Shown here one piece after another: positions 1-64,000 of a stretch of 64,000 bases of DNA. A model generated the notes under the pieces. It had not been told where the DNA came from, ran no database searches, and saw only the letters and a program-made list of their open reading frames with translations. The DNA lies in assembly GCA_028753945.1 (NCBI GenBank), contig JAPNXP010000011.1, positions 868,001 through 932,000 of the forward strand, read 5' to 3'. The first letter of the stretch is position 1; each line of letters begins with the position of its first letter. Source of the stretch: Hexactinellida sp. DTS-2022. Its lineage: Eukaryota; Porifera; Hexactinellida. The translations under genes were made by a program, and so were the position numbers.

Positions 1-176
1 TTTGAAACTATGAATAAATGGGTTTGTGGTTGTTTTTCTCCGTCGCTTATTGGTAAACACTCTGACCTAATATGTGTGCACATCACATTGACTCTCTAAA
101 TGGTATCGTTCTAACCAAATTAATTAATTCAAGCAACTAATGGATTATACTTTAGAAGAGTACAAACGTTTTAAGG
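1..176 (+). repeat. Left terminal inverted repeat of MULE-1
   Basis: Matches 5925-6101 in reverse complement with few differences, starting with tttgaaactatgaataaatg. The transposase start codon at 140 lies inside this repeat, so the first residues of the transposase are also encoded, in reverse, by the right arm. Confidence 0.9.
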
Positions 177-267
177 GAATGGTCTTCACAACTGTAGACG
201 GTCATAAATACGTCAGGTCCAAAGTTAACGAAGAATATATATACCTTAAGTGCGCTTTATTGTGTTG

Positions 268-1318
268 TGGGGTCAAAATCAAGATTCCGTGACCTCTGGC
301 TAGTTAAGTTTTATTCCTGATTCTGATACTTTAGGATATATCTCGCGATTTAAGCTCCCATGCCGCTCTGGAAAGTTTGGGCAAACATTTTTATAGCGAC
401 AAATTCAAAGGTCCTCCGGCAATCATTTTAAAAATTAAGGCTCCTATCTGAACATTTCATAAATTGAGATTAGAGTGTTTTTGAACAGTATACAATAAGT
501 AGTAGCTGCACTGAAAATTTCAAATCAATCGAGAGTCGAGAATATACTTTTAATGTAATAACCTTTTGAAGATTCTTACGTCATTTGTCACCATGGGAAG
601 TCCATTCTCAAAAAGGTTTTTAAAGGGATTTGAAGCATATATTATCCTATATGCATGCAATAACGTTTTAACTCGCTATGTAGTATGTCTCCATGTAAAT
701 CTCGGTAATAGACCTAAATTTACCACTCTGACTCTTTGACTATACAAAAATTAAAAATCCAGTCAATTGACGTCAAAATTGTGATAATTATATATATAAA
801 GTGGGCAAATAAAACGATTATGGGTCAATTCTTTTTGCTTCGTCAACCCCATGTGAGAGTCCCAGAAGAGTCAGAGTGGTAAATTTAGGTCTATTACCGA
901 GATTTACATGGAGACATACTACATAGCGAGTTAAAACGTTATTTCATGTATAGGATAAGATATGCTTTAAATTCCTTAAAAAAACTTTTTCCCATGGTGA
1001 CAAATGACGTAAGAATCTTCAAAAGGTTATTACATTAAAAGTATTGTCTCGATTGATTTGAAATTTTCTTTGCAGCTACTACTTATTGTATACTGTTCAA
1101 AAACACTCTAATCTCAATTTATCAAATGTTCAGATAGGGGCCTTAATTTTTAAAATGATTGCCGGAGGACCTTTGAATTTGTCGCTATAAAAATGTTTGC
1201 CCAAACTTTCCAGAGCGACAAGGGAGCTTAAATCGCGAGATATAACCTAAAGTATCAGAATCAGGCATAAAACTTAACTAGCCAGAGGTTGGTCACGGAA
1301 TCTTGATTTTTGACCCCA
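268..1318. mobile_element. Foldback element (two about 450-470-bp inverted arms) inside the FLYWCH exon
   Basis: Bases about 268-743 return as reverse complement at about 868-1318, leaving a loop of about 125 bp. The outer ends read tggggtcaaaatcaagattc and the mirror image. It has no coding capacity and interrupts the FLYWCH zinc finger. A clear target duplication was not found. Confidence 0.85.
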
Positions 1319-1405
1319 CTATAGGTGAAGTTGTAAAGGAACTGGAAGACTTAATAGACAAACCAATGCAATAACTCCTTTACTCCCACTAGCAGACTAC
1401 AAAAC

Positions 1406-1568
1406 CAGAGGCGTGCTGGGTCCAAGGGGCCCAGGCGGGATTAAGGCCTTACTACTACTCCGAATTTTTTCGGGGGCCCTACGAGCCCACGGTAAGCAAC
1501 TTTCGGGTGGTCCGGGCGGGGGGCCCGGGCAGGATTCCCGCCTGCCATGTATGGCCAGCACGCCCCTG
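1406..1568. mobile_element. GC-rich hAT-type MITE in the transposase gene
   Basis: Ends cagaggcgtgctgg and ccagcacgcccctg are near-perfect inverted repeats. The flanking 8-mers tacaaaac and tgtaaaac match at six of eight positions, as expected for an old hAT duplication. Removing the element restores the reading ADYKTDIYR of the FLYWCH-MULE linker. The interior is unusually GC-rich. Confidence 0.75.
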
Positions 1569-3029
1569 TGTAAAACAGATATTTACCGACTGAAAACAAA
1601 GTGCAAAAACACTTGCAAAGCAGTCTCAAAATAATCTCAGGAAAGTTTTCGATGATGCAACAAGAACCGACCCCAGTGCACGCGAAATTTCGTTTACTGA
1701 ATGCGAATCAGCGATGTATCGCTCGAGAAGAACGTTACAGCCTAAAATCCCACTGACTGCATCAGAATTTTGCGGAATGTTGCCATCCACAACTTTGGGA
1801 GAATTTCACCAATGTTCAGTAACATCTGGTACTGATACTGGTGTCGTCTTCTATTCCAAAGAGATGAGTACTTTGTTAGCTGAGGTGACTAACATACAAT
1901 TTTATGGCACATTTTACACAGTGCCCACTCAATTCGGACATTTATGGACCATATTTGCTGCTTTAGGAAGACACACTTTACCGGCAATACATTGCCTCAT
2001 GACTGCGAAGAGTCAATATCTATATAAAGCGGTTTTAGAAAGTAACTGTGCAAAAATCCCTCAGTTTAAGTCTGTAGCTTCAATGTCGGATTGGGAGCTT
2101 GCAGCTAGAAATGCAATAAAGGAAGTGTATCCTCTTATAACCATGTATGGTTGTTGGTTTGACTACACGCAATGTATTTGGAGGAAAACACAGAAGCTTG
2201 GACTCAGCAATGCATTCAAGAATAACTTTCAAATTCAGACTTTCGTGAGACAACTGATGGCCATCCCTTTTCTTCCAGCTTCTCTAATTGTCCCCATTCA
2301 TAGTTTTCTTGAAATACCTAGAGTAAGCGATACAGAAAAGATTCAGTTAGAAAAGTTGCAAAAGTATTTCACAAAGCATTGGATTAGACAAATAACTCCC
2401 GATGAACTCTCCATTAATGAGCTTAATATCACAACGAACAATGCAGCAGAGAGTTACCATTCCAAACTAAAGTCTATTATAAGGACTAGTCATCCCAGAA
2501 AATGGACATTCATGGCGACTCTCAACGATATTATACGGGATACGGACAACGATATCGGTCGATTGCGCCTAGGTACAGAGATAAGTAGGCCAAGAAAGAA
2601 AGTCGACATCAAAAATGAACTACAACGGAGTACGTGTAAGGAAAATTTGCGTGATGGAGCTTATACTCCATGGGAATTTATTCAAACCATCAGCCATACG
2701 ATTGGTCACATCGATGCTGACATTAGTGACGATACTTCCAGTGATTCTGAAGAGAGTGAGGAAATTGTCCTGCCAGGGAACACTTGTGTCGTCTGCCTTA
2801 CTGTATGCACAGCTACCTGGATTTTTATGCCATGTAGGCATGCCAACTGTTGCACAGAATGTAGTGATCCGGGAGCTGGACAAGTTCTCTAACCGGATCC
2901 TCTCCATGGGGGAATATCTCAGTTCGGATCATCCCGGCTTCACAGACTCAGTGTACAAAGCAAGGAGAGCAGAGTTTGCTGAGATAGCTATCAACTATAA
3001 ACAGTAAGATAGTTAGTAGTTAGTAGTTG

Positions 3030-3265
3030 TTGTTGGGTGTTTGTTATTTGTTTGTTGGGTGTTTGTTATTTGTTTGTTGATTGGTTTGTTGGTGTATTTG
3101 TTTGTTACTTGTTTGTTTGTTTGTTTACTTATTTGTTTACTTGTTTGTTTCATTGTTTCTTGATTGGTTGGTTGGGTTATTTGTTTGTGTGTTTATTTGC
3201 TTGTTTGTTTACTTGTTTGTTGATTGGTTGGTTGGGTTGTTTGTTTGTGTGTTTCCTAATTGTTT
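3030..3265 (+). repeat. (TTTG)n-like low-complexity tract
   Basis: Runs of tttgtttg with variants directly after the hydroxylase donor site. The two hydrophobic open frames across it are composition artefacts. Confidence 0.9.
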
Positions 3266-3399
3266 GTTTATTGTTGTTATTATTATTAGTCAAAACTGGG
3301 CACTAATCCGTTAATCGTTAATTAAAGGAAGTTAAATTTTTTAACTTTTAAGTTAACTTTGAAATCGTTAACGGACTCAATTAACTTCCGTTACATTAA

Positions 3400-4166
3400 A
3401 AGGGAAAGCGGAAGTGATCAAAGTTGCAAAAGGAGTTTAAAGGAAAAAATATTTTTAATGGCCATATTTGATATATATTGTACGAAAATATAGCAAGATG
3501 ACGAATCCGAAAAAAAATTCCGAAAATTTCACCTTTGAGGTCACTTTTGGTAAGAAATTAAAAAAAAATTAAATTAAAAAAAAAATTAAAATTTTTTTTC
3601 TGCCACAAATTGTTGTTATTTATTACTATTATGAACTTATTGAAAAAACTTACAAAAAAGTAAAATTTTGAAAAAATACACTTTGCGGCAAAAGTGATAA
3701 GGGGGGAAAATATCATTTTTTGAACCGGACATTCATTATAAAAAACTTCGATAGTTACAAGTACTTGTGTTTGTGTCGTATGGAATTTCAAATGTTTTTA
3801 TGTTTTATTGAGCAATTAATTTTTTAGATGGGAAAATATGAATATTTTCGAAAATAATTTCCAAAAATGATTTTTAGAAAATTTTAATCCTAAATCAAAA
3901 TTCCCTACGACACAAACACAGCTAAATAGAGTAAAGAATATTTTATAATTGAGGTTACTATTCGAAAAAATAATTTTAGATAGTGAATTCACTTTTCCTG
4001 GCTAGTATGGATCAGTATAGTATAGAAATTTGATTAAGCTATAACCGAGGATATATGAATTCGCAACTTCTAATATTATGGATATTTACTAGATAGTTAT
4101 AGAGCAAATTAATGGCTATTTCAACTTTATCAAATTCGAATGTTGAAAATTCACTTCCGCTTTCCC
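3400..4166. mobile_element. TTAA-flanked non-autonomous element
   Basis: Inverted ends gggaaagcggaagtg and cacttccgctttccc are each flanked by ttaa (3396-3399 and 4167-4170), the target preferred by piggyBac and Kolobok transposons. The inside is AT-rich with no coding potential. Confidence 0.65.
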
Positions 4167-4265
4167 TTAACAAGTCCGTTAATAATCCGTTAACGCAATT
4201 ATGAATTCTTGATAGTTACTATTACAATAACCGAACAAATGTTTTTGAACAATAGGTATTTTATC

Positions 4266-4615
4266 TAGGGCTGAAACGAATATACCGAATATTCGTTCGA
4301 AATGATTGAACGAATATTAGATTGAAACGGATATTCGTTGACTAATTTTGGACAACAACAAGTCTTTTGTATAGCTTAGAGATATCGTAAATATAAATTC
4401 CCACTTAAACTAGCTGATTATTAGTTCACTTTTGTATAATACACTTTGTAACAATTATTATACCATTGTAACATTATCAAAAACCTATTTTCCAATGTAT
4501 TTTGTCTCTAGAAATTGATTTAATGCTTAGTCATCCAAACGAACGAATATTCGAATATTCGTTTCGTTTAGGAAAAGGTTCGTTCGTTACATTTCGAATA
4601 TTCGTTTCAGCCCTA
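4266..4615. mobile_element. hAT MITE, 8-bp target duplication attttatc
   Basis: Ends tagggctgaaacgaatat and gaatattcgtttcagcccta are inverted repeats. The 8-mer attttatc stands at 4258-4265 and again at 4616-4623. Sub-terminal cgaatattcg motifs are repeated. A half copy of the same family lies at 44822-44880. Confidence 0.9.
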
Positions 4616-5924
4616 ATTTTATCCCACACACAATATGCTTCTTATAGCGTATTAATGGCTGTTTAACCTAATTTGGAAGACTTTAAATATCTTGCTATAG
4701 TTATAAACTTTCGATTTTAAGTCATTTTTTTCCAATATCCATGAATACGTGTCCCTGCTACGTGCCACTTGTAGTACAAGTGGAACAAATGGGAATGCGA
4801 CTGTATTTCAGTGGGAAATAATCGCAATGGTTAGAAAATAAGCACCTTTAGTAATTCGACCATGTGGTATTCAAATCTTAAATCAGAATTTGTATATTTC
4901 ATTACTTATTTTATACTAGTTAATGAGTTTTTAATAACACCTCCATAAAATGTAAATTAATAATGTTTTGGTTAACTTATCGTTTTATGTAAACATCAAT
5001 GTTGAAGCATCTACAAATGTTATTATCGTGCTAGAAGCTTGAATGTATTAATACAAATTATTATTGTTTAAATCCTTTTGACCGTTTAGTGTATTTTTAG
5101 ATTTTCAATAGTGACACATTCATGTAGGGAAACATGCGTTTCATGGAATTTTCTCAACTCCCCTTCTAAGATCCCTTAAACAACTTATTTCCCTTATTAT
5201 TCGCTGATTATACGATATAGGGTTGTGCTATAATATATCTTAGCTTGAATGACCAACAAAGGAACATTTTATATTAGAGCACTTTTTGATGATGTCTTAT
5301 AGCAAAGAAACTTAATTTGTTGTTGTTTGTATAATATAAATTAACTGTAACGGATTAACGTTAACTTCCCTTACATTTTTAACGGATTAACGATAAACTA
5401 AGTTAACTTTTTGATTAACTGTGCACACCTTTGTTATTAATTATTAATTTATCCCTCGAGTGTGTACACAGAAAATGAGATCAACACTTGGTAAGAAATG
5501 ACCATTTACGTTACGATTCCTAACATTCCATTCTCATACCCCGTTACTATAGGAACGAGATATCACTAACCTATGCACTCTATTCCCAACTCATGCCTGC
5601 AGGAGTTCAACAGAAACTTCCCTCTACTAATTGAGAACTGTGGATACAGGTATGTGCATAGCATTCCATTCAGCGTATTATGTGGCTATATCAATTGCAT
5701 TATACAGCCATTTGTAAATACGCTCCTAATCCTCGTCTGTTGCGGTATAGGAGAGGATTCCAAATTTTATCGCTCCTAAATTCAAATTTTCCAAAAGATA
5801 ATGCTCCAAAAGGAGCGTCTCTCGCTCCTGGATAATTCCTTGATTCCATTTGCCATGTTGTGTTGCTATGTACATAGCATTCCATACGCCATGTTGTGTT
5901 GCTATGTGGTTATAATTGTTTTTA

Positions 5925-6101
5925 CCTTAAAACGTTTGTACTCTTCTAAAGTATAATCCATTAGTTGCTTGAATTAACTAATTTGGTTAGAACGATACCA
6001 TTTAGAGAGTCAATGTGATGTGCACACATATTAGGTCAGAGTGTTTACCAATAAGCGACGGAAGAAAAACAACCACAAACCCATTTATTCATAGTTTCAA
6101 A
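5925..6101 (-). repeat. Right terminal inverted repeat of MULE-1
   Basis: Reverse complement of 1-176, ending in catttattcatagtttcaaa. The segment just inside it (5650-5924) holds AT-rich sequence with short inverted motifs around tacatagcattcca and no gene. Confidence 0.9.
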
Positions 6102-6156
6102 AATGAAATGAGATGTTTCTGACAATTGTAAACAGTCAGTAGAAGGATTCTGAAAC

Positions 6157-6330
6157 CCATTCTGACAAGTGCAGAACTCTAGAAATCCATTCTGACAAGT
6201 GCAGAACTCTAGAAAATCCATTCTGACAAGTGCAGAACTCTAGAAAATCCATTCTGACAAGTGCAGAACTCTAGAAAATCCATTCTGACAAGTGCAGAAC
6301 TAAATATTCTGACAAACTCAGAACATTAAA
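6157..6330 (+). repeat. Minisatellite, about 31-32-bp unit, 5 to 6 copies
   Basis: Tandem units of the type ccattctgacaagtgcagaa followed by ctctagaaaat. The last units are degenerate and end where a hAT element begins; that element's target duplication (gacatgtg) is part of the last unit. Confidence 0.9.
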
Positions 6331-6550
6331 TTCTGACATGTGCATGAATCGACCGAGTACTCGGCCACTTTTTCGAACTCGGCCTTTTGCTCGGCCTCGG
6401 CCGATTCAGGCCAATTTTGGCCGAGTATTTAATCCCAAAATATTCACTTAAACCATGGGATAACAACACAGTTCTCAAACTTTATATATAGATGAAGTTA
6501 CTTTATTGTTAATAATTGTAATTAAAAGCACTAAATAGTATGATTAAAAT

Positions 6551-6737
6551 GAGCATCCTTATACTGTATGTAGACCGTCTAGAAATAGACGGTCTATAAA
6601 AGCCCATACAAATAAGCCAAAAATTTATAGACCGTCTATAAATTCTGTAGACCACTTGCCCTGCTTTTTGTGGGTAATACTAATGTATATATAAAAAATC
6701 GGGTCTATTTCTAGACGGTCTACATATAAGATATCTC
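6551..6737. mobile_element. MULE MITE (GTAGACCGTCTA family), 9-bp TSD gattaaaat
   Basis: The element is mostly palindromic, built of tagaccgtcta and tagacggtcta motifs. The 9-mer gattaaaat flanks it on both sides (6542-6550 and 6738-6746), the length typical of Mutator-like elements. Related copies are at 8498-8685 and 48297-48479, and the ends resemble those of the coding MULE at 48510-53504. Confidence 0.9.
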
Positions 6738-6823
6738 GATTAAAATATATTGAGCACTGCTAATCTCTGTCCTAAAAATTTCGCTTGCTCAAGTTTGCTA
6801 TCGCACAAATTTGAAATATAATA

Positions 6824-7154
6824 CAGTACACCCTCGCTAATTCGAACCTCGCTAATTCGAACCCTCTCTAATCCAAACAGGGGATACCAAAATATCTTTC
6901 TAATAATAGTGGGAAAAAATCGTAAATATTTGTATATTGCAATGGAAATATCAAAAATAAGTCTCAGTAAGGAGTACACTAGATGTTTAGTGCGGATTAA
7001 TAAGGTTTGTACAATTTTGGTTCGGATTATCGAGATTCTCATTTATAGATGCCCATAGGAAATGCATTACTTCACTAATCCGAACGAATTCACTCATCGG
7101 AACAGAATCTTTTTGAATCGGAACACCACTGTTCGGAATAGCGAGGGTGTACTG
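6824..7154. mobile_element. pogo/Tigger-type MITE, TA target
   Basis: Ends cagtacaccctcgctaattc and tagcgagggtgtactg with ta on both sides. The ctaatccgaac motif repeats near both ends. A fragment of the same family is at 28265-28345. The left end copy is followed by several unit repeats, as in other pogo-derived MITEs. Confidence 0.88.
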
Positions 7155-7369
7155 TAATACAATAACATACAATATCATCGAGGGAAATATTTTGATAGCA
7201 AACTCAATATTTCACTAAAATAGGAACTCGTCCGGAAACTCGGCCTCGGCCTCGGCTCGGCCAAAAATATTCAAACTCGGCCTCGGCCTCGGCTCGACAA
7301 AAATATTCAGACTCGGCCTCGGCTTCGGCTCGGCCAAAATTCTGAACTCGGTCGATTCATGGACATGTG

Positions 7370-8111
7370 CAGCTCCCCCCTTTGTTAATGCATGTAATGA
7401 CATGTTAAAATACCATGGATACGCTATATCTGTATTACTAACTACAGATTTGTTTGTAGGAACACGGATAAGGGAAATATCGGTTAAGGAGTACAAGGTT
7501 TAATTCCCCTAGCCTATACAAATGCAAGCAAGTGACTCCGGTTAATACGAATTCAGATAATACGAACATATTAAGACGCTCCCCTGGTGTTCATTCTAAC
7601 ATATTATATGTACCCTATATAACTACGGACTATCTGTATTACTAACAACTAGGTCAATGTTAGGTCTTAAAATCTAAGATTACAGCTGTGCTAGCATTAC
7701 TTATTTAGGCACTAACACAGTTCCACCAATAGTGCATCAAGCGAAATGCTGTCGGCACAGCTTTAACTTTACATTTTTTGTTTGGAATTGTATTCCCTAT
7801 CCTACCTTTATTCCCCCTGCCCCCCTCCGTCATGAGAGAGACGCTACAGGCTATCTCCTCCAGCTTAGCGGTCAGCTTATTAAGCAGCTCCTCCCGCAGA
7901 TAAACTCTACGTAGAAGTCGTACCCGCCGTTGTCTCTACTTGCTCGAGACTCTATGTGCGACATGCTGATCTCCAGCGACTGTACATAGGGAGGTATATG
8001 ATCTAGGTATATAGGGCATATATATAGGGACTGTACATATAGGGGGATATAGGAACTATAAAGGGGGATATAGGAACTGAAGTATAGGCATATAGGAAGT
8101 GGAACTAGGGA
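7370..8111. other. Intergenic stretch with degenerate repeats
   Basis: About 740 bp without a supported gene. A decayed TTAATACGAA motif pair lies near 7535-7570, a C-rich patch at 7800-7830, and a degenerate tandem of tatagggac-like units at 7985-8105. The 60-residue and 110-residue frames here have no recognisable features. Confidence 0.6.
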
Positions 8112-8359
8112 CATAGGCGCCGAAAGGGGGGGGGTCAGGGAGGGTGTCACCCCCCCTGGCCGAGGAGAATTCAGGGGAAAAAAATGGAAAATTCTTGATT
8201 CCATAACGAGTTTGTATAAATATCAGTGGATGATGTATATATCTTTACAATTATGCCCATCAAACATTGATTTTATCCCCATAAGCATTGTTTTTTGAAC
8301 TTTCACATTTGAATATTACGTCACACCCCCCCTAGCGTTTGAGAGTTTCGGCGCCCATG
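8112..8359. mobile_element. hAT MITE (CATAGGCG family), 8-bp TSD actaggga
   Basis: Ends cataggcgccgaaa and tttcggcgcccatg, with actaggga at 8104-8111 and 8360-8367. G-runs and C-runs lie next to the ends. It is related by its ends to 9613-10331 and probably 59522-59665. Confidence 0.9.
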
Positions 8360-8497
8360 ACTAGGGACATATAGGAAATAAGGATTGTAGAAATATAAAT
8401 ATAAGTGTTTTGTGTGTTGGAAGTTTCCTTTATAGCATAGCGTTTGTTAAGATTTACAATAATTAAACCATTGAATTTTAAAAACTAGTTCACAAAT

Positions 8498-8685
8498 GAG
8501 CATTCTTATATGTAGATGGTCTCAGTCTATTTATGGACGGTCTATACAAGCCCAACAAATTAAGCGAATAATTTGTAGACCATCTATAAATTATGTAGAC
8601 CCAAAGCCTTGCCGTCTAAGGGTAATACTATTTTATATGCAAGAAACCTGGTCTAGAAATAGACGGTCTACATATAAGTTATTTC
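8498..8685. mobile_element. MULE MITE (GTAGACCGTCTA family), diverged copy
   Basis: Same palindromic design as 6551-6737, with atagacggtctacatataag at the right side. The target duplication is not recognisable. From 8690 to 9100 the sequence is AT-rich with no gene visible. Confidence 0.8.
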
Positions 8686-9099
8686 TTTGTTAAAATGTAC
8701 TTAAATTAATTAAACCATGGAAAACGAAGGATTTATTAGTTTACAAATATTTTTTTAATGATAGACAAATATATATATTTCATTTCTTATATAGTTATTG
8801 TTGTTGTTGTTAGTTTCAGCTAGTAAATAATCACTCATTATGAGTCAGAGAGATTCCCTACTAAAATAGCATCATAAACTAATTACTATAGTGTTGTGGC
8901 ATGTCCTCTGTTAAACAGGATAATAAGTACGATATGGGTGTATAACAAGTCACTAATTACATTATTTAGGTGTTTTCGTTTGTTAGTTTGTTGTTAGTTA
9001 GTTAGTTTGTGTGTTTGTTTTTGTTTCTTTGTATAATAGTCAGTAGTTTGCAAGAGACAGTAACAATAACGACACACATAAAGAGGAAAATAAACCACC

Positions 9100-9105
9100 G
9101 GAAGC

Positions 9106-9142
<37 letters not shown>

Positions 9143-9235
9143 AATAATAACTTCAATAACAGCAATAACAACACTCAACAACAACACCAACAACACGTTA
9201 ACACCAACACCAACAACAACAACAACACCCACGAT
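9100..9235 (+). repeat. (CAA)n microsatellite
   Basis: A long caacaacaac tract with interruptions. The poly-Thr and poly-Val frames over it are artefacts. Confidence 0.95.
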
Positions 9236-9247
9236 AAAGATATTATA

Positions 9248-9340
9248 CAAAAACTGTTTGCCCGGACAGTTTTTGTCACATTTAGCAAGGCTACAAAAAC
9301 CGTCCGGCCGCACAGTTTTTGTCAAATCTAGCCAAACGAT
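9248..9340. repeat. Paired hairpins with CAAAAACTGT / ACAGTTTTTG arms
   Basis: Two adjacent inverted repeats (acaaaaactgtttgcccgga then cagtttttgtcaca; then a second, weaker pair). They are of the same kind as the pair at 13773-13866 and its copy at 18169-18262. Confidence 0.7.
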
Positions 9341-9612
9341 ACTATTACAACGACATTAAAGTGTCATACAGGGCCTCACCCGGATATGCTTGGTTCTTGG
9401 ACTGTCTTCAGAGATGGAACATAAAAGTGCATTGCTTATATCCAAGGGAAATTTAGTCGGGGGAACAGTATCCTCTAGAAAATAATGTTCGGGGAAACAT
9501 TTTTTCTTAAGAAATAGTGTACGGCAACAAAAATATGTGGTACAGGATCCATAATGACACCCGCCACTTATATTTGTCAGCATATTACGAAAGAAAGAGA
9601 ATCTGTGATAAT

Positions 9613-10331
9613 CATAGGCGTCGTTGCAGGGGGGGCAGCATAGGTCTCGCCCCCCCCCAGATTTCGCATACATGCCAACCTATTTGAGTCATATCCCTGT
9701 ACAGGGCTCCAATTTTCCCCTGTACATTGGCCAAAATCCCTGTACACCTCCCAAAATTTCTCGCTCGCTCGTCCAAGGAATTACTATACACTTACATTTC
9801 TAAATTACCACTTGGAAAGGAGAAAGCATTGACTTACATATTGTGCAGGTAATCCCTGTACGCTTAATAAACCAGTTGTCTCTTTATGTGGTCAATGCAG
9901 AATGCATGGCAGAATATACTATCATAACTGTAAACATTTTAGGCATTATTTGACACATAATTAGTAAATTAAAAATCCCTGTATAAATTGTATAAATCCC
10001 TGTACGCCTGTACAGAACCGCCAAAATGTTTAAATTCCAGTACTGTACAGGGAATCCCTGTACAGTTGGCAGGTATGCTTTCGTCCCCTCAGCTGGCGTT
10101 TGTCTTTGAAAATTAGTTGAAACAGTGGAGGATAATCGGTTTTTAATTTGCCCCAGAATTTCAAGTTGCATAAAGCTTTCTCAGTAAATTTACATCTCAC
10201 TTACGTTATTTATTTAAAAATTCTGTGTGATTTTTGCGTATTAATTGCAAAATAAAATAAATGTCTTCTAAATGTTCTCTGGCTGCCCCCCCCCCAGATT
10301 TTCAGAAAAATTGGAAAGTTCGACGCCTATG
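9613..10331. mobile_element. hAT MITE (CATAGGCG family), 8-bp TSD gtgataat, with nested insert
   Basis: Perfect 11-bp inverted ends cataggcgtcg and cgacgcctatg. The 8-mer gtgataat is at 9605-9612 and 10332-10339. C-runs (ccccccccc) sit next to both ends. The interior 9666-10078 is a second element. Confidence 0.92.
9666..10078. mobile_element. GTACAGGG-family element, full copy
   Basis: Inverted ends gcatacatgccaac and gttggcaggtatgc. The motif ccctgtaca or tgtacaggg recurs at least nine times along the 413 bp. Other copies: 55942-56312 (full), 56384-56452 (fragment) and 58260-58581 (inverted fragment). The superfamily is not determined; no convincing target duplication was found. Confidence 0.8.
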
Positions 10332-10403
10332 GTGATAATACAGTAAATGCGTATACTAGAAAATGACAAGTGAGAATCTTTATTCTTTAACTCATCTAAT
10401 AAT

Positions 10404-13400
10404 CAGTGGTGGCGCTAGCGTGCCGCCACTGGTGGGGGTGAGGAGGGGCTTTTCATTAATCAATGGGGGCTCATTTATTCCGAATTTTTTTCGATATACG
10501 TATTAACAATATTATATTATTAGTTAGTCACCTATACATATACAGATGTTCGCCGAAAGACCTGCTAGTGACTTTGCCCCTCTTGTGCGTTCTGTTCTTC
10601 TAAAGATTGCAGTGGCTCTTCCAGGTCCTTCAGATTTGTCTCAAAACCTGGAGGATGGGCCAGCGAAGCCTCAACTGAATTCATACCCTAAGAATTCAGA
10701 GCCAGGCAGTTTCAGTCGACATGGTATGCCGGTCGCGATTGGTTGGAGTACTCGCAGCAGCAGGACAAAGCCTACTGTTATTACTGCCGCCACTTTCCAT
10801 CAGGGTCTCAGGCAGACCCTGCATTCACCAGTATGGGAACGTCGAACTGAAAGAAGGCGTTGGACAAACTGAAGACCCACGTGGAGCGACTTCTCACTGT
10901 ATCGCAGCCTCAAAATATGCTGCGTTCAAGAGTTCTAAGGTGATTGGAAGTGTAAAGGCACTTTTGGATGATGGACACGCACAGTACGTAAAGGAGAATC
11001 GTGACTACCTCAAAGCCATTCTGGACGTTGTATTTATGTGTGCTCGCCAGGGAATTGCATTGCGTGGACATCGCGAAGGAGGAGCCAGAACAGAGGAAAT
11101 TTTCTCGTTCTCTTGGAGTTGGTCGCGAAGCATGATAAGCAGATTGCTGACACCTAGCAGAGGGATCCAAGAATGCCAAATACACGCATCACAGCATTCA
11201 AGACGACCTCATCCACTCCATTGCACAGCTCATTCCTCAAGATATCACTTCGGATGTGGCTGATGCTTTTCTACAGTATCATTTGCGACGAGGCCAAGGA
11301 TGCATCTAAGGAGGAGCAGATCAGTATCTGTCTTCGCTACTACGATGAATCTGCTGGACACACAGAGGAGGCTTTTTTGGCTTTCACTCCTGCGACGGAT
11401 GGGCAAGATGCTGCTAGTCTGAAGTCTAAGATAGTTGCTTCGTTGACGGAGAATAAGGTTGATTTGGGCTCATGTGTGGCGCAATGTTACGATGGGGCAA
11501 GCGTCATGTCCGGAAGACTCCATGGTCTACAGGTCCTCATGCGCAAGGACATGCCAAATGCGATTTACATCCACTGCTACTCGCATGGGCTCAACTTGGT
11601 GGTAGTTGATGTTGTCAATGGCTCAGCGAGGAATGCAGACCTGCTTGACACACTCCAGCAACTTCACAACTTTATGATTATATCAACCGCGAGGAAAAAC
11701 GCTGTCACAGCAAAGAAGACTATCTTACCAAGGTTTTCATTCCCACGTGCGAAAAGGTGACTGGCGAGCTAAAGGCCAGGTTTCTAACAGATGAGAACAT
11801 GACAATATACAATGGCATCATCACGCTCTCACCAAGTTCTACGCACTTCCTCAACGCAGTTATGGTCGCGGGGTTCTGCCAGCACTACAAACTTGTTGAC
11901 TCTCAAGACACACCGACGCTGAAGACGGAACTCGCCATGGTGTCTCATATCTGGGCGAGAGAAGATGTTGATGAACTCCCGAAAGCTCTCATAGACTTCC
12001 TCAGGTTCACTCAGCAGCACAAGCGTGTGTTCAGTGTCCTGTATCCGGCACTCCAGATAGCTGCAACATTGCCGGTGTCAAGTGCTTCTGCTGAGAGGTC
12101 ATTTTCCGCAATGAAGAGAATTAAGACTTGGTTACAAGCTGCAATGAGTAACATTCGTCTAAGTGATCTTGCAGTGGTCAATGTGAACATTGAGGTAACA
12201 AGCAAGATTGCCGAGGAGCCAGACATTGTGATAGATCATTTCGCAAAAGGGGGAAATCGTCGGATCGAATTAGACTAAACAAGAGTATCCTGAAATTGTT
12301 ACACAGTGGTTTAGAACCAAAGAATAGGAAAAAAATAGAATTCGTTTCTAAGCGATTCAATTGATTACTTATTGTTTGACTAAAGCTCATTTCAAATTTC
12401 TAAGCAATTGAGTGCCTAAAAGCAATACAATTGCACTCCAAATATGCATGATCATTTTAGCTGAAATTGTAGTTCTAGATAATTCTAAATTTAGCTTCAC
12501 TTCAAAGACAAATTAAGTTTAGTTTATACATTTCAAGTATGCTGAAACCGAATAACCTGTTTTCATTAATGTATTTTCAATATTTCGTTTGAGAAATCAA
12601 ATTCTATATCTGTTGTTACATTTGCATCAAAAATAAAAACTCAAAAGTGCCCATAAAAGTAAACTTCACAAAACTACAATTAGATATTGATACAAGATAT
12701 CCTTAACTATATCTAAATTCATAGTTTAAACTGACACGTCCCGAAACAGTGCTCAACTTTAAATATTTTAGCGAATTCCATTGTCACTTTGTGTTGCTAT
12801 GAAAATGCTAAAACTAATTATTCGAGACTATTCAGTAGTATATCTTTTTTGGTTACCCAAATGTATGTAAATATTGTATATTAAGAACAACTGAGCACTT
12901 AAGTACAATTTCATCAATGAGAGCAGCGAACTATGAACTCATATTGGGATTTTGATATTGAAGGAAGTTAGCTTTGCACAATTCGGAGGTTATTTAGTGT
13001 GATGCGCAAGTGACAGCTATGCTAGAAAAAGTCATCTAGGGTTTATATGAGTTCTAATACACATTATAATTACATTCAATAACCATCTACCCCCTTTACA
13101 TGAGTGTACAAATCCTTATATCCTTTGGGGCCGGACTTTTACGAAATATTCCCCATGTTCAAGATATTTTAACAATAACTGTGGGTGAGTATTAAAAGAT
13201 TGTTAACAAACCAAAAATTTTGTGTTTCATTGATTTACAACAAATCGCCCAGAACTAAACTTAAAAGAGTGAATACATCATTTTTGATGATGCCATTCAA
13301 TTCGCAGCTATCAATAACCCATATGCATTTAATACATTTCATATGTCTATCTGCAACCAGGATACCTATTCTTTACTAACTCCCATTTTAAACCACTGTG

Positions 13401-13615
13401 TGTTAGTAGGCTTTAAATTGCGATAATGTATTGAAATACATAAAATATAGAATACTTTATGTTGTCTATATTTTGCCACTGGAAAATTTTATGTGATCTC
13501 TTTTTGCTCACCCGGTGAGCCCCCCAACGGAGGTGGCTCAAAAAAATCTTTGGGAGCCCAAAAGAAATTGTGGGGAGCTCAAGCCCCCCCCTTACTCCCC
13601 ATAGCGCAGCCACTG
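10404..13615 (+). mobile_element. hAT transposon with decayed transposase, 8-bp TSD ctaataat
   Basis: Ends cagtggtggcgcta and tagcgcagccactg are inverted repeats. The 8-mer ctaataat is at 10396-10403 and 13616-13623. Length 3.2 kb, with a transposase relic (10546-12278) and about 1.3 kb of AT-rich, geneless 3' part. The last 35 bp are copied again at 17977-18011 by the LINE-associated duplication, so this hAT is older than the LINE. Confidence 0.95.
10546..12278 (+). pseudogene. hAT transposase relic (zf-TTF, DUF4371, hATC; ZMYM1-like)
   Basis: Pieces in several frames follow the order of the zf-TTF/DUF4371/hAT-C family. A TTF-like finger region with repeated frame changes lies at 10600-10880, then SHCIAASKYAAFKSSKV. 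From 11250 a long frame reads SIICDEAKDASKEEQISIC and continues with VAQCYDGASVMSGRLHG and IYIHCYSHGLNLVV, typical of DUF4371. The last piece (11757-12278) ends with the dimerisation domain: YPALQIAATLPVSSASAERSFSAMKRIKTW. At least four frame changes and a deletion of the middle part (around 11690-11800) are visible. Catalytic RNase-H positions cannot be assigned with confidence. Vertebrate ZMYM1-like proteins descend from the same stock; here nothing suggests domestication, as it remains between intact TIRs and is broken. Confidence 0.88.
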
Positions 13616-13629
13616 CTAATAATCTAATA

Positions 13630-13923
13630 CAGTATAACCTTGATCATCCGAACTCTATGGGATCACTCAAAACAAGTTGGGATAATTAGGTTAAACACAT
13701 TGTATTAAATCAACCAAGGGTTCCCGGATAATCAAAAAATCCGGATATTCAGGATTGTATTTAGTGTTTGACAAAAACTGTTCGACCGGATAGTTTTTGT
13801 CAAAACAACGTTTTTTGCTAAATTTGACAAAAACTGTCCGGGCGGACAGTTTTTGTCAAAACAGCTCATTGGGATAAAGAAAAGTGTCGGTTCTGCTGAA
13901 TTCCGGATTATGAGGTTCTACTG
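13630..13923. mobile_element. pogo-type MITE, TA target (copy in left repeat)
   Basis: Ends cagtataaccttgatcatcc and cggattatgaggttctactg, with ta on each side. Two perfect hairpins with tttgacaaaaactgtccg arms lie in its middle. It is repeated at 18026-18319 as part of the 627-bp duplication. Confidence 0.85.
13773..13866. repeat. Tandem pair of hairpins (TTTGACAAAAACTGTCC arms)
   Basis: The second hairpin has 18-bp perfect arms around a 2-bp centre. The first has the same arms with a few changes. The unit is reused at 9248-9340 and 18169-18262. Confidence 0.8.
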
Positions 13924-14207
13924 TACTACGTATAATTAGCATATAGATAAACAGTATATAATAACAGATTTCAAAGGAGTTACGTAATTATAGATAAACT
14001 AACACCTTTTAATATAAAAACTCGGCTAACGCAAAGGGGAACTTTAGATGTTCAAAATAACTTTGTCAGTGCATAAATAATTCCATAAGTAATCGAGTAA
14101 ATAAACAATAAACAATTATACTTACCATAATGAACTATTTCTGTTATCTCAAACTAATGAATATTTGATTTCGCTAATAGATCTTGGCTCATGCATATAA
14201 ATATATT

Positions 14208-17200
14208 AATAATAATAATAATAATGCATTTCTAAAGCGCAAATTCCATAAAAATATGTTCAAATGCGCTGTACAGGAATCTATTAAAATCAATATAAAT
14301 AAAAGTGCGTGTGCGTTTGCAAAAGTGTACTCAAGTATGATGTGGACTCAGTGGAGTATGTTAGCATTTCTTGAATGCTTCTAGAAAAAGATGGGTTTTT
14401 AATTGTTTTTTAAAGACTTCTAGGGAAGGGGAATTTCTGATGGCAGTAGGGAGGCGATTCCATTCTTTTGGTGCTGCGATGGTGAATGAGCGATCACCGA
14501 GAGTTTTGAATGAGTTGATTGCTGGTTGATCAAGCGTAATTGCAGATCCCGACCTAAGAGAGCGGGTTGGGCGTTTCACTTTGAGGAGATCTGAGATGTA
14601 TGCAGGTTCATTTGAGTGGATTGCTTTGAAAGTGATCAAGAGGATTTTGAAGATGATTCGGTAATTGATGGGCAGCCAGTGGAGATCATATAGCAGTGGT
14701 ATTGACTCAGAAAGTATAGATGATTGATGGATAAGTCTGGCTGCGCTATTCTGGACACGTTGGAGGCGAGAAAGTAGTTTGGAAGGATGTCCGTAGAGTA
14801 GGCCATTGCAATAATCCAAACGAGAGGTAACAAGAGCGTTTACTAGGGTTTCACATACCTGTCGAGAGAGATATTTCCTAATTCTCCGGATATTATAGAG
14901 AAAGTAGAAGCAAGAGGATGCAACCTTGGTCACGTGTGAAGACATAGTGAGGGTATTGTCAAACCAAGCTCCAAGATTCTTAACCTCTTGGGATGGCGTA
15001 ATCTTAAATTTGCCAACAGATATTTCATTGATATTGATTTTTGCTAGTTGTTGGCGGGTGCCAATAATCTGAAATTCTGTTTTTGAGTCATTGATAGATA
15101 ATTTGTTATTGGTTAGCCACGTGCGGATATCAGCAACACAGGACTCGATGGTGGTGAGTGCAAGTTCTTCAGTTGTCGATGAGTCTGGTTTAAATGAAGT
15201 GTATATTTGAGTGTCATCTGCGTAGCAATGCATATTAGGTAGATGGGATTTTATGACATCAAAAAGAGGACTTATGTAAAGTATGAAAAGAAGCGGACCA
15301 AGACAGGAACCCTGAGGGACACCGTATTCGACTTTATGATCAGAGGATGAAGTTCCATTAATAGAAACGAATTGTTTTCTGCCAGATAAATAAGATTCGA
15401 ACCAGGATAATGGAGTATCAGAAATACCGAAGCAGCTGTGAAGACGGTTGAGTAGAATGGCGTGATCGACGGTATCAAACGCTGAGCTAAGGTCAAGGAG
15501 AACGAGAAGGGTGACATGTTGTTGGTTCATATTGAGGAGTATGTCATTCTTTACCTTAACTAGAGCGGTCTCTGTGCTGTGGTGTTTTCTATACGCAGAT
15601 TGTGTCCTTGGAAGGAGATTATGAGTATTAAGATAATCAACTGTCTGGGCAGCAACTACTTTCTCAACTAGTTTTGAGAGAAAAGATAGATTGGATAATG
15701 GACGATAATTTGCAAGGACAGGATCAATGTTGCTCTTCTTAAGTTTAGGACGAATAATAGCGCGTTTCCAGCAAGAGCAGAAATGACCTTTGGATAGGGA
15801 AGTATTTACAATTTTCTTCAGGACAGGAGCAAGGATGTTAATGGAGGATTTGATCAGTGAAGATGGTAGTGGATCAAGGTCGCATGTCTTGTGTGAACCC
15901 TTACTGACCAGATCCTTTATATCTTGTTCAGATAGTTCTTTGAATTTGGAGAATTGATAACAAGTGGAGTTAGACGATGTAGATGGATTCAGAATGGTTG
16001 TGTTGGAGTCAATGTCAGATCTTATTTTGGATACCTTCATAGCAAAGAAGTTAGCAAATTCATGAACTAATGTAGATTTGTCAGAGTGGGGTGGTAGCAT
16101 ATGTTCATCGTTCAATCCAAGCAATAATTTAGCTTTATTGAATAGTTTGCGTTTGTCATGACTATGTTCGTTTATCAATTCGGTATAGTATGCAGAACGT
16201 TCACGGTTCATCATAAATGTCATTATGTTTCTTTTTTCGTGGTAATTCTCCAGGTCGATTGTTTGGCGTGTAAGCCGCCACTTCCGCTCAGCACTTCGTT
16301 TCACATGCTTGGTATGTTTTATGGCGTTGGTGAACCAAGGAACAAGAGGCCGAGATACAATCGATTTCGTTCTTGTGGGTGCATGGTTGTTGTAGATAGC
16401 ACGTAGGGTGCTTTCATACAAGGATTGAAGATCATCAGGATTGTCAGGTGGGCTAAGACAAAGTTCGGAACCTGCGAGGTCTTCCAAGAAGAGTTGAGTA
16501 TCTATTAATTTTCGGCGGAATGTAATCTCTTTACTAGAAAGTTCGGGTTTAATGAGGGTTAGGGAGCAAGAAAGAGCGAAGTGGTCAGAAAAAAGTTCAT
16601 CGGCTATAGGGTCGGATAGTATTATCTGATCAGAGGTTCTTGTAATGATAAGATCAAGAGTATGACCCTTCTCATGGGTGGGCAGCTTAACATGTTGTAT
16701 AAGGGAGCATGATTTAAGAAGCTCAGTGAATAAAATAGACTCTGATGGCATGTCTAAGTGAATATTGAAGTCGCCAGTAATGATGAGAGGTTCTCGGCAA
16801 AGGATTGCATTTTCAAGAAAAGAAGAGAATTCTTCGAGGAATGTAGACGTAGTGGTGGGATGGCTCACAGAATACGGAGGCCTGTAAATAACAATGATGC
16901 GTATGCCTTGGTTTCCCATAGAGATAGTCCAGTCGGCTGATTCAAAGGAGGAGTGGTGACCGGATGTGTTATGTTTGAAGGTAAATATGTCACGGATAAG
17001 GAGTCCAGTGCCCCCTCCTTTACGTGATGAACACCTAGGCTGATCTAGAAGTTTGTAACCAGGGGGCGTTAGTTCAGCTCTAGCGGAAGTATCTCTAGTG
17101 GTTAGCCAAGTCTCAGTGATGGCAACAATGTCTGGTCTGTGTTCATTGATATGGTCTAGAAAGTATGCAGTTTTGTTTTTAAGATTTCTAGCATTAATGT

Positions 17201-17976
17201 ATCTAAATGATAGTTGGGTGGAGTGGCGATGGTGTTTGGGAGGTAGTAAATTGACAGAAATGAGGTTGGATAAGGTGAGATGAGGACGAAGGATCCGTCG
17301 AGGGTTTCGAGTTGATATACGAACTGGGATAGTTGTCATATGAACCTGTCCGGACCACTTCTCTCCAGTGGCAAAGAATGAGGGGAAATGCTCACTATAC
17401 TCTCCCCGCTCATCCCTAGAAGTACCGCTGTTGAAGGTGGTGGAGTGCTCAAGAGAGGCGGCATAGCGATGCTGCGCGGACATTGGAATGACAGAGTGGA
17501 GAGACTGAGTCCTGGACACTCTGTACGAAGACTTTGTGGTGGTCTCAGCCGAGAAGCGGTCCACTGCCGCAGGAGGTATCCTGTTAAGAGGGAGAGGATT
17601 GAACACGTCATCGTGTGTGCGGGATGATAGAAAATCCCCCTTCAGGGGTCTGTGGGCTGGCTTAGCAATGGAAGCAGGGATTGGCTCAGCGTAAGCCGAG
17701 AAGTCTATTCTCTGAGAAGTGTGAACGACATGAGGTCCGTTAGGAGCCCGGTATATAACTGGCATTGGTGCGAAGTAGGGCTTGGCAGTCTTCAGCGTGT
17801 TCACATGCTCCAGCTGGTGGGAGTGCGGCTGGAAGTATCGGTGTGTTGAGGCGGCGCATAGAGACATTGGGTCCCAAAATCGATTTCCTTCGATAATTGT
17901 GTTATTCCTTTGTGTTTGGGTTGACGTAAGCTAATTGCTGTAAGTTTTTTTATTGAAAGTTTGTAAAAGTAGTGTA
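14208..17976 (-). mobile_element. Full-length LINE of the L2/CR1 group
   Basis: Read on the minus strand: a 5' UTR of about 110 bp (17976-17868), one ORF (17867-14361), a short 3' UTR and a 3' tail of about five ATT units (14208-14222) preceded by gcgctttagaaatgc, as usual for L2-like elements. Both ends abut the 627-bp direct repeats exactly. The single long open ORF and identical-looking flanks indicate a recent insertion. Confidence 0.93.
14361..17867 (-). CDS. LINE polyprotein: AP endonuclease and reverse transcriptase (1168 aa, apparently intact)
   Basis: Performs target-primed reverse transcription: the endonuclease nicks the target and the RT copies the LINE RNA there. Residues 1-215 are a basic, Ser/Thr/Pro-rich region without a recognised fold, in the place of an ORF1-like segment. 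The endonuclease spans about 219-440, with YINARNL, ITETWL (E252), GDFNIH (D366) and SDHF (D428, H429). The RT spans about 690-990, with NYRPLS, LDLSSAFDTVDH (D792), PQGSCLGPL and YADDTQIY (D884, D885). The C-terminal part has the RLDYCNGLL and LHWLP motifs of the CR1/L2/Rex group. No stop, frame change or missing key residue was seen. No separate ORF1 lies upstream; the 5' UTR is short. The first ATG in the frame was taken as start. L2 versus CR1 clade needs a tree. Confidence 0.93.
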   Translation of the reverse strand: MSLCAASTHRYFQPHSHQLEHVNTLKTAKPYFAPMPVIYRAPNGPHVVHTSQRIDFSAYAEPIPASIAKPAHRPLKGDFLSSRTHDDVFNPLPLNRIPPAAVDRFSAETTTKSSYRVSRTQSLHSVIPMSAQHRYAASLEHSTTFNSGTSRDERGEYSEHFPSFFATGEKWSGQVHMTTIPVRISTRNPRRILRPHLTLSNLISVNLLPPKHHRHSTQLSFRYINARNLKNKTAYFLDHINEHRPDIVAITETWLTTRDTSARAELTPPGYKLLDQPRCSSRKGGGTGLLIRDIFTFKHNTSGHHSSFESADWTISMGNQGIRIIVIYRPPYSVSHPTTTSTFLEEFSSFLENAILCREPLIITGDFNIHLDMPSESILFTELLKSCSLIQHVKLPTHEKGHTLDLIITRTSDQIILSDPIADELFSDHFALSCSLTLIKPELSSKEITFRRKLIDTQLFLEDLAGSELCLSPPDNPDDLQSLYESTLRAIYNNHAPTRTKSIVSRPLVPWFTNAIKHTKHVKRSAERKWRLTRQTIDLENYHEKRNIMTFMMNRERSAYYTELINEHSHDKRKLFNKAKLLLGLNDEHMLPPHSDKSTLVHEFANFFAMKVSKIRSDIDSNTTILNPSTSSNSTCYQFSKFKELSEQDIKDLVSKGSHKTCDLDPLPSSLIKSSINILAPVLKKIVNTSLSKGHFCSCWKRAIIRPKLKKSNIDPVLANYRPLSNLSFLSKLVEKVVAAQTVDYLNTHNLLPRTQSAYRKHHSTETALVKVKNDILLNMNQQHVTLLVLLDLSSAFDTVDHAILLNRLHSCFGISDTPLSWFESYLSGRKQFVSINGTSSSDHKVEYGVPQGSCLGPLLFILYISPLFDVIKSHLPNMHCYADDTQIYTSFKPDSSTTEELALTTIESCVADIRTWLTNNKLSINDSKTEFQIIGTRQQLAKININEISVGKFKITPSQEVKNLGAWFDNTLTMSSHVTKVASSCFYFLYNIRRIRKYLSRQVCETLVNALVTSRLDYCNGLLYGHPSKLLSRLQRVQNSAARLIHQSSILSESIPLLYDLHWLPINYRIIFKILLITFKAIHSNEPAYISDLLKVKRPTRSLRSGSAITLDQPAINSFKTLGDRSFTIAAPKEWNRLPTAIRNSPSLEVFKKQLKTHLFLEAFKKC

Positions 17977-18603
17977 AAGCCCCCCCCTTACTCCCCATAG
18001 CGCAGCCACTGCTAATAATCTAATACAGTATAACCTTGATCATCCGAACTCTATGGGATCACTCAAAACAAGTTGGGATAATTAGGTTAAACACATTGTA
18101 TTAAATCAACCAAGGGTTCCCGGATAATCAAAAAATCCGGATATTCAGGATTGTATTTAGTGTTTGACAAAAACTGTTCGACCGGATAGTTTTTGTCAAA
18201 ACAACGTTTTTTGCTAAATTTGACAAAAACTGTCCGGGCGGACAGTTTTTGTCAAAACAGCTCATTGGGATAAAGAAAAGTGTCGGTTCTGCTGAATTCC
18301 GGATTATGAGGTTCTACTGTACTACGTATAATTAGCATATAGATAAACAGTATATAATAACAGATTTCAAAGGAGTTACGTAATTATAGATAAACTAACA
18401 CCTTTTAATATAAAAACTCGGCTAACGCAAAGGGGAACTTTAGATGTTCAAAATAACTTTGTCAGTGCATAAATAATTCCATAAGTAATCGAGTAAATAA
18501 ACAATAAACAATTATACTTACCATAATGAACTATTTCTGTTATCTCAAACTAATGAATATTTGATTTCGCTAATAGATCTTGGCTCATGCATATAAATAT
18601 ATT
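17977..18603 (+). repeat. 627-bp direct repeat, copy 2, right of the LINE
   Basis: Same sequence as 13581-14207, including the last 35 bp of the hAT, the TSD of that hAT, a complete pogo MITE (18026-18319) and the hairpin pair. The right flank continues with ccaaaataagcc, unique here. Confidence 0.93.
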
Positions 18604-20317
18604 CCAAAATAAGCCTATAGTTTATATCAAAAAGTCATACGACTGACTGTAAAGTTACGTATATTGTATGCGTAGTACGTATGGTAGAATAATTGCTCCT
18701 ACGTTTGTGAAAAAGCTGACAAACATTATAGAGCATTATCAAGTCATAAGAACTGAACTAACATTATGTTATGTATCTTAAAATGCTCTCATAATTAGTT
18801 GCAATTGGTAAGAGTTGTTAGAAATGTTAACAAATATGGGAATTCCAGCTTTTATAAACACCAACAAACTAAACCTAATTATTCCAAATTTGTACTTAGA
18901 AACCCTAATTTATAAAATCTTTTCACGATGTGTTTGTCGCAATAAAATATGTTGTTTATACCGTATTTCCCAATAAGCGCCGGGTCAATAAAATGGCATT
19001 TGTAAGATAAAATTAGTACCCAATAGTTGATAACCGAAGTGTAATTACATTGATTTATGCAATGCACCTAAATATTATTTTTGGGAATTTTCAAGAAATT
19101 TAGGGTAAATTTGGCCCACGAAAACAATAAGCACCGGGACACTTATTCGGGAAAGTTTGAACCTTTCCGATCAAAAGAAACCTTTCCGATCAAAAACTTT
19201 TAGACAAAATCAAATAGGATTAATTAAAAAGTATATATAATGATGGAAAAGAGCATTAGGGTTTCAAGAGATTATCTAAGTACATTGGGTCATTGGAATT
19301 GTTCACAGAATGAATATGAAAATTAGTAGAAACTTGGAAAACCCATGGTAATTGCCATCCATGATCCAGTAATTCACTAGAGTGCAATTGCCTTAGTATA
19401 GATTGGCAAACTATAAGATTGCTATGGCTTAACATTTGATATTTTGAAACTCAGCCCCCCATGCAATTCTCATAGCCTCACCCACTATCAAATTCTGGCT
19501 ACAAGTCTGTAATGAATATTATAACCCAAACTGCGAGATATGTTGCAGTGTAAACGCGTACCCAGTGTCAACGCGTTTACACTGTAACAAGCACACTAAA
19601 AAGCCTTGAGACAACCCCAAATTTCACAAATTAAAACATAAATTTTAGGGGGACTCACCCAAAAATGGGGGGACCTTCCCCCAAAGTGAGTTACTGTAGG
19701 AATTTTGGGGTGACTCCCCCAAATACATATTCAGTTGTATAAAATGGGGGGTGCCCAAATCTTTTCAGGGGAGTCCCCCCTAAATTTTGGGATGCCCCCC
19801 CAAATGAAATCCTACAAGAATGATGTCATAACTTTGCGACTAGTCGTTATCTTGAACTCGTCGGGTGCCAAAAATTACTCCTGTATGCTAAAAATCGGAT
19901 TTGAAGATATTACAGTCTCTCCAATCAACTCAAACATATGTTTATTTAAGTACTCACGGATATATTGTACACGCAGGTCGATCATATCATGATTTTTCTC
20001 TTAGCCTAAAAATTCCAGCTTCTATTTATATTATAATTTATAAATGCGAAATTTTTAATCAGCATATACTTGTTTATCTATATAATATTTGGTAGTTCTA
20101 CACCAATATAATTGCTGTTTCTATTCCCCTATCACTTTAATACAATCCGGACAAGAAACACAAACAAACACAACAATGGAGTTTTAACAATATAGATTAA
20201 ATAGCCTTAAATATCTCAATCAAATCTGATTCAAGTATTCGCATAATTACATTCCAATAATTAGAATAGGAGTAAATATAAAAGACAATTGATTAATGCT
20301 TGGATACATGGTTTTAA
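18604..20317. other. Intergenic, AT-rich, with minor repeats
   Basis: No gene supported. An imperfect inverted-repeat element around 18958-19164 has ends tttcccaataagcgccggg and a mirror ending cttattcgggaaa. A strong 18-bp-arm hairpin (gttgcagtgtaaacgcgt) is at 19541-19588. A patch of G-runs and C-runs lies at 19640-19810. The short frames at 18879-19067 and 19735-20095 look random. Confidence 0.6.
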
Positions 20318-21568
20318 TTAAGCTGAAAATATTTGAAAACCATAGTTCAAATTATTAGAAATACAAATAAGTTCATTTTGGTGAAAGATTGATATTGCTT
20401 TTGGTCGGTGGAACATTCCAGCTTGATGTCCTTGTCGTCCTATTGTATGAAGGAGATCTCCTGTTTGTGAAAACACCTTGATGCAGTTAGCAGACCAGTC
20501 GCTAATAATAATGTTACTGCGACTGTCCAAACAGAAAAAATATGCTTCTTTAATTTGCATTTCATCTCCTCTGGTAATAATGGAGCGTGTCTTCTCTCCT
20601 GAAAGACCAAACACGTGAATGCATGGATTATCTCTACAGCTCAATACAAACAATTCATTGTGACAGAATTTAAGGTCAGATGGTCGTGTCATCGTTGGGT
20701 GCTGTAGAACACCTTGAAAAGATAGACTAGTAGACACAATTTGGAGTCTATCGTTGTTTTCGTCTGCAACACAAATATGTTCATTGGGAGAGATAGCGAG
20801 TTGTTTAGGTTTATTGAATTTATCACTACCAGACCCCTTTTCCCCGACTTGCTTAATCATTTTGAGTTCTGGAAACTTGAATTGGAATATGACGTGGTGT
20901 CCTGTGTCAGTGACATAGATATTATCCAGGTGGATCAAAACACCATATGGTTTCATCAGGTGCTGATTTCCGAAATGGTTGTAGTAATCTCCATTTGATG
21001 AGAATATTTGTATTCGACTGTTTTCACGATCTGCCAAATATATGTGTCCTGTTTCAGGTTGAATTGAGAATCCTTGTGGACCATTAAACTCTGTGGGACC
21101 AGTTCCTCTTTTACCAAAAGCAACAATTGGTTGTTGGAATTCAGCGTAAAATGGGATAATAGGCATAGAAGGTATCTCGAGGGTAACGATCTCTCCCAAG
21201 CAGTCGATGTGTTTATCGATATATTGTGTATCACATGTGAATATAATTTCTTGACTTAATGGTGTATTGGCTTGAAATTCCACCCGTTTTGCTTCCAACT
21301 CGGTGACAACTTTCTCTTGCATGGAACGGAGGAGATTATGTGTCAACATACCTTCTAGCATTTTACTGGACTCAACTAATTGCTCTTCCACCTGCTTTAG
21401 AGCTACCTGACTGCCTCTCATTTCTTCTCGTTTATCCCTTAATGCGGTTAAAAGATAAAGTCTTCTCTGCTCGAGAGAGTATATTAACCTGTCAATTGTG
21501 TTGTTAATTGCTGAGGCTATGGGATCGAGGATTGGCACCGGGCCAGTCTCAGGGATTTGTGCCGCCAT
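20318..21568 (-). CDS. Coiled-coil and NHL-repeat protein (TRIM/NHL-like without RING), single exon
   Basis: A 416-residue protein with residues about 15-100 predicted helical and heptad-like (Leu/Glu/Lys-rich coiled coil). Residues about 145-416 carry NHL-type blades, each with a G-x-I/Y-V-A/T-D core followed by N-x-R/C-I-x-V/I-F: GHIYLADRENSRIQIF, NIYVTDTGHH, HICVADENNDRLQI, IIISDWSANCIKVF. This is the back half of TRIM-NHL proteins; the RING and B-boxes are absent, so E3 ligase activity is not expected. NHL propellers bind RNA or protein; the partner is unknown. The only in-frame start that includes the helix is MAAQIPETGP. A transposon begins 290 bp upstream of the start codon, so the promoter must lie within that gap or in the element. 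The paralogue at 42621 has the same layout. Confidence 0.88.
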   Translation of the reverse strand: MAAQIPETGPVPILDPIASAINNTIDRLIYSLEQRRLYLLTALRDKREEMRGSQVALKQVEEQLVESSKMLEGMLTHNLLRSMQEKVVTELEAKRVEFQANTPLSQEIIFTCDTQYIDKHIDCLGEIVTLEIPSMPIIPFYAEFQQPIVAFGKRGTGPTEFNGPQGFSIQPETGHIYLADRENSRIQIFSSNGDYYNHFGNQHLMKPYGVLIHLDNIYVTDTGHHVIFQFKFPELKMIKQVGEKGSGSDKFNKPKQLAISPNEHICVADENNDRLQIVSTSLSFQGVLQHPTMTRPSDLKFCHNELFVLSCRDNPCIHVFGLSGEKTRSIITRGDEMQIKEAYFFCLDSRSNIIISDWSANCIKVFSQTGDLLHTIGRQGHQAGMFHRPKAISIFHQNELICISNNLNYGFQIFSA

Positions 21569-21860
21569 TTTGAATGAAATGATGTTTTATTTAAGAATTA
21601 TACTATTAGTTTTTAATCCAATAACATATGTAGCTCCGTTTTATCTTGAATGTAAGATATACCTAACTAATTTAGCTAACTTATATGGTGTATCGTATGA
21701 CTCTTGCATTAAACTTGTTGCATAATTGATATCCGATTTAATTAAAGAGAATGTGGGAAATATTATATGCTCTAGAAATCTGAAAATTTGCATGCAGGCG
21801 TAATTTTACACGCTGACAATGGTCATGGTCTATTGGTTTTCCAAACCAATTAAAGGGAGA

Positions 21861-22539
21861 GTGGAATTCTTCGTCAAATCATAGTGTCATTTCACCAACA
21901 TTCTCAGATTTGTCTGAAACTTTGTGAGTCGAGAGTACTTAGCTGTTCAATGTATTCCTGCAAGTTTCAAAAATTTCCGCAATGCTGTTCTCAAATTATG
22001 ACGTCACGAAATTTGGCATTTTCATCATTTTTTAAAAACTTTCAAGAATACTATTTGACTGCCATATTTCAAACTGCTATATTTTTGTCAGTTTTAATGC
22101 TAGCAATATGATCTTTACACTACACACAGTTTATAATTCGTAGATTTCTATGAATATAATAGTTATTTGATTTATGTCATTATATCATTTATTTTTTGGA
22201 CTGGAACTCACTCATGCTATGTAACCGGAACTATGACGTAACTCTAGGGGGAATGTTGGGAAGTGAAATTTATTTTTCTAACACATTCCTTATTCGACTC
22301 TTTCAATATGGTGAAAGTTTCAAAAATTTCCCATTTTTCCCCTCTTAGATATTAAACACTTTATGTCACTAACTCAATTTTACAGTTAGCAAATTGGAAA
22401 TATATTTTCCAAAACTTTCCAAAATTAATAATTTGATTTATCAAAACTAAATTTGCCGTTTTTATATTCTTGGCAGTGATACAATTCTTTTGTAGTTACT
22501 AAATCTGGCAAAGGTATGTATATAATTGAATCAATTACT
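21861..22539 (+). repeat. Left 679-bp terminal inverted repeat
   Basis: Ungapped reverse-complement match to 26899-27577. Includes short motifs shared by both arms, such as tgacgtcacgaaatttgg versus one changed copy, showing slight divergence. Confidence 0.92.
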
Positions 22540-22761
22540 AACCATATCTCAAACTTTATTTTTGTGAATGGTTGTTTTTCAAATAAATGTACATATCACG
22601 TATTTACTTATATTAATATACTGAGTTCTGATGATATTACTATCAAGGTAGCTAAAACAGGTGCAAATACGTAATAATAAGAATTATATATATTTAATTA
22701 CAAAGGAATTATTATTTTTATGAAGAAACAAGGAAAAATATTGTTGAGATTGATATAAACC

Positions 22762-25700
22762 TTATTTCTTTGATTGTAAGCGTGTTGTCATCAAATCACT
22801 AATAGATTTGGCATCAATTAAAGAAATCTTGTATTTTCGTGCTGCTTTTGATGATGGAGTTGGTGCCGATATCTTGCAAAGGATGTCATTATTCGGTATA
22901 TAGCAATTATCTTCTTTTGGAGGCCAGAAAAAGCAATTCATAGGTCTCCCTGGTCCTTTTGGGTGCATAAATTTAATCTGTAGATCACCTTCTTCCTCGC
23001 ACACCATTTCAACTATCCCTATATACCAGTCATGGTCATATATACAGGCGACATAATCACCGATATTCAGGTATGAAACCTCATGATATTCTATAATATT
23101 ATAATTTTTCGCTCTTCTTTGTTTTGAGAAATCAAAAGTCATGGTAAAATCTACTTGTCTACTGTACCTCTTAGCTCCAATTAGTGTTGTATCCAATGGA
23201 ACAAATTGATGATAACTACGTGTTCCAGGCAAAGCCTTGATATCTAAATATCTAAGAGAATATTGTATTGAAAGTAAAAAATAAGTAGAACGAATTTATA
23301 AGTTGGGAATTAATTTGCATACAACATACCTGGCTTCAAATGTCTTTCTTAGTTCAGTCAGCTGATATTGAGGTATATAAAAGAATTTAATGGTTGAGAG
23401 GCTAGTGGTAGTTGAGCAAAATTCAAACATCTCCAATGATGTTAATATCTGATTAACTCTCGGTCTTTGTAAACTGGCTCTTGCAGTTACTCTCTTTACA
23501 GTACCTCCTATAGCATCACAAGGTGATTTCCCGTGAGAAGTTGCAAAAAAGTTCCATTCTGCTTCAATTCCAAATTCTGCTTTATGTTGACACAGGTTAT
23601 AAAAATTCTTCTTATTTTTATATTGAGCTGCACACCCATCACTAAAATATATGACTTTTTCGATACATGGTAATATTCCCCTCAAAAATTCTGTAAATAC
23701 TTGTTGGATTTTATATACCATGATGACATCGTGTTCTGTATCATCAGAAATGAAGCAGAAAGATTTGTTGCATAGAATATCTACAGTATAATGTAAGGAA
23801 ACTTGCATTCGAATAATTTATTTTAATCGAAGTAATGTTCGACTCAATTACAAATGCAAAAACTCATATTAAAATGTTACCATTTTGTTTATAATAGATG
23901 ACAATTGGATGCAACGTGGCTTGCGAATTATTCCAATGAAATCCTTGAACTTCATCTTGAACAACAAAGGAATAGTTCTCAGCAAAGTCAACAAGAATAA
24001 TAGCTGTATCATCTTCAAGGTTATTCTTCAGTTCTTTACAATAAGAACTCTGAACTTTGGATAAGAATGAGTGTGACGTCAATTTCTCGATGGAAGCAAT
24101 AAGAACATCATAAAACTTATCTAATGGCAATGTGTGTGTCTCTAAGGTCGTTCTATCAGTGCTCTCCCATTGTTTATAGTAAATTAGTGCCTAGAATGTA
24201 AAATACACTAAGTTCAAATGGGAGGAATATAATACAAGTATTTGTATAGTTGTCTTCCACCGAATATAATAAATTATGTCACATGCTCAATAAAGAGTAT
24301 TCCAAAATTGTTATATAAATAAATAGCAATACCTGTTCATCTTTTTCTTTCACTATCGTAGTTAGATATTGTCTGAGGTTGCCGTCTCCAGGACATTTCT
24401 CACATCGATGGATCATGCATTCATGATTATCAAGAGAACACACCAACTTCGACATCAATGTTTTGTATGAGTCGGGAATGTCTAGAGCATCGATTAGAAG
24501 AATACTGTTTTGGTGGATAGAGCATACACATACTGAGTGAGTTCCACATGAGTCAGCAAGTACGCACCACTTTGGGCGTAAAGTGCAGAACTTAGAAAAA
24601 GAAATCTAGAAAGATTAAGTTGGATTAACGTCAATAGAATGATTATCTCTGTACTACAGTGAAATTCTATTAGCGCATCCTATTTGTAGAATTGTCTAAT
24701 TCGAAATTTATTGATGAATGGTGCACAACATAACGAACTACATATGACCACACATTGTTTTATTACATCACACATATTACGCATTCACAGCAATTAGTGA
24801 AAAAGTATCCTGACCTTTTTATCTGGATGACTTCTTTTAAATTCTCCATGTAATTCTTTTAAATTTGACAAAATTAATCTCTTTTGGACGTGAACATTTT
24901 TCGCGATACTAACATAATCCTTCTTTCCTGGCATCTGACGTGTGAATTCGTCATCTTCGTAAAAATATTCAACAGCTCTGGTAATTTCTTCAGGCAACTT
25001 TCTCCCTATTACAGATTGTTTTCATTTAACCAGATGGAAGTAAGTAGGTGTATCGTAAAATCTTATATCTTACCATTTTTAGATTCAACTTCTCCAAGGA
25101 TACCCTTATTTTGCAATAATTCCCGTGAGAGATCTACCAAGTATAGTGAAGTACCAAAATACTTAGATACAGCTTCACGAGAGCAATTCTGCGGGGCTAA
25201 AGTAAGTAACTGCGTTTGCTTACGAGTATCAGAATGAGAAATTTCATTCTTGATCAAATACATTAGACGATCATATTCTTCAGCTTTTTCCTCAACTGTT
25301 AAGTTTCCGATATTGCTGCTCGTAGTTGAATATGAAATTTCTTGACCTTCCTCTATAGACTAATTTCAGGATTGTGTTAAAATCGAATTTAGAAAATTGT
25401 ATACAGGGTTGCCATGGGTTTGGGAATTACCATGGGATCCCCATACCCATAGAAATGGGATCGAAATGGGAATCAGATTATCCCCTATGGGGATCCCCAT
25501 ATGGAACTTACAATCTATAGAAGATATTCAAATTCTGAAAGCGAACCATTTCGAAAAACGAATGGAAACCCATATGATGATCCCCACAAAATTATTGTGG
25601 GATTGAGATGGGAATAGAAATTCCACTCCCACGGCAACCCTGAATTCGTATATACTCACCTCTAAACAATCTTGCAATCTTGTTAATTTTTTTTTAAATT

Positions 25701-26733
25701 CAATTTGTCTTCCGTGAAATTGCTTACCATGTTTATTTACTGGTGAAATACCAAGGGCAATAGGGAGTTCATCTATAACAATTTCTAGCATATCCTAGAT
25801 AAATTAATCAAATACATTAATTACAATAACCATAATACGGTGAAAATTAAATGGGTAAATTTGAGATGGTCAACTTGGGGATTCAAAAAAGCACTATTAT
25901 ACAGTAGAGCAGTGGTTCTCAACATGTGGGTCGCGAAATAAAATATTCGAGAAAACCTCTGCAGTATAGTGTATACTCAACACTAATTAATAATTTCATT
26001 TATCTGTTACTTATTATACTACTAGTTGTCACAAATAGTATAAATATTTGTGAAAACTTGGAGTATATTAATAAGTTTGCAGTATCCGCTACCTCCAGAG
26101 TCCATACTCAATAGATTTTGGACTATAAAATCAATCAGTTTAAATGGAATACCTGAGTTAATCTTGTATCAATCGTTTGAATATCAATATCCTGATCTGT
26201 TATATTCGAATCTGTATATCCTGGTACTCTAATTGTTGTATTTGGCGAATGAAATGATTTAGACATTCTATATTCTCTAGGTTCTTTCAAAATATCCGAT
26301 AATTGAGAATAACAACGGGAGCATACTTTCCGCCCAGGCACAACTGATACATCAAAACTTGACAAATTCATTGCATTACATTGAGTAATAGTGATTGTAC
26401 CTAATTTTGTATAATATACAATTACATACGTATATTAGCATAATAGTTAATAATAAACTCACCTTTGCAATTCTGGTTATTGGTACTGTGCTTATTAAAT
26501 GGGTCACAACAATATGGATTTAATTTAGAATATTTATCCAAATATATTTTTTGATGATGAAGACAGATTGTCTTTAAGTTACGCTTACGAACTCCTGTTC
26601 TCCAAATTAACAAGTCAACGTCCTTAGTTGAAAGATCAGTTATTAACAATAGAGCACATTTTCCATGAGTGTAAATTGTGCTATGACAATTAGAGTCACC
26701 AATCTCACCAAAAGAACAATTAGTTAAAGACAT
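22762..26733 (-). CDS. Spliced transposase-like gene, 9 exons, 888 aa, putative D-D-D core
   Basis: Exons on the minus strand: 26733-26463, 26400-26153, 25794-25660, 25350-25074, 25005-24815, 24605-24333, 24190-23881, 23801-23330, 23251-22762. Every intron is gt..ag, phases agree, and the sum is 2667 nt (889 codons with stop). The N-terminus has Cys pairs (CCDPFNKH, then GRKVCSRCYSQL), possibly a zinc module. Exon 5 holds RQMPGKKDYVS and exon 6 FCTLRPKWCVLA and GTHSVCVCSIHQN with later Cys/His pairs. Exon 7 has ILVDFAENYSF (D about 533) and FHWNNSQATLHP. Exon 8 has YFSDGCAAQYKN (D about 623) and SHGKSPCDAIGGTVKR (D about 664). Exon 9 has PGTRSYHQF and a Tudor-like stretch (NIGDYVACIYDHDWYIGIVE). 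I recall similar uncharacterised proteins in many invertebrates. The location between long TIRs makes a transposase likely; the catalytic assignment is inference. Confidence 0.8.
25404..25642. mobile_element. hAT MITE in intron 3 of the transposon gene
   Basis: Ends cagggttgccatgggtttgg and the imperfect mirror gagtg...ccacggcaaccctg; the 239-bp element contains repeated ccccat and atgggg motifs. The flanks (aattgtata and aattcgtata) look like a degraded duplication. It sits wholly within intron 25351-25659 and leaves both splice sites untouched. Confidence 0.78.
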
Positions 26734-26898
26734 TGAAGAGAATAAAGTATTTAGAAATCTTGATTGCAGAATGAATATTTGAATACAATAATATGAATAT
26801 AACGTGTATATATTTACCTACAATATCATTTCCTTTAAAGTATAAATACATACTATAGTTACCAGGTTGTAGTTAAGATATCGTCAACACAATTGTTC

Positions 26899-27577
26899 AG
26901 TAATTGATTCAATTATATACATACCTTTGCCAGATTTAGTAACTACAAAAGAATTGTATCACTGCCAAGAATAAAAAAACGGCAAATTTAGTTTTGATAA
27001 ATCAAATTATTAATTTTGGAAAGTTTTGGAAAATATATTTCCAATTTGCTAACTGTAAAATTGAGTTAGTGACATAAAGTGTTTAATATCTAAGAGGGGA
27101 AAAATGGGAAATTTTTGAAACTTTCACCATATTGAAAGAGTCGAATAAGGAATGTGTTAGAAAAATAAATTTCACTTCCCAACATTCCCCCTAGAGTTAC
27201 GTCATAGTTCCGGTTACATAGCATGAGTGAGTTCCAGTCCAAAAAATAAATGATACAATGACATAAATCAAATAATTATTATATTCATAGGAATCTACGA
27301 ATTATAAACTGTGTGTAGTGTAAAGATCATATTGCTAGCATTAAAACTGACAAAAATATAGCAGTTTGAAATATGGCAGTCAAATAGTATTCTTGAAAGT
27401 TTTTAAAAAATGATGAAAATGCCAAATTTCGTGACGTATTAATTTGAGAATAGCATTGCGGAAATTTTTGAAACTTGCAGGAATACAATGAACAGCTAAG
27501 TACTCTCGACTCACAAAGTTTCAGACAAATCTGAGAATGTTGGTGAAATGACACTATGATTTGACGAAGAATTCCAC
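26899..27577 (-). repeat. Right 679-bp terminal inverted repeat
   Basis: Lies 166 bp upstream of the start codon of the transposon gene, so it probably contains the promoter. The open frame within it (27327-27590) mirrors the one in the left arm and is not a gene. Confidence 0.92.
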
Positions 27578-27603
27578 GAGAACAACACATATTTGAATCA
27601 ACT

Positions 27604-27824
27604 CTTTCAGTTTTTATCCGATCCTAGAGCTCGTACTGTTTGGGTTAGAAAGTATGTCAGAGAATTCCATTTAAATTTGCATTGTCCTCGATAACTTTGA
27701 ACATGACATTTAGAAGATAAATTGTAAGTACATTGGGTAGGGCAGCGATTGGAGATGTCTTCCGCGTAATCAACGTCCTGAAGAGGAGTGTTTTCGGGTT
27801 GCTTGTCATCTATCCCGTCATGAG
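27604..27824 (-). CDS. Possible terminal exon of an unknown gene
   Basis: On the minus strand an open frame follows a plausible acceptor (gtatttcaag). It reads DGIDDKQPENTPLQDVDYAE, then SNRCPTQCTYNL and KCHVQSYRGQCKFKW, and stops after RALGSDKN. Four cysteines in a short stretch and an acidic start give it some coding character, but I do not recognise the family and no upstream exon was found between here and 28.2 kb. It starts only 27 bp beyond the transposon end. Confidence 0.25.
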
Positions 27825-28264
27825 CTTGAAATACAGAAAAAGACAGGGTAAAATACTTTTTTGGACTCCAAACGTCTCATTTAGCTGCAGAATATCAAAT
27901 AGAGTAGTATGATCTTGGACTATATCATAATTAAAATTGTCCAAATCCACCACGTTTTCTGATCAGAAAAGAAAAGTCTTCTACTTCTATAGGATCTATT
28001 CTTATTGAATGCTAAGATATCAATACGACATTCCTCATATTATATAATGTTCTTGATGATCGGAATTGAATATCTCTTCTTAACCATGAATTATTTAAAG
28101 ATTAGTAGACCTTGGTTTATTTTAATCTGAAACTTATTTGATGAAATTTGAAATGGAATTTCAGTGGCCACCAAATTGTTGTTTTACTAGGCTTGCGCCA
28201 GAATGTTGCGACGTTCCTAAATTGAGGACAGTGGTGTTCGCCTAATAGCAATAGCTCTAGTAGC

Positions 28265-28345
28265 AATACAGTACACCCTCGCTAATCCGAACCCCGCTAA
28301 TCCGAACCCTCGCTAATCCGAACCCTCGCTAATCCGAACAGGAGA
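28265..28345 (+). mobile_element. Fragment of the CAGTACACCCTCGC pogo MITE
   Basis: cagtacaccctcgctaatcc followed by three further ctaatccgaac units. Only one end is present, so it is truncated or rearranged. Same family as 6824-7154. Confidence 0.75.
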
Positions 28346-28358
28346 AACCAACATAAAT

Positions 28359-28975
28359 TTGACTTCAGTTACCTGGGAGATGGAGTACACTATATGTGAA
28401 GGCAAAAAAGTTGACTCTAAGCATTACATTTCAATTGATTACAGATATAAGTTGACTCAAATTTATGGAGGGACTAAGTATTTACGATGCACACTTTGGA
28501 GGACACAGCCTTGGAATTGCCCAGGCAAGGCGTTTATTTGTGATGGCACTCATGGCAGTAATCTACTGACTAACAAGCAAGAGCATAATCACACACCAGC
28601 TGTCTAAAATTCCCATACAATCCAACTTAGAAATAAGTTAAAATGGGCGGCTGAAAATTCTACCCATAATTTGAGGGAAATCTTTGATAACCAAACAAGT
28701 GATGATCCAGCTGGAGCATCAATTAATTGCATATTGTCAGATTAGAAATTCTCTGGTCAAACGAAGAAAATAACTTTTTCCAGGTGTTCCCTGAACCTCT
28801 GAGGAGTTCAAAGAATGATATCTAATTCCGGTTTTTTTAATTTTTATAGGGGTAGTGTATAATTTCCCAACAATGAAGGCACAGCTGTTTTATTTATTTC
28901 CGACCTGATGCTTGCTACTCTAAAGTTAACGAAGAGCATCAAGTTTGATGCGACGTTCTATGTGGTTCCAAAAAT
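28359..28975 (+). pseudogene. FLYWCH-MULE transposase relic
   Basis: An 82-codon frame holds a FLYWCH finger: YKLTQIYGGTKYLRCTLW, NCPGKAFI and EHNHTP. After a stop the sequence still reads NLREIFDNQTSDDPAGAS in the frame expected for the linker of such transposases. Near 28906-28974 KSIKFDATFYVVPK matches the first strand of the MULE catalytic core, with its Asp. The rest of the transposase is absent, and a GC-rich insertion begins right after. A broken, 3'-truncated element of a lineage different from MULE-1 and MULE-2 by sequence. Confidence 0.75.
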
Positions 28976-29112
28976 CTTTGCCCGAAGGGTCCGGGGTCGG
29001 CCCAATCGATTCCGGGGCCGCTACATTCACGGCATAAATAAATATCTGGGTAGCCCCTTCGGGCTGCCCAGCCCATGCCAGGTGGCCCGGGTGGGTCCGC
29101 GCCTATGTATCT
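28976..29112. mobile_element. GC-rich insertion (probable hAT MITE)
   Basis: A 135-bp GC-rich patch with ggccc palindromes ending in gcgcctatg, the end type of the CATAGGCG family. The left boundary and target duplication are unclear. The collagen-like minus-strand frame across it is an artefact of composition. Confidence 0.45.
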
Positions 29113-29868
29113 AATTATCAAAAAAGTGAAAATGCTGAGAAATGTGTAAAACGAGAAGCTTGTAAAAAGTAAGCTGGAAAGTACAACAGAACACACCAAT
29201 CCAATTTCACGATTGTTATCTTAGCAGCGGATTCAAAAACCATGCTTTCAGGCTTATAACTCAAAAAGTATAAGTCCAGTGTAAGAAATAGTTATATCGT
29301 TCGAAAGAACAAACTTGGTACATTTCATATAACATTTTAATAATACCAAAATCGTCATGATGAGTCAGCAAAACTTAATATAATTTTGACCTTGGTTTTT
29401 GGTTAATAACTCGACAAATATTTATTATAGAGATATTTCCTTTTAACTACGTTTATATCTCACTTGGTACATTTTATAATTCAATTTTTAAATAAAAATA
29501 TTCATTTTTGACCAAATTTGCATTTTATCATTTTTAACTAGAATCGTATATTCTACTCAATAGTCTGATTTTAAATTATTTGAATATTGATTTTATCCAA
29601 CAGTAACACTCATTCTTTGATATGTAATGCATGTATTGTACAAACAAGCCAAATTTAGTTGATATTTAAGACTACTTTTACTATTTACAATTATTCTTAA
29701 AATTTTATCAATCGTTATTAACTTATTACTCCATTTATTTGTTTTTCTTTCTACTTTTTTGATCGATTTTTAAATCTTTCCTACTCTTTCGACTTCACTT
29801 TCGACCTTACTTTTGACTTTATCTTCTTCACCTTCGACGCGACTTCCCTTTCGTCAACATTATAACAG
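29113..29868. other. AT-rich upstream region and 5' UTR of the gene at 29968
   Basis: No coding signal. From about 29750 the plus strand turns pyrimidine-rich with repeated ttcgac motifs, then runs into the donor of a UTR intron at 29869. Promoter elements were not identified. Confidence 0.4.
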
Positions 29869-29967
29869 GTGAGTAAATTTTATTTTCTACTTGCAAGGCA
29901 CAATAAAATAATATTAAATTAGTTCAACCTTATAGTAATTGACTGTATTTAATTTATTAATTTAGCC

Positions 29968-30378
29968 ATGGCATCTATTGAGCAATTCGTACAGGCTCTT
30001 CTCAAAATCGGTTATGCTAATTTTCGAATAATCAAGGCTGCCTTGGATATGGGAGATAGACACAAAGCCAAATTAATCTGGGGAAAGTTGTCCATAACTA
30101 TATTTGGAAAGAACAAAGCTTGTAAGCGTGAATCTCTCTACTTGAAATGGAGACAGAAACGCGTGAATTTTCAACAACTGGTTAAGGACATGACTAAAGG
30201 TAACATCCGTAAGTCAGTTAACTATAGTGACATACCCATGTTGGCCGTCGAACACATCAGACCCAGGTTACAATCAGCTAGTTTTACCATAATAACTCGG
30301 AGCTTAGTGTTTGTACTTTTAGTGATTACGATTTTAAGCATCAAACTCCCGCTTTCTTGGAAATTTGTCCTATATTAG
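29968..30378 (+). CDS. Unknown protein, 136 aa or first coding exon, with 5' UTR intron
   Basis: The ATG has a good context (gccATGG) and stands directly after a plausible splice acceptor (tttag, intron 29869-29965, donor aacaggtgagt), which supports a real transcript start. The protein begins MASIEQFVQALLKIGYANF and has a basic, Lys/Arg-rich middle (KRESLYLKWRQKRVNFQQL). The last 30 residues are hydrophobic (SLVFVLLVITILSI), which could be a membrane segment or read-through into an intron after about residue 100. I do not recognise the family. It may be a host gene or the first exon of another transposon gene; nothing nearby continues it convincingly. Confidence 0.4.
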   Translation: MASIEQFVQALLKIGYANFRIIKAALDMGDRHKAKLIWGKLSITIFGKNKACKRESLYLKWRQKRVNFQQLVKDMTKGNIRKSVNYSDIPMLAVEHIRPRLQSASFTIITRSLVFVLLVITILSIKLPLSWKFVLY

Positions 30379-30703
30379 GATTTTATGATATGTATAAGTA
30401 AATTAACTGAATTTTTTGCAAAATTAGTCTATATACCGTAATAATATAATATACGAGTTCCTAGTTTTGTTCTACTCATATACTTGTATGTTAGTTAACA
30501 CAATTAACGGCCGCGAAGCGTCCTTACCCACCTCAAAATATCACTCATAATATATCTTAATATTTGTTTGGGAAATTTAAATTATCGTATTTTAATACCT
30601 CAATAAATTTCAGCTGCGCCATATGGATACCTCGATTCTGAATCATCAATTGTTATAGTCTAGTCACTTAGTTACCGGGTGGTCTCTAAACTTGTTATAT
30701 ACG

Positions 30704-31302
30704 CAGGGCCGTAGGAGCAGGTGCGGCAGGTGCGGCCATGGCCGCACCAATAATTTTAGTGACCACACAAATATTCGGGAACAAATTTAAGTCATCGAGA
30801 ACTATAGGAGCGGCATAATGGTATTGGTAAACACAACTGCGTGCTGCTGCCACCGCCAAACTGTTCGTAACCAATATTATAAATATCGTATTTGTAACCA
30901 TTAGATTCTTTACCAAGTACAGTCGAAACCGGTTTTTTCTAACCAATTCTTTGCATGGAAATAAAGTAAGAAAAATCCGATAGTTAGAATAAACCGATTG
31001 AAAATAACACAAAATTAGATTTCTTACACGTTTAAAATAAATCGTTAGTTAGAAAAAACCGATTAGTTAGAAAAAACCGGTGTTAGAATAAACCGGTTTC
31101 GACTGTAGCAACTCTTGCTACACTTCAATAAAGACTGTATAAAATTTTATTAGTATTATTGAATTTTTGAATTTCCCTTAGTGGAGTAACTTAAAACATA
31201 GAGTAAAAGCGCGTATAAAGAAGAAAAGATTCATGTATATTTATAATAAGTATGGTGACGTCACTGTGCCGCACCAATAAATGTTGGCGTGCTACGGGCC
31301 TG
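30704..31302. mobile_element. hAT-type MITE (CAGGGCCGTAG ends) with nested pogo MITE
   Basis: Ends cagggccgtaggagc and gcgtgctacgggcctg are imperfect inverted repeats with ggtgcggc / gccgcacc motifs next to them. The flanks share only atacg, so the duplication is not exact. A pogo MITE occupies 30920-31105. Between 30379 and 30703 the sequence is plain AT-rich DNA without a gene. Confidence 0.65.
30920..31105. mobile_element. pogo-type MITE, TA target
   Basis: Ends cagtcgaaaccggttttttc and aaaccggtttcgactg with ta at both sides. aaccgg and ttagaa motifs repeat inside. Confidence 0.88.
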
Positions 31303-31847
31303 ATACGTAATTGGTTTGTTACCCCCTAAGAGAAGGTCAGACGATACAGTCATGGCAACCATTTTTCACCGCAGCGGTATCAACTCTAATCGGGTCGGAA
31401 GGGGGAGAAAAAGCAGCTATAAGACTACTCCCCGCATACGTGAAGAGGGGAAAGCTCGAGGAGAAAGTTGTTTTGAAGGTACTCGAGTTAGACACTATAG
31501 CTGCCGCATTCGAATATCTAAAGGAACGACTAGACCCTGATAAGGATATATTCGCGGCCGCTGAGAGATTCCGGACTATGACTTGGCCACCCGGAGAACT
31601 CGCTACAGACTTTTTACAGTCCAAGCTCAAGGAATGGACCAGAACACAGGACGCTGAAATGTCAGAGGATAACGCCATGAAAATGCATATATTTAAAAGT
31701 ACCTGGGGCATGCGCTACTCGTGTGACGCAACATCCGTATATGAGGTGTGTATTAATTAAGTAGGCTTTCGTTTTGAAATAGCGTTAAATAATAAATATT
31801 GAGTACTGGGCACTATCTGAAATTCTGAATAATTAACTAAACACTTA

Positions 31848-32068
31848 CAGCCAACTCCCGTTATAACCAAGTCGGATATAACGAAGTACCTGCTTATAAC
31901 GAAGTAATTCAATGGTCCGAAAATCTCTTATTAATAAAACTTCGGTTACAACGAAATGGATATAATTTAAATCCCATGTAGCCTCTAAGTCTAAGCTATT
32001 GATTTTACTCCGGTTAGAACGAAATGAAACTATGGGTCCCGAGCACTTCGTAATAACGGGAGTGACTG
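31848..32068. mobile_element. pogo-type MITE, TA target
   Basis: Ends cagccaactcccgttataac and ataacgggagtgactg with ta duplicated on both sides. ataacgaag motifs repeat inside. Confidence 0.88.
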
Positions 32069-32511
32069 TATTCACATAGGAAACTGTCACATTTCATAGG
32101 AATGTTGCCTATACGTGTTAAATGTATTAAATATAGTAGAAGCGCATTCGCCAGGTACTAGTAGCGCATGCGCCAGGTACTTTTAAATAGATCTGAAAAT
32201 GACAGGAGAAATAAAACGAGCCCTACTTCTCAAAGATATTCCGCTGGATAAGAGATTTAGAGGGGCTCCAGTCAGGGTTGGGGTCAAATACAAATATATT
32301 TTGTATTTGATGTAATTTAAATACATTTCCCATGTATTTGAGATGTATTTAAATACTTTTTATATTTTTGCATAAGTATTTGTATTGTAATTAAATACTT
32401 TTGAAATGTATTTGTATTTTGTTCAAATACATTCAAATACTTTATATTCAACAACACTAGGCAGTCGGCATAGTACTTAAGGAATAATATTGAACTTGTA
32501 TTAGTTACTAG

Positions 32512-33005
32512 CAGACCTGGGGCTGATTACTAGTGAGTGATTACGATTACGATTACGATTACGATTACATCCTTCAGAAAAAGCTTGATTATGATTACGA
32601 TTACGATTACAGGAAATGTTGTAATCGATTACAATCGATTACAATTCATTTCTTTACGATGCAATTACGATTGTTTCGATTAAGCCCCGGAGTTTCATGC
32701 GCACGAAAAATAATGCCCGTGTGCATGGGGGTAGCCACCAAGAATTATTTGTAGGGGCCGGATATATATTTGGAGGTGCAATGAGATCAGCGAACCCTAA
32801 AACTATATCCTTATTTAAAGTTATTGTGGAAAATTTGGGGGGGCCTGGTGCCATATCTGGGGCTGATTACTAGGGGGTGATTACGATTACGATTACGATT
32901 ACATCCTTCAAGAAAAGCTTGATTATGATTACGATTACGATTACAGGAAAAGTTGTAATCGATTACAATCGATTACGATTGTAATCGTAATCAGCCCCAA
33001 GCCTG
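32512..33005. mobile_element. hAT-type MITE with GATTAC arrays, 8-bp TSD gttactag
   Basis: Ends cagacctggggctgattac and gtaatcagccccaagcctg, with gttactag at 32504-32511 and 33006-33013. Blocks of tandem gattac hexamers occur twice (32540-32610 and 32877-32943); the left end is partly duplicated internally from 32860, suggesting one copy inserted in or recombined with another. Confidence 0.9.
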
Positions 33006-33064
33006 GTTACTAGTAGTGTCGAATATATGTCATATATTCACTTCCATCTATTCTACCGTGTAGG

Positions 33065-33211
33065 CAGGGCCGTAGCCACTGGTCAGGTTGGTCAGGTTTC
33101 AACCTGACCACTTTTGGTTGGTTGGACAGGTTAACCTGAACCCTTGGTCCTGTTGGTACTGTATCCAGCCCGGTCTAACCTGACCACTTTTAATTGGTGG
33201 CTACGGCACTG
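33065..33211. mobile_element. hAT-type MITE (CAGGGCCGTAGCCACTGG ends)
   Basis: Ends cagggccgtagccactgg and the mirror ggtggctacggcactg, with aggttaacct and caacctgacc motifs inside. Flanking repeats overlap with those of the next element (gtagg), so the exact duplication is unclear. Confidence 0.75.
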
Positions 33212-33217
33212 GTAGGT

Positions 33218-33464
33218 CAGGGGTGTCCAACATACGGCGGATCCGGCCCGCGTAAAATTTAATCCGGTAAATATTTTGATCATTTTATGTAGTCTGTCAT
33301 GATTTTAGATGTGTTTCTTAACCGTTTCTGTTCCATTTTCGTTTGGATACCCCAACCTATCTCTCCCTAAATATATCTGAAGTTTATCAATTGGCCTTTT
33401 TGGATCACCTAAATATTTGAGGAAACCAATGTGGCCTGAAATTAAAATCGATTTGGGCACGCCT
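33218..33464. mobile_element. hAT-type MITE (CAGGGGTGTCCAAC ends)
   Basis: Left end caggggtgtccaacatacgg and right end gggcacgcctg; the flanking 8-mers tggtaggt and gtgtaggt agree at six positions. The left end resembles the widespread animal hAT consensus beginning CAGGGGTGTCCAA. Confidence 0.7.
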
Positions 33465-33550
33465 GGTGTAGGTCAACAATATAGTATAGCTATCCTTATT
33501 TAATTTTTTACTGCATTTAGAACTTGATTGTTTGTAGTAGTATTTGTAAA

Positions 33551-34825
33551 GGGGGCTGACTGAATAGTGGAATCTAGTGGAATCCAGTGGAATCCAGTGG
33601 AATCTAGTGGAACCTAGTGGAATCTAGTGGAATCCAGTGGAACCTAGTGGAATCCAGTGGAATCTAGGGTGACTGAATGGTGGAATCTAGTGGAATCCAG
33701 TGGAATCTAGTGGAATCTAGTGGAATTACTAAATTTTAGTGGAATTGACTGAACGGTGGAATCGAGTGGATTTTCTAAAAACCGACTGAACAGTGGAATC
33801 GAGTGGAATCTTTGACTGAATAGTGGAATCGAGTGGAATCGAGTGGAATTTGACTGAATAGTGGAATCGAGTGGAATTTGATTAAATTGTTAAACACCAC
33901 GTATATGCTATAAGCTACATGTCCATCATATTACGTTAATATTCGCCCATGTAAAATTGTTTGCAACAATTAAACTAGTGTTGTGCATGAAGTGACACAA
34001 TGTGATACTATATTATTATTCTGACTAATCACCTCTATTGAACTGCCCAATGAATGAATACCAACTGGATTTGCTAAGGAATTGTTGATAAATAATGTTT
34101 ATAGGATGTGTCTAAATAACATGGTAACAAAGTCTAACAAATAAATACTATTGAGTTACTGTTAGGCTTTGTTACCATGTTATTTAGACACATCTTATAA
34201 ACATTATTTATCAACAATTCCTTAGCAACTCCAGTTGGTATTCATTGGGCAGTTCAATAGAGATGATTAGTAAGAATACTAATATAGTACATATTGTGCC
34301 ACTTTTTGCACAACACTAGTTTAATCGTTGCAAACAATTTTACATGGGCGAAAATTAACGTAATATGATCACACGTAGCTTATAACATATATCTAGTGTT
34401 TAACAATTTAATCAAATTCCACTCGATTCCACTCGATTCCACTATTCAGTCAAATTCCACTCGATTCCACTATTCAGTCAAATTCCACTCGATTCCACTA
34501 TTCAGTCAAATTCCACTCGATTCCACTATTCAGTCAAATTCCACTCGATTCCACTATTCAGTCAAAGAATCCACTCGATTCCACTGTTCAGTCGGTTTTT
34601 AGAAAATCCACTCGATTCCACCGTTCAGTCAATTCCACTAAAATTTAGTAATTCCACTAGATTCCACTAGATTCCACTAGATTCCACTGGATTCCACTAG
34701 ATTCCACCATTCAGTCACCCTAGATTCCACTAGATTCCACTAGATTCCACTAGATTCCACTGGATTCCACTAGATTCCACTAGATTCCACTGGATTCCAC
34801 TAGATTCCACTATTCAGTCAGCCCC
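33551..34825. mobile_element. hAT-type element made of TGGAATCTAG decamer arrays, 8-bp TSD tttgtaaa
   Basis: Ends gggggctgactgaatagtgg and ccactattcagtcagcccc, with tttgtaaa at 33543-33550 and 34826-34833. Both arms (33570-33885 and 34405-34815) are long arrays of the ten-base unit tggaatctag / tggaatcgag or its complement, broken by tgactgaata. The core (33886-34400) is itself a near-perfect inverted repeat around a loop at about 34135-34160. Confidence 0.93.
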
Positions 34826-36956
34826 TTTGTAAAGTATTTAAATACTTTCGCAAAGTATTTGTAAGTATTTAAATACTTTTGTAATTATTTCCAAAGTAAT
34901 TGTATTGTATTTAAATACATTTTGAAAAGTATTTGTATTGTATTTAAATACATTTGAATGTATTTGACCCCAAGACTGGCTCCAGTTGGGAGAGTCGCCC
35001 GTGTAAACATATCAAGAAAGTACAGTGGAGGAGAATCTCAAGAATCTGGAGATGAAGAGGATCCAGACAAGCTACGGCCCAAGGAGAGACAAGATTGTAG
35101 CCGAAGTCGAGCAAGCTTTGAAGAGGAAAGTGATGTGAACTTCGTCAAATCGAGGAGGACTAACCTCTCAGAGAGAAGAGTGTCTACCTCGCGAGGACAA
35201 GAAGCAGTTTGCTATGGCTGCGGCAAACCAGGTCATATCATTAGAAATTGTCCGAAACGTAGACACAGTGATGGTCAACGGTTTGCAAACCGAGGAAATC
35301 GTTACCCAAGTAGGGGGAACCAAGGAAGATATTACGGAAAAGAGGAACACTGGAAGGGTAAAGAACGGGTTTATCGAGTATCAATGGGAGAAGGTGCAGT
35401 TACCTTCCAGCGTTGCTGGACACCGGAGCGAGCCCCTGTGTAATGGATAGCTGCACTGCGAAAAGAACCAAACTTCTCGAAAAAATGGTTCCAGCCCCGA
35501 ACGACGTATATGGACTATGTAATAAACCCCATTCCTGTCCTTGGCTACGCTGATGCCGAAATATTTATGGAGAGAGGAGAGCCGACAGTTCAACGAATTC
35601 AGATCCTACAAACTGAGGAGCCTACCCTATTGTTAGGGCGACTATTTATGCAAAAACTAGGGCGCGTCGAATTCGATTTTGAGGGCGCATCAAGTTAGGC
35701 AACTACTGGACAGACATAGAGTCTACTGTAGAGGATGCCACCCCTCTAGCTAGGACCCAGGTTATCAAACAAGACGAAGAACTCGATGAGAGTGCCAGGA
35801 AGGAAACGGACGAACTAATTAACCCAGAACTGGAGGCAAGGCAAAGAACAGGAGTAGGAGCTCTGATTGAACAATATCAGAACGTATTTCCTCAGAATCG
35901 CAAACGACCTACTCGAACTAAACTAGACGTACAACACGCTATCGTTACTGCAGACAGCCCACCACAACGCACTAGGCCACGCAGAGTACCACCTAGTTGG
36001 GAGAGGGAAATAAATCTACAGCTCGAGGAGATGATGGGCGCCAACCCACCAATATGTCAAGCAAGTAACTCACACTGGTGTTTTGATGTCGTACTAGTAA
36101 AAAGAAAGATGGCAGTCTTCGATTTGCCGTAGACTACCGACGCTTAAACTCGATAACGAAACGCGATTAATATAGTTTGCCTAACCCACAAAGCATATTC
36201 GACAAGCTGGAAGGCAGCCGCTTCTTTACTAAGTTGGATATTGCTAGCGCATATTGGATAGTACCTATCCGTAAGCAGGATGTAGAGAAAACCGCATTTC
36301 ATACACCGCGAGGTCTGTTCGAAATGTTAGTCATGCCCTTTGGCTTGTGTAATAGTCAATCCACATATCAAAGAATGATGGATAGGGCATTGAGGAAAAC
36401 TTCGAACGCCGAAAGTTTTGTAGATGACATATTAGTATTTCCCAACAGTTTCGAAGAACATCTAACTCATCTACAAGGAGTGCTCCAATGCTTAGAAACC
36501 GCCGGCCTGCAACTCCGAAAAGACAAGTGCAGAATAGCCAATCGAGGAGTGGAGTTTTTAGGACACTGGATCTCGGAAGAAGGAAGAATCCCTTTGGAGA
36601 GCTACGCAAAGAAGGTGCAAAACTTTCCCCGACCAGAGAATATGAAAGAACTTCAGAGGTATCTAGGCTTGGCAAATTACTATTAATCTTATATCAAGAA
36701 TTTCTCAGTGGTGGCAGCACCCCTTTACGCCCTCACCCGCATCGGCAGTAAATGGTACTGGGATGAGCAATGTGAACGAGCATTCGACGATCTAAGGCAT
36801 CGGTTACTAAGAGAACCCATTATACTCACTTACCCTTGTTGGGACCGAGCGTTTCATATTGAGGCAGACGCCTGCGGATTTGGTATTGGAGCGATTCTGG
36901 GGCAAATGCAAGGGGGCGCTGGGAGGGCGCTATGGGGTTTTAGAACGCGAAACTGA

Positions 36957-37365
36957 AATTCAACCTCACGTAAAATGCGATAACATATTCCTAAATTTTT
37001 ATTTACAATGGGCGCTAACAAAAACTTCAAGGATCAAAAAGCCATTAACAGTATTAATTACTATTGCATTGGTGATTATTAACAAAAGCCAGTTCTTTAA
37101 AAATGAATGACCAATACAATTTTTACACTGTCACTGGCTTTCCTAATCGGATAAAGCAGAATCCTCTTCTTTCAATCAAATATTAACTTTTCAATAGTCA
37201 GTGATCTCTTTAATTTATATTTAAAACAAAATATAAACCGAATAGAATTGATGAACTAGAATCTAGATCGAATAAATTAATAGTGGAAAGAAATGTAGAC
37301 CATAGTGCTGATTCATTAAATCAAATATGAATTTGTTAAACAAATAAAAAATCTAATATTGAGAC
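36957..37365. other. AT-rich stretch without features
   Basis: Follows the break of the retroelement fossil. No gene, no clear repeat. Confidence 0.5.
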
Positions 37366-37821
37366 CAGAGTGGACCATGGGTCAACATTGGTGACCCATG
37401 ACCCATCTGACCCATCGCATTTGTGACCCATGACCCATCTGACCCTTCGCATTTGTGACCCATGACCCATTGACCCATTGACCCATTGACCCATCAAGTA
37501 ACGCTTTGACCCATCGTGTACCCATTGACCTTTCTAAATATATAATTTTTAATATCTAAACATTATGTAACACAATCCGACTTATAATAAATGTATGCCG
37601 CTTTGTCAATCAATTAATTTTGTTAGACTTCTAATACCAAATAAATACCATTTAATGTTTCTGGGTTAATTAGATTCGTACTATACTGGGAAAACAACGA
37701 AATTCCAAATGGGTCATGGGTCATGGGTCACAGAGCCGTGACCCATGACCCATCTGACCCATCGATTTAGGTGACCTATCTGACCCATGACCCATGACCC
37801 ATCGACCCATGGTCCACTCTG
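37366..37821. mobile_element. hAT-type MITE with TGACCCA arrays, 8-bp TSD attgagac
   Basis: Ends cagagtggaccatgggtc and gacccatggtccactctg are perfect inverted repeats, with attgagac at 37358-37365 and 37822-37829. Both arms are arrays of gacccatgacccatctg-like units. From 37830 to 38430 no gene or clear repeat was seen. Confidence 0.93.
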
Positions 37822-38664
37822 ATTGAGACTGTGCAAGGAGGCGGTTCGAGGGTAAATTGTTGACAAGGGGCGCCCCGAAAAAAGTTTGAGAAACACTATT
37901 ATCACGGACATTCGTTAATATCTAGAAAATTGTCAGTTCTAACTAGCATAAATATTCAACAAAACAGGCGCTGATTAGTATTTCCAAATTTATTTTCTCT
38001 GTCCTTATACGTATATACCTATGGCTAGGGCCCACGGATAAATAGACAGCTTCTGGGGGCACAGCCCTGCTCTGATACAATAACATTACTGTTATGTGGG
38101 TCTCTAGCGGTCACCTAAATATTTCCCATATGATTCCCTTAATATAATCAATATTGTGCTTTTGAATTTAAGTAATTACTGCTCAAGGGGCTAAGTGTAA
38201 CAACCCGTCGTTTTTATTTCAAAAATGATAAAAGCGTGATGTAGGGAGGGGGTATAAAAAGATTTTCGTCTATTTTTCGTTCCATAATCGAGTTTTTTAT
38301 AGGAGCCTAGATTCAGTTTAAGTCTATTGAAGTCTGTAATTAAATACAACCGACATTTAATTTGAAAGGCATGTGGTTTTAAATACAAGCGAGGGCCGCA
38401 GGCCCGAGTGCAATTTATAAGAACGCGCGTAGCGCCGACGAGCAGCTTGTTAGTATAAATATTTAACGAATAAATTAATAATTTAACACCATTATTATCA
38501 TAGTTGTATTATACGTAACGTATATATGGTACCATTATACGATAGGTCATAGGTGAACGTATATTGCCATCATACTTAACGTATAATCATCATACGACAT
38601 ATAACGTATAACGATTTTAACGTATATAAGGTCCATTATACGCTCCCCGAACATATAAGGTATA

Positions 38665-38827
38665 CAGGTAAACCTCCCAAAGCGGCACCCATCGGGAGAA
38701 TGATTATGTGCCGCTTCTCGGAGGTTGCTCGTAAGGTAAAACTCCCAAAGCGGCACTCATCGGCATAATTGTTTTGTGCCGCTTCTCGGAGGTTGCCGCT
38801 ACTCGGAGGCTTTGGGAGGTTTACCTG
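38665..38827. mobile_element. TA-flanked MITE (CAGGTAAACCTCCCAAAG ends)
   Basis: Ends caggtaaacctcccaaagcg and ctttgggaggtttacctg with ta on both sides. The motif cccaaagcggca occurs twice. Its TA target suggests the Tc1/mariner-pogo superfamily. Confidence 0.85.
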
Positions 38828-39076
38828 TATTCGTATAATGCATCTATGATTATTATGATTTGCAAAATAAATTTAGTTCAATTATTTTCAATAATTATTT
38901 ATCTTTTTTGAATTTCACAATCATATTTGAATTCAGCGCACTCGATAACCCCAATAATCTAATCTGAACCGTCTCTATAAGTAAACACAGAGCGAATTAA
39001 TTATGTCAGTGTATCCATTGTGCAATAATTTTCTCGCAGAAGTAAATATAATCACATAATCTGTCGTTGTTATCGA

Positions 39077-39244
39077 CAGTGGCGGTCCCAGGGGGGGGGG
39101 GCATCCGGGGAAAATGCCCCGGGTTAAAATATTTTGCCCCGGATTCCAGCCCAATTAGTAGTATAATTACATGGAGCATGCCCCGGATTTATACTAAAAG
39201 CTGCTCTTTTGCCCCGGGCTGGCCAGATCCTGCGACCGCCCCTG
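39077..39244. mobile_element. hAT MITE, CCCCGG-rich, TSD gttatcga / gttatgga
   Basis: Ends cagtggcggtcccagg and the mirror ctgcgaccgcccctg; flanking 8-mers differ at one position. gccccgg motifs repeat inside. Confidence 0.88.
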
Positions 39245-39662
39245 GTTATGGAATATATAATCTTAGTTTTCAATTGGAAAATAGAAACCTACTCGATCTC
39301 ACAACTCACAAGTGAAACAATATAATTGTAATTAACACTTTCATTTGAACTGAAGTGTTAGTAAACAAAGGGAATTTGCAACTCAATTGTGGCACAAAAG
39401 AAACCCAATTTAAAAATTTGTGCACTGTGAAAAGGTGTAGAATTAGATTCTCTATCGAATGCATACAAATTGAATTTTCGCGCACTATTTATTGTTCCTT
39501 TTCTAACATTGATTAGGTGTAAAAATGTGTCCAAAAAAAATGTAATAAAAAATCGTGATCCCAGGTGCACATCTGTAACCCATGAGATACATATCCTGAA
39601 AATTTGGGCTCTTAGTTAATTAAACTCTGTTCTGTGGAGAGAAATACGGACTAATAAAAAAT

Positions 39663-39774
39663 CCCAAATTGCAGCCTGTGCCGACGCATGTTCCTTTGGA
39701 GGAACTATATTTTGATGGTGGTTTATTGATAGTGCCTCCAAAGGAACATGCAGTCGGCACAGCTGCAATTTTGG
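39663..39774. repeat. Hairpin H (GTGCCGAC...GTCGGCAC), copy 1
   Basis: About 50-bp near-perfect arms (ccaaattgcagcctgtgccg, then cgcatgttcctttgg) around a short loop with gtggtttattgata. Other copies: 47013-47120, 47733-47843, 54472-54560, 55683-55792, 58141-58253; partial at 40742-40830 and 56920-56985. Confidence 0.9.
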
Positions 39775-40355
39775 ATTTTTTTCGCCAAGTCATCAACGCC
39801 TCAAGGTGTCAAGAACCATTTGTTAATTGGTCCGAGTCACAAGGAACGGTAGCTAAATTTGTAGTTTGTTTCTATCTTAAACCATCATGAGTTTAATGCC
39901 ATTCATTCATTATGTATAGATAATAAATTTTATTATTAGTTAATTATTTTAGCAATGTTTTCCACGGTGAGTTGAGTTAAGTCAACAAATTCCTTATATT
40001 ATATTATTTTGTATAGTAATACTATAATTAAATAGAAGCCAGCTGGAATTTATACGTTAAATCAATATATTTATAGCAAGTTGAAACAATAGAGTAAGAT
40101 TTAACTAGTTAAATCAATATAATTATGGTGAATCCAATGGTAAAATAAAAAATGCGGGTTTAGTATAACATTTTTTGAGTAATGGACCAGACAAATTTCA
40201 AAGGTATCAAAGTGGTATTAAAAAATGGTTTAAAATTTTTTTGGCTCGAGATGCACATCTGTGACATGCGACACCGATGCTAAAAATTTGAGCTTCCGGG
40301 GCAATCTAACTCTGGTCTGTAGAGCGGATAGGGACTAAAAACACACAAACAAACT

Positions 40356-40740
40356 AAGGCAGTAAGATTTGAACTGGGCCACTATTATATAGTATAGTCG
40401 GCACAGCAAAAAGGCAGTGATTTCTATCCTGGGCCGCTATACTCTACTATAGTCGGCACAGTAATAATAATATTTGGTAACCAAAGCACTAAGATTAGAA
40501 CTGGGCCACTATACTATGCTATAGTCGGTACAGTAAAAACAAACAAACAAACCAAGAAGGCAGTAAGATTAGAACTGGGCCACTATTATATAGTATAGTC
40601 GGCACAGCAAAAAGGCAGTGATTTCTATCCTGGGCCGCTATACTCTACTATAGTCGGCACAGTAATAATAATATTTGGTAACCAAAGCACTAAGATTAGA
40701 ACTGGGCCACTATACTATACTATAGTTGGCACAGTAATAA
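40356..40740 (+). repeat. Direct tandem of a 201-bp unit, about 2 copies
   Basis: The unit from aaggcagtaagatt to the next aaggcagtaagatt repeats with offset 201 (40356 and 40557). Each unit holds three copies of gggccactatactatagtat-like palindromes followed by gtcggcacag. The same palindrome occurs at 54375-54470, 56525-56560 and 57003-57040. Confidence 0.8.
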
Positions 40741-40849
40741 ACCCAAATTGCAGCTGTGCCGACAGCATATTCCTTTGGACTCACTATCAATAAACCCCCA
40801 GCAAAATATAGTGCCACCTAAGGTTTTCCCATCACACCTAAATAAATCT

Positions 40850-42555
40850 CTAGTTTATCCCATGATTAAAAAATCCTCCTTGATTTGGATAATTTAGCAA
40901 ATTATCGTCCAGTTTCGACCCTTCCTTTTTTAAGTAAGATTATTGAGCGTATCGTGGATTCTCAGATTGATTGCTATTTGCTTGAGAACAATCTTTACCC
41001 AAGTAAACAGTCAGCATATATGCGCCACCACTCTACTGAAACACTGCTGCTAAGACTTGTTAATGATATAGCTCTTGCACTGGATAACAATCTTGATGTG
41101 GCTCTTATATTATTTGATCTAAGTAGCGCCTTTGACACTGTAGAGTGTAGACCATGAATTACTTTTGAAGAGGTTGAAACAAATATTTGGTTTCTGTAGT
41201 GTTGTGCTACAGTGGATGAGGTCCTATTTAACAAATCGTTAGCAGACAGCTGTTGTTTCTAAAGCTAAATCGGAGTCGTATAATTTTAATGGGGTGTGCC
41301 ACAAGGCTCTGTGCTCGGACCAATTCTTTTTCTACTCTATATTTCACCTATTCAAGAAATTGCTAGACTTCATAAACTTGACTTCATGATATATGCGGAT
41401 GATACACAAGTGTATACTTTTTTCAGCATTGACCATCCTAAAGTCCAGCTACAATCTCTGGAAACTTTTTCAAATGATATTATATGTTGGTATAAGTCTA
41501 ATCGGTTAAGTTGTAATCCAGGGAAAACCCAGTATATTCACTTTTCTTGTAAATTTAAGATAGTTACTCCAACTTTGAGTATGTCGATAGATGGGCATGA
41601 TATTAAACCAGTTGATAGTGTACGTAATCTTGGTGCCATAATAGATTGCAATCTTAGCATGAAAAAACATGTATCTAATTTGTGTCCATCCATATGCATC
41701 GTTTTCTTTGAGAAATATTAAAAGTATCAGTAAATATTTAGACAGAAATTAATTAGAACGGTTAGTACATGCTTTTATATCCTCCAAAATAGACTATTGT
41801 AACTCGATTTTGTATGGACTGACTAACAAGGAAATAAACAAAATTCAACGAATTCAAAATGCATCAGCCCGTTTAATCACAAAAAGTAAGAAATTTGACC
41901 ACATTTCGCCAATTCTGGAACAACTTCACTGGCTCAAAGTTAAAAAGCGAATTATTTATATAGTACTCTTAATTACCTTTAAATCTCTTCTCTATCAGTC
42001 ACCTTCTTCCCTTACAAATATTCTAATTCCTCGGCAGTTTTGTAGAAGTCTTAGATCAGAATCAGATCGAAATCTGTATGTCCCAATTCCAAAAAAGAAA
42101 TATTATGGTGGCAGGACTTTTTCTGTCATTGCCCCGAAATTATGGAATTCAGTCCCCAAAGATATTAGAATGTGTGGATCAGTTCATATTTTTAAGAGAC
42201 AATTAAAGACCTTTCTATTCGGAATTAATGAAGATGCCTTGTGGTTAAGTTAGCTGAGATTTATTAATATTCTAATTTTTCATTGTCATCTGTTCGCACT
42301 CTTAGTCCAATTACTTAATGTACTTTGTACTTTACACCACTGAACTTAATCTTATTACACTGTATATATTCTGAATCTTTTTAATGTACTTTGTACTTTA
42401 CACCACTGAACTTAATCTTATTACACTGTATATATTCTGAATCTTTTTATTTATTTTTATTTTATTTTCATGTACAAAATTGTAAGCGCATTGAGACATT
42501 TGTATAACGCGCAAACAAATGCTGTATTATTATTATTATTATTATTGTTATTAAT
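40850..42555 (+). mobile_element. 5'-truncated LINE of the L2/CR1 group
   Basis: Reverse-transcriptase half of a LINE, ending in gcgcaaacaaatgctg and (ATT)n at 42525-42552, the tail style of the LINE at 14208-17976. The 3' UTR has a 66-bp tandem duplication (42315-42446). The element stops 66 bp before the NHL gene at 42621. Confidence 0.88.
40885..42253 (+). pseudogene. LINE reverse transcriptase relic
   Basis: Pieces in order: NYRPVSTLPFLSKIIERIV, LILFDLSSAFDTV (motif A) to 41155, then a frame change; VPQGSVLGPILFLLYISP (motif B) and MIYADDTQVYTFF (motif C, YADD) in another frame to 41721; after a further frame change and a stop, SSKIDYCNSILYGL and LEQLHWLKVKKRI to the stop at 42253. The endonuclease half is missing. 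Both Asp of YADD remain. At least three lesions make it inactive. By its motifs it belongs to the same broad LINE group as the intact copy but is clearly a different family by sequence. Confidence 0.88.
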
Positions 42556-42620
42556 TATGTATTATACAAATTTTTAATTTACATTATCTGTGTGATATTT
42601 TAATTTTATCTTTAGCGAGA

Positions 42621-43859
42621 ATGGCAACTGCATACCCATTTGAAGCAGGTAATAAAGATAATTACGAGTTAGAATTGAGTCGAGTGAGAGAGAAGGTTAA
42701 AACTAAATTTGTTGAATTTACTGATTGCTTGAAAGCTAGAGAAAGTGAGCTATTGAGAGAGTTGGATAATATTCTAGCTTCTTATCTCTCTTATAGAAGC
42801 CAATTGGAGAAAGTAAATGATAAGAAAATAGCTCTTGAAACAACGAAAACATTTCTTCAAAATCAAATTCAAACTTCTCCTATAAAGGCTGTTCATGAAG
42901 ATTGCATTGCGCGAGTAAACACAGAACTCAAAGCAATTGACACTCCAATAGAACCTAAAATGATTAGTTTTCAGTTTGACAGCATCAAAATGTTAGCTGA
43001 ATTGAACAAGTTGGGTAAGTTGGTAGAGAAAGTGAGAAGTGGAATTGACTATAAAAGCAAGAAACAACCTCTAGTGAGTGTTTGTGAAAGAGGAAATGGA
43101 ATGGGACAACTAGACATTCCACTAGGAGTAACTGTCGATAATAATACGGGCAATATTTACATAGCAGATCAAGGTAATAACTGTGTAAAAGTATTCGATT
43201 GTGCTGGCAAGTATTTGCTCAAATTTGGAGACAACGAAGATGAAGGAAAGATGAACAGTCCGAGAGGTGTAGCTGTTTGTGGAGGTAGAATTCTTATTTC
43301 TCAAGGTAACAACTGTATTCTCAATTATCAACTCGATGGGAAGTTTGTTTCTAGATTCGGTAGACAGGGAAGAGGAGAGTTAGAATTTATCTATCCCTAT
43401 GGTCTAACAATTGATGAGTCTAATGGATACATTTATGTTAGTGATCGTAATAATAATCGTATTCAGGTTCTTTCCCAGGATTTTCGTTTTATATCTCAAT
43501 TTGGAAAAGAAACACTGAAAGACCCTCATGATGTTAAACTCTCCAAGGAATACATTTATGTTCTCGATTCATCTAATCCTTGTCTCCATCTCTACAACTC
43601 TGATCGAATTCTACAGAAGAGTGTTGTATCTCGAGGCCAAGGAATGGAAGTTATTATTCCTTGTTTCTTTTTCATTGACCATACTGATTATTTTCTCATT
43701 TCAGATCGTAGCTCTAACTCTATTAATATTTTCAATACTGAATTCCAATTGATTCATAAGATTCCAGTCTCTAAGTATCCAACAGGTATTACAGTAGACA
43801 AACAAGGAAGAGTTATAGTAGTATTTCAAGCTAATAAGGATTGTCTACAGATATTCTAA
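42621..43859 (+). CDS. Coiled-coil and NHL-repeat protein (TRIM/NHL-like without RING), single exon
   Basis: A 412-residue protein. Residues about 15-110 are charged and helical (ELELSRVREKVKTKFVEFTD), a probable coiled coil. Residues about 155-412 form an NHL propeller of about six blades: GNIYIADQGNNCVKVF, RILISQGNNCI, GYIYVSDRNNNRIQVL, YIYVLDSSNPCLHLY, YFLISDRSSNSINIF and RVIVVFQANKDCLQIF. There is no RING or B-box. The start MATAYPFEAG follows a pyrimidine-rich acceptor-like sequence (tttatctttag) by five bases, so a 5' UTR intron is plausible; the LINE just upstream would then lie in that intron or the promoter. A related but diverged gene is at 20318, and a closer pseudogene at 45391. 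The function is unknown; NHL domains bind RNA or proteins. Confidence 0.9.
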   Translation: MATAYPFEAGNKDNYELELSRVREKVKTKFVEFTDCLKARESELLRELDNILASYLSYRSQLEKVNDKKIALETTKTFLQNQIQTSPIKAVHEDCIARVNTELKAIDTPIEPKMISFQFDSIKMLAELNKLGKLVEKVRSGIDYKSKKQPLVSVCERGNGMGQLDIPLGVTVDNNTGNIYIADQGNNCVKVFDCAGKYLLKFGDNEDEGKMNSPRGVAVCGGRILISQGNNCILNYQLDGKFVSRFGRQGRGELEFIYPYGLTIDESNGYIYVSDRNNNRIQVLSQDFRFISQFGKETLKDPHDVKLSKEYIYVLDSSNPCLHLYNSDRILQKSVVSRGQGMEVIIPCFFFIDHTDYFLISDRSSNSINIFNTEFQLIHKIPVSKYPTGITVDKQGRVIVVFQANKDCLQIF

Positions 43860-45390
43860 ACTCACTAAATAAATCCTAACTTTCCGTAAACATACTTTAT
43901 AACATTGTTCACCAATATTTATCCCCTTTTTATTTTATCTGTGCCGACTACTAAATAGTGACCAGTACTCTTGCTTCAACTTTCTAGCTCGATGTTCTTT
44001 ATTTTGAATTTATTTTTATTTTCTTATTCTTACCTTTTTTGCTAAGATCTTTGTTATTATACCAAAAATCTCAGTCTATTTAATCATCACATAATTTGTT
44101 TATTTGACCATTGTAAGAGTAGACCCTGTTCTCCTGTGAAAATTGTTCCCCTCTGCTTAATAGAGTATATTGTTCCCCGAAGAGTATCCACTAGTAAATT
44201 CTCTTCCCCTCAATACTAATCGAACTATGGTTAGTAGAACTTGTCGAAAGGTTTTGAATTACCTAAACTCTCTATCATTTTCACTTTGCTATATAGTGTC
44301 ATATCAAATATACAGTCAACTCCGCTTAATGGGGTCACTGGTTATTGTGGTCAACTGGCCTTATTTTTCCATGAACAAAATCATGCCAATACACTCTAAT
44401 ACACAATATTTCTGTTAATTGGGTCAAAATTATTAAATTTGAATCCAATTTGGTTATTCTGGGCAAAATTTGGGTTGGTTGACTCAATATTCGTTTTTAG
44501 AATTCCAAATTTCAACTAATCCGCTCAATTTTATCTCATTCGTGTAAAACACTTGTGCAATAGTATTTATATCACTCGTGTAGTGTTTTATACATGTATC
44601 TATTTAGTAATAATATTATTAACATTCTAGTAGTATACGTATATTATATATAGTTATGAACTTAAATAGTATAGTTTCAGGTAATTTAGTTCTCCGCTTA
44701 ATCGGGTCACCTATCGCTGGACCAAAGTGACAGTATTCCCTAGGAAATAAAGTTTGAGGGATTAGGATCTACTATGACACCGGTACGCTTATTCGCAGTA
44801 GGTGTTAATTGTAATTTAGTAGGGCTGAAACGAATATTCGAATATTCGTTTGTTGACTTTGTTGTGATGGTTAAGCATTAAATCAAATTCAAGGCTCAAA
44901 TTACAGCAGCAACTAGTTGTTTGTTAATGTTACAATAATGTCTTAAGGACTCTTAACCTAGTACTACTGTATTTAACGACACTCGTTTGGCCAGGCTGAC
45001 AAGGTCACTATATCCGAAGTAGATTCAAATACTTTTACGGACCTCTGGGCAATAGAAAAGTAGTTATTAGTGATTTGTTGCTAAAAATCGATGTAGTTAA
45101 ATCCAGTTATATCCAGAAAGGGTATTTATAGCCGCTCACCTATCGGCGTTATAATTATATAGACAAAAAAACTGAAATCACATATAATATTTGATCGTAT
45201 ATTGGGAAGTAATGAAGCTTGTATTGTATTATTTATGTTAAAGTTACTATGTTTGTTGTTATTAAACGTTACGCCACAAAATTATAATTTTTTCGTTATA
45301 AGAATGGTAACCCCAATTTCTAGCATGAATTTAATAAAAGTTTATTATTTTACTTTGAATTGTTCAAATACTTATCTTGAACAGTAAGAA
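43860..45390. other. Intergenic with MITE remains
   Basis: No gene supported. A pogo-like MITE begins with tacagtcaactccgcttaat at 44311 and seems to end near 44733; its right end is not a clean mirror. At 44822 one end of the agggctgaaacgaatattcg hAT family is present without its partner. The remainder is AT-rich. Confidence 0.55.
44313..44733. mobile_element. pogo-type MITE, diverged or rearranged
   Basis: Left end cagtcaactccgcttaatgg after ta. A similar motif (ctccgcttaatcgggtcacc) near 44692 is in direct, not inverted, orientation, so the right end is altered. tgggtca-type motifs repeat inside. Confidence 0.5.
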
Positions 45391-45508
45391 TGGCTACTGC
45401 TAATTGAAAATCCATTTTATTTCTTCATCAACCATACTGATATGATTCTCATATAAGATTACGATTCAAATTCGATTAATATTTTCAGTCATGAGTATGA
45501 GTTAGTGC

Positions 45509-46444
45509 CAGGGTTTGGTTCAATTCTAATTGTAATTGTAATTGAAAAACACAAATCCCTATAAGTGTAATTGTAATTGTAATTGAAATACAAAATCCCT
45601 ATAATTGTAATTGTAATTGTAAATATAAAGCACCGATCCATTTTGGAAATTTTGATTGTAATAATTTGTTCTTAAAAGCAGACCGAAAATTGTCGATTAC
45701 ACGTTTTCTAGTGGTAATTACTTATTAATATAAATTATTAGACACCAGTATGGCTTGACATTTTTGCTAAACTTCTAATAAGGGGTTAATTTTACATGAA
45801 TAAATGGCTTCTATTTGTAATCATGAGGGTATATACGTAATATTGAGCATTCAGTACTCAGCAGGGGTGGTGAATCTGCTGTTAACAGCCATTTGGCTGT
45901 TTGCTGTTAACAGCTCAGAATTCGTCCCCAACTTAACTGGATTTAAGTCGCCTTTAAGTTGTTAATTAACGCCAATTTAAGCTTCTAACTGCCAATGTGA
46001 GCTGTTAACAGCCAATGTGAGCTGTTAACAGCCAATTCAAGCTATTCAAATTCAATAATTGTATCAGTAAAATTAAGGAAAAGGGACAAGCAAAGAAGTT
46101 TATACTCAAAATGTTTAAATTCGAATTGTAATTCGTGTTTACATAACAGTGAAATTTGAAACTAAATGATTACATAATAATATTTCAATTGTTGCATTGG
46201 TCAGCATCTAGCTGTTAACAGCTTCGATTTTCATTAGCTGTTAACAGCCAGTGGCTGTTAACGTTAACAGCTTGGCTGTTTCCTTCCCTGGTACTCAGCC
46301 ATGATGCCATCTACCTACTCATAGGTTGGGTTCAATTATAATTGTAATTAATTTACTTTTTTGACATAATTGTAATTGTAACTGTAATTGAAATTCGAAG
46401 GATAGCGTAATTGTAATTGAAAATTATAATTGAACCCAACCCTG
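45509..46444. mobile_element. hAT-type MITE with TGTAATTGTAATTG arrays, 8-bp TSD gttagtgc
   Basis: Ends cagggtttggttcaattcta and the mirror aattgaacccaaccctg, with gttagtgc at 45501-45508 and 46445-46452. Removing it restores the NHL reading frame. A second hAT MITE is nested at 45861-46290. Confidence 0.93.
45861..46290. mobile_element. hAT-type MITE with GCTGTTAACAGC motifs, 8-bp TSD gtactcag
   Basis: Left end caggggtggtgaatctgctg, right end gtttccttccctg; gtactcag at 45853-45860 and 46291-46298. The self-complementary dodecamer gctgttaacagc and variants recur near both ends. A sister copy in the opposite orientation is at 63069-63529. Confidence 0.9.
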
Positions 46445-46559
46445 GTTAGTGCATACCATTCCTGTCTTAACGTCTCCAATGGGAGTTACCATTGATACTA
46501 ATGGGAGAATTATTGTAGTAACTCAAGGTGAAGATAATTGTCTGCAAATATTTTGAATA

Positions 46560-47012
46560 TATATTTTAATTTTTCCCCTTTATGAATCTTAAATATTTTT
46601 ATTCTTTGTAAATTTATTAATTTCGAATTATTTAACACGTAATATTCTAAAATTTAATTTTTATACACTGGCAGGGTAATTTTACTCAAAATAGACACTA
46701 ATATTCGTATTAGTTAATTTAATTGACAGTTATCTTCGTGCTCATTCTCCTATTCTAGAGATCTACGTATTAGCATTATTAATTTGTTTAGCTAACTACA
46801 CTAAGTACATTCCCCTCGTATTTAATTGGCTAACATATTTTGTCACCTTTAAATGTGAATATTTCTCTTAAAAAACTAATAGATCGTTGCCGCAGTACAA
46901 AATTAGCCCTGTATACAAATTTTCAGCTTTCTATGACCCGTTGTCTTTCCAATTAATTCTGGACAAACAAACACACAAACACATAAACAAACAAACAAAC
47001 AAAACAGAAAAT
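46560..47012. other. AT-rich stretch, no gene
   Basis: Ends in a short (AAAC)n tract (46965-47005) directly before hairpin H. Confidence 0.5.
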
Positions 47013-48296
47013 CCAAATTGCAGCTGTGCCGACACATGTTCCTTTGGTGGCACAATTTTTGGTGGTGGTTTATTGAAAGTGCATCCAATGGAACATACTG
47101 TCGGCACAGCTGCAATTTGGGATTTTTTTCTCCATGTCATGAACGCCTCATGGTGTTTAGACTCATTTAACAAGTTGTTACGGGACAAAGGAACGAAAGA
47201 TGAATTTGAAGTTTATTTCTATCTTTAACGATCTTGAGTTTAATGCCATTCATTAATTATGTATTGATAATATATGATATTATTAGTTAATTAGTTTAGC
47301 AATGTTTTCCACGGTGAGTTGGGTTAAGTCAACAAATTCCTTATATCATATTATATTATTTTATCCATTGTATAGTATTTCTGTGATTGAATAGAAGCCA
47401 GCACGGATTCAGAAGTTAAATTAATATAATTATCGCGAGTTGAATCAATAGAGTAAGATTTAACAAGTTAAATCAATAAAATTATTACAAGTTGAAACAA
47501 TAGAATTTGATTTAACAGTTTTACAGAAATTGAAGTGTGAGTAAACACAGGAGAATGGCACCCCAATTATGGCACAAACCTAGGCTAAGTTGAACATTTG
47601 CGAATTGCCAAAAGGTGTAGAATTTAATTCTCTATCCGTATATGTGAAATTTATCAAGCTAACTTTTAATTATTTAATGCTATGAGCCATAATTAGTTTA
47701 AATAGGTGTTAACGGAGAAATAAAAATAAAATCCAAAATTGCAGCCTGTGCCGACGCATGTTCCTTGGTGGCACTATATTTTGGTGGTGGTTTATTGATA
47801 GTGCCTCCAGAGGAACTTGCTGTCGGCACAGGCTGCAATTTTGGTCTTTTTTTCGCCAAGTCATCATCACTATAAAGGTGTTAAATTATTTCAGAAAGGT
47901 GTTTCAGAAGGCTACGACCCTTAGAGTGGTAGAAGTTTCCATCTTGCTCACTTCATTTGAGAGATATTCAAGTTTCAGTAGAATATAATATGTGCTGAGT
48001 CAGCATTTTTAGGTGCGTGTTGGGTATTCACCCAACTCCAACCAACCATGCGAATTATTTAATTCACAAAATTGTAAAAATACATTTTTTTGACGATGTC
48101 ATAATCACCTCAAGGTGTCAAGACCCACTTGTATAGGTGGTACCTGGCATAAGGACCAATTGATAAATTGAAAGTTTGTTTCTATCTTGAATCATCTCTG
48201 AGATTAATGAAATTTAGCTAATTAGTATAAATATTTAATTAATAAATTAATAATTTAACACCATTTTTATGTACAGCAAAATAAATAAAGTTAAAT
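47013..48296 (+). repeat. Dispersed about 1.5-kb unit, copy 2 (left part), with two hairpins H
   Basis: Two hairpins (47013-47120 and 47733-47843) with the AT-rich blocks described for copy 1 between and after them. The unit is interrupted at 48297 by a MULE MITE and at 48510 by MULE-2, and continues at 53505 (ttaatttaaattgaatttca). The uninterrupted counterpart is at about 55009-55060. Confidence 0.75.
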
Positions 48297-48479
48297 GAGC
48301 ATCCTTATATGTAGACCGTCTAGAAATAGACGGTCTATAAAAGCCCATACAAATAAGCCAAAAATTTGTAGACCGTCTATAAATTCTGTAGACCACTTGC
48401 CCTGCTTTTTATGGGTAATACTAATGCATAGGGAATAAAACCTGGTCTATTTCTAGACGGTCTACATATAAGATATCTC
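48297..48479. mobile_element. MULE MITE (GTAGACCGTCTA family)
   Basis: Same family and nearly the same sequence as 6551-6737. It stands 30 bp from the end of MULE-2, whose palindromic ends it shares. Flanks share ttaaat. Confidence 0.88.
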
Positions 48480-48932
48480 TTAAATTATTTGCACTTATTA
48501 TTAATTTAAGAGCTATCTTATATGTAGACCGTCTAGATCTAGACGGTCTACAAAATTATAGACGGTCTACAAATCTGTAGACCACCTTCACAAATTGTAT
48601 CAAACCTTGACTAAGAGCGTGTATATTAATACGGTCTACAAAATTATAGACGGTCTACAAAATCTGTAGACCACATTCAGAAATTGTATCAAATCTTGTA
48701 TCAAATTTTGACTTGTCTTTCTAAATACAATTTAGATAAGAGTAACGATTCTTTATTCCCGATTAAATTATTAAAAAAAAATTAGTTGTTAACTGGAGTG
48801 TAGTTTAAGATCGCAAACAATATGATTAGAGATCTTAATGCGAAATAATCATACATTTAGATTTCATTAAAATTGTGATAATACAACTTATTTCTAATAT
48901 AAGAGCCATTGATGTTGAGCTCAAATTATATA

Positions 48933-49611
48933 CATAGGGGCGGCTAGGGGGCCCATTTTGTAGTCTAGCGATTCTGTCCCTCGAAGCTAAACGAATCATA
49001 TTCCCATCTAGCTCCTGTTTTTAACTCAGGTCAGGTCAGGTCTTTTAAATTTTGATCCGGTAAGGTCAGGTCAGTTCAGTACAATTCATTAACTTCCTTC
49101 AGGTCTTTTTCAGGTACCTTTCAGGGCCTTTTCAGGTCATTTCTGATCATTCAGATTATACAGGTCATTCAAAAATAATTTCAGGTCAGTTCAAGTGTGT
49201 TCAGGTAATTAACAAAATCGTCTCAGGTCACTCAAAACACGGTTCACTTCAATTCATGACCTGAACTTTTGACAATCCTGTCATATAGTATATAGCTATT
49301 GCACAGCTGGTTGAATTGATCTTTGAGTTATTCACATGTAGTAGAACTTTGTCAAAAGACCACGTGCTATATTTGAAATTTATTTGGTGTTGTTGGCAAT
49401 GCAAATTCGGAATCAGCCTACTTAATTAGACGTTGGAAGCAAGCAGCAATGACAATTTTTATTTTGTTACTTATTACAACCAATATTTTTATGGTGTGAC
49501 AATATCTTGTTCAAAAAGGCCGTTATATATGTAAAATTTATTTGCGCCCATAATGACAGAAAATTCGGACTTCGCCTTCGCCCGAATTGACCACTAGCCA
49601 ATCGCCCCTGG
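48933..49611. mobile_element. Probable hAT-type element with AGGTCA motifs
   Basis: Imperfect inverted ends cataggggcggctag and ctagccaatcgcccctg. The interior 49018-49265 contains many tcaggtc / aggtca repeats in one orientation and one tgacctga at the far side. No exact target duplication was found. Confidence 0.5.
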
Positions 49612-50569
49612 GAGCGTTACTTCGAATTACACATATTATTTTCTAGATATGTTTCCATTTAACACTTAGAATTAGAGACACTGATAATAATCTGAGGTAA
49701 CAATAGCAAGCAAGGAAGTAACCAGCACAATGTCTAGGGGGGTCAGAGGCACTAGTCGCGAGCTTAGCGAGTGACCCAAAGGTGGTCTTGGGGCGTAACC
49801 CCAAGGGAAAAAAATTCACAGAGTTTATGTTAATAGCTAAGACGGCTCCGAGTTATGTCCTTTTCAAGTTGTTGACCAATTATTTGTCATTGTACAAGGG
49901 ATTCACAATAAAGCATTCGAATTTTGATCGAGAACACAAAACTTAGCGCATAGAACATGTCTTAGGGTGATATTTCGTCTTGAAAACGCACTTGTGGATC
50001 ATATAACAAAATTCAAATTTAGTGGTATTGAAATGTATCCATGCTCTTTTAAATTCAATTGATCACACTCTAGCACTCAGGGCATGATTATATATGTGAA
50101 TGTTAATTAACTACTAATTTTCCTGCAGTAAACATATTTACCAACTAAAACAAAATAGAATTGATTTAGAAAATAAATTGTAGTAACATTAGTGAAATTG
50201 AGGTATTGCCGTGTACGCCGATGATAGCAAGTAATTTTATTATTAGCTTAAAATAGTAAATTTTAAGTAACGGCTTGCTTTCACGGTTATGTAAGATATT
50301 TAAAATAAATAAACATTATTTGTTGATTGGAGTAGATGAGGTGTCGAAGTGTCCGCAGGTGCGCAGGCGCAGCACAAGCAATCGAAGCGAGTTTGTTAAA
50401 TATTAAATCCCCTAAAATCAGGTGGCGATTGTATAAATTGAGAATGTCGATAATCTTTGTTTAATTGAGTTAGATAGACGCACATGATCAGTGTATAATT
50501 GGATCCGTACGAACAGAAAAATAGACAATATTAATGATAGAAGAAAAAATAGATAACCGGTTAGATGGC

Positions 50570-53068
50570 TTAGTTAATCATTGTTTTACTCTTTTTCCGC
50601 ATCCGGTTATTCCTTTTCTTGGACAACACTGGGTTAAGTATTCTTTTGCCTTTAGGTCTCCCAACTTTTTTTGCAGTTTTCGGATTTAGAATCATTCTTC
50701 GTGAAGGTTCGTTATCAGTTTGCTCAACAATACTGGAAAGATCTTGAATTTCTCTAGCTGAGTTTTGTTCGTTTAAGTTCATAAATTGAAAATTGTCAGC
50801 TAACTTTTGAATAGTATCCCGGACTAGTTTGAAATTTTCTTCATTGTACTTTGCCTTTTCGGCAATGCTTCTAAACTCAGAACACATTAACAGGTACTTT
50901 TCATCAGGAGTCAACATTGGTACACCACATTCTTGAATAAATGAATTGGGATTATGGTCCAAAACTTGGTGCTCAACTTCAATATTGGAAGCTATGAACC
51001 ATATAGGCGCGACAACACTAGTAGGAATGCATTCAATTTGTTTTTGACGATAAATCCATAACATATGCCTGCATGGAAGGCCATAAGAATTGGGAAATAA
51101 ACAAGTGCACGTTGTTAAAGTTGTTTTTCTTAACTTCTCAACGTTTAGACTATCTTGCTCTATCCCTAAATCGTGTTTTATAATTGTTGCACTTATCGAC
51201 GCTTCATTTTGACTATGCTGACATAAATCATTTCCACTGCCCATAACTGATCGGTTAAGAGAATGATGGAGATTTGATTTGACGGTGTATACTTTTCCTA
51301 GGATATCCCCATCCTGCTCAGCGATGATATCATAGTTTAAGCACATAGATATCTGTACTTCAATTAATGATCTTGCATAAGGTGAAATTTTTGAAAAACT
51401 AGCTTTAATGGGGTGAGTTGGTGCATTCTGTGAAGCCTGTTTAAGTGCAAGTCTGGTTGCATTCCCTTCACCTTTTTCAGAAATAGTTACTTGATACTGA
51501 TCAAGCTTTGCAACAAGTTGAGTTAAGAGAGTGTGTGCTGTCAAAACACCCTTGATTGCAAAGTGAACTGATTCGCTTCTCTGCGTTGAAATTATTCCAC
51601 GTGTCTGAAATTGCCACGTCCACCTCACAGCCCATTTATATCGTTTTTCGTAAAGTGATTTTAACCATGGAATTGGTTCATCATTTTTATTGGAGTTATA
51701 AACTATTTTCAATAATTCATTCCACTCTTGGTCAAAGGAGTCAATTGAATTATAGTCTTGACGTTTGCATATGATCCACCATTTCTTAATAAAATTCTTA
51801 AAATGAGAACCCAACAGAGGCCTCATATGAGAGCAAATATTTTGTGAGATATGCCAAGTACACAAAGAGTGGTTAGTAGATGGAAGAATCTTCGTTATAG
51901 CTAATGCAATTGCCGGGTCACCATCGGTAACTATCGTACTTGGTGCCATGTGAAATCCTCTCAAAAATCCAAATAAATGATTCTTCAGTCTCGTCAAATA
52001 TCAACGCACATGCTAAAAATTATAGTCCTTCCATGCTTGTCTATGGTGTCCATATCTGCGAATCTCAGTCCATACCTGTTTGTAGCATGGCTCGTATCAA
52101 ATAAAAGAGGATTTTGATCACCACCTTATGCCCATGTTTGAGTACTATTCTCGAAAATCCAAAATGTCCTAATTAAGCACCCGTCTATATCTGTAACTGT
52201 AGCACAGAACAGATTCTTACTCAAATTACGTTTGTGCAAATATTCAACAAAGTTGGTAGCGTCAAACCCTTTTTCTTTCGAAGAAGGCTTGAAATAGTTA
52301 TAGATATCATTATAATTCCAAGAAATTTCAATATTTAGGTGAAAAGATTCACTTTGTAGCACACGGTTGATAAGTGCTGGAGAATATCCTGCTCTTTTAC
52401 AAATTTCTCCAATTTCGATTAGCTGGTCAGGAATGAAACGCAATGAACTCTGTGAAAGGCTAGATCCTGTGGTTAGAATTAATTCATGATTATGAAAGAA
52501 ATGATCTTTGATCCCCTCTCGCCGAATTAGCCTTCTTAAAGGATCCAATAATCATCTTAAACCTTCCTCCACCCAAACTAAAATCAAATGCCCACTTTTG
52601 TATTGCATTTTTCGCTTCATCAAAGCTAATCCAGGGTCCAGAGGGAAATCCATCGGGTATCTGAATCTCTTTTTTATCAAAAATTTTCGTCTCGGCCCGT
52701 TTTGTGCATTTTCTATTCATTTCATTACTAAGCATATGCTGCTGTGAGTGATCGATTTCTGTTTCAAGAGTACAATGATTATCCATACCAGGTTGGACCT
52801 GGTTATCAGTGTTTAGATTCATATCATCTGGAGAGTAGATACTTGGATCTGCGTCAAGAGATTGATCGCTTGAATTTTGAGAATTATTATAGTAGTCTTC
52901 AGGAATGGGAGGAAATTTCGAAGCATATGGATAAAAAGGAGGATCACGATCACCATACCTGATATCTTCACTCACAACGTTATTTAATGGACCAATAATG
53001 CAATTTCGCAAATTGTTGTTAAAGAATTGGTGTGATATGTCGTTCATATAAGCATCAACGTAGTCCAT
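50570..53068 (-). pseudogene. MULE transposase, FAR1-like with SWIM zinc finger (broken)
   Basis: Three main pieces on the minus strand. Piece one (53068-52490) has an acidic start and a FAR1-like beginning (GPWISFDEAKNAIQKWAFDF). Piece two (52548-52126) has HNHELI and the helical linker. The catalytic part begins at about 52115 with NPLLFDTSHATNRYGL, changes frame near 51960, and the long open piece (51997-50570) carries STIVTDGDPAIALAI, the CTWHISQNI motif, SESVHFAIKG, and the SWIM finger CTCLFPNSYGLPCRHML. It ends in a basic AT-hook-like tail (KKVGRPKGKR). Plant FAR1/FRS factors and Mutator transposases share this order. Three or more frame changes or stops make it inactive, but each piece is well preserved, so it probably died recently. 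Confidence 0.88.
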
Positions 53069-53504
53069 TTTGTAGATAGTGAATTATGTTTGAAATATTG
53101 TCAAATTATCAATTAGAAACATTTATAGATTATAGATTTGTTTATAACAACAATCCTTTATGCATATTCGACATTCCATATATTTTTGCAATATATTTTT
53201 GAACACTTAGTAGTTTAAATAAACTTCAAATAATTTCTGAATGTGGTCTACAGATTTTGTAGACCGTCTATAATTTTGTAGACCCTATTAATATACACGC
53301 TCTTAGTGAAGGTTTGATACAATTTCTGAAGGTGGTCTACAGATTTTGTAGACCGTCTATAATTTTGTAGACCGTATTAATATACACGCTCTTAGTCAAG
53401 GTTTGATACAATTTCTGAAGGTGGTCTACAGATTTTGTAGACAGTCTGACTCTATAATTTTGTATGACCGTCTAGATCTAGACGGTCTACATATAAGATA
53501 GCTC

Positions 53505-54470
53505 TTAATTTAAATTGAATTTCACTATCATATTTGAATTCAGCGCACTCGATAACCCCAATAATCCAATTGGAAACTTCTATAAGTTAAATACAAAAGG
53601 AATTAATTATAATAAATTACGTCAGTACATTAATTGTGCAAGAATATTCTCGCCGAAATAAATATAATCACTTAATCTGTCGTTGTTGTGGAATGTAAAA
53701 TCTTAACGGTTCTATCATAAACCATCTTTAGTTTAATGCCATTCATTCATTACTTATTGATAATAAATTAAATTATTAGTTATTTATTTTAGCAATGTTA
53801 TCCACGGTGAGTTGAGTAAAGTCAACAAATTCCTTATATAAATTAATTTAATTTAATCCATTGTATAGTAATGCTACAATTAAATAGAAGCCAGCTGGAA
53901 TTTATAAGTTGAATCAATTTAATTATCGCAAGTTGAATCAATAGAGTAGGATTTAACAAGATAAATCAATATAATTATTACAAGTTGAAACAATGGAATT
54001 AGATTTAACACTTTTACAGAAATTGAAGTGTGAGTAAACAAAGAAATTTCAACCCCCATTTATGGCAAAAATTGAACCCATTTTTAAAAGTTTTCTCTCC
54101 CAACAGACGCAGAATTTTAAGATGAATCCAAATATGAAATAAAATTTGGGGGTTTAGTAAAACATATTTTGAGTTATGGACCAGACAAATTTTGAAAGGT
54201 GTTAAAGATGTGTCCAAAATTTGTTAATCAATAATCGTAACCCCAGGTGCACATCTGTAACCCATGAGACACCCATCCTAAAATTTGGGCTCTTAATTAA
54301 TAAAACTCTGTTTTGTGGAGTGGCTACGGATAAAAAATAATAATAATAACTAACCAAAGCACTAAGATTAGAACTGGGCCAATATACTATAGTATAGTCG
54401 GCACAGTAAAAATAAAGGCAGTGATTTCAATACTGGGCCACTATACTATAGTATAGTCGGCACAGTAAAA
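53505..54470 (+). repeat. Dispersed about 1.5-kb unit, copy 2 (right part)
   Basis: Continues the unit broken by MULE-2, with the blocks cgataaccccaataatcc, aatctgtcgttgttgtgg, ccattcattcattac and acatctgtaacccatgaga, ending in two ctatactatagtatagtcgg palindromes before the hairpin at 54472. Confidence 0.75.
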
Positions 54471-54471
54471 T

Positions 54472-55940
54472 ATGCAGCTGTGCCTACGCATGTTCCTTTG
54501 GTGGTGGTTTATTGATAGTGCCTCCAAAGGAACATGCTATCGGCACAGCTGCAATTTTGGATTTTTTTTCGCCATGTCATCATCACTATGACGGTGTTAA
54601 ATTATTTCAGAAAGGTGTTTCAGAAGGCAACGACCCTTAGAGTGGTGGAAGTTTCCATTTAGCTCACTTCATTTGAGAGATATTCAAGTTTCAGTGGAAT
54701 ATAATATGTGATGAGTCAGCATTTTGTAAATGCGTGTTGGATATTCAATGACAGCCACTGGTATTCATCCAACTCCAACCAACCCATGCGAATTATTTAA
54801 TTCACATAATTGTAAAAATACATTTTTGACGATGTCATCATCACCTCAAGGTGTCAAGACCCACTTGTGTAGGTGGTACGTGGCATAAGGACCAATTGAT
54901 AAATTGAAAGTTTGTTTCTATCTTGTATCATCTCTGAGATTAATGAAATTTAGCTAATTAGTATAAATATTTAATTAATTTATTAATTATTTAACACCAT
55001 TATTATATACAGCAAAATAAATAAGTTCAATTATTTGCAATTACTATTAATTTAAATTGAATTTCACTATAATATTTGAATTCCACGCACTATATAACCC
55101 CAATAATCCAATTGGAACCGTCTCTATAAGTTAAATACAGAATGAATCAATTATAATTATATACGTCAGTACATTAATTGTGCAAGAATATTCTCGCAGA
55201 AATAAATAGAATCACTTAATCTGTCGTTGTTGTGGAATGTAAAATCTTAGGTTCAATTAGAAAATAGAAGTCTACTCGATCTCACAAGTTGAATCAATAT
55301 AATTATTACAAGTTGAAACAATGGAATTAGATTAAACACTTTACTGAAACTGAAGTGTGAATAAACAAAGAAATTTCAACCCCTTTTTATGGCATGAATT
55401 AAACCGTTTATTAAAATCTTTCTTCTCCCATCAAACGCAGAATCTTATGATGAATCCAATCGTGAAATAAAAATTGGGGGTTTAGTATAACCTTTTTTGA
55501 GTTATGGACCAGACAAATTTTGAAAGTTGTTAAAAATGTGTCCAAAATTTGTCAATAAAAAATCGTAACCCCAGGTGTACATCTGTAACCCATGAGACAC
55601 CCATTCTAAAAATTATGGGCTCTTAATTCATAAAACTCTGTTCTGTGGAGTGGCTAAGGAAGAATAATATTAACAAAAAAATCCAAAATTGCAGCCTGTG
55701 CCGAAGCATCTTCCTTTGGTGGCACTATATTTTGTTAGTGTTTATTGATAGTGCCTCCAAAGGAACATGCTGTCGGCACAGGCTGCAATTTGTGTTTTTT
55801 AAATTTAACTATAATATTTAAATTCATCGCACTAGATGACCCCAATAATCTATTTAGAACCGTTTCTATAATTTAAATATAGAACGAATTATTCAGAATT
55901 TAATATGTCAGTGTATCCATTGTGCAAGAATATTCAGAGG
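54472..55940 (+). repeat. Dispersed about 1.5-kb unit, copy 3
   Basis: Hairpins at 54472-54560 and 55683-55792. The segment 54860-55060 is the empty-site version of the sequence that holds the MITE and MULE-2 near 48.3-53.5 kb. Another partial unit follows to 55940. No coding potential. Confidence 0.75.
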
Positions 55941-55941
55941 C

Positions 55942-56312
55942 CATACCTGCCAACCTATTTGAGACATATCCCTGTACGAGGCTCCTATTTCCCCCTGTAC
56001 ATTGGCCAAAATCCCTGTACACCCCAAAAATCTTTCTTGTAAAGAAGAAAACATTAGTGTATATAGACTGTACAGGGAATCCCTGTATGCTCGAATAGGA
56101 ACAGATTATTTACACAAAACAAAATGTTATATTTAGATGGAGTAGACATGTTTAGGTATTAATAGACTCACAATCAATAATTTTTCCCTAGCTAAAAATC
56201 CCTGTACAAATTTAAAAATCCCTATACGGTCCAGCCAAAATGGTCAAGATCCCTGTACTGTACAGGGAATCCCTGTACTGTACAGGGAATCCCTGTACGG
56301 TTGGCAGGTATG
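55942..56312. mobile_element. GTACAGGG-family element, second full copy
   Basis: Ends catacctgccaacc and ggttggcaggtatg. The motif ctgtacagggaatccctgta occurs in tandem near the right end. Flanks share agaggc. Confidence 0.8.
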
Positions 56313-56985
56313 AGAGGCGTAGCTATAGGCGGTTCAGGCGGTTCATTGAACCAGGGTCCCTATGTCACGGGGCCCCCCAAAGGCATACCTGCCAACCTAT
56401 TTGAGTCATATCCCTGTCCAGGGCTCCAATTTCCCCTGTACATTGGCCAAAGAAATCTAACTCTGGCCTGTAGAGCGGATACGGACTAAAAATAAATGAA
56501 AAACCATGGCAGTAAGATTAGAACTGGGCTACTATACTATAGTATAGTCGGCACAGTAATAATAGTACAGTGTATTAATGAATTGTCTAAATAATATCCC
56601 AGGTAGCCTTGTGCCTACATCCTGCAGAACATTGTTAGGTACGATGGTGAATTTTTCTCGTTTGGTTTATATTTCGATCTAAGCAACCACGGGTGCATTT
56701 TCAAATTTTATGGCCTAATTAGTACATCGTTGCCCCTGAAAGTCAAAGCCAAACTGAAAGTTAATTAAATTTCAATTTCGATTGAATGAGAAAATGGGAT
56801 TTTTGTATTTATACCTTTTACCCCAGGGCAACGAAAGTTAAATAGTCATGAAATTCCTTGAAATCTCAAGAAAAATGTCTGTAAATTACGAGAACTTTTG
56901 AAGATATTTAATTAAGTCTACTATCAATAAACCACCACCAAAATATTGTGCCACCAAAAGAACATGCGTCGGCACAGCAGCAATT
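56313..56985. other. Mosaic of repeat fragments
   Basis: A GC-rich patch resembling hAT MITE ends (gaggcgtagctataggcgg) at 56313-56383, a GTACAGGG-element fragment (56384-56452), one ctatactatagtatagtcgg palindrome near 56540, about 330 bp of unique AT-rich DNA, and half a hairpin H (56920-56985). No gene. Confidence 0.6.
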
Positions 56986-56989
56986 TTGG

Positions 56990-58253
56990 ATTTTATTATT
57001 ACTGTGCCGACTATACTATAGTATAGTGGCCCAGTTCTAATCTTACTGCCTTGGTTATTAATATTATTAGTCCGTATCCTCTCCACAGAACAGAGTTATA
57101 TTTACTAAGAACTGAAATTTTCAGGACAGGTGTCTCATGGGTTACAGATGTGCACCTGGGGTCACGATTTTTGTTTACATTTTTTTGGACACATTTTTGC
57201 ACCTGTTTAATATTGAAACAGGAACAATAAATAGTACCCGAAAATTAAATTTATATGCATTCGATAGAGAATTAGATTCTACACCTTTTCACAGTGCACG
57301 AATTTTCAAATTGTACTTAGTTTGTGCCACAATTTAGTTGCAAGTTTCCTTTGTTTACTAACACTTCAGTTCAATTGAAAGTGTTAAATCTAATTATATT
57401 GTTTCAACTCGTTATTATATTGATTCAACTTGTGAGATCGTTAGGCTTCTATTTTCCAATTGAAAACTAAGATTATATATTTTCATAACAACGACAGATT
57501 ATGTGATTATATTTACTTCTGCGAGATTATTATTGCACTGTTAATATACTGACGTAATTAATTATAATCAATTCAGTCAGTATATGACTTATATAGATGC
57601 TCCCAATTTGTTTATTAGGGGTTATCGAGTGTGCGGAATTGAAATTTGATATCGAAATTAATTAATTAATTATTTATGAGAAAATAATTTAACTTAATAA
57701 TTGTAAGTTGACATTGAAATTGGTGTTAAATTATAAATAATATTAATAATTATTTATACTAATTAATTAAATATCATAAATCTCAGAGATCATAGAAGAT
57801 AGAAACAAACTTTCAATTTATCAATTAGTCCTTATGGCACGTGCCACCTATACAAGTGGGTCATGACACCTTAAGGTTATGATGACATTGTTAAAAAAAT
57901 GTGTTTACAATTTTGTTAATTCGATATTTAAAATGGGTTGGTTTGTGTTGGGTGATGACCCAACACTTACATAAACAATGCTGAGTCATCAGCAATTATA
58001 TTCTACTCAAACTTGAATATCTCTAAAATGAAGTGAACTAAATGGAAACTTCCACCACTCTAAGGGTCGATGCCTTCTGAAACACCTTTTTGAAATAATT
58101 TAACACCTTCATAGTGATGATGACATGGCGAAAAAAAAATCCAAAATTGCAGCCTGTGCCGACAGCATGTTCCTTTGGAGGCACTATCTATAAACCACCA
58201 ACAAAATATAGTGCCACCAAAGGAACATGCGTCGGCACAGGCTGCAATTTTGG
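56990..58253 (-). repeat. Dispersed about 1.5-kb unit, copy 4, inverted
   Basis: Reverse-complement copy of the unit: tctcatgggttacagatgtg at 57131, aacaacgacagatta near 57490, ggggttatcgag near 57620, and hairpin H at 58141-58253. The 66- and 63-residue frames here recur in other copies and reflect the repeat, not a gene. Confidence 0.75.
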
Positions 58254-58259
58254 ATTTTA

Positions 58260-58581
58260 ATTTACTAATTATGAGTCAAATAATGCCTAAAACTGTCTAC
58301 AACGATGATAGTATATTCTGAGATGCATTCTGCATTGACCACATAAAGGCACAACTTAGTAAGTTTATATATTTATTCAAGCATACAGGGAATCCCTGTA
58401 CTGTATGTAATTCTCCTTTCCAAAGTGCTAATTTCGATATGTAGTGTACACTAATTCCTTGTACGAGCGAGCGGAGCGAGCAAGAAAAATTTTGGGAGGT
58501 GTACAGGGATTTTGGTCAATGTACAGGGGAAAATTGGAGCCCTGTACAGGGATATGACTAAAATAGGTTGGCAGGTATGCC
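58260..58581 (-). mobile_element. GTACAGGG-family element, inverted fragment
   Basis: Reverse complement of about the first three quarters of 9666-10078, ending in ataggttggcaggtatgc; the other end is replaced by the dispersed unit. From 58582 to 58877 lies a GC-rich patch (ggggcccctgaagc twice) and AT-rich DNA. Confidence 0.75.
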
Positions 58582-59043
58582 CTTAGTAACATTTTATATA
58601 AAGATTATTTCCAATAACAAGGGGGCCCCTGAAGCGGGGCCCCTGAAGCTTTGGGGTCCTGGGGCACGTGCCCCCCTTGCCCCTTGGTTAATCCGCCACT
58701 GAGTATTTGGTAACTATAGTTTGCTACAGTTCAAATAGTATACTGGAAAATTTATTAAACTAAAGCCAGAGGCGATCTATGATTTGTCGCCTGTAAGGCG
58801 GAGCCTAATTTTTTAAGTGACCCGTAATTTAAAAGTTTGAGCACCCCTGTCCTAAAATATGCTATATATTAATATAAGGGAAAATTCCAAAATACTCAAC
58901 TTTTTTGAAAATTTCCAAATATACTCAACAATACTCAACTAATTTTTAAATATACTCAAGTTTTTTCCAAATATACTCAAGTTTTATTGGATTATTCCAA
59001 ATATACTCAAGTATTATTGGACTGTTGAAACTAGTATGGAGAT

Positions 59044-59278
59044 CAGGCCTTCATCTGGGTGCGCGGCGCGCACCCAGGGGTGCGTGATTTTAAGGAAAAT
59101 GCTGGAAGGGTGCGTGAAATTGGAATTAATTGGGTGCGCAGTGCGCACCCAGAGTATTTTTAATACTAAATTTGGTCTTTTTTTGGTAAATATGCTATTT
59201 TTGGTTTATTTGGGTGCGCGATTGTAAAATAAACATTTCCTAGGGTGCGCGGATCTCTTAGGGCTAGATGAAGGCCTG
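59044..59278. mobile_element. hAT MITE (CAGGCCTTCATC ends), 8-bp TSD atggagat
   Basis: Ends caggccttcatctgg and the mirror agatgaaggcctg, with atggagat at 59036-59043 and 59279-59286. gggtgcgc motifs repeat inside. Confidence 0.92.
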
Positions 59279-59521
59279 ATGGAGATCCCAAGCACAAATG
59301 TTTATTAGTACAAGCTGCTCGTCTGCTCTACGCGCGTCCTTACAACTTGTACTTCAAGCATGTTCCTTTTCAAATTAAATGTCGTTCTTGATGAGTGGCC
59401 CCTATTAGTCTATTTATATCCGTGGATCCTAGCTACAGGTTTATATAGAGTAAATGATTTGGATATTTATGCTAATTTGAACAGATAATTTTATAGATAT
59501 TAAAGTTCGTCCGTGTATAAT

Positions 59522-59665
59522 CACGGGCGTCGCACGGCTCTGAAAAATCTCCGGCCAAACAGTAAAGTGGTCCGGCCAAAACCGGACCGTCCGATATAAT
59601 ATAGTAGAATATATGAAAACTGGTCCGACCATGGCCGGACCAGCCGGACCGCGTGCTACGCCTAT
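59522..59665. mobile_element. hAT MITE with CCGGCC motifs, CATAGGCG-like ends
   Basis: Ends cacgggcgtcgcacgg and cgtgctacgcctatg are imperfect inverted repeats. The target duplication is degraded. Confidence 0.65.
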
Positions 59666-59961
59666 GATAATAATATACAAACTCCAAATATAATATTAAA
59701 TATCACTAAGAAACTGACCAGTGGAACCCTAATTTTGGGATGTGGAGAAGTTATTGAATTGATTGATAATAATTTGATATCAAATAACACAATGGATTGT
59801 TAGAAATGTATGGCTAGACAGACAGAACACAAATAACTGATTAAATGCCTTAACTTCCTCTCGACCAATTATATTACTGTCTCAGTATTCCATAATGCAC
59901 ACTTAACATTTGACAGACACTAAAGCATTCAATTATACTAATTGAATGCTAGCTTCTAATC

Positions 59962-60118
59962 CAGCGTTTCTCAACCGGGCCCCGTGGCCCCCCGTGGCCC
60001 CCCTGGGGGGCCACGAACCCTTCGCCACGAGGCTTTTTATTGAAGGCTAGGGGGCCACGGGTACTGAAGGTCTCGGTAGGGGGGCCACGGAGCATTAATT
60101 AAAGGTTGAGAACCACTG
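59962..60118. mobile_element. hAT MITE (CAGCGTTTCTCAACC ends), 8-bp TSD ttctaatc
   Basis: Ends cagcgtttctcaaccggg and ggttgagaaccactg; ttctaatc at 59954-59961 and 60119-60126. ggggggccacg motifs repeat. The ends match the common animal hAT type CAGnGnTTCTCAACC. Confidence 0.92.
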
Positions 60119-60669
60119 TTCTAATCCATATTGGAACAACCTTCGAATTTAATTGGCTAAAGGTTTCGACACCTTTTGTGATGGAAGATGTGAATATTTT
60201 TTTAGATATTGAACTTGTTTGCACATACAGTATTCCCTACCCCCCTTGCCAAATTTCAAGTCTGTAGCTTTTACCAGTTCCTCAATCAATTCTGAACAAA
60301 CAAACAAACAAACCAACACAAAAACATTGTGATTTAATATATAAAATAGACCAAATATAGCCTTTCTAAACTTGAGTAGATCTGTGAATTTACTGAAAAG
60401 TTGAGTAGATTTGGAATTTATTGAAAAACCTTGAGCAGAATTGGAATTATTTTTAAAAACTTGAGTAGAATTGGAATTATTTTTAAAAACTTGAGTAGAT
60501 TCGGAAATATCTAGTTTTATATTTGAGTGTCAATAAAAAGTTGAGTATATTTGGAATTTTTTAAAAAAGTTGAGTATTTTTGGAATTTTCCCATTAATAT
60601 AACCTTAAATTATAATTACTTGTATCAGTACTTTATAGTAACGGTTTATACTATGCAATATTACTTTGT

Positions 60670-61340
60670 ATATCTGTTATGTCGATTTTGTCAAATGTTG
60701 ATTTTACAAAATCAACATGTCGATTTTACAAAATTAACATGAATCAACGAAACTAAAACAAGTGTTCGACTTTGGCTATATTAGTCGGATAAGCCTCGGT
60801 TTTATTGCATTTTGTTCAGAATTCGCTTCATCCAAGTATATACCGACTTGTATGAAGAAAAATTTTACCAAAATGAATTTTTTTTACTAGAATGAAAAAT
60901 TATCCCAGGGTGATTTTGCAAAATCAACGAATAAAATATGTCGATTTTATAAAATCAACATTTTTAATTAGTTGATTTTGTAAAATCGACATTTCTAATT
61001 AGTTGATTTGTAAAATCGACATTTCTAATTAGTTGATTTGTAAAATCGACATTTCTAATTAGTTGATTTTGTAAAATCGACATTCTGAAATGTCGATTTT
61101 ACAAAATCAACTAATAAAAATTTTTGATTTTGTAAAATCAACATTATGAAATGTCGATTTTACAAAATCAACTATTTAAAAATGTTGATTTTATAAAATC
61201 GACATTCTGAAATGTCGATTTTACAAAATCAACTACAGTATTTTACAAATTAAACTTAAGTTTGTATGTTGATTTTACAAAATCGACATTTTGGATGTTG
61301 ATTTTGTAAAATCGACTATTTGACAAAATCGACATAACAT
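60670..61340. repeat. Array of palindromic GATTTTACAAAATC units
   Basis: At least fifteen units in both orientations of the type tgtcgattttacaaaatcaa. From 60960 to 61080 they form a direct tandem of about 28 bp (attagttgatttgtaaaatc plus gacatttcta). Between 61340 and 61480 the sequence is plain. Confidence 0.88.
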
Positions 61341-61479
61341 ATATAGTATATTACCTTTAATGTACTAGATCAGTAGTTCTTAACCTGGGGGAAATCAATT
61401 TAGACAAAATTAATATTAATAATAAAACTTAAATATTATAATACGTACCTCCTAACATTGACTTAATTCCGGACTTAAG

Positions 61480-61612
61480 CCCTTTATTAAGGGCTTGAGC
61501 TTTGACTTAAGCCCTTTTTCAAAAAGGGCTTAGAAAAAGGGCTTGGGCTTAAGCCCTTCTGATTAGGGATGGGCTTGGACTTAAGCCCTTTTGAAAGGGC
61601 TTGACCCCATGT
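61480..61612. repeat. Cluster of CTTAAGCCCTT / AAGGGCTT inverted motifs
   Basis: Eight or more copies of aagccctt or aagggctt in 130 bp, probably the core of a small MITE. No clean ends were fixed. From 61613 to 62380 nothing further is recognisable. Confidence 0.65.
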
Positions 61613-62727
61613 CTGAATTTATAATTAATAAGGTATACGTATAATATTACGTATCCAATAAAAGACGTATTATTGAACAACTAAGGAATTTACTGGTCAA
61701 TTTGATTATATGTTGGTAGCAATTAAGATATAAATTATTGTACATCATTAGTTCGGACCACATTGTTTCGAATAAAGGCTCAAATCATAGTATAATTATC
61801 TCTAGACTATTAGAAAGCTAATAGTTATGATAACTATTAGAATGCCTATAGATATCTGCGTTGTCGATTATATTTCAGGGGCGGTGGAAAGAGTTCAAAG
61901 TCAAAGGTGATCAGGCCATGGCCAGTAGTCAGACCATAGCCTAGTAACAATATAGAATGAATAACGTAATCGGGTTATGGCCTGACCCATTGACCACCTC
62001 ATATATTGGTAATATGATTTCTTTCGGATTGGTTCGGATTAGCAGTTTATTGTGGACCGTGTTCGAATTTGAATATAATATTCCAATAACTTACTAATGA
62101 TTTATATCCAACAATTGAAAACTTTTATCAAACAAAACCAGTGCATTAAATTTAGATCCGGATGATTTAGTACAGTAGATTAAGTACCACTTCATCAGAC
62201 CATCACAAGTCCAGACCTGGGGGTGTCCGGATCATCCCAGAATATGCACTTTACTCTTATTAGCCCAAATACTAGTATCTTACTGTGGTGTATTTTTTGC
62301 ATTATTGCCACTGTTTTTTGCTATTATAGCCATTTTTGCCATTATAGTCATTTTGTTATTATAGACATACTGTTTCGGTTGACCTGTCACGAAATATTCC
62401 GTCCGGGGTAAATTTTGGTCCGGCCGGACCAAATATATCAGAAATATTTAGTCCGGCCGCATAAAATTTCCCGGACCGAATATTTCAGACATTTTTGGTC
62501 CGGGTTTGCAAAATGTCCGGCCGGACTAAATATCTCAGATGTTTTTGTTCCGGGCTATTTTTTTCGGTCCGGCCGGACCAAATATATCAGAAATATTTGG
62601 TCTGGATTGATTCTTAATATTATTTTAGAATGTTAAGATATCTTCCATTTGATTGCCCCAATTCAACCCCACTGAAAAGATAATATATATTCTTCGAATA
62701 TGCATTGTATAACAGAAAGAGAATGCT

Positions 62728-62868
62728 TATATAGCTGAGCTTTGTAGAGTTCAGATTTTTAAAGGTAAATTTCAAAGCTTGGGAAAAACTGACCTTTCTC
62801 AGTGCCTGAATACACATACTGAAAAACTGAACTCTACTAGAGCTGAGCTCTATATAAGTAATTTCTAA
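62728..62868. mobile_element. Hairpin MITE (GCTTATATAGCTGAGCT ends)
   Basis: gcttatatagctgagcttt on the left faces gagctctatataagtaat on the right, with tagagttcag and ctgaactcta just inside. The target duplication was not resolved. Confidence 0.6.
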
Positions 62869-63068
62869 CCGAAAATAGACAGAATGTAATGTGTTCCGTT
62901 AGAAAATTGACGTGAAGAGTTGTCTAGTTTAAATTATTTCTTTCGTCTTGTGGATCTTTTAAGCGGAGTATGCTGTTTTTCAGGTCACAGGTTTTTAAAC
63001 ATTGCACAATTTTGGTACCAGTCTTGACTTTCTACAGTCACTGACTGGTTCATACCAAACGTGCTGCT

Positions 63069-63529
63069 CAGGGATTGAAACAGCCAAGCTGTTAACAGCC
63101 ACTGGCTGTTAACAGCAAAGGAAAATCGAAGCTGTTGACAGCTAGATGCTGACCAATGCAATAATTGAAATATTATTATATAATCATTTAGTTTCAAATT
63201 TCACTCTTATTTAAATACGATATACAATTCGAATTTAAACATTTTTGAGTATAATTTTCTTTTCTTGTCCCTTTTCTTTAATTTACTGATACAATTATTG
63301 AATTGGCTGTTAACAGCTCACATTGGCTGTTAACAGCTTAAATTGGGCTGTTAACAGCTAGAATTGGCTGTTAACAGCTCAAAATGGGCTGTTAACAGCT
63401 TAAATTGGCGTTAATTAACAACTTAAAGGCGACTTAAATGCAGTTAAGGTTAATGCCAATTGGGGACGAATTCTTAGCTGTTAACAGCAAACAGCCAAAA
63501 TGGCAGTTAACAGCAGATTCACCACCCTG
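63069..63529. mobile_element. hAT-type MITE with GCTGTTAACAGC motifs, sister of 45861-46290
   Basis: Reverse-oriented relative of 45861-46290, with longer arrays: ggctgttaacagct recurs about ten times, mostly near the right end. Ends cagggattgaaacagcc and gcagattcaccaccctg. The flanking 8-mers agree only partly. Confidence 0.85.
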
Positions 63530-64000
63530 TGCTACAAACAGACAAACAGACAGACATCAATCCTCGCTTAGTAAATAAATTGAGAGGCACTGCACTAACT
63601 ATTAGTCTATTCACGGTCTATTATATACTCATAACAAGAATATACACAAGTTAATGGAGTCACACACAACATACTTGTGAGCCACGTTCAACACGCGAAC
63701 CATTGTATGAAGACCCCTGCTAAATGCGTACTATAGTAGATTTTCAACTATTTTATAGTAAATTCAATTAACTGTCTATTTTCTAAAATAATATTAAGAA
63801 TCAACCCGGACCAAATATTTCTGAAATATTTGGTCTGGCCGGACCGAAAAATAGCCCGGACCAAAAACATCTGAAATATTTAGTCCGGCCGGACATTTTG
63901 CAAACCCGGACCAAAAATGTCTGAAATATTCGGTCCGGGAAATTTATGTCCGGCCGGACCAAATTTACCCCGGACCGAATATTTCGTGACAGACCAAATA

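Follow-up and report, generated by a model that had tools for sequence, protein, structure and literature searches.

The locus examined here raises the question of whether an intact inverted-repeat element with a complete gene is a DNA transposon carrying its own transposase and, if so, to which superfamily it belongs. The family of the presumed transposase is not matched by the general protein libraries tried, and its classification and testing require an uninterrupted copy that retains its two ends and its target site. The element spans 5,717 bp (positions 21861-27577) of the window, the 64,000-nucleotide stretch of a Hexactinellida sp. contig that was analysed. The evidence set out below supports a young-looking, structurally intact, and probably autonomous DNA transposon, and its gene is most likely the element's transposase, a reading that the anatomy supports well. 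On balance, the element is judged somewhat more probably than otherwise to be an intact autonomous cut-and-paste transposon of the Sola superfamily, at a guess Sola2-like, or of a close relative.

The ends of the element are formed by two terminal inverted repeats (TIRs) of 679 bp, the left on the plus strand (21861-22539) and the right on the minus strand (26899-27577). When the left arm was aligned with the reverse complement of the right one, 671 of 679 positions were identical (98.8%) in a gap-free alignment, so that the claim of the sequence-only reading, two equal 679-bp inverted arms with few differences, holds with 8 differing positions. The alignment has GTGG/CCAC at its outer ends; an alternative length of 684 bp arises because extension overruns the inner end by 5 bp. 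An age estimate from the 8 differences per 679 bp was dropped, given that no rate is known and that gene conversion may even out the arms. Directly outside both TIR ends, a perfect 4-bp repeat, GAGA, is found at 21857-21860 and 27578-27581, a candidate target-site duplication (TSD) that had not been reported in the earlier reading; the chance of a match between two random local 4-mers is p = 0.006. A single insertion provides a single TSD, and GAGA is simple sequence. The 4-bp TSD strengthens the case for a DNA transposon with its own transposase. The joined flanks, representing the empty site, had no match in the window, a test of low power.

The right TIR lies upstream of the gene and therefore probably holds its promoter. 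In the left arm, a 20-nt motif, TGCAAGTTTCAAAAATTTCC (21959-21978, plus strand), recurs with 95% identity at 22312-22331, and both copies are candidate transposase binding sites. Intron 3 contains a 239-bp insert (25404-25642) with ends CAGGGTTGCC...GGCAACCCTG, which is probably a nested non-autonomous transposon.

Between the arms, a single gene was delineated on the minus strand (22762-26733, ATG to stop), with nine exons at 26463-26733, 26153-26400, 25660-25794, 25074-25359, 24815-25005, 24333-24605, 23881-24190, 23330-23780, and 22762-23251, in order of transcription. In the chosen splice model, all eight introns are GT..AG, their phases match, and internal stops are absent, which upholds the previously proposed nine-exon structure. 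A chain search of the region between the arms, allowing at most nine exons and introns of 45-700 nt, returned best exon chains of 2,790 nt (minus strand) and 1,293 nt (plus strand); in 60 dinucleotide shuffles, the best chain measured 1,191 +/- 110 nt with a maximum of 1,452 nt, the search being blind, in data and controls alike, to stops created across splice junctions. Since the 2,790-nt chain far exceeds this shuffle maximum, the gene is genuine and uninterrupted.

The length of the product depends on two splice acceptors. The 888-residue protein of the earlier reading was reproduced with acceptors 25350 (exon 4) and 23801 (exon 8), and in that model the motif positions 531, 621, and 657 yield the three aspartates that it had named, D533, D623, and D664. 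The preferred acceptors, 25359 and 23780, instead give 884 aa with D536, D619, and D660. For exon 8, position 23780 is preferred because it has a pyrimidine-rich lead that is absent at 23801, and for exon 4 position 25359 is chosen provisionally over 25350.

Exon 1 encodes a Cys/His-rich N-terminus, exon 2 a CSRC motif, and exon 6 a second Cys/His cluster (CGTH, CSIH, CMIH, and CEKC). The LVDFAENY block in exon 7 supplies the candidate first catalytic aspartate, D536, followed in exon 8 by the FSDGCAAQYKN (D619) and SHGKSPCDAIGG (D660) blocks; the spacing is 83 residues between D536 and D619, and 41 residues between D619 and D660. These residues would form a putative DDD core. Single-sequence structure models, in which exons were folded singly, had mean pLDDT values of 38.5 for exon 8 and 37.0 for exon 9, too low for the models to be relied on, with D536, in exon 7, lying outside both. 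The low-confidence exon-9 model of the C-terminal part consists mostly of beta strands, which neither establishes nor rules out a Tudor fold, and this part may be called Tudor/SH3-like by appearance only.

The sequence-only reading had proposed an intact, possibly active transposon with a transposase of an apparently undescribed type. Its first part, a young-looking intact element with a probable transposase, is borne out by the TIRs, the unbroken gene, and the TSD, but the undescribed type is not, as published Sola features fit those measured here. The strongest competing explanation, which holds a minor share of the probability, is that the element is an autonomous DNA transposon of an unnamed superfamily, separate from Sola and from every other transposase group described so far. 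It would then be, tentatively, the founding intact copy of a DDD superfamily whose transposase joins a pair of Cys/His-rich modules to an RNase-H core, in which SHGK..D marks the third block, and to a C-terminus resembling chromatin readers, a proposal that we regard as rather unlikely. On this reading, the family would be one that occurs widely in invertebrates but is not known from transposon catalogues. In favor of novelty, the protein had no significant match in Pfam, in NCBIfam, or, by sequence, in the PDB, and peptide strings, taken in part from the window, were found nowhere in the full-text literature searched. The TIR length and TSD letters also differ from those of described amoebal Sola2 elements, for which a passage of PMC3627910 gives TIRs of 12-21 bp and AT-rich TSDs versus 679 bp and GAGA here; that passage concerns amoebae only and may not define Sola2. 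Against novelty, the measured features fall inside the Sola ranges in the published descriptions consulted, and the lack of matches cannot separate Sola from a new group. Sola membership is considered more likely than an element of a wholly new kind.

The best whole-protein Pfam match was to an alpha-solenoid model (E = 0.29), far below its cut-off, and a match of exon 1 to the TGF-beta receptor ectodomain (E = 0.0066), likewise below the curated cut-off, was taken as a chance hit of a Cys-rich stretch. NCBIfam gave 0 matches; PHROGs, searched with exons 8 and 9 only, gave 0 and one at E = 0.091; and the best PDB sequence matches had E = 0.28 (protein) and 0.51 (exon 9). Pfam did detect five other transposon ORFs in the window, namely two MULE (one of them scoring below the curated cut-off), one hAT, and two reverse-transcriptase ORFs. 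The blanks in Pfam, NCBIfam, and the PDB indicate only that those libraries are without the protein. Relatives were also sought in viral and prokaryotic collections by a protein scan and by motif scans that require exact matches, so that misses say little about animals: in the IMG/VR protein scan, none of 7 pattern matches was confirmed as a relative, and an IMG/VR scan for HGKG..D yielded 0. A slightly widened HGKG..D pattern found 28 stretches in GTDB species genomes, with nothing below E = 0.69 by tblastn of the protein, and two further IMG/VR motif scans found 21 and 4 stretches, with nothing below E = 1.5 by tblastn against all 53 loci. A sigma-70 scan, which applies to bacteria, was uninformative here.

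Another named superfamily with a TSD of about 4 bp (MULE, Academ, Ginger, Kolobok, piggyBac, or IS481EU) appears improbable. Several TSD lengths are compatible with the one observed, including Ginger (4-6 bp), Kolobok and piggyBac (4 bp), some IS481EU families (4 bp), and MuDR/IS256 (4-10 bp). The arms also recall MULE/Mutator elements, for which long TIRs are usual according to PMC10741241. The 4-bp TSD here is shorter than the 7-12 bp that the same text gives for plant MULEs but within the 4-10 bp of MuDR/IS256, so that TSD length speaks clearly neither for nor against MULE. No MULE domain was found by Pfam, which detects it in the two window ORFs mentioned above (once below cut-off), and the C/DxxH signature is absent between D619 and D660. 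Ginger elements, described in PMC10741241 as having an integrase-like transposase, a TSD of 4-6 bp, TIRs of 40-270 bp, and TG..CA ends, resemble this element in its 4-bp TSD and fairly long TIRs, but the 679-bp arms exceed 270 bp, the ends are GTGG..CCAC, and Pfam gave no integrase match. Kolobok and piggyBac share the TSD length but target TTAA rather than GAGA, and a piggyBac match was likewise missing from the Pfam search. Reports of IS481EU concern parabasalids, and its Histomonas families have TGT..ACA ends.

That a host gene came by chance to lie between the arms of a large, immobile inverted duplication is highly improbable: the arms have no further copy within the window beyond this pair, so that a single copy is seen, as this explanation would allow, but they stop sharply at a perfect 4-bp repeat, and the gene fills the inter-arm space, as is the layout of autonomous DNA transposons.

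For the favored reading, a Sola-like transposon mobilized by its own product, the following mechanism is proposed. Transcription would start in or near the right arm, and the Cys/His-rich N-terminal half of the transposase would bind the element ends, for which the repeated AAGTTTCAAAAATTTCC motif is a possible site. Excision would fall to the C-terminal half, acting through D536, D619, and D660 as a nuclease of RNase-H-like fold. The 3' ends of the element would then attack target strands 4 bp apart, and gap filling would leave a copy of GAGA at each side. A Tudor/SH3-like chromatin-reading module may be contributed by the last exon.

If the element belongs to Sola, this little-studied superfamily would gain a member that has very long ends and is open to testing; otherwise, a new superfamily would be defined by it. 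Among invertebrates, uncharacterised proteins carrying DFAENY, SDG..QxKN, and SHGKG..DG.GG blocks presumably share the same block order and the same Cys-rich N-terminus, and this protein family is probably widespread in invertebrates and unannotated in many genomes. Either classification could give a name to that protein set.

The Sola superfamily, comprising Sola1, Sola2, and Sola3, was reportedly founded in a 2009 paper by Bao et al. The comparison with this element draws on the descriptions of Sola in PMC10741241, PMC3627910, and PMC4455052 rather than on Sola sequences. As characterized in PMC10741241, Sola elements have a DDD transposase, a 4-bp TSD, a size of mostly 2-9 kb, and TIRs of 11-1124 bp. 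The GAGA duplication, observed for one insertion, agrees with this TSD length, and the 5,717-bp element and its 679-bp TIRs both fall inside the respective ranges. The three candidate aspartates would correspond to the catalytic triad of a DDD transposase. Sola2 elements, in the account of PMC3627910, have 4-bp TSDs, and one Sola2-type transposase is 888 aa long, compared with 884 or 888 aa here.

Within 20500-29000 of the window, a repeat search returned a single pair of inverted arms, which local alignment placed at 21861-22539 and 26899-27577 as the terminal inverted repeats (TIRs) of the presumed DNA transposon (21861-27577). The arms are each 679 bp long and 98.8% identical, with eight mismatches (four of them transitions) and no gaps, in agreement with the sequence-only reading, which had described two inverted arms of this length with few differences. 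The 20-bp end GTGGAATTCTTCGTCAAATC occurs twice in the window at up to three mismatches, both times as an element end, compared with a mean of 0.03 occurrences per shuffle in 100 shuffles. The tetramer GAGA, absent from the earlier account, abuts both outer ends and is the scar expected from integration with a 4-bp stagger; as evidence for a target-site duplication (TSD) it is modest, because it comes from a single insertion and is a simple tetramer (chance 0.006).

Between the arms, nine minus-strand open stretches (22762-26733) are joined by GT..AG introns in matching phases into 2,655 nt encoding 884 aa, with no internal stops. As a control, the longest chain of up to nine exons was sought between the arms, with junction-formed stops ignored equally in all cases: the minus strand yielded 2,790 nt versus 1,293 nt for the plus strand, and 60 dinucleotide-preserving shuffles yielded 1,191 ± 110 nt (maximum 1,452). 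Thus, the nine-exon, in-phase minus-strand gene proposed from sequence alone is upheld and is not a chance chain. Its 888 aa and residue numbers were reproduced using acceptors 25350 and 23801; however, the preferred model uses 25359 and 23780, the latter favored over 23801 because of its pyrimidine-rich lead, giving 884 aa. Possible polyadenylation signals lie 3′ of the stop codon at 22698 (ATTAAA) and 22560 (AATAAA).

Since the arms are 98.8% alike and the gene is unbroken, the copy is either young or evened by gene conversion. A search with the joined flanks detected no empty site in the 64-kb window. Intron 3 contains a 239-bp insert (25404-25642) with imperfect inverted ends CAGGGTTGCC...GGCAACCCTG and a G+C content of 43% (32% between the arms), which leaves the coding sequence undisturbed and looks like a nested non-autonomous element, presumably of hAT type. 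Within 25910-26071, intron 2 carries a stretch starting CAGTGGTTCTCAAC, which we take to resemble a hAT terminus, together with an inverted repeat of 27 nt (26011-26071; 85%).

The protein had no significant matches in Pfam, NCBIfam, or PDB, and no relatives in the searched viral and prokaryotic collections. In a Pfam positive control, seven of seven other ORFs of the window showed a domain (two MULE, one hAT, two reverse transcriptase, and two NHL repeats), including one MULE ORF at 23.0 bits, under the cut-off of 27.6; the lack of a match is therefore more likely a library gap than a failing method. The window's other ORFs include MULE transposases at 1594-2889 (below cut-off, ending in a RING-finger-like stretch; zf-C3HC4_3, E 1e-4, also below cut-off) and 50573-52000, a hAT C-terminal dimerisation region (11649-12275), and an apparently unbroken LINE-type ORF (14364-17930; 1189 aa between stops) that contains both an endonuclease and a reverse transcriptase domain. 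Together with the introns, these LINE-, hAT-, and MULE-type ORFs point to a eukaryotic source. Uninterrupted NHL-repeat frames lie at 20321-21586 (422 aa) and 42555-43856 (434 aa); the former points away from the transposon, starting ~275 bp from its left end.

The gene product is read as a probable transposase on anatomy: a single gene occupies the interior of an element bounded by long TIRs and flanked by a TSD. The intervals between the three Asp blocks, LVDFAENY (D536), FSDGCAAQYKN (D619), and SHGKSPCDAIGG (D660), are 83 and 41 residues, a spacing that could suit a DDD RNase-H core; single-exon structure models (pLDDT 38.5 for exon 8, 37.0 for exon 9) are too low in confidence to judge it. 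The C-terminus is putatively Tudor-like. Similar proteins presumably occur in many invertebrates, a lead only.

Transposition is most likely cut-and-paste. The element's ends, flanking repeat, and gene are observed; we infer the intervening steps, in which N-terminal Cys/His modules would bind the ends, the DDD core would catalyze, and strand transfer would be staggered by 4 bp. The left arm, the one searched, has two copies of a 20-nt motif containing AAGTTTCAAAAATTTCC, candidate transposase binding sites; both are also in the right arm, as none of the eight arm differences falls within them. A CRE-like palindrome, TGACGTCA, lies at 21999-22006 in the left arm; its counterpart in the right arm, which adjoins the gene start, is incomplete because two of the eight arm differences (21999 and 22000) fall on it.

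Membership of an unnamed superfamily would fit the absence of database matches, and we consider it rather unlikely. A MULE would be compatible in TSD length (4-10 bp for MuDR/IS256), but the protein lacks both a Pfam MULE match and the C/DxxH signature.

On balance, we lean towards placing the element in Sola, compared by published description only. In the part of the literature consulted, Sola transposons have a DDD transposase, 4-bp TSDs, lengths mostly of 2-9 kb, and TIRs of 11-1124 bp (PMC10741241), and bivalves carry them (14 Sola2 and 8 Sola1 consensus sequences in a curated library; PMC10294476). The amoebal Sola2 elements, as far as the cited excerpt describes them, include those of Polysphondylium pallidum, with 21-bp TIRs, and those of Dictyostelium fasciculatum, where a Sola2-type transposase measures 888 aa, the TIRs span 12-13 bp, and the AT-rich TSDs are 4 bp long, a length consistent with Sola2 (PMC3627910). 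The 5,717-bp element agrees with the superfamily's description on the points that were measured, and its TIRs (679 bp) and TSD (GAGA) depart from those of the amoebal elements in length and letters, respectively.
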